A stretch of 45,091 nt of DNA. It comes from Geobacter sp. (GTDB taxonomy: Bacteria; Desulfobacterota; Desulfuromonadia; Geobacterales; Pseudopelobacteraceae). Made by a program: the position numbers and the translations under genes. Of the stretch, positions 1 through 45,091 are shown one piece after another. The first letter of the stretch is position 1. Each line of letters begins with the position of its first letter. Below the pieces are notes generated by a model, which saw only the letters and a list, made by a program, of their open reading frames with translations, was not told where the DNA came from and ran no database searches. Where the stretch lies: assembly GCA_025360785.1 (NCBI GenBank), contig JANYBN010000089.1, positions 1 to 45,091 on the forward strand, in the 5' to 3' direction.

Positions 1-674
1 CCCAGATGAATCACATTGCCATGCTTGTCACCTAGAATCTGGATCTCAACGTGACGCGGTTTTTCACAATATCGCTCAATATAGACCTCGGGATTCCCGA
101 ATCCGGATTGGGCCTCGGCACGAGCGGTTGCAAACGCATTGGGCAGCGCTGCCTGGGAATGGACAATTTTCATACCGCGACCACCGCCACCTGCGGTAGC
201 CTTGATGATAACCGGGAACCCAATTTCTTTAGCGACTTTGACAGCATCTTCAACTGTTTTTACGCCCTCTTTGGTACCGGGCAGTATCGGCACACCCTGC
301 TTGATAACCGCCTGACGGGCACTGATTTTGTCACCCATAATACGCATACTTTCAGCGGTCGGCCCAATAAAAGTAATGCCGCACTTCTCACATACCTCGG
401 CAAATTTTGCGTTTTCAGACAGAAATCCGTAGCCGGGATGAATCGCCTCGGCATCGGTTAATTCAGCTGCGCTGATGATGGCATTGATATTGAGATAACT
501 CAGGGCACTGGGAGCAGGACCGATACAGACACTCTCATCGGCAAGCTTGACATGCAGAGAGTGGATGTCGGCCTGGGAATAGACCGCAACAGTCTTTATA
601 CCCAGTTCTTTGCAAGCCCTGATAATCCTGATGGCTATCTCGCCGCGATTGGCAATAAGTACTTTATGAAACAT
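1..674 (-). CDS. accC: Acetyl-CoA carboxylase, biotin carboxylase subunit (partial)
   Basis: ATP-dependent carboxylation of the biotin on BCCP, the first half-reaction of acetyl-CoA carboxylase in fatty-acid synthesis; cytosolic. About 224 N-terminal residues are visible; the C-terminal half runs off the left edge. The start reads [18 protein letters not shown], the classic biotin carboxylase N-terminus, followed by [20 protein letters not shown] and the ATP-grasp glycine-rich loop [11 protein letters not shown] chose the ATG at 674 because the conserved [11 protein letters not shown] follows directly and a purine-rich AAGCGGGG lies about 9 nt upstream. It follows accB by 98 nt on the same strand, the usual accBC order. 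Family assignment is direct from sequence; only completeness is unknown. Confidence 0.97.
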
Positions 675-772
675 GAAGGCGAACCCCGCTTTAGTATGTT
701 GTTTTCAGCGCTTTTTGTCAGAAGACAACTTCGTTTACACACTTATCCTGTTTAGCAGGATCAGGAATGAAA

Positions 773-1243
773 TTAAAGTTTCTGGATTACAAACAGTGAA
801 TCACCGAATTCTACCGCTTGAGCGTTGTCTTTGCAGATTTTCAGGATCTTGCATTTACATTCGGCCTCAATCTCGTTCATCAATTTCATCGCCTCAACGA
901 TACAGAGTACCTGACCTTTTTCAACAACCTGCCCGACAGTAACATAGGGATCAGCATCAGGACCGGGAGCGGCGTAAAAAGTACCGACAATCGGGGAAGT
1001 GACAACATCACCTGCTTCAGCTGCCGGTGCAGCAGAAGCGGCCGAAGCGACTGGTGCACCAGCCGGAGCGGCCTGATAGGCAGGAGCAGCATACTGCTGC
1101 ATTGCCGGAGCAGCAACCGAAATGTATTCAGGTTTGTGGCCACGCTTAATAATAATCTTCTCGTCCGCATTATCCATTTCAAACTCGGTGATGTCCGTTT
1201 CGGTCACAAGCTTTATCAGCAGTCTAAGATCTTTGATATCCAT
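773..1243 (-). CDS. accB: Biotin carboxyl carrier protein of acetyl-CoA carboxylase
   Basis: Carries the biotin that shuttles carboxylate between AccC and the carboxyltransferase. It has 156 residues, normal for BCCP. The N-terminal part (1-45) is the helical region typical of the family, followed by an Ala/Pro-rich flexible linker (about 45-80) and a C-terminal biotinyl domain (82-156). The biotin attachment motif VEAMKLMNE is present, with the modified lysine at residue 120. The start ATG has AAGGAG 9-10 nt upstream. It sits between the M24 peptidase gene (63 nt upstream) and accC (98 nt downstream), probably in one operon. Confidence 0.97.
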   Translation of the reverse strand: MDIKDLRLLIKLVTETDITEFEMDNADEKIIIKRGHKPEYISVAAPAMQQYAAPAYQAAPAGAPVASAASAAPAAEAGDVVTSPIVGTFYAAPGPDADPYVTVGQVVEKGQVLCIVEAMKLMNEIEAECKCKILKICKDNAQAVEFGDSLFVIQKL

Positions 1244-1306
1244 TTCTGTTCGTCTCCTTTTACATACAGTCTGATTAGTGATGCATCTCGAATTAGTTGT
1301 AAATTA

Positions 1307-2377
1307 CTACAGAACCAGCAATTGTTTATCCGCACTGGTAAGAACACGGCAGCCGTCACCGGTTACTACCACGGTGTCTTCAATCCTGACACCACCGAAG
1401 CCCTGGATATAGATGCCGGGCTCAATCGTTATTACCATTCCCTCTTCCAGCACGGCAGTACTGCGCGGAGAAACCGTCGGCATTTCGTGAATTTCCAGAC
1501 CTATCCCATGCCCTAAACCGTGCCCGAAACAGTCTCCGTATCCCTTGTCCCGTATATAAGCCCGGGCAACTTCATCCAGATCCTTGCAGCTGATACCCGG
1601 CCTGACCGACTCAATACCAAGATCATGGGCAGCCCTGACAATCGAGTGGATCTCTCTTGCACGAACTGATGGTTCACCGCAGGCGACGGTAACGGTTTCG
1701 TCAGAATGATAGCCGTCTTTGAGCGCGCCAAAATCGATTGTAACAAGATCACCTGACTGTATGATCTTGTCACTGGCCCTGCCATGCGGCATGGCACCCC
1801 GTTCTCCTGAGGCTACGATAAAATCGAACGCTTTGCCTTCTGCACCCCGGCGCCTCATCTCAAGTTCAAGCGCCAGGGCGATGTCAACTTCTCTAACTCC
1901 GGGCTTGATATTTTCCAGAACAGCCGTAAGGGACAAAGACGACAGCGTGGCAACTGATGAAAGCTGTTCAAGTTCAGCGGCATCTTTACAGATACGGATT
2001 TCATCAAGGTTGGAGCCCAGCTCAACCAGTTCCACTCCGGTCAGCTTCTCTGACATCCGCCTGAAGGCGGCAACGGTGGTATGAGCAGCCTCGAAACCTA
2101 TCCTGCCAAGGCCATATTCTTGCGCCAATGCTGCTACCGTATCAATACGGATCGGGGCGCATTCCCTGATTTCGGCATTCTGAACTTCTTCAGCGGCCTG
2201 AGCAGTGTAACGCGAATCGCACAAAAACCATGCGCGATCCTGAGAGACCAGCAACACCCCATCTGTACCGCTAAAGCCGCACAAATAGCGAATATTTCTG
2301 AGATCAGTGAATAACACTGCGTTAAGCGAATATTCTTCAAAGAACAATTTAAGACGAGAGCGCCTGTTTTTTAGCAT
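1307..2377 (-). CDS. M24B aminopeptidase P / prolidase family metallopeptidase
   Basis: Predicted cytosolic Xaa-Pro peptidase of the pita-bread fold, 356 residues, a normal length for bacterial PepP/PepQ-like enzymes. The N-terminal creatinase-like domain (1-125) contains LRYLCGFSG-type sequence (NIRYLCGFSGTDG). The catalytic domain has the expected metal ligands: two Asp in VTIDFGALKDGYHSDETVT, His in GHGLGHGIGLEIHE, Glu in ITIEPGIY and Glu in VRIEDTV. A modest AGGG lies 8 nt before the ATG. It lies between aroQ and accB, a neighbourhood common in Geobacter relatives. Whether it prefers Xaa-Pro dipeptides or longer peptides cannot be told from sequence. Confidence 0.9.
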   Translation of the reverse strand: MLKNRRSRLKLFFEEYSLNAVLFTDLRNIRYLCGFSGTDGVLLVSQDRAWFLCDSRYTAQAAEEVQNAEIRECAPIRIDTVAALAQEYGLGRIGFEAAHTTVAAFRRMSEKLTGVELVELGSNLDEIRICKDAAELEQLSSVATLSSLSLTAVLENIKPGVREVDIALALELEMRRRGAEGKAFDFIVASGERGAMPHGRASDKIIQSGDLVTIDFGALKDGYHSDETVTVACGEPSVRAREIHSIVRAAHDLGIESVRPGISCKDLDEVARAYIRDKGYGDCFGHGLGHGIGLEIHEMPTVSPRSTAVLEEGMVITIEPGIYIQGFGGVRIEDTVVVTGDGCRVLTSADKQLLVL

Positions 2378-2398
2378 AAATGAAACCCTGACTACAAA

Positions 2399-2426
2399 CT
2401 GTTTTTACTCAACGCAGTAAAAACAG
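2399..2426. repeat. 11-bp perfect inverted repeat between aroQ and the M24 peptidase gene
   Basis: Arms CTGTTTTTACT (2399-2409) and AGTAAAAACAG (2416-2426) pair perfectly around a 6-nt loop. The stem is A/T-rich and no T-run follows on the minus strand, so it is a poor intrinsic terminator. It lies just upstream of the peptidase start, which suits an operator or an mRNA processing structure. Function is inferred. Confidence 0.55.
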
Positions 2427-2448
2427 GTGAAATAGTCCGTATTCTTAT

Positions 2449-2886
2449 TTATTTGTTTTTAATACTATTAAATAATGCTCGTAAGCCGAGCAGATAACTG
2501 TCGCGACCAAAACCGCATATCTGGCCAATTGCAACCGGAGCTATCATACTGGTATGCCTGAAAGTTTCTCTGCTATGGATATTGGAGAGGTGCACTTCTA
2601 CACAGGGAAGCCCCACTGCAGCAACGGCATCTCTAATTGCGATGCTGGTGTGGGTGTAAGCGGCCGGGTTGATCAGCATGCCGTGACAATCCTCTGCTGC
2701 AGCCTGGATGGCATCGATCAACTCGCCTTCGGTGTTGGACTGAAGAGAAGAGAGTTCGCAGCCCAACTCCTTTGCCAGATCTTCAAGTGAATGATTAATA
2801 TCTTCGAGCGTTTGACTGCCGTAGATACCTGGCTCACGTTTTCCAAGCATGTTCAAATTCGGGCCGTGCAGTACCAAAATTTTCAT
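2449..2886 (-). CDS. aroQ: Type II 3-dehydroquinate dehydratase
   Basis: Third step of the shikimate pathway (3-dehydroquinate to 3-dehydroshikimate), a cytosolic dodecameric enzyme. It has 145 residues, typical of type II enzymes. Visible motifs are [16 protein letters not shown], with the catalytic Tyr in [20 protein letters not shown], and [17 protein letters not shown], with the substrate-binding His/Arg. It begins 2 nt after the stop of the roadblock gene. aroB, aroK and aroC lie in the same transcription unit upstream, so four shikimate enzymes are co-transcribed here. Confidence 0.96.
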
Positions 2887-2888
2887 GT

Positions 2889-3251
2889 TTAAGAAAGCTC
2901 CTGCAGCACTTCATAGGATTTGAGTTTAAGCATATAGCGCCCCTTGCCTATATTGCCGTCACGTTTCATTATGATGGCAGCAAAAAGATCCTCATTTAAA
3001 ACCCTGACAACGACACAAGTACGAGTAGTTGAAATAGTGACCTCTTCAAGATCACCCATTTTAATGACGTCAACAGCACGCTTGATTTCTTTAAGTACGG
3101 TTGCATACTCAACGGTCAGGAGATGCATGTCGAACTCGGTCTGTTCAATTATGACTTCGTCAATCGGAATACCATCGTATGCCATAATCACCGCTGCCAG
3201 GGATCCATCAACTTTCTGAACAATTGTATCAAGTGAATCTCTTAGCGACAT
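2889..3251 (-). CDS. Roadblock/LC7 domain protein (MglB-like)
   Basis: A 120-residue single roadblock/LC7 domain. It opens with an amphipathic helix ([32 protein letters not shown]), with the domain's characteristic hydrophobic strand-turn-strand [14 protein letters not shown] second sheet ([25 protein letters not shown]) and a C-terminal helix follow. The family forms dimers that bind small Ras-like GTPases; MglB is the GAP for MglA in polarity and motility. No GTPase gene is adjacent. It overlaps the TPR gene by 10 nt and is 2 nt from aroQ, so it is translationally coupled inside the aro operon. The actual partner is unknown. Confidence 0.85.
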
Positions 3252-4240
3252 GACTTAATCCTCCTGATATTTTCAAGCCACCTGTCAAGAGTAGACAGCG
3301 CATTATCTGCAACCCCCTGCTGAGGTACAACTGAAGCACCACTTTCAAACTCGTAGACATCAGCAAAAACAGGCTGATTTTCGGGTGCAGTTATAAATTC
3401 AGGTTCCGGCTGTGGAATCTGGTTGACTCCCTGAAAAAACGCTTCGTCCGGAACTCCGAAAACGGTTTCTTCCGCGATATTATCTTCGAAAGTATCGTCT
3501 AATTCTAAATTGGGCTCTGACACACCGGTTTCAAGAGCCTCAAGTTCAGCTACCCGATCTGCCATTACCTGGTCCGACGGATTGTCGGCCAGAATCGCGC
3601 GGTAAATTTCAAGAGCTTTATTGATAAATCCCTGTTTAACATAAAGCTCAGCCAGGGTGCCTGTTGAAAGAGGATCATGACTCTGAATCGCCTCGATATC
3701 GGATATGAAGGGAGCTTCCTGAGGCTGGAATTCCGATTCTGTTTGATCTTCTTCCCAAATTTCCAGATCTTCCAGAATCTCTTCACCATCTTCTTCCGAC
3801 TCACTGGCGTACGCTGTCGTCCCTGATGATCTCTCCAGATATTCCAGCTCTATCCGGCACTCCATATCATCAGGCGCAAACTCCAGAGCAGTGCGGAATG
3901 CCTGAAGGGCATCATCCTGATTGCCGGTTTCAGAGTATATACGCCCCATCAGCTTTTGAGACGGCACATCCTCCGGTAACGCCGACGTAACCAGCTTTAA
4001 AGCGACCAGAGCCTCATCATTCAAGCCCTTGGCATGACACGCCTGAGAAAGAGCTCTCTGACCGGACAGATAACCAGGGTGTTTAATTACCCCCTGGCGC
4101 GCAACATGAATGGCATCATCGACCAGCCCCACCTTGAGGTAAACCTCTGAAAGACGGGCGAAACAGAACGAGTCCGGTGATTTGGCAAGCCGTTCCTCAA
4201 GGTTCTTAATATCCGTCCAGAATGAATCTGATTCCTGCAT
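3242..4240 (-). CDS. Tetratricopeptide-repeat protein
   Basis: 332 residues from the ATG at 4240, chosen because GGAGG lies 7-8 nt upstream and the ATG sits 2 nt after the aroB stop; a longer frame to 4324 would run back into aroB. Several TPR units fill residues 15-150 (for example ARLSEVYLKVGLVDDAIHVARQ), followed by an acidic segment rich in Glu/Asp (about 145-180). One or two more TPRs (GTLAELYVKQGFINKALEIYRA) and a second acidic low-complexity tail come after. No signal peptide is seen, so it is probably a cytosolic scaffold. It overlaps the roadblock gene, suggesting the two products work together. Confidence 0.85.
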   Translation of the reverse strand: MQESDSFWTDIKNLEERLAKSPDSFCFARLSEVYLKVGLVDDAIHVARQGVIKHPGYLSGQRALSQACHAKGLNDEALVALKLVTSALPEDVPSQKLMGRIYSETGNQDDALQAFRTALEFAPDDMECRIELEYLERSSGTTAYASESEEDGEEILEDLEIWEEDQTESEFQPQEAPFISDIEAIQSHDPLSTGTLAELYVKQGFINKALEIYRAILADNPSDQVMADRVAELEALETGVSEPNLELDDTFEDNIAEETVFGVPDEAFFQGVNQIPQPEPEFITAPENQPVFADVYEFESGASVVPQQGVADNALSTLDRWLENIRRIKSCR

Positions 4241-4242
4241 GG

Positions 4243-5322
4243 TCACGCCTCCAGCCCGCTCAGTTTGAGCAGCTCCTCGGAAGTATGGTGCGACATGGCA
4301 TACATGCCGATGCCCTTGTTGCAAATAAAGGTAATATTGCCGCTTTTTGATTTCTTATCGGCAGCAACCGCATCCAGAAGCTGCTGACGGTCATAGTGCG
4401 GAATTTCAAACGGCAGCCCGCAACGAGTAATAAGAGCGGCAATCCTTGCAATATCCTCCTGGCTGCACAGACCTTCAGCAGCCGATATTCTTGCTGCTAG
4501 CACCATTCCAATAGCAACCGCCTCACCATGCACCAGACCACGATAGCCGGAAAGAGCTTCAAAGGCATGCCCGAGTGTGTGACCGTAATTCAGGATGGCG
4601 CGTAACCCTGATTCCTTTTCGTCAAGTTCCACCACCTGCGCTTTTAATTGACAGGATCGGAGCACTATCTCTTCCAGAACATCAGGCTCCATCGCCAGAA
4701 TTGCAGCACTATTTGACTCCATGAATTCAAAAAACGTATGATCTATTGCCACACCGTATTTAATAACTTCGGCAAGTCCGGCACGAAACTGGCGTTGATC
4801 TAGGGTAGCAAGAGTATCAACATCAATCAGCACCAGACGGGGCTGATAAAAAGCACCGATCAGATTTTTACCCTTGGGGTGGTCGATACCTGTCTTGCCG
4901 CCGACACTGCTGTCAACCTGGGCTAAAAGTGTGGTTGGCACCTGAACAAAAGGGACCCCCCTCATCCAGGTCGCTGCGGCATAACCGGCCACGTCACCCA
5001 CGACTCCACCGCCAAGCGCAACCACGAAAGAACCGCGATCAACCCCGGCCGCAAGAAGATCATCATAGAGCTGATTCAGAGTCGAACTGTTTTTAAATTC
5101 CTCGCCGTCCGGTATCTCAATCTGCGCGACAGTGAAACCGGCAACAGCCAGAGATTCCTGCACAACCGTGCCATACAAGGCGGCGACAGTCGGATTTGAA
5201 ACAACGGCAGCCACACCCTTCAACCCCAAGGCACGACACCGCGCGCCAAGCGAGGCAAGAGCGCCACGTTCAATGACAATATCATAGCTGTTATCAGCAA
5301 GATTAACGGACAGTACACTCAC
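4243..5322 (-). CDS. aroB: 3-dehydroquinate synthase
   Basis: Second shikimate step: NAD- and metal-dependent conversion of DAHP to 3-dehydroquinate. At 359 residues it is a normal AroB length. Visible motifs are the NAD-binding GGGVVGDVAGYAAATWMRG and the substrate/metal region VPTTLLAQVDSSVGGKTGID followed by KNLIGAFYQP. A metal-ligand histidine lies in LNYGHTLGHAFE. It overlaps aroK by 4 nt (ATGA) upstream and is 2 nt from the TPR gene downstream, so it is translationally coupled on both sides. Confidence 0.97.
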   Translation of the reverse strand: MSVLSVNLADNSYDIVIERGALASLGARCRALGLKGVAAVVSNPTVAALYGTVVQESLAVAGFTVAQIEIPDGEEFKNSSTLNQLYDDLLAAGVDRGSFVVALGGGVVGDVAGYAAATWMRGVPFVQVPTTLLAQVDSSVGGKTGIDHPKGKNLIGAFYQPRLVLIDVDTLATLDQRQFRAGLAEVIKYGVAIDHTFFEFMESNSAAILAMEPDVLEEIVLRSCQLKAQVVELDEKESGLRAILNYGHTLGHAFEALSGYRGLVHGEAVAIGMVLAARISAAEGLCSQEDIARIAALITRCGLPFEIPHYDRQQLLDAVAADKKSKSGNITFICNKGIGMYAMSHHTSEELLKLSGLEA

Positions 5323-5840
5323 TCAAAAAGCCCCTTCAAACGGCACAGAATCTCTAGCGCGACATCTTCCACGGATTTTCCATCCGTGTCAATTCTAATA
5401 TCGGCGTCGGCATAAAATTGTTCACGTTCACTCATCAGCGCTTTTGCGCGCTTTTCAGCATCATCACCGGCCAGCAGCGGCCTGTCGCTGCACCCTTTAA
5501 GGCGAGCCATTACCTGTTCGAACGTCACCTCCAGGTTGATGACCACCCCATGCTTACGCATCAAAGTCCGGTTGAGCCCCGAAATCACCGCACCGCCGCC
5601 GGTGGCAACCACATGCCCCCCCTTAGCCGACAGAACCTGCTCCAACTGAGAGCTTTCCAACGTACGAAACGCCTGTTCACCATCGCGGGCAAAGATATCG
5701 TTGATTGAGCATCCCGCCACTGCGACAATTTCGGCATCCAGATCTATAAAACGACAATCAAGACGCTCAGCCAATATTTTGCCGACAGAGCTTTTACCGC
5801 TGCCCATAAAACCGGTCAGGATCAAAGACCGCTCAGGCAT
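5319..5840 (-). CDS. aroK: Shikimate kinase
   Basis: Phosphorylates shikimate at the 3-hydroxyl. 173 residues from the ATG at 5840, which gives the canonical N-terminus [18 protein letters not shown]. The longer frame to 5921 would lie inside aroC and adds no conserved sequence. It is a P-loop NMP-kinase fold with Walker A GFMGSGKS near residues 10-17, a DLD motif for shikimate/Mg binding (FIDLDAEI), the GGGAV segment, and the LID RPLL. It overlaps aroC by 8 nt and aroB by 4 nt. Confidence 0.96.
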
Positions 5841-6993
5841 TGCGGATCTGCTCCAGGTATCCTTCCAGATTGCGCCGAATCTCGAAGATAGAATCTCCGC
5901 CGAATTTCTCCAGCAGGGCATTTGCTATTTCGATTGCCACAACCGCTTCCGCCACCACCAGGGCCGCAGGGACAGCACAGGTGTCTGAACGTTCTACGGT
6001 TGCCTCAAACGGCTCATGCGAACGCATATCAACCGAACGAAGCGGCGAGTAGAGCGTAGGAATAGGCTTCATGGCGGCCCGCACGACGATAGGCTCACCA
6101 TTTGACATTCCCCCCTCAATCCCGCCGGCATTATTGCTGTTGCGGACATAGCCATCCTTGTAGAATATTTCATCATGGACGCGAGAACCGGGCCTGCGGG
6201 CGGCATCAAAACCGATTCCGACCTCGACCCCCTTGATAGCCTGCACACTCATCAGCGACATGGCAAGGCGCGCATCCAGCTTGCGATCCCACTGCACATA
6301 ACTCCCAAGGCCGGGAGGGACGCCGATTACCTGCACTTCAACAACCCCACCCAGCGTATCGCCGCTCGACTTTGCTGCATCAATAGCCTGCTTCATAGCA
6401 GCTTCAGCTGTCGGGTCACAGCAGAACGTTTCCGAGGTTTCAGCCCGCTGCCAGAGTGTTTCCAGCGGTTCCTGCGGAGCATTTGCGCAAATCCCGCCCA
6501 ACTCCGTCACAAAGCCGCCCACCCTGATACCGAACTCGGCCAGCAGCGCCTTCGCAACACCACCAACAGCCACGCGCACCGCTGTTTCGCGGGCACTGGA
6601 TCGCTCCAGCACGTTACGCACGTCGCTTTGATGGTACTTCATAACGCCAGAGAGATCGGCATGACCGGGGCGCGGCCTGGTCACGGCAGTCGAATCATCA
6701 CGATGTTCCGCAAGCGGCGACATTTTCTCTGACCAGTTCTCCCAGTCACGGTTCTTCACCACCAGAGTCACCGGAGAGCCGATCGTCTCTCCCCAGCGGA
6801 CACCTGAAAGAATTTCGGCGGTATCCTTCTCGATTTTCATCCGGTCACCACGGCCATATCCCTGCTGCCGGCGCGACAGATCATGATTCAAAGTTTCAAT
6901 AGACAGGTGTATCCCGGCCGGGAGCCCTTCAACAATTGCACTCAACTGAGGCCCGTGCGACTCACCGGCTGTCAGGTAACGAAAAATACTCAC
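5833..6993 (-). CDS. aroC: Chorismate synthase
   Basis: Last step of the shikimate pathway, FMN-dependent elimination of phosphate from EPSP to give chorismate. 386 residues, a normal length. Conserved blocks are [20 protein letters not shown] at the N-terminus, [15 protein letters not shown], the arginine-rich [21 protein letters not shown], and [13 protein letters not shown]. The start codon is GTG at 6993-6991, preceded by GGAGG at ideal 7-nt spacing. That GGAGG is inside a perfect hairpin (separate entry), so initiation may be controlled by RNA folding. It is first gene of the aro operon. Confidence 0.97.
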
Positions 6994-7027
6994 AAAAAAA
7001 CCTCCGTTGATGATTCAAAACGGAGGT
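6994..7027 (-). promoter_or_regulatory. Terminator-like hairpin that sequesters the aroC ribosome binding site
   Basis: On the minus strand a perfect 9-bp stem (ACCTCCGTT paired with AACGGAGGT, 7000-7027) with a 10-nt loop is followed at once by six further T residues and then the aroC GTG. The 3' arm contains the GGAGG Shine-Dalgarno. The element therefore has the form of an intrinsic terminator for transcripts arriving from the outer-membrane gene upstream, and of a translational lock on aroC. The pairing is seen directly; the regulatory role is inferred. Confidence 0.7.
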
Positions 7028-7091
7028 AAATTAGCATTTATGATGCGATTACGGCAAGATAAAAGAGGCGCAATCCAAGTTTACAACTGAA

Positions 7092-7949
7092 TCAGAACTC
7101 CACAAAAACAGAGACCCCGCCGCCATAATCCGGGCTGCCGTTGCTGAATCCCTTGAGGGCGTAAACATCGGTATAAGTTCGCTCTCCAAAACGCCACACC
7201 ATTTTCAGTCGAGCCTCAAGCGGCGCCGACAGGCCGTCAAACAGAGGAGTGCCATAACGGGCATACGCCGAGGTCACTAAACGCTCACCCCAACTGTAGG
7301 CCACACCGGTATCGGCAGTTACAAAATTCTTCGCCCCGATTACATCGTTATCTGCTCCCTGGACGATATAGCGCCCCTCGGCAAACGGCTGCCAGTTGCC
7401 CAGCCACTTGGAAACGGCCAATCCGCCGCCGAAGTCGAACTTTCCCGTGCCGAGCCCCTTGCTATCGTCGGCAGTCGGAAATTTTAAATATAGCGTCGGC
7501 CGCAGCAGCGGGGATGTGTCGCTGTCCATCAAAACAGAATAACCGCCGGTCAGTGTGATATCACCCAAACCATAGTCACCGCCAAACATTCCGCCCCCTC
7601 CACTTCCGCCCCCTCCACTTCCGCCACCCATCATGGAACCGCTGGCCACGCTCTTGGCAGTAACGGTTGCTCCAGTGCCGAGCACCGCATGTCCGGTACC
7701 GGTTGTGCGTTGATACAGGAAGGGCACGATCAGTTCCAGGTTGATTTTCCCGGTGGGAAACCAATCGATGAAAAGCGGTGCGGTAACGAAGGTGCTGGCG
7801 GATCCTGCACCGAATGTACCGTTGGATACTTCCAGGCCGAGCCCGAGCGCATATTTCGGTGCAGATGATTCGGCGGATTCTGCGCATGACAAGTGGGAGT
7901 TCAACAATAAGGTTACAATCGAGAAAATGGTAAAAAACAGTGTGCGCAT
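7092..7949 (-). CDS. Exported outer-membrane beta-barrel protein with a natural Gly4Ser linker
   Basis: 285 residues with an N-terminal signal peptide (hydrophobic 4-17, likely cleavage after SCA near residue 23). The mature part has alternating-hydrophobic strands such as APLFIDWFPTGKINLELIVPFLYQRTT, ALGLGLEVSNGTFG and SVLMDSDTSPLLRPTLYLKFPT. It ends in FVEF, the aromatic end typical of outer-membrane barrels. The style resembles the family annotated as MetA-pathway-of-phenol-degradation/transporter barrels, but no substrate can be named. A loop near residues 108-124 is almost pure glycine with two GGGGS-type units, encoded by a 15-bp tandem repeat. It is 12 nt downstream of the OB-fold-like gene, probably the same transcript. 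Confidence 0.72.
   Translation of the reverse strand: MRTLFFTIFSIVTLLLNSHLSCAESAESSAPKYALGLGLEVSNGTFGAGSASTFVTAPLFIDWFPTGKINLELIVPFLYQRTTGTGHAVLGTGATVTAKSVASGSMMGGGSGGGGSGGGGMFGGDYGLGDITLTGGYSVLMDSDTSPLLRPTLYLKFPTADDSKGLGTGKFDFGGGLAVSKWLGNWQPFAEGRYIVQGADNDVIGAKNFVTADTGVAYSWGERLVTSAYARYGTPLFDGLSAPLEARLKMVWRFGERTYTDVYALKGFSNGSPDYGGGVSVFVEF
7591..7620. repeat. Tandem 15-bp repeat encoding Gly-Ser linker
   Basis: Two perfect copies of CCGCCCCCTCCACTT (7591-7605 and 7606-7620), followed by a partial third copy. They encode the GGGGS-like stretch in the outer-membrane protein. The repeat is in frame, so copy-number change would lengthen or shorten a surface or periplasmic loop without breaking the gene. 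Confidence 0.8.
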
Positions 7950-7961
7950 TATTAATCCTTA

Positions 7962-8486
7962 TTATCGTCCCATTCTGCCGCCACCCATTCTTCCGGGCGA
8001 TTGACGCATCTGGGCGGGTCGGTTATTCATCCGGCCGGAGCCGTTCCCCATGCCGCTACCTGCCCAGGCAGGGCGGCCTGATTCGTTACGCAGAGAAACA
8101 GAGGCATTTATTGAAGTGTCGGTAATTTTTTGTGCCAGGACATATACGACTCCGTCCTTGCCCTGTGCCTTTGAGCCACGAACAGTGATGTCATCTCCGG
8201 CTTTAAGCGCGATGCCATGTTCAGCCCAGTAACGTTGCGGACCAAGAACTACAACAGCATGTACTCCGTTATTTTCCAGTTCCAACTGGGCGTTGCGGTG
8301 ATCATCACCAATTTGCACCGACATAATACGCCCCGCCATTGTTGTAACGGTGTTGGCATCATAACCGGTTTCGAGATTCAAACCACTCTGCCTGTCGCCG
8401 TCGCCCCCCTGGAAAGCGTGAGCCACAACCGGGGATGACATCAAGAGCACTGCGATCAGATATATAGTGAATTTTGTCGAATACAT
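7962..8486 (-). CDS. Exported small protein, OB-fold-like domain with Arg/Gly-rich tail
   Basis: 174 residues. The start has GGAG 7 nt before the ATG. The signal peptide covers residues 1-25 (KFTIYLIAVLLMSSPVVAHA). The central part (about 45-130) alternates short strands and turns (TMAGRIMSVQIGDD, QLELENNGVHAVVVLGP, LKAGDDITVRGS, VVYVLAQKI), which resembles periplasmic OB-fold proteins such as the YdeI/YgiW type; this is a fold-level inference only. The C-terminal 35 residues are rich in Gly, Arg, Met and Asn (GMGNGSGRMNNRPAQMRQ). It lies between two other exported genes downstream of the kinase/regulator pair and may be part of their regulon. I do not recognise a named family. Confidence 0.68.
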   Translation of the reverse strand: MYSTKFTIYLIAVLLMSSPVVAHAFQGGDGDRQSGLNLETGYDANTVTTMAGRIMSVQIGDDHRNAQLELENNGVHAVVVLGPQRYWAEHGIALKAGDDITVRGSKAQGKDGVVYVLAQKITDTSINASVSLRNESGRPAWAGSGMGNGSGRMNNRPAQMRQSPGRMGGGRMGR

Positions 8487-8547
8487 GGTGATTCTCCATA
8501 ATGTGAGGGGGACGCGTCCGCCCCCCGCAGGAACTGCTCAATTCAAA

Positions 8548-8871
8548 TTACTGTGCAACCGGTGCGGTCGGAGCCGTCGGCGCTGTTGTACCGGTCATAC
8601 GACTTCCATCCTGCATTCCGTTACCCTTGCCGGGGCGGGTTGTGCCGCCGTTGGCTGTGGTGCCGGTGGTCATGAAGGTGCCGTCATGTCGCTGTGACCC
8701 GGCCGGCCTGGTCATTGCGCCTGCTATGCCTGTCTGTGTGCAGGTACCGTTACGCATCCCCTGCCCCTTCGATCCGCCACCGCCGTTACCACCGCGAGCC
8801 GAGGCCTCGCCTGCAAGTGCCATCGCGCATACTGCTGCCAGTCCCATTACCATCATCTGTTTCGTTTTCAT
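8548..8871 (-). CDS. Small exported Gly/Thr-rich protein of unknown function
   Basis: 107 residues from the ATG at 8871, chosen because AGGAGG lies 8 nt upstream and a normal signal peptide (KQMMVMGLAAVCAMALAGEASA) follows. The longer frame to 8988 adds an unlikely Asn/Cys-rich leader. The mature part is low complexity: a GGNGGGGSKGQGMRNGT block, repeated TTG/TGTT motifs, and a TAPTAPTAP tail ending in VAQ. Only one cysteine (NGTCTQ) remains after cleavage. It is first of three exported genes and sits directly downstream of the sensor kinase/sigma-54 activator genes, with enhancer-like repeats between. Function unknown. Confidence 0.62.
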   Translation of the reverse strand: MKTKQMMVMGLAAVCAMALAGEASARGGNGGGGSKGQGMRNGTCTQTGIAGAMTRPAGSQRHDGTFMTTGTTANGGTTRPGKGNGMQDGSRMTGTTAPTAPTAPVAQ

Positions 8872-8917
8872 CTCTGTTACCTCCTCGTGGTTTTTTAACT
8901 GCTTGTTTATGGTTATT

Positions 8918-8933
8918 CCACGAGACGTGCCAA
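8918..8933 (-). promoter_or_regulatory. Possible sigma-54 (-24/-12) promoter for the exported-protein genes
   Basis: The minus strand carries TTGGCACG (8933-8926), identical to the sigma-54 -24 consensus core. After 4 nt comes GTGGA, where TTGCA is expected, so the -12 GC dinucleotide is replaced by GG. It would place the transcript start about 35 nt before the ATG at 8871. Support comes from the upstream TGCAC repeats and the adjacent gene for a sigma-54 activator; the weak -12 keeps confidence low. Confidence 0.35.
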
Positions 8934-8974
8934 CTCCACAAACACTGCTCAACATATTATTATTACATATATTA

Positions 8975-9043
8975 TTTTTGCACCGCAACTACTGATTCAA
9001 GAAAACCGGTGCAAATTCTGCACCGGCGGGATAGATTTTGCAC
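8975..9043. promoter_or_regulatory. Cluster of TGCAC half-sites with a perfect palindrome (candidate enhancer sites)
   Basis: On the + strand CCGGTGCA (9006-9013), five bases, then TGCACCGG (9019-9026) form a perfect 8-bp-arm palindrome. Two more half-sites with the same T-run context flank it: TTTTTGCACCG (8975-8985) and TTTTGCAC (9037-9043). They lie 40-110 bp upstream of the -24-like element, the usual distance for NtrC-type activators. On the minus strand the palindrome is followed by TTTTCTT, so it may also act as the terminator of the regulator gene. Confidence 0.5.
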
Positions 9044-9051
9044 GTCGACTA

Positions 9052-10413
9052 TTAAACATCCTCTGCGCCAGCCATTCCATACTCCTTCAATCGATACTGC
9101 AGCGTGCGGCGCGAGATGCCGAGCCGTTCCGCAGCCAATCTGCGGTTGCCGGCAGTTGATTTAAGTGCCGCAGCAATCGCATCACGTTCAGCCTCCTTCA
9201 AAATACCGCCATCTTCGCGCGGCCCGCCATCCTGAAGCGAGCGGATGTTTTCCGGCAGCTCCGCAGGGGTCACCTCACCACGCGCCAGGATAACCGCCCT
9301 TTCGATGACGTTCTGCAGCTCACGGATATTGCCGGGCCAACTGTAGGAGCGAAGCGCTTTCATTGCGGGTGCGGCAATACCCGTCAGTTTCTTGCCCATG
9401 GCGCGGGCATGCATGCGCACAAAAAAACCGGCAAGAGCGTCCAGGGCATCTCTGCGGTCACGTAGCGTCGGAAGCGTGACCGGAAACACATTCAAACGAT
9501 AGTAAAGATCTTCACGGAAGCGGCCGGCTGCCGATTCTTTGGCCAGATCCCGGTTGGTTGCGGCCACTACCCGCACATCGGCGCGCAACTCCTTGTTGCC
9601 GCCGACCCGCTGAAAGCTCCGCTCCTGCAGAACTCTCAGCAGCTTGGCCTGCATCGCCAGCGGCATCTCGCCGATCTCGTCCAGCATGATGGTCCCGCCG
9701 GCTGCCATTTCAAAGCGACCCTGGCGGGCCGCAGAAGCTCCGGTAAAGGCGCCGCGCTCATGACCGAACAGTTCGCTTTCAAGCAGGTTCTCAGGAATGG
9801 CAGCGCAATTTACCGCGACAAAAGGGCCGGACTTGCGCGGGCTGGTTAGGTGGATATATCGGGCAAACAGTTCCTTGCCGGTCCCGCTTTCGCCGCCAAT
9901 CAACACCGTCGCCTCGGTCGCCGCGACCTCCCCCGCCAGGCGGCGGGCATCCTGCATGGCCGTACCAGCGAACAGGATATCGAGCGGCGGCAGCCCGGCC
10001 AATTCGCTTTCATCAGGAGCGCCCTGCCTCCGCTCGCTGCGGTGCAGCTCCAGAAGTCGATCAACCAGAGCCCTGAGGCTGGCCGGGTCTTTGAGCGGCT
10101 TGGTCAGAAAATCACTCACCCCTTCTTTGATGGCCGCGACCGCTTCTTCAATCGTGCCAAAGGCGGTCAGCAGAACAAACGGTGGCGGCATAGCAATGGC
10201 GCGGCTGGCACGGAACAGCTCGACGCCCCCCATTTTCGGCATCTTGAGATCCGACAGAACCAGGTCAAACGCCGACTTTTTCAGAAGCACCAATCCGGCA
10301 GCGCCATCAGCCGCCTGGGTCACCTCATGACCGGCGTCCTCAAGAATGGCAGCCAGCAGGCCGCGAAACGTAGCGTCATCTTCTACAATCAATATCCGTC
10401 CGGCATTTTTCAT
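9052..10413 (-). CDS. Sigma-54-dependent response regulator (NtrC family)
   Basis: 453 residues in three domains. The receiver (1-125) has acidic EDD at 11-13, phosphorylation site Asp55 in VLSDLKMPK and Lys105 in LTKP. The AAA+ domain (about 145-385) has Walker A GESGTGKE (174-181), the sigma-54 contact loop GAFTGA (221-226), Walker B TIMLDEIGEM (241-250) and the FREDLYYRLNVFPV segment. The C-terminal Fis-type helix-turn-helix (about 415-450) contains GNRRLAAERLGISRRTLQYRL. It would activate sigma-54 promoters when phosphorylated by the kinase encoded just upstream (4-nt overlap). Gene order resembles ZraSR/HydHG systems, which respond to metal or envelope stress. Inferred target: the exported genes downstream. 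Confidence 0.95.
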   Translation of the reverse strand: MKNAGRILIVEDDATFRGLLAAILEDAGHEVTQAADGAAGLVLLKKSAFDLVLSDLKMPKMGGVELFRASRAIAMPPPFVLLTAFGTIEEAVAAIKEGVSDFLTKPLKDPASLRALVDRLLELHRSERRQGAPDESELAGLPPLDILFAGTAMQDARRLAGEVAATEATVLIGGESGTGKELFARYIHLTSPRKSGPFVAVNCAAIPENLLESELFGHERGAFTGASAARQGRFEMAAGGTIMLDEIGEMPLAMQAKLLRVLQERSFQRVGGNKELRADVRVVAATNRDLAKESAAGRFREDLYYRLNVFPVTLPTLRDRRDALDALAGFFVRMHARAMGKKLTGIAAPAMKALRSYSWPGNIRELQNVIERAVILARGEVTPAELPENIRSLQDGGPREDGGILKEAERDAIAAALKSTAGNRRLAAERLGISRRTLQYRLKEYGMAGAEDV

Positions 10414-11660
10414 ACTGAACCCTCATGCTGTGCTGCAGGCAATTTCACTATGAAGAGCGCCCCGCCACCCGGCGCATCTTCCGCAGTGATGCTCCCGCCG
10501 CAGCCATCGACAATTTTTTTACACACCGCGAGTCCCAGGCCTGCGCCCCTTGCTTTGCTGGTTCGAAACGGTTCGAATAATCCTGAGCGCATCTCCGCCT
10601 CGATTCCTGAACCGTCGTCCATTACCGATATTTCAACCACATTTCCATCCGCACCGGCTTTCAATGTGACATTCCCACCCTCAGGCATTGCCTGAACAGC
10701 ATTGGTGAGCAGATTAAGCAGCAGTCGCTGCAGCCCCTCTTCCGGGCAGTTCACCCTCACCTGTTTCCCGACTTCAACGACCATCCTGATCCCCGCCGCA
10801 TCCAACTGGGGAGTCAACAGGGTGGTCAACTGTCCGGCGACAGAGTACAGACTGCACGCCTGCGCAGACCCGGCATCGGTACGGGTGAAGAAAAGAATAT
10901 CATCGGCAAGCTTCTCCAGACGGAGAGATTCACGGACTATCAGCTGTGCGTAGCCACGTTCCCGCCCCTCAGGAAGGCGTTCTTCAAGAAGCTGCCCATA
11001 CCCCTTGATTCCTGCCAGAGGATTGCGCACTTCATGGGCCAGCACCGCCCCGACCTCACCCAGACGGGCAAGTTCATGCTGACGTGCCAGAAGTTTTTCC
11101 TGGGCATCCTGCCGACGCAACAGCCAGAAGACCGCTATCCCCAACCCCCACCCCAGCGCCAGCAGTGAAAATATCAGGGTAATGCCAAAACGCGCCCGGC
11201 GCATAACCTCTTCAGAACGCCAGGTATGCAGCGCAAGACGCAGCACACAGGCTTTTCCGGACAGATGAAACGGCGCCTGGAACTCGTAGACATACTCCCC
11301 AGTACCAAGCTGAATCCGCGCTTCACCAAGATTACCGGTTGTCAGGACACTCCGGTAGCGGCTGTCTTCGACGTCATTACCGGTCAGGTCGGGATTAGTG
11401 TGAAAGAGAATCTTTCCGGATGAGGAGATAAGCATGGCATAGGCGATTTCTCTAGCCTGAAATGAAGCCAGTGATTCAAGGGAGGGGTCGCGACCAGCCA
11501 CCCCCTCCATAGCGGATGCTATGGTCAGTGCCAGGCCGCGCAAGCTGTCATCTGCAATAGGCGCGGCGGAGCGATAGTTGCGTATGGCAAACCAGGAGAG
11601 CCCGGCGGTAAGCGAGACCGACAGAACAAGTATCAATATGGCAATGCTGCGGCGCGTCAT
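10410..11660 (-). CDS. Membrane sensor histidine kinase (ZraS/AtoS-like)
   Basis: 416 residues. TM1 is at about 6-26 and TM2 about 158-181, enclosing a periplasmic sensor region of roughly 130 residues. That region contains a PAS/Cache-like stretch AMLISSSGKILFHTNPDLTGNDV. The HisKA domain has the phosphorylated His209 in VLAHEVRNPLAGIKGYGQLL. The ATPase domain has the N box LLLNLLTNAVQAMPEGG, G1 VMDDGSGIEAE and G2 RGAGLGLAVCKKIVDGCGG. It overlaps the response regulator by 4 nt and starts 3 nt after the CDF exporter stop, linking sensing to metal transport. Likely the partner of the downstream regulator; the stimulus is not visible. Confidence 0.94.
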   Translation of the reverse strand: MTRRSIAILILVLSVSLTAGLSWFAIRNYRSAAPIADDSLRGLALTIASAMEGVAGRDPSLESLASFQAREIAYAMLISSSGKILFHTNPDLTGNDVEDSRYRSVLTTGNLGEARIQLGTGEYVYEFQAPFHLSGKACVLRLALHTWRSEEVMRRARFGITLIFSLLALGWGLGIAVFWLLRRQDAQEKLLARQHELARLGEVGAVLAHEVRNPLAGIKGYGQLLEERLPEGRERGYAQLIVRESLRLEKLADDILFFTRTDAGSAQACSLYSVAGQLTTLLTPQLDAAGIRMVVEVGKQVRVNCPEEGLQRLLLNLLTNAVQAMPEGGNVTLKAGADGNVVEISVMDDGSGIEAEMRSGLFEPFRTSKARGAGLGLAVCKKIVDGCGGSITAEDAPGGGALFIVKLPAAQHEGSV

Positions 11661-11663
11661 CGA

Positions 11664-12596
11664 TCAGTCATGCCCGTGCCCGCTGCAGGCGGATTGCCGT
11701 TCGGTATGGCTCAAATCCTTGAAAAGCGGGCCGCCGCTGCAGGCAGAGCAGTCAAACTGTATCGTGGTATGGGAAATATGAAATTTGTGCTGCAGTTCAT
11801 GCTCTATTTCGTGCAGCAGCTGACTGCGCAAGCCGTCATAGGCCGGTTCAATTTCAACATGGGCAGACAGAGCCAGAATATGTGAGCAGACAGACCAGAG
11901 GTTGAGGTGGTGGACATCCAGCACACCTTCGATTCCCCGGATATTCTCCGCCACCTGCTCGACAGACATGCCGCGCGGCACACCTTCCATCAGGATATGG
12001 GTGGCCTCCCGCAACACCCGCCAGGCGCCGGTCAGAATCATGAGGCCAATGGCGATGGAAATGATCGGATCCGCCTGATACCAACCGGTGAAGCGCATCA
12101 GCAGCGCCCCGACAATCACCCCCACCGAGGCGGCCGCATCCCCCAATACATGCAGAAAAGCACTTCTAACGTTCAGGTCGTCGTGGGAATGTCCATGCAG
12201 CCCCTTGGCCGCCAGCAGATTGGCAATCAGCCCCAGCACGGCGATGACAAGCATCGGAGTCGTCTGCACCGATTCAGGAGAAGCCAGTCGTTTGCTTCCC
12301 TCATAGAGTATGCCGACCGCCATCAGAAAGACCGTCAGACCGTTGATCAACGACGCCAGCACCTCGGCCCGATGCCAGCCATAAGAATGCTGTTCGCCGG
12401 GCGGCTGGGCGGCAAGCTTGATTGCCCCCAGCGAAAGGATCAGTGCGAACAGATCCAGAAAAACGTGCCCCGCGTCTGACAAAAGCGCCAGGGAATTTGA
12501 CCAGACACCGCCGATGATCTCCGCCACCAGAGTGAAGGCGGTGAGGATGATGGCGAACATAAGACGTCTGGATATGTTCACGTCGATGTACGTCAT
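11664..12596 (-). CDS. Cation diffusion facilitator (CzcD/ZitB-like zinc-type exporter)
   Basis: 310 residues from the ATG at 12596, which overlaps the upstream stop as ATGA; a longer frame to 12791 lies inside the previous gene. Six transmembrane segments are predicted. The metal site has the HxxxD pair in TM2 (His44, Asp48 in LSDAGHVFLDL) and in TM5 (His149, Asp153 in FLHVLGDAA), the HD-HD set of Zn/Cd/Co exporters such as CzcD. A short His loop (GLHGHSHDD, 132-140) lies between TM4 and TM5. The cytoplasmic C-terminal domain (about 210-290) is present, followed by a Cys/His-rich tail (FDCSACSGG...SACSGHGHD). It exports divalent metal from the cytosol using the proton gradient (family knowledge). 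Confidence 0.93.
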   Translation of the reverse strand: MTYIDVNISRRLMFAIILTAFTLVAEIIGGVWSNSLALLSDAGHVFLDLFALILSLGAIKLAAQPPGEQHSYGWHRAEVLASLINGLTVFLMAVGILYEGSKRLASPESVQTTPMLVIAVLGLIANLLAAKGLHGHSHDDLNVRSAFLHVLGDAAASVGVIVGALLMRFTGWYQADPIISIAIGLMILTGAWRVLREATHILMEGVPRGMSVEQVAENIRGIEGVLDVHHLNLWSVCSHILALSAHVEIEPAYDGLRSQLLHEIEHELQHKFHISHTTIQFDCSACSGGPLFKDLSHTERQSACSGHGHD

Positions 12597-13246
12597 GGCG
12601 TTTCCGTCCGGCTGGCGCTGCAGTTGCAGCTGCATGAACAGTTCATTCCCCTCGCCTTGCCGAAAGCCTCGCGACCTTCCCGGAATGTCAGCCATGAGAT
12701 CAGGATGGCGCCAAGCGCATCCAGGCTGCCGATGCCGGTCAGTGCATAGCCGATGCTGGAGAGCATCAGGACCGCCGAGAGAGAGAGGCACGCTTTGGAA
12801 CAGGCCGCATCCGCCAGGATGGCGGGCGAGTTGAGCGCGGTACCGACCTTGATCTTATGGTGGATCAAATACCACATGAAGGAGATTGACAGCAGCGAGA
12901 TGACGATGCCCCAGAAGGTCGTTTCCGGTTTGTGCTGCTGGTACAGGTTCAGCCCGGCCGTCAGCAGCAGTCCGACCGACAGGGTGTAGAACGCAGCGCC
13001 GGTAATCCTGAGTGCCCGCTGTTCGAATTCGTCGCGGGTCTCTCCCTCATTTGCCTTAATCCTGCGCAGCATATGCCAGACGCCGATCGCCGAAATAACC
13101 TCGATAAAGGAGTCCACACCGAAACCGAATAACGCCAGGGTTTCATCGGCTGCTCCCAGCCAAACAGAGGCGCCACCCTCAACCAGATTGTAGAATATTG
13201 TGAACAGCGCCAGGTAATTTGCACGCTTGTAAAGTTTTTCATTCAT
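12593..13246 (-). CDS. Short CDF-like membrane protein with Cys-rich tail
   Basis: 217 residues with about six hydrophobic segments. It looks like the membrane half of a CDF transporter with no cytoplasmic C-terminal domain. The TM2 equivalent has ALFGFGVDSFIEVISA (Asp45 and Glu49, where canonical CDFs have H/DxxxD). The TM5 equivalent has ILADAACSKACLSLS, where the usual HxxxD is DAACS, so the metal site is changed. The C-terminus carries NCSCSCNCS, four cysteines in seven residues that could bind soft metals. It overlaps the methyltransferase gene (ATGA) and the full CDF gene (ATGA), so stoichiometric expression with a normal CDF is likely. It may be an independent transporter or a partner subunit. 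Confidence 0.75.
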   Translation of the reverse strand: MNEKLYKRANYLALFTIFYNLVEGGASVWLGAADETLALFGFGVDSFIEVISAIGVWHMLRRIKANEGETRDEFEQRALRITGAAFYTLSVGLLLTAGLNLYQQHKPETTFWGIVISLLSISFMWYLIHHKIKVGTALNSPAILADAACSKACLSLSAVLMLSSIGYALTGIGSLDALGAILISWLTFREGREAFGKARGMNCSCSCNCSASRTETP

Positions 13247-13863
13247 GTCAGCACATTCTCTCTAGGCGGATCAAACTTTTTGACCCCCAAAATCTGGACA
13301 ACCGATGCCACTCCGGTATGGTTGCTCCCTTCCCGCACATCCCGTTCCCGCTGAACCGCGTGGATGAACTCCAAACCTTTCAACTCCTGCATCAGCTCAT
13401 CCAACGACAAGAGCATATCGGGAGATTGGGGGCCGCCGGTACCATAGGAGAGCTGTTCCTTGCTGAACGCCTCCAGTACAAAAACGCCCCCCGGCTTCAG
13501 ACCCCATACTGCAGCCTGATGGAGCGGAATGCGGATTGCTGAAGGCACATGGCAATAACAGGCGATGACCCCTTCCCACTGTTGCGGCTCAATTTTGAAC
13601 TCGCTCAAATCAGCATGAACCGTAGTTATAATTCTACCACGTTCGGTAGCCAACTCAACAGCCTTACGTAAGCCTACCGCCGAGCCGTCAACCCCGGTAA
13701 CATCATACCCGAGTCCTGCCAGATAGACGGCATTTCTCCCTTCGCCCTCCGCCAGCGAAAGAATCTTTCCTTGCGGAATCCTGTCCACTACGGATTCGAG
13801 ATACTCATTCGGCGCGGTGCCGTAAACGAAACCCGGTTCTCTGTAACGCTCATCCCAATTCAT
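13243..13863 (-). CDS. SAM-dependent methyltransferase (TehB-like class I)
   Basis: 206 residues, a Rossmann-fold methyltransferase. Motif I is ILSLAEGEGRNAVYLAGLG (34-52), with the GEGRN turn seen in TehB/thiopurine-type small-molecule methyltransferases. Motif II has the acidic residue in VTGVDGS (Asp59). Later blocks are WEGVIACYCHVPS and LKPGGVFVLEAFSKEQ. The N-terminus MNWDERYREPGFVYGTAPNEYL matches small cytosolic members that act on tellurite, selenite or thiols. It is embedded between ABC exporter genes (14-nt overlap) and CDF exporter genes (4-nt overlap), so detoxifying methylation of a metalloid or thiol compound before export is a reasonable inference, not proven. Confidence 0.85.
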   Translation of the reverse strand: MNWDERYREPGFVYGTAPNEYLESVVDRIPQGKILSLAEGEGRNAVYLAGLGYDVTGVDGSAVGLRKAVELATERGRIITTVHADLSEFKIEPQQWEGVIACYCHVPSAIRIPLHQAAVWGLKPGGVFVLEAFSKEQLSYGTGGPQSPDMLLSLDELMQELKGLEFIHAVQRERDVREGSNHTGVASVVQILGVKKFDPPRENVLT

Positions 13864-14572
13864 GGTTTACGCTCCCGCCACTATTATTTTTCTCGCCGGT
13901 AATCCGGCCGTCATCGACATGAAAGATCCGGTCAAAACCCTCCACCATGCGGTGATCATGGGTAACCACCAGAATAGCGGAATGGTTTTCCAGCGCCAGC
14001 TTTTTCAGGAGGATCATGACATTTTTGCCATTTTCGGTATCGAGCGCCGCCGTCGGCTCATCGGCCAGAATCACCTTCGGCTTGTTGGCCAGAGCCCTGG
14101 CAATTGCTACTCGCTGGGCCTCACCGCCGGACAGGGCAGAAGGAAAGTTATTCAACCGGTGTCCGAGGTTGAGGGCGCCAAGAAGTTCCGTCGCCCGGCT
14201 TTTGGCCTCGCTCCGCGACAAATGGTTGATCTCCAGAGCGATCATGACATTTTCCAGAGCGGTCAGAAACGGGATGAGATTGTGGGCCTGAAAGATGAAC
14301 CCGAGCTTTTCGCGGCGCAGCCGTTTCAGGTCAATGCCGGGCAGCCACCCTCCATCGGCAACGGTGGCGCCGTCGATGACGACCTTACCGTGCGTCGGCT
14401 CGTTAATCAGGCCGATGGCGGTCAACAGGGTAGTCTTCCCCGACCCTGAAGGGCCGAGGATCGCGACCAGTTCCCCCGGTTTGATCTGAAAGGTTGCGTC
14501 CGCAATGGCGGTCACCGCCGTCTCGCCTTTACCATATACCTTTGTCAGTTTTTCAATTTCAATAGCGTACAT
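13850..14572 (-). CDS. ABC exporter ATPase (DevA/MacB/LolD type)
   Basis: 240 residues, a full nucleotide-binding domain: Walker A GPSGSGKTT (40-48), signature LSGGEAQRVAIARAL (147-161), Walker B VILADEPTAALD (167-178) and H-loop VVTHDHR. The sequence class matches ATPases of type VII ABC systems (MacB, LolCDE, DevBCA), which pair with a permease having a large periplasmic domain. It begins 2 nt after the permease gene and overlaps the methyltransferase gene by 14 nt. Confidence 0.93.
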   Translation of the reverse strand: MYAIEIEKLTKVYGKGETAVTAIADATFQIKPGELVAILGPSGSGKTTLLTAIGLINEPTHGKVVIDGATVADGGWLPGIDLKRLRREKLGFIFQAHNLIPFLTALENVMIALEINHLSRSEAKSRATELLGALNLGHRLNNFPSALSGGEAQRVAIARALANKPKVILADEPTAALDTENGKNVMILLKKLALENHSAILVVTHDHRMVEGFDRIFHVDDGRITGEKNNSGGSVNHELG

Positions 14573-14574
14573 GT

Positions 14575-15777
14575 TCAGCCACCCAACGCTTCTGCGGGCT
14601 CGACCTTCAGAGCCTTTCGAATACCGACGAAGCTTGATATTATGCAGATGGCAACCACAATAACAAACAGCGCCTGCAGGTCGAAGGCATCGAGGACGAT
14701 CCGGCGGGGAAATTTTTCATAGGTCATCAGGATCAGGAGATACCCGATGCCGTAGGCGATTACGCCCATAAGCAGAGACTGCTGGAGGATCATGCCGACG
14801 ATGACCCGGTTCTGAGAGCCGATCAGCTTAAGGGTGGCGATCACCTTGATCTTGTCGAGGGTCGAGGTATAGATGATCAGCGCAATGATGACCGCCGAAA
14901 TCACCAGCAAAATGGCCCTGAACAGCCCCAGCTGCATTCGCGCCTTCTCGATCATCCCCTTGGTCAGAATCTTCGTCTGTTCCTCGACAGAAATCGGGCG
15001 GAAATGGTTCCAGCGGCTGATCCGCTCCTGCACCTCTTGCAGATTCGCCCCCGGTGCCAGGCGGGCTACGACGGTGTTTACCGTATGGGTCGATTCCGTG
15101 ATGCCGGCGATGTTCTGTTTCAGGTATTTTGTCTGGGCAGGAGCAAGGGCCTGAATGGCGCCCAGATTTTCTCCGATCCGCTCCCGATCGTTCCTGATGG
15201 CGGAGTTGTCTTTCTTGAACTGGATGTCCTGGGCGTCGGCAAGTGTCACATACGCAGCCGGGTCGCCGCCGGACGACACCACCTTCCCGGTGATCCCGAC
15301 AACGGTGTAATCGTGGAGACCCAGGCGGATTTTCTCGCCGATTGCCATCTTCATCGCCTTGGCAGCCACCATTTCGTAATGTTTCTGTCGAACACCTCGA
15401 CCGGCGACTATCTCCGGCGGGCCGCCGAAACCGTTCAGGTCATAGCCGATCAGAAAGAAACGGAACGGCTTCCCCGACCTGTCAATCTGGATGGTCTGGA
15501 ACGAGAGCGGGGATGCTTCCGCTACACCGGGAACCGCCTTGATACGGTACTTGATGTCCTCCGGAATGCGCGAACTCTCGGCAAACGGGCCGTTGGTATT
15601 CTGCTGCACCACCCAGATATCAGCCCTGGTGCTGTCAATCACCGCCAGAGCGTCGGCAAACAGCCCCCGGTAAATTCCTCCCATACTCATCACGACCCCG
15701 AGAAGCAGCCCCAGGCCGATAGAAGTCAGGATAAACCTACCACGGTGATAGCGTATGTCCCTGATGGCGAGATTCAT
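14575..15777 (-). CDS. ABC exporter permease (DevC-like, FtsX/MacB fold)
   Basis: 400 residues: a cytosolic N-terminal helix and TM1 (FILTSIGLGLLLGVVMSMGG, about 14-33), then a large periplasmic domain (about 40-275). Three C-terminal TMs follow (AILLVISAVIIALIIY; GMILQQSLLMGVIAYGIGYLLILM; LFVIVVAICIISSFVGI), and it ends KALKVEPAEALGG as in FtsX/MacB-like permeases. With the adjacent membrane-fusion protein and TolC-type channel it forms a predicted DevBCA-TolC tripartite exporter moving substrates from the periplasm or inner membrane outward. It overlaps the MFP gene by 4 nt. Confidence 0.9.
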   Translation of the reverse strand: MNLAIRDIRYHRGRFILTSIGLGLLLGVVMSMGGIYRGLFADALAVIDSTRADIWVVQQNTNGPFAESSRIPEDIKYRIKAVPGVAEASPLSFQTIQIDRSGKPFRFFLIGYDLNGFGGPPEIVAGRGVRQKHYEMVAAKAMKMAIGEKIRLGLHDYTVVGITGKVVSSGGDPAAYVTLADAQDIQFKKDNSAIRNDRERIGENLGAIQALAPAQTKYLKQNIAGITESTHTVNTVVARLAPGANLQEVQERISRWNHFRPISVEEQTKILTKGMIEKARMQLGLFRAILLVISAVIIALIIYTSTLDKIKVIATLKLIGSQNRVIVGMILQQSLLMGVIAYGIGYLLILMTYEKFPRRIVLDAFDLQALFVIVVAICIISSFVGIRKALKVEPAEALGG

Positions 15778-16946
15778 CGCGTAACCCGGACCTTCATGCC
15801 GTCTTTGAACGTGGCGGTTGCCGTAGCAGGCGCCGCTACGACCTGCTCACCTCCACTGAGGCCGGACACTATTTCGGAAAAGTTGCTCCGATCCTCAATG
15901 CCGACGGTCACCGGCTTAAATATAAGTTTGCCGTTCGCCGCGACCCAGACCCCGCGAACTTTTTCCTTCATGACGATAACGGCTGACGGTAGTGACAGAG
16001 CGCCGCTTTTTGTTTCGGTAACGATGTACACATCTGACTGTTCTCCAAGACGGAAGTTCTGTTGCGGCTCGCTGAAAGCAACATCCACCTCCAGCTCCTC
16101 GGTTACCCGGTCGCTCTGCCGGCCCAGACGTGCGACGTGGCCGGCAACCTGCTCACCACCGGAAGAGCGGAGCGTGATCATCGCTTTCTTGCCAACATTC
16201 ACACCCTTGAGCTGCGCTTCGTCCACGTTGGCCTTGACCCAGACGGTAAGGGGGTCGGCCAGGGTGAAGATCGACATCCCCGGCGTAACCGTCGCCCCCT
16301 TTTCCAGGTCACGGCTGATGACGACACCATCCTCCGGGGCGTAGATCAGAGTGTCGGTGACTCTGCTTTTGGCAAAGCCGAGACCGGCCTTACCCGCCTG
16401 CTGTTCCATCTTCACCGCGTCAAACGCGGCCTGGCTTCGGGCGACCTCTTCCCCGGCAACCTGACGGGAGGTGTCGTACTGTTCCGCCTCCAGCTTGGAT
16501 ACCAGGTTCTTCTCGGCCAACGTTTTGAAGCGCCGGGCGTTTTTTTCCGCCAGAGCCAGGTTCACCCTGGCCTTCTGCAGAGTGGCCTGCTCAACATTCA
16601 GACTTGCGGCTGACCTGTTCAGTCCCGCTTCGGACTGCAGCTTCTGCTGGATGACATCATCATTCTCCAGCCTGGCAAGAAGCTGGCCACGTTTCACCCG
16701 GTCACCCTGATCGGCGTACAGCGCCACAATTCTGCCGGTAATCTTGCTGGAGACGCCGACGACGACCTTCGCCTCGACCGTACCGTTGCCATAGACCTGG
16801 GAGACAAGGTTGCGCTTCTCAACAGTCACGACCTTGACCCTGGGCGGGGCAAGGAGCGTCATCTTGATCACAATAGCGCCAGCCACAATAGCCACAGGCC
16901 AGATAAGATATGTTTTCTTCTTTACCACGGTTTTTAACAGATCCAT
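15774..16946 (-). CDS. Periplasmic membrane-fusion protein (HlyD/DevB-like adaptor)
   Basis: 390 residues. A single N-terminal membrane anchor (YLIWPVAIVAGAIVIKMTLL, about 13-32) is followed by the split lipoyl/barrel-sandwich domain (VVGVSSKITGRIVALYADQGDRVKRGQLLARL). A coiled-coil hairpin (about 95-175) rich in Ala, Glu, Lys and Gln contains the ARRFKTLAEKNLVSK tip region typical of adaptors that dock to TolC. The second lipoyl half (LIYAPEDGVVISRDLEKGATVTPG) and beta-barrel domains come next. It bridges the inner-membrane ABC permease and the outer-membrane channel. It lies 17 nt after the TolC gene. Confidence 0.92.
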   Translation of the reverse strand: MDLLKTVVKKKTYLIWPVAIVAGAIVIKMTLLAPPRVKVVTVEKRNLVSQVYGNGTVEAKVVVGVSSKITGRIVALYADQGDRVKRGQLLARLENDDVIQQKLQSEAGLNRSAASLNVEQATLQKARVNLALAEKNARRFKTLAEKNLVSKLEAEQYDTSRQVAGEEVARSQAAFDAVKMEQQAGKAGLGFAKSRVTDTLIYAPEDGVVISRDLEKGATVTPGMSIFTLADPLTVWVKANVDEAQLKGVNVGKKAMITLRSSGGEQVAGHVARLGRQSDRVTEELEVDVAFSEPQQNFRLGEQSDVYIVTETKSGALSLPSAVIVMKEKVRGVWVAANGKLIFKPVTVGIEDRSNFSEIVSGLSGGEQVVAAPATATATFKDGMKVRVTR

Positions 16947-16963
16947 TCATCACTCCTTAACAT

Positions 16964-18232
16964 CTACTGTTCACTCCTGCCAACTGCCCGGTCAAGCCGT
17001 GCCAAGGCGGTGTAATAATCGTACCCAGCCTGGATATGCGCCGTCCGGGCATCGAGCGCCTGGGTTTGTGCATCGGTAACTTCTATAATGGTGCCGACCC
17101 CTTCATGATAGCGCCCCTCTGCCAGCTCCTTGCTTTCACCGGCCGCAGCAACCTCTTTGTCAGTCGAAGCCTTACGGGCGGACGCCTCGTTGACGCCAAG
17201 CCAGGCAAATTCAACCTCTTTGCCGATCTGCAGCCTTACATTGCCCTGCCGGGCCTCGATGGCATTGATCGCTGCCGTGGCTTCCCTTACCTGTTCAACC
17301 GAGGAAAAGCCGGAAAAAAGCGGTATTGTCAGGTTCAGCCCCACGCCCCAGACGTTGCCGACAGGCGGGAAGTCCTGATCGGCATAGCCGACGTTAGCCG
17401 TTCCAGAGAGGATCGGCAGATAACTTCCCCTGGCCGTTTTCAGACTGGCGGATGCCGAAGATTTAAGTGCGGCCAACTGCTGCAGCTCGGCGCGATTGCG
17501 CAGAGCCTCCTGCTGAGCAAGATTCCGATCCGGCAGAATCACAGCCAGAGCGACGGGTTCAACCGGAAAGCGATCACCCAGCGAGGCGATCCCCATGGCG
17601 TTGGCAAGTTCGAGCCGGGCGATGTCACGACTGTTCTCCGCACGGATCAGCGCGGTTTTAGCCGTGAACAAATTAGCTTCGGCCCTCGCTGCGTCCACCT
17701 TTGCCCTGATTCCCTGACTGAAGAACTCCTGCGCCTGACGGAGTACCGCCGCACGGGCCTGAACAGTTTCCGCAACGGCAACAACCTGTTTTTCGGTTGC
17801 AAAGAACAGATAGAAGGCGCTCCTGACCCGCAAAGCCAAATCCTGCCAGATTACGGCAAGGGACTGGTCGGAGGCTTCGCGATTGCTCCGGGATGCATCC
17901 ACAACCCCGGAGGTGCGACCGAAGTCATAGATCGTCTGCTTCAGATAAAGGACGGCGCTGCCGGATTCCGTAGTCTTTATGCTTTCCTGGGCCGCAATGA
18001 ATGAGCGCCCCCTGTTCCAGTCGGCGGCAAAGTTGATTTGCGGGTAATAATTTGCAAGGGCCTGGCCGATACGTGCCTCGGCACCGTGAAGATTCTCCCT
18101 GGCCTCAATCACCTGGGGGTGGTTTTTCAATGCGGATGCCAGCGCCTCGTCAAGAGTCAAAGGAGCCGCAGCGTAAAGCGTCCGGGCAGATAGTATTAAT
18201 ACAATCACGTAGAATATGAGCTGTTTTATCAT
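16964..18232 (-). CDS. TolC-family outer-membrane efflux protein
   Basis: 422 residues with a signal peptide (1-21, IFYVIVLILSARTLYAAAP). There are two internally similar halves of long helices (ALKNHPQVIEARENLHGAEARIGQALANYYPQ; AQQEALRNRAELQQLAALKSS) and two beta-strand pairs (LYLKQTIYDFGRT; VGLNLTIPLFSGF), the normal OEP layout. The final block GYDYYTALARLDRAVG is typical of the family. It is the first gene of the nine-gene efflux run and carries the operator-like palindrome 30 nt upstream of its start. It forms the outer-membrane duct for the ABC exporter. Confidence 0.92.
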   Translation of the reverse strand: MIKQLIFYVIVLILSARTLYAAAPLTLDEALASALKNHPQVIEARENLHGAEARIGQALANYYPQINFAADWNRGRSFIAAQESIKTTESGSAVLYLKQTIYDFGRTSGVVDASRSNREASDQSLAVIWQDLALRVRSAFYLFFATEKQVVAVAETVQARAAVLRQAQEFFSQGIRAKVDAARAEANLFTAKTALIRAENSRDIARLELANAMGIASLGDRFPVEPVALAVILPDRNLAQQEALRNRAELQQLAALKSSASASLKTARGSYLPILSGTANVGYADQDFPPVGNVWGVGLNLTIPLFSGFSSVEQVREATAAINAIEARQGNVRLQIGKEVEFAWLGVNEASARKASTDKEVAAAGESKELAEGRYHEGVGTIIEVTDAQTQALDARTAHIQAGYDYYTALARLDRAVGRSEQ

Positions 18233-18262
18233 GTATCACCAATATATTTGAAGTTGAATACA

Positions 18263-18285
18263 ATGTGACTAGATATTCACATATG
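18263..18285. promoter_or_regulatory. Operator-like palindrome upstream of the efflux operon
   Basis: ATGTGA (18263-18268), 8 nt, TCACAT (18277-18282) form a perfect inverted repeat in the 65-nt gap between the tetR stop and the tolC-like start. The 20 bases at 18266-18285 match 14 of 20 bases at 18912-18931 in the tetR promoter, including ATATTCA. This suggests one TetR protein binds both sites. Confidence 0.6.
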
Positions 18286-18297
18286 AGGCAAAAAAAA

Positions 18298-18888
18298 TCA
18301 GCTAATCAGAACAAGAAAATTACTCCAGAGCTTCCCGGCTTCGACATTAATGTCGCAGGTCAAGCCGCCGATTGTGTGACGCAGCGCAACAAACTGTATC
18401 ATCCCCAGCATGGTCAGGGCTGTCTCCCGAGGCAGGATCTCCTGTTTCAGCGCCCCTTCCTGGACACCTGCGGCGATCACACCCGAGATCGTTTCGACAT
18501 AATTGCCGATGCGCATTACCAGGTTTTTCGCCAGATCCGGATGGCCGAGATGTACATCTTCGGAGAAGATAAACCTCGGAACACCCGGATGTTCGGCAAT
18601 GATTGCTATATGGGAGAAATAAATGGTCTCCAGCTTTTCCAACGGCCTGCGACTGCCGGCAGCGATTGTCGCTGCCTTGCCCATGACCGAGCTGCCGATA
18701 AAATCCGACAACGCAGAAAAAATCTCGCTCTTGCCGCTGAAATGCCGATAGATATTGGCTTCGCTCATACCGGCAGAATCGGCAATAGCGGCAATCGTGA
18801 GGGCGCGCACCCCTTTTGTTCCGACAACAGCAAGGGCCGCCTGAACAATCTCTTCCTTCCGGACGCGGGTGCTTTTCTTTTCTAACAT
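18298..18888 (-). CDS. TetR/AcrR-family transcriptional repressor
   Basis: 196 residues from the ATG at 18888, chosen for the GAGGTG just upstream and because the conserved domain begins at once (LEKKSTRVRKEEIVQAALAVV). The N-terminal helix-turn-helix lies at about 29-50 (LTIAAIADSAGMSEANIYRHFSGKSEIF). The C-terminal half is an all-helical ligand/dimer domain with no recognised ligand. It lies upstream of and on the same strand as the tripartite efflux genes; such regulators normally repress the linked exporter until an inducer binds. Shared operator-like motifs at its own and the exporter promoters support autoregulation. Confidence 0.92.
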   Translation of the reverse strand: MLEKKSTRVRKEEIVQAALAVVGTKGVRALTIAAIADSAGMSEANIYRHFSGKSEIFSALSDFIGSSVMGKAATIAAGSRRPLEKLETIYFSHIAIIAEHPGVPRFIFSEDVHLGHPDLAKNLVMRIGNYVETISGVIAAGVQEGALKQEILPRETALTMLGMIQFVALRHTIGGLTCDINVEAGKLWSNFLVLIS

Positions 18889-18911
18889 TATCACCTCATG
18901 CGAATACATAC

Positions 18912-18944
18912 TCACAAAATATTCATGTTTGCATATGTTGTCAA
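18912..18944 (-). promoter_or_regulatory. tetR promoter with overlapping operator-like motif
   Basis: Minus strand: TTGACA (18944-18939), 17-nt spacer, TATTTT (18921-18916), a good sigma-70 type promoter about 30 nt before the tetR ATG. The -10 lies inside the 20-base motif (18912-18931) shared with the exporter promoter, so a bound repressor would block RNA polymerase. Confidence 0.65.
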
Positions 18945-19130
18945 GATAAATAATCCCACAATCGACAAGCTTAACCGCGAAGACAGGTAAGAGCGCAAAG
19001 AAGATCAGCAAGTCGATTTTGAAGCCCGTCTCACACTGCACGTTATTACAAAAAGCTGATTAACCCATTGGTTTCTTTGCGAACTTAGCGGCTTAGCGGT
19101 AATGTACTGCTTTTTCAGGCTAATTCTCAC

Positions 19131-19160
19131 TTGACAAGCGGACACCGAATAAGGCTTATT
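19131..19160 (+). promoter_or_regulatory. Possible tadA promoter
   Basis: A perfect TTGACA at 19131-19136 is followed after 17-19 nt by the T/A-rich sequence GCTTATTT, a weak -10. It is the only consensus-like -35 on the + strand between tetR and tadA and lies about 85 nt before the proposed tadA start. Confidence 0.35.
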
Positions 19161-19220
19161 TCAAGCCAGCTAAGCTGGTGAATCAACCTGCTGTAAACCG
19201 GCACACCAAAGGAAACCTTT

Positions 19221-19733
19221 ATTTTACCGTCCAGCCCCCTTCAAAAACCCACCCTGCACCGCAGCCACGAATACTGGATGCGCCGCGCCATCGCCGAGGC
19301 GGGCAAAGCGCAGGCCAAGAATGAGGTGCCGATCGGCTGCGTTATCGTGCAGGGCGGCAGAATCATCGCCCGCGGCCATAACCTGCGCGAAACGTCGCAG
19401 GATCCAGCGGGTCATGCCGAGTTGATCGCCATCAGAAAAGCCGCCCGGAAACTTGGTTCCTGGCGGCTCCTTGACACGGTCCTGTATGTTACCCTCGAAC
19501 CGTGTACGATGTGCATGGGGGCGATCATACTGGCCCGCATCCCCACCGTAGTCTTCAGCTGTTTTGACCCGAAGGGTGGAGCGGCCGGCTCTCTCTTTGA
19601 CCTGTCCAACGATCCGCGTCTCAATCACAGCGTTGAACTGCTGCCGCGAGTTCTCGAAAGCGAATGTTCCGGATTACTGAGTGACTTCTTTGCTGATCTG
19701 CGCAGACGCAAACGGGAAAACCGGACTATTTAA
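19221..19733 (+). CDS. tadA: tRNA-specific adenosine deaminase, probable non-AUG start
   Basis: Deaminates A34 to inosine in tRNA-Arg(ACG). The zinc/catalytic motifs are HAE (PAGHAELIA) and PCTMC (LEPCTMCMGAI), with NEVPIGCVIV and the FDPKGGAAGSL region also conserved. The first ATG in frame (19278) falls inside the conserved N-terminal motif SHEYWMRRA, so the true start must be upstream. The frame is open only back to a TAA at 19194 and contains no ATG, GTG or TTG. ATT at 19221 has AAAGGA with 7-nt spacing; CTG at 19254 lacks a ribosome binding site. I therefore propose ATT, giving 170 residues; the ATG form would be 151 and lack conserved residues. It is the only + strand gene and converges on fdhD-mobA with an 8-nt overlap. 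Confidence 0.88.
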   Translation: MLPSSPLQKPTLHRSHEYWMRRAIAEAGKAQAKNEVPIGCVIVQGGRIIARGHNLRETSQDPAGHAELIAIRKAARKLGSWRLLDTVLYVTLEPCTMCMGAIILARIPTVVFSCFDPKGGAAGSLFDLSNDPRLNHSVELLPRVLESECSGLLSDFFADLRRRKRENRTI

Positions 19734-21096
19734 TCCCTTCGTACTCTTCCGGCGTATTAACGTTAAAGAACGACGTTGTCCGGCCGCCGACACTCTGCAC
19801 CTCTTCAGCTGTTGCCTGTCGAATATTCATCCTCCCCAGAACATCAATAATCTTCCGCTCCCCCTGCAGGATCGCGTTTTCAAAAACATCTTTGCAGGCA
19901 GAAGCATAGACCGCATGCAGCGGCTCCAGCCCCCCCTTGCTGAGAGGCACCACGGCATCATAGTCACCGATTCGCATATCACAAAGATGGCGGATAATGG
20001 CCGGTTCGAGAAACGGCAGATCGCAGGCGGTTACAAACGTATGGGCTGTGCTGCTGTGAGTCAGGGCTGAGTGAAGGCCGGCAATTGATCCGAAGCCGGG
20101 ATAGATATCCGGAACCTTCCGGCAGGGGATAAAGTCGTAGTCGAGCGGTGAATTGGTGACGATGACGACTTCATGAAACAGACCGGCCAATGTCCGGTAG
20201 GTGCGGGTGATCATCGGGGTGCCGTCAACTTCCAGCAGCGCCTTGTTCCGCCCCATCCGGCTGGATGCGCCGCCGGCCAGTATTACTCCGGTAACACCTT
20301 CAATTTTGGGCTGTTCCGAAAACGCTTCGATACCTTCCGGGTGGCTGTAAACGTTAAACGATCCGCCCCTCACGTAGCCGACCAGGCATATTCCGGCCTG
20401 TTCGCACAGATTAATCGCCATGTCGGTGGGTGACGTACGTGAGGCGATCAGGCTGATCCCCATCAGAGCCGCTTTGACAACCATCTCGGTTGAGACCCTT
20501 CCTGACGTCACCAGCTCGGCCCCTGCCATGTCGATCCCTCTGAACAGAGCTTCACCGGCGATCCGGTCGAAGGTGTTGTGCCTGCCAAGATCTTCGGCAT
20601 ACAGAATCATTTTGCCGTCGCGGCCGATGGCAGCAGAGTGGATGCCGCCATGAGAGCGATACTGATCGGCTTTTTGGGTCAACTCATTCATAAGGGAGAA
20701 GATCTGCTGGGGTGATCGAGGCAGCAGCTGTGCCGGCGGAGCATTGTTTTCAGTGCTGGCCGTGGGAAGCGTAAAAGTGATGCCGGTGCCGCAACCGGAG
20801 GTTAACACAGGCTTCAGGCGTTCCGGCAGTTCTCCCTTGATCCTGACGTTGGCAGCGCCGAACTCTTCGCAGACGCTGAACATCACGAAATCATCCAGAG
20901 ACGATACAAACCCCTGCAGCCGCAGAAAACCTGCGACCAGAAAACGCAGATCGTGTGGAGAACCGATCAGCGTCGCGATCTCCCGACCATTGACTATCAG
21001 CTGCAGCGGATACTCACTGACGACTGACGCAGATGTCGGTTCCAGAAACTCACCTCGCCATGTGAAATATGCATTGTTTTTGCTATCAGGTTTCAT
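19726..21096 (-). CDS. FdhD-MobA fusion (formate dehydrogenase sulfurtransferase plus molybdenum cofactor guanylyltransferase)
   Basis: 456 residues combining two cofactor-maturation enzymes. Residues 1-260 match FdhD, which hands sulfur to the Mo/W-bis-MGD cofactor of formate dehydrogenase. The active-site loop reads TSGCGTGI with Cys102, but the second cysteine of the common CxxC is a glycine. Other FdhD blocks are DLGRHNTFDRIAGEAL and TSGRVSTEMVVKAA. Residues 268-456 are MobA-like, with the nucleotide-binding LAGGASSRMGRNKALLEVDG (273-292), TACDLPFLEP and VVPLSKGGLEPLHAVY; it attaches GMP to molybdopterin. Upstream is lysC; no formate dehydrogenase genes are in the window. Confidence 0.92.
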   Translation of the reverse strand: MKPDSKNNAYFTWRGEFLEPTSASVVSEYPLQLIVNGREIATLIGSPHDLRFLVAGFLRLQGFVSSLDDFVMFSVCEEFGAANVRIKGELPERLKPVLTSGCGTGITFTLPTASTENNAPPAQLLPRSPQQIFSLMNELTQKADQYRSHGGIHSAAIGRDGKMILYAEDLGRHNTFDRIAGEALFRGIDMAGAELVTSGRVSTEMVVKAALMGISLIASRTSPTDMAINLCEQAGICLVGYVRGGSFNVYSHPEGIEAFSEQPKIEGVTGVILAGGASSRMGRNKALLEVDGTPMITRTYRTLAGLFHEVVIVTNSPLDYDFIPCRKVPDIYPGFGSIAGLHSALTHSSTAHTFVTACDLPFLEPAIIRHLCDMRIGDYDAVVPLSKGGLEPLHAVYASACKDVFENAILQGERKIIDVLGRMNIRQATAEEVQSVGGRTTSFFNVNTPEEYEGIK

Positions 21097-21121
21097 AGTT
21101 CCCGGCTTCTGTAAATAATAA

Positions 21122-21148
21122 GGGGGAGAACATCATGTGTTCTCCCCC
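21122..21148 (-). terminator. Strong hairpin terminator after lysC
   Basis: Perfect 11-bp stem GGGGGAGAACA / TGTTCTCCCCC with a 5-nt loop. On the minus strand it is followed by TTATTATTT. It lies between the lysC stop and the fdhD-mobA start. Confidence 0.82.
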
Positions 21149-21179
21149 GGATGAATCAGTTCATTCCCGCCGGAAACGA

Positions 21180-22394
21180 TCAGCCGGCCAAGCCGAAACT
21201 TTCGTGCATGACGCGGACGGCCAGTTCGGTATATTTTTCATCGATAACAACCGAGATTTTGATTTCCGATGTAGAGATCATCTGGATGTTGATGCCATTC
21301 TGTGAGAGAGCGCTGAACATCTGCGTCGCAACACCGGCATGGCTCCGCATTCCGAGACCTACGATAGAAATTTTGCTGATATTTTCGTCGGAAACGACCT
21401 CTTTGGCCTGAACGACCTTGGCGACTTCGTTGGTGATCAGCAGCGCCTGTTTCAGATCGGCCTTCGTCACCGTGAAGGTAAAATCTGTCAGGCCATTGTC
21501 GCCGACATTCTGAACGATCATGTCTACCGAGATGGCGGCATCGGAGAGCGGTGTCAGAATTTTAGCGGCGATGCCGGGCTTGTCAGGAACTCCCTTGACA
21601 GCGATCTTGGCCTCATTTTTGTCGTACGCAACCCCTGAAACGAGAATTCCTTCCATATCCTTGTCCTCCCTGGTAACCATCGTACCGGTATTTTCATTAA
21701 GACTTGAGCGGACATGTACGTCCACGTTATATTTCTTGGCAAATTCAACCGAACGGATCTGAAGCACTTTTGCGCCCAGACTGGCCAGTTCCAGCATCTC
21801 GTCATAAGATATCTTTTCGATCTTGCGCGCCTCTTTACAGACGTTGGGGTCGGTGGTGTAGACGCCGTCAACATCGGTGTAAATCTCGCAGACATCAGCT
21901 TTGAGAGCGGCGGCAATGGCAACTGCCGAAGTGTCGGAACCGCCGCGGCCAAGCGTGGTTACGTTGCCGGCGGCATCAATCCCCTGAAAACCGGCCAGAA
22001 CGATGATAGTGCCCTCTTTAAGATCGGCGCGGATGTTTTTGTCACCAATGCTCTCGATCCGGGCTTTAGATGCGGTCGAGTCGGTAATGATCGGAACCTG
22101 CCATCCCTGATACGATTTTGCCTTGTACCCCTGCGATTTGAGATACATGGAGAGCAGCCCGATAGTGACCTGTTCGCCGGTTGCGACCAGAACGTCATAT
22201 TCGCGCCCATCCGGAATTTCACACATTTCATTGGCAAGAGCGACCAGCTTGTTGGTTTCACCCGACATGGCGGAAACAACAACAATCACATCGTTTCCGG
22301 CGTCATAGGTCTTGATGATGCGTTTGGCTACGTTTTTGATTCGATCCGGCGAACCGACCGAGGTGCCACCGTACTTCTGTACTACAAGCGCCAT
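21180..22394 (-). CDS. lysC: Aspartate kinase
   Basis: Phosphorylates aspartate, the entry to lysine, threonine, methionine and diaminopimelate synthesis. 404 residues, the usual length of the short monofunctional class. The kinase domain opens with VVQKYGGTSVGSPDRI and has VVSAMSGETNKL, TLGRGGSDTSAVA and DVDGVYTTDP. Two C-terminal ACT domains (about 265-404) imply feedback control by end products. It lies 76 nt downstream of tsaE; the gap contains an 8-bp inverted repeat but is too short for a lysine riboswitch. Confidence 0.97.
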   Translation of the reverse strand: MALVVQKYGGTSVGSPDRIKNVAKRIIKTYDAGNDVIVVVSAMSGETNKLVALANEMCEIPDGREYDVLVATGEQVTIGLLSMYLKSQGYKAKSYQGWQVPIITDSTASKARIESIGDKNIRADLKEGTIIVLAGFQGIDAAGNVTTLGRGGSDTSAVAIAAALKADVCEIYTDVDGVYTTDPNVCKEARKIEKISYDEMLELASLGAKVLQIRSVEFAKKYNVDVHVRSSLNENTGTMVTREDKDMEGILVSGVAYDKNEAKIAVKGVPDKPGIAAKILTPLSDAAISVDMIVQNVGDNGLTDFTFTVTKADLKQALLITNEVAKVVQAKEVVSDENISKISIVGLGMRSHAGVATQMFSALSQNGINIQMISTSEIKISVVIDEKYTELAVRVMHESFGLAG

Positions 22395-22418
22395 ACTGCT
22401 CTCCTTGTTGGAAAATAG

Positions 22419-22451
22419 TTATAGAGATGATCCGGCAGTTCTGCTCTATAA
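22419..22451 (-). repeat. 8-bp inverted repeat in the lysC leader
   Basis: TTATAGAG (22419-22426) and CTCTATAA (22444-22451) pair perfectly around 17 nt, in the 76-nt gap just before the lysC start. No T-run follows on the minus strand. It could be an operator or a leader hairpin; function not shown. Confidence 0.45.
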
Positions 22452-22470
22452 CAGATAACCTGCTGTCGGG

Positions 22471-22962
22471 TCAAAGCTTTTTTTGCTTCTGAAGCCTCTC
22501 TGAGAGCCGTTCGATAACATTATCCGATTTTTGCCCGGAACCGGTAATCGTAATCAGCCGCCGGTCGTCCCCCGCATATTCAAACCGAAGTGTCAGCACA
22601 TCTGCCGGCAGCAGTTCGACAAGGCGCTCGGACCATTCCACTACACAGACACCGTCACCATAGAAAAACTCTTCAAAGCCAAGCTCGGCTATGTCGTCAT
22701 CGCCGGTCAGACGGTAGAAATCGAAATGGTAGACCGGAGTATTGCCGGGATAGCTATTCATAATGGCGTATGTCGGACTTGCCACCAGATGGGCGCTCTG
22801 AGGGGCCAACGCGGCAACCACTCCCCTCGTCAGGCAGGTTTTACCACCGCCAAGATCGCCGCGCAACGCCAGAAACGAACCGGGCTGTAGCAGCGAACCG
22901 AGGCTTTCTCCCAAAGCTTCAGTATCGCATGACGAACCGGTTGTAATCTGCAGCACGGACAC
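22471..22962 (-). CDS. tsaE: tRNA threonylcarbamoyladenosine biosynthesis ATPase
   Basis: Partner ATPase of TsaB/TsaD in forming t6A37 of ANN-decoding tRNAs. 163 residues. Walker A lies at 35-42 (GDLGGGKT, the family's GDLGAGKT form), followed by SPTYAIMNSY, VYHFDFYRL and VVEWSERL, all diagnostic of TsaE/YjeE. Its start overlaps the CBS-gene stop by one base, so it is co-transcribed with the CBS and nnrD genes, a pairing common in bacteria. Confidence 0.95.
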   Translation of the reverse strand: MSVLQITTGSSCDTEALGESLGSLLQPGSFLALRGDLGGGKTCLTRGVVAALAPQSAHLVASPTYAIMNSYPGNTPVYHFDFYRLTGDDDIAELGFEEFFYGDGVCVVEWSERLVELLPADVLTLRFEYAGDDRRLITITGSGQKSDNVIERLSERLQKQKKL

Positions 22963-23411
22963 TAACGGTTCATGGAACGGATAATGTCAATCCGTGACAC
23001 CATGCCGACCAGCTTCTTCCCTTCCACAACGGGAAGGGCATGCAGTTTTTTGCTGCTCATGATCTCGGCTGCGGCGCTGACAGAGTCGGAAGGAGCAACG
23101 GTGACAACGTCAGTTGACGCCAGCTCAGAAGCGGTCTGGGCGGTGATCTTATCCAACTCGCGCTGCAGGGTGCCTTCCCCGCCAAGAGGAATGACCCAGT
23201 CAAACAGGGATATTACCGTCGGAATATGCAGAGGACGATCCTGTTCGACCAGATCTGATGCGGTAACTATTCCGGTCAGATTCCCGGCATCATCAACGAT
23301 CGGGAGTGTGCCAAAACTCTGTGTGTCAAAAATACCGGCCATTTCGCGCACGGTGGTGTTACCCTTTATTGAAACGACTTTACTGGTCATGATATCGGCA
23401 ACAATCAGCAT
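22962..23411 (-). CDS. Two-CBS-domain protein
   Basis: 149 residues consisting of two CBS domains in tandem: about 1-58 (VADIMTSKVVSIKGNTTVREMAGIFDTQSFGTLPIVDD...) and about 88-149 (VVTVAPSDSVSAAAEIMSSKKLHALPVVEGKKLVGMVSRIDIIRSM). The pair forms a Bateman module that binds adenine nucleotides or related ligands and usually senses energy or second messengers. No effector domain is attached. It overlaps tsaE by one base and lies 36 nt after nnrD. The ligand is unknown; possible adenine-nucleotide or cyclic-di-AMP binding is speculative, though cdaA is nearby. Confidence 0.88.
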   Translation of the reverse strand: MLIVADIMTSKVVSIKGNTTVREMAGIFDTQSFGTLPIVDDAGNLTGIVTASDLVEQDRPLHIPTVISLFDWVIPLGGEGTLQRELDKITAQTASELASTDVVTVAPSDSVSAAAEIMSSKKLHALPVVEGKKLVGMVSRIDIIRSMNR

Positions 23412-23447
23412 GGTGTTCTCCTTTGGTGTATCCGGTTTATTACAAGT

Positions 23448-25028
23448 CTATAGCTCACCGAACATTTTCAGGTTCGACAGCAGGGTGTTTTTTAATAATC
23501 TATTATACGCATACGGCAGTTTTTCAAGGACATCCGAGGCAGTTATGCCGATTTCACCCTTCTCCTCCGCAACCATATCAGCAGCAAAACCGTGCAGGAA
23601 CACCCCGAGACGGCAGGCGTCCCAGGCTTCATATCCCTGACCCAGGAGAGAGACAATGATGCCGGTCAGCACATCGCCCATGCCTCCGGTCGCCATGCCG
23701 GGATTGCCGCTGCCGTTGATAGCTGCCGTTCCGGCGGGGGACGCAATAATGGTGCGGGCTCCCTTGAGAACCAGGAACACATCGTAGTTGCGGGCAAATT
23801 CCTGAGCGACCGAAATACGAATCGCCTCCACATCCGGAATCGAGGTTCCCAGCAGGCGGGACATTTCTCCGGGATGAGGAGTGAGAATGATCTGGTCCGA
23901 TTTTTTCCTTTTCAACACGCTTATGTCTTCCGCCAGAGCGTTCAGGCCGTCAGCATCGATCACCAGCGGTAAAGTTACACTCTCCACCAGGTTCTGAACC
24001 AGGGCAAACGTTCCCGGGCGGCTGTCAAGCCCAGGCCCGACCGCGACGGCTCCCTTGCCGACCAGCAGTTTTTCAATGGCCGGAAAGGCCTGGTTGGTCA
24101 GATATCCGCTGTCGGAATCAGGCAGGGGAAAGGTCATCGCTTCCGTTGTCTTCAATTCAAGAATGGCGTGGATACTTTCTGCCACTGCCAGGGTTACCAG
24201 TCCGGAACCGGCTCTTACGGCGCTGTTTGCCGCCAGTGCCGCAGCACCGGTTTTGCCGGTGGAGCCGGCGATTATCAGACAATGACCAAACTGCCCTTTG
24301 TGGGCCTGGCGGTCTCTTCGACGCAGCATCGGGCGGATCAGATCTTCGTTCAGGAAATCGTAACCAGACACGGTCTCCATCAGCTGTGGCGGAATCCCGA
24401 TATCGGCCACCACCAGTCGCCCGGTATGTTCGGCGCCCGGATAGAGCACGTGCCCCAGCTTGGCAAAGGCAAAAGTAACGGTTATAAAGGCCCTGACGGC
24501 GCTTCCCAGTACCCGTCCGGTAGTGCCATGGATGCCGGAAGGAATATCAACTGATACGACAGGGCGACCGGACGCATTCATCAGATCGATCGCTTCGAGG
24601 AAGACACCGCTGACATCACTGCGCAATCCGGTGCCGAGCAGAGCGTCAACGATCACGTCAGCCTGAAAGATTTCTTCCATATGCAGGGCCGACAACTGAC
24701 CTTCGTGGGTACAGTGATTTATGGATGAGCCGGAAAGTTTTTCGAGATTTAGCGCGGCATCACCGGTTATCTGCTCACGATCAGCCAGGATGATGACCTT
24801 GACATTCCACCCCTTCTGACCCAGCAGGCGTGCGATAACATAACCATCTCCTCCGTTGTTGCCTTTGCCGGCCATAACAACAGCGCGCCCGTTTAATCCG
24901 AATTCGGCGAGAATCTCTTCAACGCAGCCGCGCCCGGCGCTTTCCATCAGTTGCACGCCCGGAATGCCGTATTCCTTGATGGTCTGCCTGTCGATCTCCT
25001 GCATGGTATGTGCGGTAACCACTCTCAT
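23448..25028 (-). CDS. nnrD: Bifunctional NAD(P)HX epimerase / ADP-dependent NAD(P)HX dehydratase
   Basis: Repairs hydrated NADH and NADPH. 526 residues. The N-terminal epimerase (NnrE/YjeF_N, about 1-215) has [24 protein letters not shown] and [19 protein letters not shown]. The C-terminal ribokinase-like dehydratase (about 230-526) has [38 protein letters not shown] and the nucleotide-binding [15 protein letters not shown]. The fusion order matches the bacterial standard. It overlaps acpS by 4 nt. Confidence 0.96.
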
Positions 25029-25405
25029 TTTGACTCCAAAACCACCATCGCCACGGCATTGCCGCCATCGTGAGACAGAGACAGATGTATCCCGATCAGC
25101 CCGTTAACCTGATACTGCTCAGCTGCTTTTCCGGAAAGGGTCAGCGCCGGTTTTCCCAGAGCATCATTCGACACTTCCATATCCAGCCATGAAATACCAT
25201 CCCTCAGACCGGTTCCGAGCGCCTTCAAAAAAGCTTCCTTCGCGGCGAATCTTGCCGCAAGGCAGGATGCGGTATCCTTTCTGCTCCCGCACATGGATCG
25301 TTCAGAAGGTGTGAAGAGCCGCTCCATCAAGGCTGAATTCTCTTTATCCAAAAAACGCTGAAAACGCTCTATGGCAACGATGTCGGTACCGATTCCGTAG
25401 ATCAT
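25025..25405 (-). CDS. acpS: Holo-[acyl-carrier-protein] synthase
   Basis: Transfers 4'-phosphopantetheine from CoA to acyl carrier protein. 126 residues, typical AcpS length. The N-terminal [12 protein letters not shown] carries the Mg-binding Asp, the central motif [15 protein letters not shown] carries the second acidic metal ligand and CoA-contacting lysine, and [13 protein letters not shown] lies near the C-terminus. It overlaps pdxJ and nnrD by 4 nt each, so the three are translationally coupled. Confidence 0.96.
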
Positions 25406-26124
25406 GCGTATTTGAGCAGATCAACCATGTCACGCACTGCCCGATCCAACCCGACCAGCATGGCGCGGGCTATTATGGAGTGGCCTATGTTATATTCCTC
25501 GATGCCGCCAAGAGCGGCAATCGCCTTGATATTAACATAATTGAGCCCATGACCGGCATTTACTCCCAACCCGACTTTGCGCGCCAGCTTGATGGCCGTA
25601 TCGACATGTTCCAGTTCATGCTGCTGTTCGTCCCAGGTAGCCGCCTCGGCATATGCGCCGGTGTGGATCTCGATATAATCGGTACCGGTCTTTTTAGACG
25701 CCTTGATCTGCTCCTGATTCGGGTCTACAAACAGGCTGACGACGATGCCGCCATCTTTTAAGCGCTTAATCGTGTCGGTGATCTGCTTGATATTGACGAT
25801 GACGTCGAGACCACCTTCCGTGGTCAACTCCTGGCGTTTTTCCGGTACCAGGGTCACCTGCTCCGGCTTGACGGTAAGCGCAATCCTCACCATTTCCTGA
25901 GTGGCGGCCATCTCCAGGTTAAGTTTGGTCTTTACGGTGCGCCGCAGTATTTCCAGGTCGCGATCCTGAATGTGGCGCCGGTCCTCACGCAGGTGAATGG
26001 TTATGCCTTCGGCACCCGCCATTTCGCCTATCGCGGCGGCTGTCACCGGATCAGGTTCAATACCGCCGCGTGCCTGCCGGACGGTAGCGATATGATCGAC
26101 GTTAAGTCCCAGTTTTGCCATCAT
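25402..26124 (-). CDS. pdxJ: Pyridoxine 5'-phosphate synthase
   Basis: Condenses 1-deoxyxylulose 5-phosphate with aminoacetone phosphate in the DXP-dependent vitamin B6 pathway; cytosolic TIM barrel. 240 residues. Motifs are [45 protein letters not shown] and [11 protein letters not shown]. Two ATGs are adjacent (26124 and 26121). The first overlaps the glmM stop as ATGA; the second has better spacing (7 nt) from GGAG, so the start is uncertain by one residue. Confidence 0.97.
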
Positions 26125-27479
26125 TTCTCTCCAATGTTTTTTTTCACCAGTTCACAAATCTCGTTGGCCCACGTCGTGATCTCGTATTTGTCCTGTCCCT
26201 CGATCATGACCCTGAGCAGCGGTTCTGTGCCGGAGTAACGGATCAGCACCCGCCCTTCATTGCTGAGTTTCCCCTCGACATCCTTGATCTTGGCGGCGAC
26301 ATCGCCAATCGAATAAATGTCCACTTTTTCCCTGACACGCGTATTGCAGAGCACCTGCGGCAGCGGAATCATAATCTCGGCCAGTTCGGAAAGCGTTTTT
26401 TCCTCGCGGCGCATAACCGCAAGAAGCTGCAGCGCGGAAAGGATTCCGTCACCGGTGGTACTGTAATCCAGGAAAATCATATGGCCGGACTGCTCGCCCC
26501 CCAGATTGTACCCCCCCTTACGCATCGTTTCCACGACATAACGATCGCCGACATCGGTCTTGATGATTTTACCGCCGCATTTGCGCAGGGCGATATCGAG
26601 CCCCATGTTACTCATCACGGTCGCGACGAGAGTCTTTTTCTTCAGCAGCTTGCGTTTCAGCATGTCGCTGGCGCAGATGGCCATGATGTGATCGCCATCG
26701 ACTTCGTTGCCGAATTCGTCGCAGACGATCACTCGATCGGCGTCACCGTCAAGAGCGATGCCGATATCGGCGCGATGCAGCTTGACCGCCTCACTGATAA
26801 CTGACGGACAGGTTGAACCGCACCCGGCATTGATGTTTGTGCCGTTCGGCTTAACCCCGTACGGGATCACCTCGGCGCCCAACTCTTCAAACACGGCCGG
26901 AGCGACCTTGTAGGCCGCGCCGTTGGCGCAGTCCAGAACGATCTTCAGGCCGGAAAGATCCATCTCCTGTGGAAAAGTATTCTTGAGAAAGACGATATAG
27001 CGGCCCGCGGCATCTTCGATACGATACGCCTTACCGACTTCTGTCGCGGTCGGCCGGAGTGCATCGATTTTTTTTGATTCAATCAGTTTTTCAATCTTCA
27101 GTTCCAGATCGTCCGGAAGCTTGAAACCGTCGGCCGAGAAGAACTTGATGCCGTTGTCCTGAAAGGCATTGTGAGAAGCAGAGATAACGACTCCGGCATC
27201 GGCGCGCATCGAAGTAGTAATGTTGGCGATGCCGGGGGTCGGGAGCGGCCCTACCTGCAGAACATCGACTCCCATTGAGCAGATGCCCGCAACCAGCGCA
27301 TTTTCCAGCATGTAACCGGAGAGGCGGGTGTCTTTTCCTATCACGATGCGGTGACGGCGTTTACTTCCCCCCTTGAAAATATAGGCCGCAGCCCGTCCCA
27401 GCTGCATCGCCATCTCGGTAGTCATGGGATAAACATTGGCAACGCCACGAACGCCGTCAGTTCCGAATAGTTTTTTCAT
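26121..27479 (-). CDS. glmM: Phosphoglucosamine mutase
   Basis: Interconverts glucosamine 6-phosphate and glucosamine 1-phosphate for peptidoglycan and LPS precursors. About 452 residues from [12 protein letters not shown] at 27479; a start three codons earlier (27488) is possible because GAGGAG lies very close to it. The phosphoserine is Ser102 in [16 protein letters not shown], the same position as in E. coli GlmM. The metal loop is DGDADR, the sugar-binding loop is EQSGH, and the phosphate-binding end is [12 protein letters not shown]. It follows cdaA after a 159-nt repeat-containing spacer; cdaA-glmM linkage is widespread. Confidence 0.96.
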
Positions 27480-27516
27480 TGTTTGCATATCTCCTCAGTA
27501 AAGTTTGAAACCTTAA

Positions 27517-27628
27517 CACCCCCAACCCCTCCTACCAGAAGTAGGCGCTTCCAGGCGAAACAGGAGGGGGACTTTAAGCTCCCCTCCTTACAAAGGAGTA
27601 CCCTCTGGGGCATAAAGGGTTGGGGGTG
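27517..27628. repeat. Composite intergenic inverted repeat between cdaA and glmM, containing a REP-like unit
   Basis: Outer arms CACCCCCAACCC (27517-27528) and GGGTTGGGGGTG (27617-27628) are perfect 12-bp inverted repeats. Inside are CTCCT/AGGAG pairings, a 6-bp hairpin CTCCTT-ACA-AAGGAG, and the REP-like unit at 27535-27557. The 112-bp block looks like a mobile intergenic repeat unit with no coding capacity. It sits in the mRNA path between cdaA and glmM. Confidence 0.65.
27535..27557. repeat. REP-like element, copy 1
   Basis: CCAGAA, then GTAG (27541-27544), then the small hairpin CGCT-TCCA-GGCG (27546-27557, one T-G pair). The GTAG tetranucleotide followed by a short hairpin is the layout of REP sequences mobilised by RAYT transposases. 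Copy 2 is at 41873-41895. Confidence 0.55.
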
Positions 27629-27647
27629 GTTGGGTTTTGACTTGGAA

Positions 27648-28436
27648 TCAGTGTTCCGGTGTGACTGTAACCCTCGCTGCGCGTCGCCCTTCAATCGCCT
27701 TGCGGGATAGCCGCCGGATCTCGACCGGGTCTGCATCATAGGTAATCTTTCCTTCATGAACAATTGATATCTTGCCGGTCTCTTCCGAGACGACCAGCAC
27801 CAGGACATCCGTCTGTTCGGAGATACCAAGCGCCGCACGGTGCCTGGTACCAAAACTTTTGGCGATGTCCGGGTTCTGAGAAAGCGGCAGAAAGCAGCCG
27901 GCTGAGGTGATCTTTTCCCTTTGGATAATGACCGCACCGTCATGAATCGGCGAATAGGGGAGAAATATCGAGTTAAGCAGTTCGCTGGTCACCTTGGCGT
28001 CAATCTCGGTACCGATCTGGACCAGATGGTCGATCGACATCTGGCGGATGATGACTATCAGGGCGCCAATCCGGCGCTCGGCCAGTTCGTGCAGCCCTTT
28101 CAACAGTTCATCGACGGTCGTCGTCACGTCGTTATTTTCGCCTTCACCGGACTTATGGCGTTTCCAGAAGGAAAAAAGAGCCCGCTTCAGATCACTCTGG
28201 AAGATGATTGCCAGAATGACCGGCGAGGAAGAAAGCAGAAGATTAAAAAAGTAAGCGGTTGAAGTGAGGCCGAGAGCTGTGGCGAAAAACTGTGCAACAA
28301 CCAGGGAGGTCAGAACAGCAAGAAGACGAAGGGCGGCCTCTTTTTTAAGGATCAGCGTGCAGCCGTACACCAGACCGGCGACAAGGAGTTTGTCGAGTAG
28401 GCCCGGCAGGGTGATGCTGTCGAAAAGTGGAGCCAT
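27648..28436 (-). CDS. cdaA: Diadenylate cyclase (CdaA/DisA_N type)
   Basis: Makes cyclic di-AMP from two ATP. 262 residues. Three N-terminal transmembrane segments (about 10-80, including LLDKLLVAGLVYGCTLIL and LLSSSPVILAIIFQ) are followed by the DAC domain. It has the catalytic DGA in PYSPIHDGAVII and the RHR motif in FGTRHRAALGISE. It lies 32 nt downstream of folP and upstream of glmM. The CdaA-GlmM link is known in Gram-positives, where GlmM can inhibit CdaA; the CdaR gene between them in Firmicutes is absent here. Confidence 0.94.
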   Translation of the reverse strand: MAPLFDSITLPGLLDKLLVAGLVYGCTLILKKEAALRLLAVLTSLVVAQFFATALGLTSTAYFFNLLLSSSPVILAIIFQSDLKRALFSFWKRHKSGEGENNDVTTTVDELLKGLHELAERRIGALIVIIRQMSIDHLVQIGTEIDAKVTSELLNSIFLPYSPIHDGAVIIQREKITSAGCFLPLSQNPDIAKSFGTRHRAALGISEQTDVLVLVVSEETGKISIVHEGKITYDADPVEIRRLSRKAIEGRRAARVTVTPEH

Positions 28437-28468
28437 ACTTCCCCTGTGAAATTGGCGTTCAGCAGCAT

Positions 28469-29674
28469 TCAGCTATGGACGATGGCATGTGCCATGTCGG
28501 CGACATCACGCATTGCCCGGACATCATGCACACGCAGGATGGATGCGCCATTGGATACGGAGAGGGCGACCGCAGCGGCGGTGCCGAAGAGGCGGTCATC
28601 CGTCTGTTCCCGTCCCAGAACCTTACCGATGAAAGACTTGCGCGACGGCCCGGTCAGGATCGGCTGACCGAAACTCGTTAGCTCCGCCAGACGCCGTATC
28701 AGCTCCAGATTGCTCGCAGCCCCCTTGCCGAAACCGATGCCGGGATCAATGGCAATACATTCAGCGGAAACTCCGGCTTCGCGGGCAAGGTCAAGCGAGA
28801 TGAGCAGACCGGTGGATATTTCCGCCATCAGATCGTCATACGCAGTATTCTGCTGCATTTTATCGGGGGTGCCTCTGGTGTGCATAAGCACGACACCGGC
28901 TCCGCTCGAAGCAGCCAGGCCGGCCATCAGAGGATCAAAATTGAAACCGCTGATGTCGTTGATAATTTCCGCTCCGGCCGCAAGAGCCTTGCCGGCTACA
29001 GCGCTCTTCCAGGTATCTACGGAAATGGCGCATTTCAATGTTCCGGCCAGCCGCTCGATAATCGGAATAACGCGGCGCAACTCTTCATCAAACGTTACCA
29101 GTGCTGCTCCGGGGCGGGTGCTTTCACCGCCGATGTCGATGATATCTGCGCCTTCTGCTTCCATCTGCAGGGCTTTTTCAAACGCCCGCGCCGGGTCGCT
29201 GCTGCAGCCACCGTCGGAAAAAGAATCGGGCGTGACATTCAGGATTCCCATAATCAACGGGCGCTGGAGTGATAACGAGCGTTGTGAAGTTTTCCACGAA
29301 GCGGGCGATGAAGCGATACGTCCCAGCAGCAAATCCAGCTCCCCTGCCAGCTCCGCCAGACCGAACGGCTGAGCCGTGAGTTTCCGGCAGAGCCGGGTGA
29401 GCTGTTTGACCGTACCGATCAGCACACAATCCGTACTTTCTATGCTGCAGGCAACTGTTCCCCGCGCTACGGCGGCATCCCCCCCGAGAGACAGCATCTC
29501 CTGTTTAAGGATATTTGCCTGTCGGCACTCCAGATGCGAGAGCCCGATATTGAGAGTCCGCATCTTGGGGACCATTTCAACGACACCGTAGCTGTCAACC
29601 GCCATCCGCCGCAATTCATGCGCGGCATGCCCGGCTGTCGACACCTCCAGCAATCGTGGGGCAAAGCGCGGCAC
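28469..29674 (-). CDS. folP: Dihydropteroate synthase with N-terminal extension
   Basis: Joins p-aminobenzoate to the pterin in folate synthesis. 401 residues, about 130 more than a minimal DHPS. Residues 135-401 hold the catalytic TIM barrel: IMGILNVTPDSFSDGG, IIDIGGESTRPGA, NDISGF, DPGIGFGKG and GPSRKSFIGKVLG. The first ~134 residues have no motif I recognise; they contain two Cys and an alternating helix/strand pattern. The start lies 2 nt after the ftsH stop. Long FolP forms occur in Geobacter relatives, so this is probably normal for the group. Confidence 0.94.
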   Translation of the reverse strand: MPRFAPRLLEVSTAGHAAHELRRMAVDSYGVVEMVPKMRTLNIGLSHLECRQANILKQEMLSLGGDAAVARGTVACSIESTDCVLIGTVKQLTRLCRKLTAQPFGLAELAGELDLLLGRIASSPASWKTSQRSLSLQRPLIMGILNVTPDSFSDGGCSSDPARAFEKALQMEAEGADIIDIGGESTRPGAALVTFDEELRRVIPIIERLAGTLKCAISVDTWKSAVAGKALAAGAEIINDISGFNFDPLMAGLAASSGAGVVLMHTRGTPDKMQQNTAYDDLMAEISTGLLISLDLAREAGVSAECIAIDPGIGFGKGAASNLELIRRLAELTSFGQPILTGPSRKSFIGKVLGREQTDDRLFGTAAAVALSVSNGASILRVHDVRAMRDVADMAHAIVHS

Positions 29675-29676
29675 GG

Positions 29677-31584
29677 CTATGCAGTTACATCGGTATGTGC
29701 CGTTTCCGGTTCTGCCGCTACCGGTTCTGCCTGTTCTGCCGCTACCGGCCGAGCAGGTTGCACCGGAGCAGGTTCCGGGCAGACCAGTGTGCCGGTTGCG
29801 ATAATTTCATCAACCTGATCGCCGGTCAGATTCTCCTTCTCGATCAGGCATGCTGACAGGTCATGCAGCTTCTTGAGGTTGTCACTCAACAGCCCGAGTG
29901 CACGCTCGTATGATTCATCGACGATACGCTTGATCTCGTCGTCGATATGCTCGGCGGTTTTTTCGCTGAAATTCTTGTGCATGGCCATTTCACGGCCGAG
30001 GAAGATGGATTCATCCTTCTTGCCGAAAGAGAGCGGACCCATCTTGTCGCTCATGCCCCATTCACAGACCATCTTGCGGGCCATATCGGTAGCACGCTCG
30101 ATGTCGTTGCCGGCACCGGTGGTAAAGGTATCGAAAATCAGTTTTTCGGCAGCTCGGCCACCCATCAGGACGGCAATGCGCGCCAGCAGAGATTCGCGGG
30201 AATAGCTGTGTTTGTCTTCGATAGGCAGCTGCATCGTGACGCCCAGCGCGCGTCCACGGGGAATGATGGAAACCTTGTGAATCGGGTCGGTGCCGGGAAC
30301 CATCTTGGCCACCAGGGTATGACCCGCTTCATGGTAGGCGGTACTCTTTTTCTCCTCATCGGAGATGACCATGCTGCGGCGTTCAACACCCATCAGAACC
30401 TTGTCCTTGGCGCTGTCGAAATCACTCGGCTCAGCAACGGTCTTGTTCAAACGGGCTGCCAGCAGGGCCGCTTCATTAACCAGGTTAGCCAGGTCGGCGC
30501 CGGAAAAACCGGGGGTACCGCGGGCGATTACCGCCAGATCGACATCAGGAGAGAGCGGCACCTTTTTGGAGTGTACTTTAAGAATCATTTCACGCCCCTT
30601 GACATCAGGGCGGGGCACTACAACCTGACGGTCAAAGCGGCCCGGACGAAGCAAAGCCGGATCGAGGACGTCAGGACGGTTGGTGGCGGCGATCAGGATT
30701 ACACCTTCATTGGATTCAAAACCGTCCATCTCCACCAGCAGCTGGTTGAGGGTCTGCTCGCGTTCGTCATGCCCTCCCCCCATACCGGCGCCACGGTGGC
30801 GACCGACCGCATCGATCTCATCGATAAAAATGATGCACGGGGCGCTCTTTTTCCCCTGCAGAAAGAGGTCTCGGACACGGCTGGCGCCGACGCCGACAAA
30901 CATTTCGACGAAATCAGAACCGGAAATAGAAAAGAACGGCACACCAGCCTCACCGGCAACAGCGCGGGCCAGCAGGGTTTTACCGGTTCCCGGAGGACCA
31001 ACCAGCAGCACCCCTTTGGGGATTTTACCACCCAGCGCAGTGAATTTTTTTGGTTCTTTCAGGAAAGCGATAATCTCTTCCAGCTCTTCCTTGGCCTCTT
31101 CGATACCGGCGACATCTTCAAAGGTAATCTTCCCCTGTGCTTCCGTCAGCAGTTTGGCGCGGCTCTTGCCGAATGACATCGCCTTGCCGCCACCCATCTG
31201 CATCTGCCGCATGAAGAAAATCCAGACTCCGACCAGCAGAATCAGCGGGAACCAGGAGATAAAGATCGAGAACCAGGAAAACTTCTCCTCTTCCGGTTTG
31301 GCGTTGATCGTAACCTTCTTCTCCAGCAGCTTCTTGGTCAGGTCCGCATCGGAATAAGGTTTATAGGTGTGAAAATCCTTGCCGTCCTTCCCTTCGAACT
31401 TGCCGGAAATTTCGTTGCCCTGAATAACAACAGAGGTGATTTTACCGGCTTCGATCTGGGTCATGAAATCGCTGAAATTAAGCTTTTCAGCGGTAGGCCG
31501 CGGCTTGTTGAACATGTTGAAAAGCAGGATCATCATCAGGCTGATGACCAGCCAGAGTGAGAGATTCTTGTAAAACTGGTTCAA
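29677..31584 (-). CDS. ftsH: ATP-dependent zinc metalloprotease FtsH
   Basis: Inner-membrane AAA+ protease that degrades membrane and regulatory proteins. 635 residues from a TTG start at 31584, chosen because GGGGG lies 6 nt upstream and the canonical [24 protein letters not shown] follows. The longer frame to 31662 adds an atypical leader. TM1 is at about 6-24 and TM2 about 105-125, with a periplasmic domain between. Then come Walker A GPPGTGKT, Walker [15 protein letters not shown] arginines in [19 protein letters not shown] and the zinc site HEAGH. The C-terminal tail ([19 protein letters not shown]) is Pro/Ala-rich. Confidence 0.96.
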
Positions 31585-31638
31585 GGTAAACCCCCGTGTG
31601 CATGTGCGAATCTGTGACGTTGAAAATTTTGTAAAGCT

Positions 31639-31680
31639 AGCATAACGGGTGAAGGTTGACAAGCTGAATTGCGGCTTGTC
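31639..31680 (-). promoter_or_regulatory. Candidate ftsH promoter with overlapping hairpin
   Basis: Minus strand: GACAAGC (31680-31674), 9-nt loop, GCTTGTC (31664-31658) form a 7-bp stem. TTGTCA (31662-31657) overlaps its 3' arm and could be a -35, with the weak -10 TAGCTT 17 nt on. The hairpin could end the transcript of the upstream protease gene or hide the -35; no T-run follows it. Confidence 0.35.
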
Positions 31681-31695
31681 GTCGTTGATTATTGA

Positions 31696-34632
31696 TCAAA
31701 GATTTATGTACACCGTCAGGTAAACCTGGTTTTCTCCCCCCTTGTTGAAGCCGTGAGCAACACCGACGGCGGGGGTAACCTTCAACCAGTACCCGAGCGT
31801 TACATCAATACGCGCCTCCACCCCGGCGCCGACTTTTATGTTACCGCCATTAAAGGGATTGCTGTCGTCCCAGACTTCTCCTGCGTCAACAAATATCGCA
31901 GCATGCACCTTCTCCGCGAAGGCGGGCAAGGTGCCGGGGCCGCGCATCGGAAAGAACAGCGGCGCGCGGTATTCAAGAGTCCCGGTGGCGACATATTTGC
32001 CGGTTACAGAGCGTTCCGGATAGCCGCGCAGCGGGTACGGGTTCAGCTCCGAAGGGATCCCGCCGATCTGGAACGACTGCTGGCTGAACTGCTGACTGCT
32101 GTCGGCCACTGCGCCGGCAAAGCGGAGATAGAGGATCTGGCGCTTTTGCGCAATGTCCGGCAGACGGATGAACTCCTGATACCCGGCGCTGTATTCCGAG
32201 AGTTCATGGTCGTTGCCGAGTTCCCGGCCGAAGCGGCGGTACTGCAGCGAGATCCGGCGTCCCTCCTCGGAGCTGACGGAGTTCGGGTATCTGAGGACAT
32301 TATCGAAACTGACGCCGGTAAACAGGCTGTCCCTCCTCCCCTGGAAGATCGAAACACCGTTGAAGCGGCCGTTGCCGTCCAGGGCGCTGAGTGTTTTCTG
32401 GTCCTGCAGCTGATATCCCGCAGTGATGCTGTAACGGGATTCCAGATAATTGACCGGCAATGATGCGCCGACGGTGATCCCCTGGTCCAATTCGTAGTAG
32501 TCGCCCCGCTGCAGCAGGTTAGCGTAGAGCAGCGGCACTGCGTGCGCCTTCATGAAAAGGGTCGGGTAGAAGTAATCGTTCTGGTAGTTGAGATCGAAAT
32601 AGCCGCGGCTCCTGCCCTGGCTGTAATCGGCGGCAAGCGCGTAGGAGTTGTAGCCGAGCACGTCTGCACCGGCGGTGAACACCCCCAGTACCGACTGGAC
32701 TGAGCCGTCACCGGAAATCCTCGGCAGCCAGAACGCGGGAAGCAACGTACGCAGTGGGCTGTATGGAGCGACCGGCGTCAGCGCCGCATGTCCATTTACG
32801 TCCTTCCCTTTATCGCCGCTGCCCTCCATTACCGGCGTAGTCACCTGGCGTGTCGGCAACAGCGAGGGGCCCCGCTCTGCCGTCCACGTTTTACGGTCGA
32901 GCTGCATCTGCGCGATACTGAAACCGTGCGAGTCATAGCTGGAGAAGATGATCGCCGTACCGTCCGGCGAGAGGTCCGGCTGCAGGGCACCCCCGAGCAG
33001 GTGGCTCACCTGATAGCTTTTCCCCTCCTTCATATAGTAGGCAAACAGGTTGAAGACCCCGGTTTCGTCAGAAACGTAGATAAGAGTGGAGCCGTCCCGC
33101 GACCAGACCGGCCAGGCCGCGGTATGATTCACGGTGAACAGCGTGCGGTCCCTGCCGGGAGCGATTTCGTAAAGGTGGATTGAGCTCTGCCCGGCATTGT
33201 CCGTAACTGCATAGGAGACTGTCGTGCCGTCGGGCGACCAGCGCGGCGAGGAGACCCGCTGCAGCTGATAATCGGTGATGAAGCGGGGCTGCTTCAACGT
33301 GCCTGGCCCGCCGGCTTCTAACAGCGCCAGATTCTGACTCCCCCGTGTGCTGACGACGGCGGCGAAGAACCTGCCGTCCGGCGAGAGATCCGTATCTCCC
33401 AGGCGCTGTCCATTGGTCAGACGGGTGACGGAATCATGCGCTAGATCATAGGCGTAGAGGTCCTGATAGATGTTGAAGCCGTTGTTGATCTCGGACTGGG
33501 TGAAATAGAGACTCCTCCCGTCAGGGGACCAGCAGATGCCGCTGTCCGAGTAGGTACGCCGGAATTCGCCCAGAATGTTACTCCCGCTGCTGTCCGTGAT
33601 GACGGTCGAGATGTGGTCGTGCGGGTCGCGCTTGGCAAAGGCGATGCGGCTGCCATCTGGAGAAAAGCGCGGATTGGTCAGTATTTCGCCCCGGTTCGAG
33701 ACCGTCTGCAGCGGGGTAAACGGCACCGTGGAGAGGAGCGCGATACGCTGCGACTCCTCGCGTTTGAGCGCAACAATCATTTCGTCATACAGGTCGCGGT
33801 AGCTCTTCCCGTCGGACAGCTCCTGCGGCGGTGCACCGATGAAATAGGGGAAGCGCCCCGCGTGGGCGATGTTCAGCTTGCCCAGGGCCTCCTTTCCGTA
33901 GACATCGGCAATGTACCGCTGCAGCCGGTAACCGTATATGTAGGGAAGGCTGCCGGCTGGCCACTCCGGGACATCGCCGTTGATCATGGCGATGGTCGGA
34001 AGATTATCCCCGGCAACCGCCATGCGGAAGATCATGTCATAGTAGCTGCTTCTGCCCCGCCCTGCCCCGGTGAACTCTGTTTCCGCCCAGGTGGCCATCC
34101 CCTCATGCCACCAGCGCGGCAAAAAGGAGTTCGGCGGGGCGGTCACCAGGAAGAGCAGCTCGGAAAGCGGGTCTGTCCCCGGGACCGGTTTGCCGAAGAT
34201 TTTCCGCATCACCTTCCAGTAACCCCGCGAAGGGTCCAGCGTGACGATGTGAGCATATTCATGCGTGATCACGACCTTCAGCCAGTCGTCGTACTCGCCG
34301 AGAGTCGAGGCCAGATTCGGCGGGACCACCTGGACGTAGATGGTGTCGTACGGAAGCGCCGTAGAGAAGCCGTTGGCAAAGTCGCTGTCGTCGATCAGCA
34401 CCATTTCGGTCTTTTCGCCCGGTTCCCAGCTGAATTCCCTGGTCAGCCTGCCATGCGCCTCCTCGGCGAAGAGCGCAGCCTTCCGGGCGACCGGCTCCAG
34501 CCCCTGATGGAAATGGATCGAGAAATGGGGGGTTTCGATGGTGGAAAAGACAAACGAGGTGTCGAGCCGCGCCGCATGGGAAATGGAAGAGAGGCAAAGC
34601 AGCAGGATTACGGAAATGAAAAACGATCGCAT
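31696..34632 (-). CDS. Exported gluzincin metalloprotease fused to TolB-like propeller and Omp85-like barrel
   Basis: 978 residues in three parts after a signal peptide (1-20, FFISVILLLCLSSISHA). Residues about 30-260 are a peptidase-MA-type metalloprotease: zinc motif HEYAH (124-128) and downstream WWHEGMATWAE, with probable third ligand Glu177. Residues about 310-600 hold at least six PD40/WD40-like propeller strands (SPDGSRIAF, SPDGRSLYF, SPDGRFFAA, SPDGTTVSY, SRDGSTLIY, SPDGTAIIF). Residues about 640-978 resemble the C-terminal outer-membrane barrel of BamA/Omp85 proteins (LPAFAEKVHAAIFVDAGEVWDD, VGAGVEARIDVTLGYWLKVTPAVG, ending VYLTVYINL). Product: a protease anchored in the outer membrane. 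AAGGA precedes the ATG. It is a single gene lying between pfkA and ftsH. Confidence 0.85.
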   Translation of the reverse strand: MRSFFISVILLLCLSSISHAARLDTSFVFSTIETPHFSIHFHQGLEPVARKAALFAEEAHGRLTREFSWEPGEKTEMVLIDDSDFANGFSTALPYDTIYVQVVPPNLASTLGEYDDWLKVVITHEYAHIVTLDPSRGYWKVMRKIFGKPVPGTDPLSELLFLVTAPPNSFLPRWWHEGMATWAETEFTGAGRGRSSYYDMIFRMAVAGDNLPTIAMINGDVPEWPAGSLPYIYGYRLQRYIADVYGKEALGKLNIAHAGRFPYFIGAPPQELSDGKSYRDLYDEMIVALKREESQRIALLSTVPFTPLQTVSNRGEILTNPRFSPDGSRIAFAKRDPHDHISTVITDSSGSNILGEFRRTYSDSGICWSPDGRSLYFTQSEINNGFNIYQDLYAYDLAHDSVTRLTNGQRLGDTDLSPDGRFFAAVVSTRGSQNLALLEAGGPGTLKQPRFITDYQLQRVSSPRWSPDGTTVSYAVTDNAGQSSIHLYEIAPGRDRTLFTVNHTAAWPVWSRDGSTLIYVSDETGVFNLFAYYMKEGKSYQVSHLLGGALQPDLSPDGTAIIFSSYDSHGFSIAQMQLDRKTWTAERGPSLLPTRQVTTPVMEGSGDKGKDVNGHAALTPVAPYSPLRTLLPAFWLPRISGDGSVQSVLGVFTAGADVLGYNSYALAADYSQGRSRGYFDLNYQNDYFYPTLFMKAHAVPLLYANLLQRGDYYELDQGITVGASLPVNYLESRYSITAGYQLQDQKTLSALDGNGRFNGVSIFQGRRDSLFTGVSFDNVLRYPNSVSSEEGRRISLQYRRFGRELGNDHELSEYSAGYQEFIRLPDIAQKRQILYLRFAGAVADSSQQFSQQSFQIGGIPSELNPYPLRGYPERSVTGKYVATGTLEYRAPLFFPMRGPGTLPAFAEKVHAAIFVDAGEVWDDSNPFNGGNIKVGAGVEARIDVTLGYWLKVTPAVGVAHGFNKGGENQVYLTVYINL

Positions 34633-34747
34633 CAGTTTCCTTCGCGCAGGTAGCCTGGGCGCTTATAAGCTTCTTACGACTTACGTGTTTAAAAATTGGA
34701 GTAATATGCAGGTAACTTACTGATTCAAGTACCTATTTCAGCTTCAC

Positions 34748-34807
34748 GATTACCTCAAGATTACTTCAAGATTTTAAGTTCTAAATCCAGGAAATCGAGA
34801 GGTAATC
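34748..34807. repeat. 9-bp inverted repeat between pfkA and the protease gene
   Basis: GATTACCTC (34748-34756) and GAGGTAATC (34799-34807) are perfect complements 42 nt apart, and the left arm is tandemly echoed (ATTACCTCAAG, ATTACTTCAAG). It lies in the 204-nt gap between the pfkA stop and the protease start. It could be a weak terminator structure or operator; otherwise I see nothing coding in the gap. Confidence 0.4.
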
Positions 34808-34836
34808 ATGAGGCAAAACGTTTTCAGGTTGCTTCT

Positions 34837-35925
34837 TCAGCGCCCCAGCATGATGCCGAGATCCTCGGCCGTACGCACGATCTCCCCCTCCGGATCGACC
34901 AGATTCAGGTCGCGAACCGCGTCCTCGATGGACACAGTGCCGATAGTTCTGCCCCGCAGGCAGGCCATCTTGCCGAACTCTCCGGCGGCAACCATCGCCA
35001 CCGCCTTGGTGCCGAAGCGGCTCCCCAGGGCGCGGTCAAAGGTAGTGGGTGAACCGCCGCGCTGCAGGTGGCCAAGTACGGTGACACGCACATCCATCTC
35101 CAGGCACTGTTCGATCTGTTTCGCCACGTACTGGCCGACGCCGCCCAGACGTTCGATGGCGTTGCGCTCGTCGGCCGACTTGGCCACGACCCGGTCGCCG
35201 CCGACAGGGAAAGCGCCCTCGGCGGCGACGAGGATGCTGAAGCGGCTGCCGCGGTCGGAGCGTTTCTTGATGGCCGCGCAGACACGCGTGAAATCGTAGG
35301 GAATCTCCGGGATCAGAATCACGTCGGCGCCGCCGGCGATGCCAGATTCCAGAGCGATCCACCCCGCGTAGCGCCCCATCACCTCCAGGATCATCACCCG
35401 GTGGTGGCTCTCGGCGGTTGTGTGCAGCTTGTCCAGCGCATCGGTGGCGGTTTCCAGCGCGGTATTATAGCCGAAAGTGAAGTCGGTCCCGCGCAGGTCG
35501 TTATCGATGGTCTTCGGCACGCCCACCACCGGCACCCCCTTTTTAGCCAGCTCCAGAGCGATCTTGAGCGACCCCTCCCCTCCGATGGCAATCAGGGCGT
35601 CGAGTCCCAGCGTGCGCACGTTTTCCACAACCTTGTCTGACTGATCTATGATAACAATTTTGCCGTCCTGCTCTTTCGGGTAGGAAAAGGGGTTGCCGCG
35701 GTTGGTAGTGCCCAGTATGGTGCCGCCCCGGGGCAGGATTCCGCGGACGCTCTCCAGGGTCAGCGACCGGCATTTATCAAGATCTAGGAGTCCGTCAAAA
35801 CCGTCCTCGATGCCGATGACTTCCCAGCCATGGCGGATGATGGCGCTCTTGACCACGCCCCGGATGACGGCGTTAAGGCCGGGGCAGTCGCCGCCACCGG
35901 TAAGGATGCCGATTTTTTTGTTCAT
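34837..35925 (-). CDS. pfkA: 6-phosphofructokinase with mixed ATP/PPi signatures
   Basis: Phosphorylates fructose 6-phosphate. 362 residues from the ATG at 35925, with perfect AAGGAGG 5 nt upstream. The N-terminus KKIGILTGGGDCPGLNAVIRG, the catalytic TIDNDL (Asp141) and MGRYAGWIALESG are clear. Two positions known to set the phosphoryl donor disagree. GGEGS (115-119) keeps the small glycine of ATP enzymes, while PKTIDND (137-143) has the lysine usual in PPi enzymes in place of the glycine of E. coli PfkA. This belongs to the group III style. ATP use is likely but not certain. It lies 10 nt after the membrane TPR gene. Confidence 0.92.
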   Translation of the reverse strand: MNKKIGILTGGGDCPGLNAVIRGVVKSAIIRHGWEVIGIEDGFDGLLDLDKCRSLTLESVRGILPRGGTILGTTNRGNPFSYPKEQDGKIVIIDQSDKVVENVRTLGLDALIAIGGEGSLKIALELAKKGVPVVGVPKTIDNDLRGTDFTFGYNTALETATDALDKLHTTAESHHRVMILEVMGRYAGWIALESGIAGGADVILIPEIPYDFTRVCAAIKKRSDRGSRFSILVAAEGAFPVGGDRVVAKSADERNAIERLGGVGQYVAKQIEQCLEMDVRVTVLGHLQRGGSPTTFDRALGSRFGTKAVAMVAAGEFGKMACLRGRTIGTVSIEDAVRDLNLVDPEGEIVRTAEDLGIMLGR

Positions 35926-35935
35926 ATGAACCTCC

Positions 35936-37786
35936 TTAAAAAGTGGGACGATCCGGGCGGATGTCACCGGCCAGTTTGTTCGCAAGATCGGGGTCAAGGG
36001 CTTTCAGTTTCAGGAGCGCCCTGTCTCGCTGAGCATAATTGCCGAGCCGTGCCGACAACAGCCCCAGGTTGTACCATGCCAAGGTGTAGCCGGGGGCCAT
36101 GCTTACCGACTGGACATACCACTTGAGCGCCTCTTGCGGCTGCCCGATGAACTCGGTGGCCAGTCCCATGTTATTGAACTGGGTGCTGGTGGACTGGCGA
36201 TACCAACGGAAATCGACCTCTCCCTCCGGGGTCAGATACTCCCTGCCGGTCGTAAACCGCCCCTGATAGCAGTTGAGCCCCTGCAGGGAAAAGCCGAGCA
36301 TTTTCCAGGCGACCTCCGCCCTTATATCAAGCCTGATCGCATCGACAAACAGCGGCAGCGCCTCCTTGCTCCGGTTATGATTCATATACGCCCGGCCAAG
36401 GCTCGCAAGCACCCTCCCTTTGCGGGGAGACTTGGCGGCGACATCCTGCCAGAAGCGCACATCGTCATTCCACACCCGGTTGCGCGCAATGGTCAGCGTC
36501 AGGAAGATCAAACATAGTGCCGTCAGCGCAAACCAGCGGTAGCGCACCCCGCATTGAAGCTTCCGGCTGACCAGCGCGGCAAAGGCGAACAGGGCGAGAG
36601 AGAAGCCGGCCGACGGCAGGTAGACGCGGTGTTCCATGATCACATCGGAAATCGGTATGAAGCTCGACTCAACGCTCAGCGCTATGTAGAACCAGGCAAT
36701 CCCGAGGGCGATCAGGCGCAGATAGCAGCCTTGCCGGCGGTCCGCCGAGATGAGCTGAAGCTGTGACCGGCGATAGAGGACGAACGCCGCTGCCAGCATG
36801 AGGGCATGCAGGATCAGCGCGGCTATGACCTCTGCATTCTGAAGCGATGAATAAATCGGGTAGTCGTAGTCCAGGTTCTGCCGAAGCGGCAGGAGGAGCA
36901 GACGCAGGTAGGTGACGACCACGCGCGCCTGGGTCAGGAAGTAGGAACTCCGCGAGAAGTACAGATCTTCGGAGGTTGCCCCGCGCAGATCGAACAGGGT
37001 CTCAGCCGGTGAGCCGTTCAGCAGGGGAGGCAGGAGCACGGTCAGGAGCAGCAGCAGACCTGCTGCTGCGGCCGCGATCAGGCCGCGCTTGAACAGGCGG
37101 CCGCGGAACAGGGCCAGTTCGAGCATGAGAATCATTAGCGGCATGCTGTAGGTGATCTGTTTGGTATGAAAGGCCAGCAGCGCCATGGCTGACAGGGTCA
37201 CTCCCCAGCGCAGCACGCCGCCTTTGAGGCCATGCTGTTCAAGACTTAGCCGCCCCTTGACATAGGCCAGCAGCGCGAGCAGATAAAAGAGCGTCGCCAG
37301 TGAGGTCTGCCGCTGGACGAGGTAGGTTACCGCCTGGGTCTGGAGCGGATGGCTGACGAACACGAGGGCCGTGGCCAGCGGGATAAACCGCTCCGATTCG
37401 GCTTCCGGCTCACCGGAGCGATAGACGCTATCCAGGGAGTCAAGCAGAGCGGCGCTCAGGAAATAGAGCACGACAGCTGCCGACAGGTGGATGGCGAGAT
37501 TGGTGGCGTGATAGCCGGCTACCTGCAGGCCGAAGATCCGGAAATTGACGGCAAAGCTGAGATCGGCGATGCGGCGCGATCCGCCGTGCAGCAGGATATC
37601 CCACAGGTTAGTGGCTCCGACAATGACCGGATTATTAACGATGGAGTTGAAATCATCAAAAATGAAGGGAACGGAAAACGAGTTGCAATAGCAGAGCAGG
37701 CCAAGCAGCACGACCAGGGAGACATGCAGGCCGGTGACCATGCGGGGAGAGTTAAAGCGGGATTTTAGCGGCATCATGGTTAACAA
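35936..37786 (-). CDS. Multi-pass membrane protein with C-terminal TPRs (PMT/TMTC-like glycosyltransferase)
   Basis: 616 residues. About ten transmembrane segments fill residues 15-430. The first loop contains FIFDDFNSIVNNPVI, the acidic DD motif found in C-type membrane glycosyltransferases (PMT, TMTC), followed by RRIADLSFAVNFRIFG and GYHATNLAIHL. A second loop has HPLQTQAVTYLVQRQTSLATLFYLLAL, another family mark. The C-terminal 170 residues carry TPR-like helices (VLASLGRAYMNHNRSKEALPLF; WYNLGLLSARLGNYAQRDRALLKLKAL). Probable role: lipid-linked sugar transfer to proteins at the periplasmic face; substrate unknown. The start is a TTG with GAGGGG 8 nt upstream; ATG at 37777 is the alternative. 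Confidence 0.83.
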   Translation of the reverse strand: MLTMMPLKSRFNSPRMVTGLHVSLVVLLGLLCYCNSFSVPFIFDDFNSIVNNPVIVGATNLWDILLHGGSRRIADLSFAVNFRIFGLQVAGYHATNLAIHLSAAVVLYFLSAALLDSLDSVYRSGEPEAESERFIPLATALVFVSHPLQTQAVTYLVQRQTSLATLFYLLALLAYVKGRLSLEQHGLKGGVLRWGVTLSAMALLAFHTKQITYSMPLMILMLELALFRGRLFKRGLIAAAAAGLLLLLTVLLPPLLNGSPAETLFDLRGATSEDLYFSRSSYFLTQARVVVTYLRLLLLPLRQNLDYDYPIYSSLQNAEVIAALILHALMLAAAFVLYRRSQLQLISADRRQGCYLRLIALGIAWFYIALSVESSFIPISDVIMEHRVYLPSAGFSLALFAFAALVSRKLQCGVRYRWFALTALCLIFLTLTIARNRVWNDDVRFWQDVAAKSPRKGRVLASLGRAYMNHNRSKEALPLFVDAIRLDIRAEVAWKMLGFSLQGLNCYQGRFTTGREYLTPEGEVDFRWYRQSTSTQFNNMGLATEFIGQPQEALKWYVQSVSMAPGYTLAWYNLGLLSARLGNYAQRDRALLKLKALDPDLANKLAGDIRPDRPTF

Positions 37787-37904
37787 CTCGACGTCCCCTC
37801 AGGAACCGTAAATAAACAGCAGGGTCAGAATCGCGCCCGGATTCGGGTCGGTTTTGGCCCTGACTTTATATTTTTTTGCTGAATACTGCGACAACAAATA
37901 TCCC

Positions 37905-39236
37905 TTAATACAGCAGATACCTTTCCCGCAGGGCCGCAAACCTTGCCAGATCGCCATTCCAGCGCCCCGCCGTCTCCTCCGGACTTTTCTTCTGTTTCGT
38001 CAGCATCTCCCAGACGCTCCTGTCACCCACCTGGACGGCAAAGCCGGCATCGGTCCTGAACTGCGTCGGCTGCGTCTCGTAAAGAGCCTGCAGCAGGTGC
38101 AGCCCGGCCAGAACCGGGTTGAGGCGGCTGCGATCGATGGCGGCGATGCGGACGCCGTAGCAGGTTGCGCCGCGATACGGGTTCCCGGCTGCGGTCGGCA
38201 CGAACGCGCATGGCTCAAAGGTGATGCCCGGAATCGCGCGGGCCGACAGGTTGTGCATGAGCGCGGCAGCATCGACCCAGGGGGCGCCGTACATCTCGAA
38301 GGGATGTTCAGTGCCGCGCCCGACGGAGAGGTTGGCGGCCTCCAGCGTGCCGAGTCCAGGATAGAGAATCGCGCCGGTCAGACTTTTCATGTTCGGCGAA
38401 GGATTGATCCAGTCGAGGCCAGTGTCATCGAAATACATGCTGCGCCGCCACCCCCGCATCGGGATCACGGTCAGATCGCAGCCGATGCCGTATTCCGTAT
38501 TGAACAGGCGCGCAAGTTCCCCCACGGTCATGCCGTGGCGGGTCGGGATCGGATGGATGCTGGTCAGTGAGCTGCAGCCGTTATCCGCCGGAGCTGTGCG
38601 CTGCCGTTTGGTGATCAGGGGAAATGCGGCTGTCGGGGTTGCCCCCTGCACGTCATCGCCGCCGATCGGATTGGGGCGGTCGAGCACCACGAAGGGGATG
38701 CCGGCATCCTTGGCCGCCTGCATGGCCAGAGCCAGCGTCCCGATATAGGTATAGAAGCGGGTGCCGATATCCTGGATGTCGAACACCAGGATATCCACCC
38801 CCTGCAGCATGGCGGGCGTCGGGCGGCAGCCGGTTCCGTACAGGCTGTAGACCGGCAGGCCGGTCGCGCTGTCAACGGACGAGCCGAGCTTGTCATCGGC
38901 CTCGCCGCGAATGCCGTGCTCGGGGCTGAACAGCGCCGTCAGCCGCACACCGGCCGCGTGGAAGAGAATATCGACCGTGCTGGTTCCGGACGCGGAACGG
39001 CCGGTGTGGTTGGTGATCAGCCCGATCCGTTTCCCCTGGAGAGCGGCGAAGTGTTGCCCGGCAAGCACATCAATGCCGGGAAAAACCTGATGTTCGGCGG
39101 AGAGAGCCGGTGACGATAGGGTGGAGAGGAGGAGCAGTGTTATGATGAGAAAGTTGCGCAAGGGTTTTCCAGTCGATGCTCGATGCAGATGGAGATGAAG
39201 CGCTGGAATAATGAAGGCGGGAGGACAACAATGCAA
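37905..39236 (-). CDS. NamZ-like (DUF1343) exo-beta-N-acetylmuramidase, exported
   Basis: 443 residues in the longest frame. A start at a TTG codon at about 39161 would give a cleaner signal peptide (RNFLIITLLLLSTLSSPALSA), so the annotated N-terminus is uncertain by 25 residues. Mature protein blocks match DUF1343/NamZ: GIDVLAGQHFAALQGKRIGLITNHTGR, LTALFSPEHGIRGEAD, LPVYSLYG, ILVFDIQDIGTRFYTYIGTL, VVLDRPNPIGG, VGRGTEHPFEMYGAPW and GVRIAAIDR. NamZ removes terminal N-acetylmuramic acid from peptidoglycan fragments (family knowledge), so it probably acts in wall recycling in the periplasm. It lies 118 nt upstream of the membrane TPR gene. Confidence 0.9.
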   Translation of the reverse strand: MHCCPPAFIIPALHLHLHRASTGKPLRNFLIITLLLLSTLSSPALSAEHQVFPGIDVLAGQHFAALQGKRIGLITNHTGRSASGTSTVDILFHAAGVRLTALFSPEHGIRGEADDKLGSSVDSATGLPVYSLYGTGCRPTPAMLQGVDILVFDIQDIGTRFYTYIGTLALAMQAAKDAGIPFVVLDRPNPIGGDDVQGATPTAAFPLITKRQRTAPADNGCSSLTSIHPIPTRHGMTVGELARLFNTEYGIGCDLTVIPMRGWRRSMYFDDTGLDWINPSPNMKSLTGAILYPGLGTLEAANLSVGRGTEHPFEMYGAPWVDAAALMHNLSARAIPGITFEPCAFVPTAAGNPYRGATCYGVRIAAIDRSRLNPVLAGLHLLQALYETQPTQFRTDAGFAVQVGDRSVWEMLTKQKKSPEETAGRWNGDLARFAALRERYLLY

Positions 39237-39354
39237 TCTTAAAAGTGCGAATTTATATTTGCTTTGTGCGTGGGGGGATTAGAAATGCAGAGAAGAGCGG
39301 CCCCGGAATGGGGTTATACAGCGCACAACATGATCTGCGGAAAAGAATTTCTGC

Positions 39355-39711
39355 TCAGAACAGAAAGCTGGCCTTGAGGCTGATGCCGCTCATGGATGGG
39401 CAATCCTGCCTCTGTGCGATTCTGATCCGTTCCTGTGGTTCGATATATCCTTCGGGCGGGTTGTAGGCCATGATCAGCGAGACACCGCCCCGCTTTATCA
39501 TCAGATCACCGTTCTCGTTGAGGCCGACATCCATTGTCCGCTTGACGGTATGCAGTGCAATCTCAGGGACGGGACGTCTGTCCGCCGCGTTAAGCATCAG
39601 CGGGATTGTTTCGGCATGGGAGAAAGTGGGGGCCATGAATGCGGCGGCTGCGATGACGGGAAGTAACCACATACGGTATGAATCGATCGTTTTTCTCTCA
39701 AAGGCTGACAT
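39355..39711 (-). CDS. Small exported protein of unknown function
   Basis: 118 residues; AAGGAGA lies 7 nt before the ATG. The signal segment is residues 14-33 (WLLPVIAAAAFMAPTFSHA) preceded by a charged 13-residue leader, with predicted cleavage after SHA. The mature part is about 85 residues with strand-like stretches (TMDVGLNENGDLMIKRGGVSLIMAYNPPEGYIEP) and one Cys (QDCPSM), ending ASFLF. I do not recognise a family. Two short GC hairpins (GTGCCG/CGGCAC at 39742-39760 and a nearby CCGG pairing) lie in its leader. It may be periplasmic or outer-membrane associated. Confidence 0.55.
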   Translation of the reverse strand: MSAFERKTIDSYRMWLLPVIAAAAFMAPTFSHAETIPLMLNAADRRPVPEIALHTVKRTMDVGLNENGDLMIKRGGVSLIMAYNPPEGYIEPQERIRIAQRQDCPSMSGISLKASFLF

Positions 39712-39778
39712 AACGGTCTCCTTCTGCCGGACCTGCGCCCGGTGCCGTTTTTTCCGGCACGTACAAAGGAGATTACCA

Positions 39779-40086
39779 TTAACAACAGTTTTGAAATGTG
39801 TTCCTAATCACCATATTGATGTTTTTGCGGGGGATGGCGAATATGGTTGCTTCGTGGTTGTTGATGGACTGGATGGTGGACATGCGCAAGTCCTTCACTT
39901 CCAGAACAAGCAAGCCTCGTTGCGGGCGAAGGATTATAAAGTCGGGGTGAGCCTGAAAGGACCAATGGGGACGTGCACCAGCAGAAATAGTCATCTTCCA
40001 GCTTTGCCTCAAGCAAAACGGGCAAAGCGACGCTCACCGGGAGTGTCGAATTTGCAGGAGGTTATGCTGGGGATCAGGGTGGTCAT
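39779..40086 (-). pseudogene. Decayed NERD-domain nuclease/helicase fragment
   Basis: Reading three frames in turn gives a coherent NERD N-terminus. MTTLIPSITSCKFDTPGERRFARFA stops at TGA; in a second frame LEAKLEDDYFCW continues; in a third HPDFIILRPQRGLLVLEVKDLRMSTIQSI follows to a TAA at 39779. NERD domains begin this way (GERRFA..LE..L.DDY..W...HPDFIIL.P.RGLLVLEVKDW) and normally lead into a helicase or further nuclease part, which is missing. At least two frameshifts and a C-terminal truncation are seen, so it is a dead remnant. Confidence 0.75.
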
Positions 40087-40134
40087 GGGTTGGCCTTGGA
40101 TTTTGTGGATAATGGAGACGCGACCCTTATATAT

Positions 40135-40776
40135 TCACTTAATAATTTCAATCCTGGCAGGGACTTTAGCTTTTTTCTTCACAGCAGGAACGGATGCTTT
40201 TTCTTTAACTGCCCGAAGTGATGCTTTTACCATTTCCTTACGGGTATGCTTACCGTTCAACTGAGTATTGATAATATTGATGCTCAGGTCATCCGATTGT
40301 ATTCCATTTAATCGTAGGAACTCAGGGACATCATCATCTTGTTCAAGCTCATAGCCTAGCGTAATAAGTGCGATATTAATTCGGTTGTACCGAATACCGG
40401 CTTCAGACCCGCTGACCTTCCATGACTCATACTCTCCGGTTTCGGCATCAATCTCTTTCTGCAACGCTCTCCTTGCCATGACCGGATGCGCTCCATACGC
40501 AAACAACAGCCGCCGTGCGTTGGCATAAACAGCACTATCTTCCAGCAGTTTTTCCTGTTCAACATTTTCTTCCGGCAGTTTTTCCTGTTCAACATTCACA
40601 GGTTCAGCAGACCACCGTTTAAGCATTTCGCCGAACAAAGCAACTATTGTTAACATAGTAACCTGTGCCAAATTGTCAAATTCTGCCTTTACCTCAGGAG
40701 ACAGCATCAGTTCAAGTTTTACACGATTACTATTTTTCCGACTCTTCATTGAACTTTCAGCTGGTTTAGTTGCCAT
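40135..40776 (-). CDS. Hypothetical protein with 10-residue tandem repeat and Lys-rich tail
   Basis: 213 residues, no recognised family. The N-terminal part (RVKLELMLSPEVKAEFDNLAQVTMLTIVALFGEMLKRW, about 18-56) has the look of a ribbon-helix-helix or small helical DNA-binding unit, but this is only an impression. Residues 60-80 contain VEQEKLPEEN then VEQEKLLEDS, encoded by a 30-bp tandem duplication with one difference in 29 bases. The middle (ARRLLFAYGAHPVMARRALQKEIDAETGEY) is helical; the tail (VKEKASVPAVKKKAKVPARI) is lysine-rich. No good ribosome binding site is seen before 40776; Met10 is an alternative start. It lies among decayed genes. Confidence 0.55.
   Translation of the reverse strand: MATKPAESSMKSRKNSNRVKLELMLSPEVKAEFDNLAQVTMLTIVALFGEMLKRWSAEPVNVEQEKLPEENVEQEKLLEDSAVYANARRLLFAYGAHPVMARRALQKEIDAETGEYESWKVSGSEAGIRYNRINIALITLGYELEQDDDVPEFLRLNGIQSDDLSINIINTQLNGKHTRKEMVKASLRAVKEKASVPAVKKKAKVPARIEIIK
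40538..40596. repeat. 30-bp tandem duplication inside the hypothetical gene
   Basis: Copies at 40538-40566 and 40568-40596 match in 28 of 29 bases, with period 30, so the reading frame is kept. The near identity indicates a recent duplication. Confidence 0.8.
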
Positions 40777-40902
40777 ATTTGGGCAATGAATAGCAGGATT
40801 TGTCGGGACTTAGCTCATTTATTCTTCCTTGCCTAAAGGCTACTTACCGATACAGTGGCACGTTTGATGCGAATTAAGTATGATTTCCTCGGAATTCAGT
40901 CC

Positions 40903-41192
40903 TCAGGTGAGACGCTTTCTGGTCCATGCAGGATTGCGGCGGCAATCAAGCACGGCATGAACCGACACGACCTTGTCGGCAACCTTGTAGTAAACAGCAA
41001 AAGGAAAACGTTTTGACAACATGCGATGGTAGAAACCGAAATAGACGGGATGCCGGAATATATCAGCAGAGAATCGATATCGGAAAACAGGGAATCAATG
41101 AAGTATGAACCCAGTCCTTCTTCCTGTTTCTCGTAGAATATGGCACCGTCTATCAAGTCTTGAGAGGCGGCATCAAGTATGCGGATTTTCAC
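40903..41192 (-). pseudogene. Frameshifted RelE/ParE-family toxin
   Basis: The frame from the ATG at 41192 begins MKIRILDAASQDLIDGAIFYEKQEEGLGSYFIDSL and DSLLIYSGI, a typical ParE N-terminus, then becomes nonsense. Reading the -1 frame from the same point gives HPVYFGFYHRMLSKRFPFAVYYK, VVSVHAVLDCRRNPAWTRKRLT and a TGA at 40903-40905. That is the conserved ParE C-terminus with the RFPFAVYY strand and DCRRNP end. One shift near 41070 therefore inactivates an otherwise complete 96-residue toxin. It overlaps the antitoxin gene as ATGA. Confidence 0.85.
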
Positions 41193-41407
41193 GGGAGCGA
41201 TTCCCTGATCTTTTTCTTGGCACTGTTCCAGTCCTCGAATGACGCCTCACCAACACGGATATTCCGCTCACGCTCTGCAAGAACATCGCTGTGCCAGGAT
41301 GGGGACTGCACCTGATCGGCATGCAGGCACAGATCATCCCACAGGTATTCCATGGTGCGAATTTTGTCTCCGATAGTCATCTGATCCAAAGGAAGCGCTA
41401 TATTCAT
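41189..41407 (-). CDS. Addiction-module antitoxin (unstable antitoxin family)
   Basis: 72 residues: LPLDQMTIGDKIRTMEYLWDDLCLHADQVQSPSWHSDVLAERERNIRVGEASFEDWNSAKKKIRE. The MTIGDKIRTMEYLWDDL...SPSWHSDVLAERE...G...F.DW..AK..IRE pattern is diagnostic of the addiction-module protein family that pairs with ParE/RelE toxins. GAGGTG lies 4 nt before the ATG. It overlaps the toxin pseudogene by 4 nt. The frame is intact, so the cell may keep an orphan antitoxin. Confidence 0.87.
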   Translation of the reverse strand: MNIALPLDQMTIGDKIRTMEYLWDDLCLHADQVQSPSWHSDVLAERERNIRVGEASFEDWNSAKKKIRESLP

Positions 41408-42040
41408 GTATCACCTCGGTCTCATGGTTACATCATCTACACAGAAAACAACCGTTCTCTGCCTAACTCAGACAATATCATAAAAATGATCAATATTCAG
41501 TCGATAATCAAATAATTTGTTTTCCCAGATCGGGGGTGAATTAGCTGATGTTGGTTTTTATGATCCCTTGGGCGATGAGGTCGATAACGACCAGCAACAG
41601 GAGCGGCTTATGAGGGGCGCGGAATTTGGTTGATGCCGTCCAGCGGGAGCGGCTGGTGTCGGAGCGGAGGGAGGAGAAGGATTTTAGGTAGTGGGTGAGC
41701 ATGGTTCGGCTTCCCGGCTATTCCGCTTTTTTGTACGCCTGCGGCTATATCCCGGCACTGCTGATCAAGCTGATGCGCCACACGCAGGATCATCTCGGGT
41801 GACAATGTCTTTTCAGGGGGGGATAAACCGGCAGGGTGAGAAAGTTTTTAAATCAAATTCGTTTTACCGCAGCCAGAAGTAGGCGCTTCTAAGCGAGGAC
41901 GCAGAGAAAACCAGAAGCGGAGGAAAAGCAGAAAAGGATTTTGATTCACCAATAAAAGATTATTGTCTTCAAGACTTTGATCTTACATCAAGATTTTGAC
42001 TTCCTCTGCGTTACTCTGCGTACTCTGCGGTGAGAAAGCC
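41408..42040. other. Gene-poor stretch with REP-like unit and inverted tandem units
   Basis: 633 nt with no convincing gene. It contains the second REP-like element (41873-41895) and an imperfect inverted repeat. ACGCAGAG (41899-41906) and AGCGGAGG (about 41917) on the left face three CTCTGCG units at 42004, 42014 and 42023. Short open frames around 41545-41805 show no known motif and may be gene debris. Confidence 0.5.
41873..41895. repeat. REP-like element, copy 2
   Basis: CCAGAA, GTAG (41879-41882), then hairpin CGCT-TCTA-AGCG (41884-41895). It shares 17 leading bases with copy 1 at 27535. The hairpin 3' arm changes from GGCG to AGCG, turning a T-G pair into T-A, so pairing is kept. Confidence 0.55.
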
Positions 42041-42127
42041 TTACAGATTGTTGATGATCCTTTTAATGCCATCCTTCATATGGAGTACGTTGAAATTCAA
42101 CAACAAGCCGAGCTTCCTTGTTGCCAT
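42041..42127 (-). pseudogene. C-terminal fragment of a GxxExxY-family protein
   Basis: The minus strand encodes MATRKLGLLLNFNVLHMKDGIKRIINNL then TAA. This matches the end of GxxExxY proteins (..KLGLLINFN...LKDGIKR.V..), a small family of unknown role. Upstream in frame there is a stop four codons before, and the rest of the ~125-residue protein is missing, so this is a remnant. It lies directly beside the CTCTGCG repeat units and 10 nt from the PilZ gene stop. Confidence 0.7.
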
Positions 42128-42136
42128 TTTCCATCT

Positions 42137-42415
42137 TTACATCGTGTTAAGTTCCAGAAATTCAATCCCTATGATTTCCGAGTCAAACCGGATGACCTTG
42201 CAGGTATACTTTACAGGGTATAAATCCGTATCGCTGCATAACAGCAGGTAACAGATATCGCCAGGGTGGATGCTGTCCGGGATCTTGTTGTTCAGCTTTA
42301 TCAATGCACCAGTTAGAGAGATATTCTCGATCACGCCGTGAAAATCAGATCCATCAAAATTCAAAATGCATTTTGCCGCACAAACAATTCTGGAACTATG
42401 CTCAATTTTGTCCAT
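42137..42415 (-). CDS. PilZ-domain protein
   Basis: 92 residues from the ATG at 42415 (GGGGG about 8 nt upstream; a GTG at 42424 is the other choice). It is one PilZ barrel: HSSRIVCAAKCILNFDGSDFHGVIENISLTGALIKL...CYLLLCSDTDLYPVKYTCKVIRFDSEIIGIEFLEL. The NxSxxG motif (ENISLTGAL) is present, but the upstream RxxxR is poorly kept (SRIVCAAK), so cyclic di-GMP binding may be weak or lost. No effector domain is attached. It lies 65 nt downstream of tilS and beside decayed repeats. Confidence 0.82.
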   Translation of the reverse strand: MDKIEHSSRIVCAAKCILNFDGSDFHGVIENISLTGALIKLNNKIPDSIHPGDICYLLLCSDTDLYPVKYTCKVIRFDSEIIGIEFLELNTM

Positions 42416-42489
42416 GGATTTCACCCCCTATCAAACAAATTCCTTTGAGCTGCCATGTTACTGCCTCCTTCTGTGGTCTTGCAAATCCT

Positions 42490-43908
42490 TTATGCTTGCG
42501 TATCCGATCCACCAGGGTTAAATGTCACCCGAACCAGGGTAGCTGAGGGCGAACCAATGCGGCATAATTCGGATGCGCACACTCCGGCAATCCAGAGCAG
42601 ATCATCGCCTTGCCACAGCAGCGGAATACGCCTCCGCCCGGCAAGGGGGATCTTCCGGTCTATATAGATATCCTTGACCTTTTTTCTGCCGCTCATGCCG
42701 AACGGGATAATGCGGTCGCCGGGACGAAAGGTGCGAATCAGCCAGGGGAAGGGGGTTTTATCGAGGTCTAAATACAGCGTGTCGGGATCTGTCGGGAAGG
42801 TTGCTGCGTCGGCCGATTCAACAGTAATCGACCCGCCGGAGGGGAGCTGATAGCAGCCCGGTTCCGCAATCTGCAGTTCAAAGCCGGTTTCGGGTTCAGT
42901 CTCGCTCGTCCGCATCAATACCAACCGGTCATATGCCCGTACCGCCGCTACTCCGTGCGGGAGAGCCAGCCGTGCATTGGGGCGGCCTGATTCCAACAGA
43001 TCGCAGAGCGCTTCGAGATGGCGCAGACTCACCCCTTCCAGAGTGCCGGCCAGCTGTTTGAAGGCATGACGGAGAAATCTGCGCCGCAGGGCGGGTTTGA
43101 GTGTGATGAGCTGCCCGACGCGGCAGACGATCTCCCCCTCCCCTACCGTGCATGACCCGGCAACGGCCTGTTCGGTCAGTTCGGCCAACAGCGCTTCGTC
43201 ATCAGCGATAATTGACGCCGTTGCGGCCAAACAGGAGCGGATGGCGGGATTGTACTCCTCCAGAAGCGGCAGCAGCTGGTGGCGGACGCGGTTGCGCAGG
43301 TAGATCGTGTCACTGTTGCTGGCATCCTCGCGCCATTCCTGGCCGGAGCTGCGGAGGTACTTTTCGATTTCGGTGCGGGTAATTTCCAGCAGCGGCCGCA
43401 CGTAGCCGCGGGCATTGCGGTACGCCATACCCGACAGTCCGGTCAGGCCTGAGCCGCGCAGGAGCCGCATCAGCACTGTTTCGGCCTGATCATCGGCGTG
43501 GTGGGCCAGCGCGACCGCAGCGGCCCCGTACTTGGCGCAGATCTCGTCCAGAAATTCTATCCGGGCCCGCCGGGCCGCATCCTCCAGATTCAGGCGGTTT
43601 TCATCGGCAACTCTCCGAACATCGACCCGGCGCGCTTCGAACGGGATCGCATGGCGTGCCGCCAACTCACGGCAAAATTCCTCGTCACCGTCAGATTCGA
43701 CGCCGCGCAGGCAGTGGTTCAGATGGGCGACGATCAGGCGGAGATTGTAGCCCGGAAGCCGGAAAAGGAGATCGAGCAGGGCTGTCGAGTCAGCCCCCCC
43801 GGAGAGGGCGACGACCAGGGTGTCACCCGGATGAAAGAGGCTGTGCTGGCGGATGGTTTGTTCGACGCGGTGTACGAGTGCGGTGTCAGGGGAGTTCATG
43901 GGGTGCAT
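42490..43908 (-). CDS. tilS: tRNA(Ile)-lysidine synthase
   Basis: Adds lysine to C34 of tRNA-Ile(CAU), converting it from Met to Ile decoding. 472 residues. The N-terminal PP-loop ATPase has VALSGGADSTALL (34-46), HLNHCLRG, LALAHHADDQAETVLMRLLRGSGLTGLSGM and YLRNRVRHQLLPLL. The middle domain (about 215-320) and C-terminal domain (RTFRPGDRIIPFGMSGRKKVKDIYIDRKIP...LLWIAGV) match TilS. A second in-frame Met (43899) is possible. In Geobacter relatives tilS normally stands next to ftsH; here they are separated by about 11 kb of accessory genes. Confidence 0.95.
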   Translation of the reverse strand: MHPMNSPDTALVHRVEQTIRQHSLFHPGDTLVVALSGGADSTALLDLLFRLPGYNLRLIVAHLNHCLRGVESDGDEEFCRELAARHAIPFEARRVDVRRVADENRLNLEDAARRARIEFLDEICAKYGAAAVALAHHADDQAETVLMRLLRGSGLTGLSGMAYRNARGYVRPLLEITRTEIEKYLRSSGQEWREDASNSDTIYLRNRVRHQLLPLLEEYNPAIRSCLAATASIIADDEALLAELTEQAVAGSCTVGEGEIVCRVGQLITLKPALRRRFLRHAFKQLAGTLEGVSLRHLEALCDLLESGRPNARLALPHGVAAVRAYDRLVLMRTSETEPETGFELQIAEPGCYQLPSGGSITVESADAATFPTDPDTLYLDLDKTPFPWLIRTFRPGDRIIPFGMSGRKKVKDIYIDRKIPLAGRRRIPLLWQGDDLLWIAGVCASELCRIGSPSATLVRVTFNPGGSDTQA

Positions 43909-43951
43909 TCTACAGTGCTGAAATGCGGAGCGTTGTTGTGGCGGCAGAAAG

Positions 43952-44299
43952 TCACTTCTTTGTTCCGAACAGCATGTTCATGACAAAACTGAACAGGCTG
44001 AAGAGAAGTGCGGCAACTATCGCAGAGCCGAAACCGGCGACGTGGAAGCCGGGCACCAGATGCGCTGCCATAAAGAAGATCAGGCCGTTGATGACGAAGG
44101 TAAACAGACCGAGCGTCAGCAGGGTAACCGGCAGGGTCAGCAGAATAATGATCGGTCGCAGAAAAACGTTGAGCAGGCCGATGACCAGCGTTGCCAGCAG
44201 CAGATCCTGAAAGCGGTCAATCCGGATGCCGGAGATCACCTTCATTACGAAGAAGAGGGCGAAGGAGTTGAGCGCCCATTTGAGTACAAGTTTTGTCAT
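43952..44299 (-). CDS. Small four-helix membrane protein (phage holin family 4 superfamily)
   Basis: 115 residues from the ATG at 44299 (GAGGA about 8 nt upstream). Four transmembrane helices: WALNSFALFFVMKVISGI, LLLATLVIGLLNVFLRPIIILLTLPVTLLTLGLFTFVINGLIFFMAA (two helices) and AIVAALLFSLFSFVMNMLFG. The LRPIIILLTLPVTLLTLGLF core is diagnostic of the PF04020-type family. Despite the name it is chromosomal in most bacteria, with no proven holin role. It lies between corA and tilS on the same strand. Confidence 0.87.
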   Translation of the reverse strand: MTKLVLKWALNSFALFFVMKVISGIRIDRFQDLLLATLVIGLLNVFLRPIIILLTLPVTLLTLGLFTFVINGLIFFMAAHLVPGFHVAGFGSAIVAALLFSLFSFVMNMLFGTKK

Positions 44300-44355
44300 T
44301 GTTACTATCCTCATCCTGACAAGCCAGAAGTAAAAAACTAATTTTCACGCAACGG

Positions 44356-44422
44356 CGCAACGACGCAACGTTTTAAAACCATGAAATATATTTGTCTTTA
44401 AGCCTTTCGTTGCGTCGTTGCG
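44356..44422. repeat. 15-bp inverted repeat made of tandem CGCAACG units
   Basis: CGCAACGACGCAACG (44356-44370) and CGTTGCGTCGTTGCG (44408-44422) are perfect complements around a 37-nt loop; a third CGCAACG unit precedes the left arm (44348-44354). It lies in the gap between corA and the holin-like gene. On the minus strand no T-run follows directly, so it is not a standard terminator. Confidence 0.75.
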
Positions 44423-44476
44423 TGAGTAATTTTTTCTAAAGTTTTTCATTATTTAAAAGAATCAAATCGCAAGAGC

Positions 44477-45091
44477 CTATAACCAGCGTTTCTTTCTGAA
44501 ATATGCCACCATCAGCAGCGCCACTGCGATCATCAGACCCCAGAGGATAAAATAACCGTTCTTCCACTCCAGCTCGGGAAAATGTTTGAAGTTCATGCCG
44601 TAGACCCCGACCAGAAAGGTCAGCGGCATGAAGATGGTGCCGATCACGGTCAGAAACTTCATCACCTCGTTGGTGCGGTTGCTGATACTGGAGAGATAGA
44701 GGTCTAGCATGCCGGAGAGCAGATCGCGGTAGGTCTCGACCGTGTCTATCACCTGCACGGTATGATCATAGACATCACGGAAATAGAGCCGGGTCGCGTC
44801 ATGCAGCAGCGGGCTGTCGCCCCTCTCCAGAAAAGAGATCGCCTCGCGCAGCGGCCAGACGGTCTTGCGCAGGTAAATGATCTCCTTTTTCATGCCGATG
44901 AGCAGGTGGAGGGACTTCTGGTCAGGTGCCAGAGTCAACTCTTCCTCGACATCGACAATCCGCTCGCCGAATTCTTCCAGAACGGTGAAATAGCCGTCAA
45001 CAACAGCATCGATCAGGGCGTAGGCAAGGTAATCGGCCCCCATGCCGCGGATTTTCCCCTTGCCGCTCCGGATACGGTCACGGACCGAGTC
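44477..45091 (-). CDS. corA: CorA-family Mg2+/Co2+ transporter (partial)
   Basis: The 204 C-terminal residues are visible; the N-terminal half runs off the right edge, beginning in frame at DSVRDRIRSGKGKIRGMGADYLAYALIDAVVDGYF. The cytoplasmic helices (EEFGERIVDVEEEL...LRKTVWPLREAISFLERGD) lead to TM1 (TVIGTIFMPLTFLVGVYGMNF), with the signature GMN at the pore mouth. TM2 (ILWGLMIAVALLMVAYF) follows, and the end is basic (RKKRWL), as in CorA. It takes up divalent cations. Length and motifs are normal for the visible part. Confidence 0.95.
   Translation of the reverse strand, partial: DSVRDRIRSGKGKIRGMGADYLAYALIDAVVDGYFTVLEEFGERIVDVEEELTLAPDQKSLHLLIGMKKEIIYLRKTVWPLREAISFLERGDSPLLHDATRLYFRDVYDHTVQVIDTVETYRDLLSGMLDLYLSSISNRTNEVMKFLTVIGTIFMPLTFLVGVYGMNFKHFPELEWKNGYFILWGLMIAVALLMVAYFRKKRWL

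Follow-up and report, generated by a model that had tools for sequence, protein, structure and literature searches.

We describe an operon-like run of nine genes, all on the minus strand at positions 9052-18232 of a Geobacter sp. contig window (the window being the whole stretch of DNA that was analysed, 45,091 nucleotides long). Its best explanation, to which we assign a probability of about 0.55, is an efflux operon for a metal or metalloid, czc-like and repressed by TetR, in which a MacB-type ABC pump replaces the RND pump. Our best reading of the route is from cytosol to periplasm to the outside; the cargo would be metalloids, or metals of the soft or transition kind, as we infer from the genes. 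The sequence-only reading had already taken the CDF (cation diffusion facilitator) proteins, the trans-envelope pump and the sensor for one stress response, and together they do make a coherent metal-efflux design. If the system works in this way, trans-envelope metal efflux could run on ATP by means of a MacB-type machine as well as on RND pumps, and the czc-like gene order would have arisen twice by convergent evolution. The TetR operators and the palindrome/sigma-54 code provide a testable regulatory circuit in relatives of Geobacter, which are central to metal and metalloid cycling, and the second code predicts the regulon of the two-component pair, with the Pfam-less targets SMP, OB8 and OMP7. 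Among the matches listed for the open-licence literature, covering titles and the beginnings of abstracts, there was no description of the nine-gene cluster or of a Cys-tailed CDF.

The nine-gene run, its exporter and its methyltransferase

The claimed uninterrupted run is real, with its coordinates unchanged: from tolC to rr the gaps are, in order, 17, -4, 2, -14, -4, -4, 3 and -4 nt, i.e. five overlaps among eight junctions and a largest gap of 17 nt. The family assignments of the nine genes hold in Pfam and NCBIfam. A tetR gene (ATG at 18888) stands on the same strand 65 nt upstream of tolC, bearing out the claim that the run is preceded by its own TetR gene, and the unit reaches beyond 9052 by three further genes, to 7092. 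No Rfam family was present in the window at the gathering threshold.

Four genes, all minus strand, encode the exporter: a TolC-family outer membrane channel (16964-18232; Pfam OEP in two stretches, E 3e-57), a membrane fusion protein serving as periplasmic adaptor (mfp, 15774-16946; NCBIfam RND_mfp, 146 bits, cut-off 94.9), a DevC-like ABC permease of MacB/FtsX type (14575-15777; Pfam MacB_PCD and FtsX) and an ABC ATPase of the DevA/LolD/MacB type (13850-14572; Pfam ABC_tran, E 1e-34). With a MacB periplasmic core domain, an FtsX permease, an adaptor and TolC in the Pfam results, this set falls in the MacAB-TolC structural class. The earlier designation as a TolC/MFP/DevC/DevA exporter thus stands for a tripartite ABC exporter and fails for DevBCA proper, as NCBIfam scores for DevA (226 of the required 295.8 bits), DevB (49 of 129) and DevC (47 of 290) all lie below cut-off and the adaptor passes RND_mfp instead of DevB. 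The CzcB/NccB and MacA models also match the adaptor, below their cut-offs. None of the scanned genes of the locus encodes an RND pump (CzcA), the pump genes being the MacB_PCD/FtsX permease and the ABC_tran ATPase. MacB-type pumps are not known to move metals, a point against the metal-efflux reading.

The methyltransferase gene (mt, 13243-13863, minus strand) codes for a Slr1183-type SAM methyltransferase, residues 3-195 of which align full-length with the Slr1183 structures 2kw5 and 3mer (E 3e-64, PDB 2kw5); matches at E 1e-50 occur in 36 of 147 genomes, its own included. It had been called TehB-like, a label that we set aside on the scores. The Pfam TehB match exceeds its low cut-off (29.3 against 20.4 bits), but it is weak, covers residues 24-92 only and ranks behind Methyltransf_25 (39 bits); the NCBIfam TehB models reach 30, 29 and 36 bits against cut-offs of 219.5, 218 and 303. 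No NCBIfam model for ArsM gave a match. Because Slr1183, rather than TehB, is the protein's closest match, methylation of tellurite or another metalloid is without direct support. The methyltransferase offers no link to metals, which counts against the metal-efflux reading.

The CDF pair

Both proteins previously listed as CDF-type belong to that family, one of them as a transmembrane domain only. CDF2 (11664-12596, minus strand) is a full-length ZitB-like CDF with Pfam Cation_efflux (E 3e-48) and ZT_dimer domains, as scanned on 11664-12605, and with HxxxD motifs in its translation; it scores 249 of the 408 bits of the NCBIfam ZitB equivalog cut-off. CDF1 (12593-13246, minus strand) has no C-terminal ZT_dimer domain in Pfam, and its structural model has the CDF transmembrane fold. 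Residues D45, E49, D146, C149 and C153 are invariant, the tail is Cys-rich, and Ala142 stands where other CDFs carry the His of TM5. All 30 aligned sequences have AxxxD in TM5, outside the HxxxD/DxxxD definition given in the available portion of PMC1868760, which also names clusters without the motif.

A swap of CxxxC for HxxxD in CDF1 was considered and rejected on the alignment, in which the Asp of the motif is kept, Ala occupies the His position and the two Cys follow 3 and 7 residues later. Some CDF1 copies had been flagged for internal stops that might have meant selenocysteine, a reading set aside on six of them: in five translated, otherwise whole copies (G085, G075, G072, G012 and G005) the stop follows the Cys tail, and a sixth (G139) is frame-broken. 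Spread of CDF1 on plasmids was rejected too, a single record among 72,556 giving a match, at 37%. CDF1 in other genomes often adjoins ArsR and SaoE-like genes. The CDF1-CDF2 pair is also present in Geobacter sp. OR-1.

TetR operators and the two-component module

The sequence-only reading had proposed that TetR input is combined with two-component output, and DNA sites of either kind can indeed be read in the window. The tetR gene (18298-18888, minus strand; Pfam TetR_N, E 3e-13, and TetR_C_24) is flanked by two predicted operators of the form TGTGA-N8-TCRCA, recognised by conservation among relatives and each lying beside a promoter-like site. Operator 1 (TGTGA-N8-TCGCA, 18899-18916), the only match in its own genome to a stricter operator form, abuts, with one base in common, the -10 of a minus-strand promoter (18944-18916) that is the best sigma-70-like one. 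Operator 2 (18264-18281), between tetR and tolC, overlaps a second promoter-like site (minus strand, 18269-18241) at its -35. A gene 65-85% identical to tetR stands before the exporter in 24 mapped relative loci, i.e. those with a near-full-length tetR match among 60 relative regions.

The sensor histidine kinase (HK, 10410-11660, minus strand; Pfam) has a periplasmic domain of about residues 25-159, in which all three His (87, 132 and 145) as well as E52 and E122 are invariant in 34 of 34 sequences, the one from the window included. Its partner is an NtrC-type response regulator (RR, 9052-10413, minus strand) with receiver, sigma-54 AAA+ and HTH_8 domains (Pfam). Downstream lie a palindrome, GTGCAGAATTTGCAC (9009-9023), predicted from conservation to be the RR binding site and sitting within the region's most-paired terminator-like hairpin (9027-9005), and a conserved sigma-54 (-24/-12) promoter-like site, TTGGCACGTCTCGTG (8919-8933, minus strand); rpoN was found in the same genome. 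The combined pattern occurs at 55 sites in 147 genomes, compared with 2 for reversed-pattern controls. No IHF-like site within one mismatch was found at the element.

Behind it follow, on the minus strand, SMP (8548-8871), a small protein whose N terminus is signal-like and in which the motifs SQRxDGTF and TANG are conserved, OB8 (7962-8486), also with a signal-like N terminus and an OB-like fold that is a guess only, and OMP7 (7092-7949), from its sequence probably an outer-membrane protein. None of the three has a Pfam match at E 0.1, and all had been missed in the sequence-only reading. From the DNA sites we predict that the conserved target of HK-RR is SMP-OB8-OMP7 (7092-8871) and not the exporter. 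The two-component output claimed earlier stands as far as the pair itself is concerned; nothing in the window shows an action on the exporter, and the only RR site there stands before SMP, with no second one before the exporter genes. Like the lack of an IHF-like site and the single RR site, two observations from other loci count against the main reading. Of 48 distinct regulator sites, from examined loci picked partly for carrying the pattern, nine are followed by neither SMP nor OB8. In L199, and in loci whose genes have similar lengths, the standalone HK-RR-SMP module is found near what look like genes for cytochrome b, Rieske and multihaem proteins, so that the signal might be a redox one.

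In the scheme that we propose, TetR bound at both operators would hold down tetR-tolC-mfp-devC-devA-mt-cdf1-cdf2-hk-rr. After derepression the CDFs would shift metal from cytosol to periplasm, CDF2 probably a Zn/Cd-type ion and CDF1 a softer, thiolate-liking one, judging from their ligands. The MacB-type ABC pump with adaptor and TolC would then carry the periplasmic species, or its thiol or organic adduct, over the outer membrane. The kinase may sense periplasmic metal via its three invariant His, upon which the NtrC-type regulator would turn on SMP-OB8-OMP7 through the conserved palindrome and sigma-54 promoter. The methyltransferase would be an accessory.

Linkage in relatives, rival readings and known systems

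Four modules were counted for linkage: the TolC-MFP-ABC exporter, the methyltransferase, the short CDF and the two-component module. Depending on the pair, two modules are found at most 10 kb apart in 9-14 of 147 genomes (own included), against 0.1-0.5 pairs expected, for 4 Mb genomes and random placement, with contig breaks hiding some true pairs. The count left out five CDF1 fragment rows, 21 DevC rows of 40-48% identity (paralogues) and two DevC fragment rows, and kept all 40 methyltransferase, 111 OB8 and 55 site rows. The modules recur together in relatives, and the combination is thus no chance assembly. The order of the nine families, whose co-occurrence elsewhere the sequence-only reading had offered as a check, was seen only at its own locus and in none of the mapped neighbourhoods of relatives, these maps covering a subset of 108 CDF1 and 67 DevC places; it is the modules that recur above chance.

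This linkage, about 20-80 fold over expectation for each pair and in at least three families, speaks against a rather doubtful alternative: that the run consists of two or more independent units that are neighbours by accident. Of these, a general exporter under TetR control would deal with some organic or lipophilic toxicant, the CDF pair with metal, and the two-component module with stress of the envelope or redox kind. Against it, too, are the junctions from mfp through rr, all overlapping or 2-3 nt apart, and the RR element ahead of the exporter cassette in two relatives (G030 and G031). Yet each module stands apart from the others in many relatives, HK-RR-SMP-OB8-OMP7 lacks exporter and CDF1 in many mapped loci, and TetR-type repressors usually respond to organic ligands. 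The permease likewise has CDF1 within 10 kb in only 12 of 64 genomes (own included) and none there in the other 52, so that the pump can do without CDF1 and its ancestral role need not be metal.

The proposal of the sequence-only reading, in which a metalloid (As, Sb, Se or Te) or its thiol carrier is modified by the methyltransferase and the resulting conjugate leaves through the ABC pump, appears improbable to us. It finds support in G009, where one run joins CDF1 and the exporter with ArsR, SaoE-like permease, ArsE-like thioredoxin and CcdA-like genes. The same company is kept by an exporter without CDF1 in G032 and, with no mapped CcdA, in G035; the ArsR cluster's representative (from G029) carries a CVC motif, and Acr3 is nearby in some loci. 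The run described here, however, contains none of these ArsR, SaoE, ArsE or Acr3 genes, CDF2 is ZitB-like and hence of the divalent cation type, and the methyltransferase, as described above, is of the Slr1183 type. We keep the metal or metalloid efflux operon as the main reading. In an extended and unlikely version of it, CDF1 would found a Cys-ligand CDF branch that exports Cu(I), Hg(II), As(III) or another such soft ion to the periplasm and hands it to a MacB-type tripartite pump that replaces the RND outer-membrane step of czc- and cus-like systems. The pump would be gated by TetR, and the two-component sensor, relying on His, would contribute an envelope module under sigma-54.

Among known CDF transporters (YiiP, ZitB, ZnT), CDF2 has the usual ZT_dimer domain and carries HxxxD in both TM2 and TM5. 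CDF1, modelled with the CDF fold, differs in the absent cytoplasmic domain, in having Ala142 where the TM5 His would stand, and in its C149, C153 and CSCSC-like tail. The exporter resembles MacAB-TolC and DevBCA-TolC in its MacB_PCD-FtsX permease, ABC ATPase, adaptor and TolC, but has separate ATPase and permease genes, misses the cut-offs for MacA, MacB, DevA, DevB and DevC, and sits with CDF and two-component genes. ZraSR-ZraP is a sigma-54 zinc response in which a kinase and an NtrC-type regulator drive the gene of a small periplasmic protein. The pair described here is similar in kind, with a small-protein gene (SMP) behind a predicted sigma-54 promoter and with ZraS and ZraR models matching the conserved domains, but the NCBIfam scores are far under cut-off (ZraS 159 of 479 bits, ZraR 382 of 760), SMP and OB8 lack a Pfam family, and the pair is located in an efflux run.

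Also among the closest parallels is czcNICBADRSE of Cupriavidus metallidurans, as described in the available parts of PMC10127602 and PMC7912956; the zinc phenotype in the latter comes from an uptake-type glycerol ABC system, another kind of pump than the MacB type. In place of the RND pump CzcA we find a MacB-type permease and ATPase, together with a TetR repressor, an NtrC-type sigma-54 regulator, two CDFs (one with Cys) and a Slr1183-type methyltransferase in the run. Both systems, as far as these parts describe czc, combine outer-membrane channel, adaptor, inner-membrane pump, CDF, sensor kinase and regulator in one cluster, czcE following the regulator genes just as SMP-OB8-OMP7 follow rr. 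The regulator pair of czc, moreover, works on czcN and czcP, which flank the core genes, and leaves the core promoter alone; from its DNA sites, the pair described here is predicted to act in a similar way on SMP-OB8-OMP7.

Gene run and predicted TetR operators

The nine genes of the run lie on the minus strand from 18232 to 9052, with intergenic gaps of 17, -4, 2, -14, -4, -4, 3 and -4 nt, and a tetR gene (18298-18888, minus strand) is located 65 nt upstream. Pfam and NCBIfam place their products, in order, as TolC, an adaptor, a MacB/FtsX permease (DevC), an ABC ATPase, a SAM methyltransferase (MT), two CDF proteins (CDF1, CDF2), a histidine kinase (HK) and an NtrC-type sigma-54 regulator (RR). 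Checked against these assignments and the gene coordinates, the extent and families proposed by the sequence-only reading hold with corrections; its observation was right but incomplete. Its interpretation as one metal or metalloid stress response was right in outline, the parts given to the methyltransferase and to the main two-component target being wrong or unsupported. At 19726-21096 (minus strand), a single open frame resembles, from its translation, FdhD fused to a MobA-type nucleotidyltransferase.

Across the 45 kb window, the motif TGYGA-N8-TCRCA matches at two places, against 0.18 predicted by single-base shuffles. The predicted TetR operator at 18899-18916 abuts the -10 of the region's best promoter-like site (TTGACA-17-TATTTT), and that at 18264-18281 overlaps the -35 of a second, weaker site. 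A strict match lies beside tetR at 24/24 tetR loci of relatives (on both sides in 11, upstream only in 11, downstream only in 2), and a stricter form has a single match in the own genome, at the tetR of the run. The tetR stop is directly followed by eight T (TGATTTTTTTT, 18290-18297, minus strand), and TGATTTTT or longer follows it in 24/24 mapped relatives; the terminator scan finds only a weak hairpin of five pairs before it. This T stretch perhaps serves attenuation between tetR and the exporter.

Regulator site before SMP

After RR come SMP (8548-8871), OB8 (7962-8486) and OMP7 (7092-7949), all on the minus strand. SMP is preceded by a palindrome, the predicted regulator site GTGCAGAATTTGCAC (9023-9009), and then by a sigma-54 promoter-like -24/-12 site TTGGCACGTCTCGTG (8933-8919). 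Taken together as one pattern, the two elements match 55 times in 43/147 genomes, against 2 for the reversed-pattern control. The own genome carries rpoN and one strict match, the window's; a looser pattern occurs at four places, three of them outside this site.

Among 48 distinct sites, from loci partly chosen because the pattern was present, spacing is long (103-106) in 27 and short (93-95) in 21, a difference of one helical turn. An IHF-like site within one mismatch is found at 27/48 (mean 4.2, maximum 10 in 200 shuffles), with a preference for position -28 among long-spacing sites and for -18 among short-spacing ones. At 22/27 long-spacing sites the end of the regulator gene falls no more than 500 nt upstream, and at 13/21 short-spacing ones the gene lies downstream. 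SMP and/or OB8 follow 39 of the 48; three of the other nine sites precede exporter tolC (G030), tetR (G031) and an apparent hydrogenase gene, so named by reading. Across 30 loci, SMP falls into two sequence types matching the spacing classes, which also show opposite orders of SMP-OB8-OMP7 relative to HK-RR.

The window's own site has no IHF-like site at one mismatch or fewer, and its -12 element, TG then G, is atypical. Its palindrome sits in the terminator-like hairpin with the region's most pairs; since shuffles give no fewer hairpins of this kind (9.8, against 6 observed), that it additionally terminates the upstream transcript is a guess.

Linkage and gene order in relatives

CDF1, DevC, MT, OB8 and the regulator site were mapped in 147 genomes (the own genome and relatives, nearly all from one order), with linkage set at 10 kb. 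The genomes in which two of these are linked, counting the own genome, number 12 for CDF1-DevC (0.32 pairs expected), 14 for CDF1-MT (0.21), 11 for DevC-MT (0.17), 10 for DevC-site (0.19), 10 for CDF1-site (0.24) and 9 for MT-site (0.11). As shares of genomes with both partners these are 12/51, 14/30, 11/25, 10/29, 10/30 and 9/18, respectively, and thus module separation equals linkage in frequency or exceeds it. All four lie pairwise within 10 kb in three relatives (G081, G083, G136); in G098 one pair is slightly farther apart than that, and the site of G025 is 11-13 kb from DevC and MT. One assembly (G139, locus L080) holds frame-broken pieces of CDF1 and DevC.

The exporter and MT are divergent from SMP-OB8-OMP7-HK-RR in G136 and G098, in-line as exporter-MT-...-HK-RR-SMP-OB8-OMP7 in G036 and G018; in G021 and G011, CDF1 is followed in line by HK-RR-SMP. 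CDF1 immediately precedes MT in six genomes (G061, G077, G080, G087, G103, G124; 41-85 nt between matches). The modules are linked far over expectation, and the window's nine-gene order occurs in none of the mapped relatives, so the set of genes is favoured and their arrangement local.

Elsewhere, a ~6.2 kb stretch carrying CDF1 together with genes for a kinase and an OmpR-type regulator occurs as a tandem repeat in two genomes (L118 of G003; L147 and L148), flanked by a helix-turn-helix gene, each genome's two CDF1 copies scoring equally. A small membrane protein of ~130 aa directly precedes CDF1 at L116, L118, L150, L151 and L160; at all of these except L118 it follows ArsR, in the place of the SaoE-like permease of other loci. 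At L129, L131 and L134, a multihaem-cytochrome-associated type of LysR gene and a gene cluster for a PhsA-like molybdopterin oxidoreductase lie close to CDF1, a neighbourhood that may name the respiratory substrate linked to it.

Comparison with czc

The observed basis for a reading is the gene run, its linkage, the conserved operators and sigma-54 element, the CDF1 residues and the sensor His. The run would form a single transcript, repressed via the predicted TetR operators, and the regulator would activate SMP-OB8-OMP7 via its predicted site; pump and CDFs would act in series, with transport direction and substrate both putative. A TetR-gated exporter of organics beside metal genes is a real, if rather unlikely, alternative to a czc-like efflux system. 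Each family is already known; what sets the run apart is how they are assembled, together with a Cys-type CDF and a double control that can be read from the DNA.

Membership in the Czc family is ruled out because the RND pump is absent: that family has CzcA, and the run a MacB-type ABC pump instead. In PMC10127602 and PMC7912956, CzcRS targets czcN and czcP, not the core promoter, and czcNICBADRSE has the layout channel-adaptor-pump-CDF-sensor/regulator-periplasmic protein that the run repeats. From this shared layout, we read the run as czc-like efflux in which a MacB-type ABC pump would take CzcA's place.
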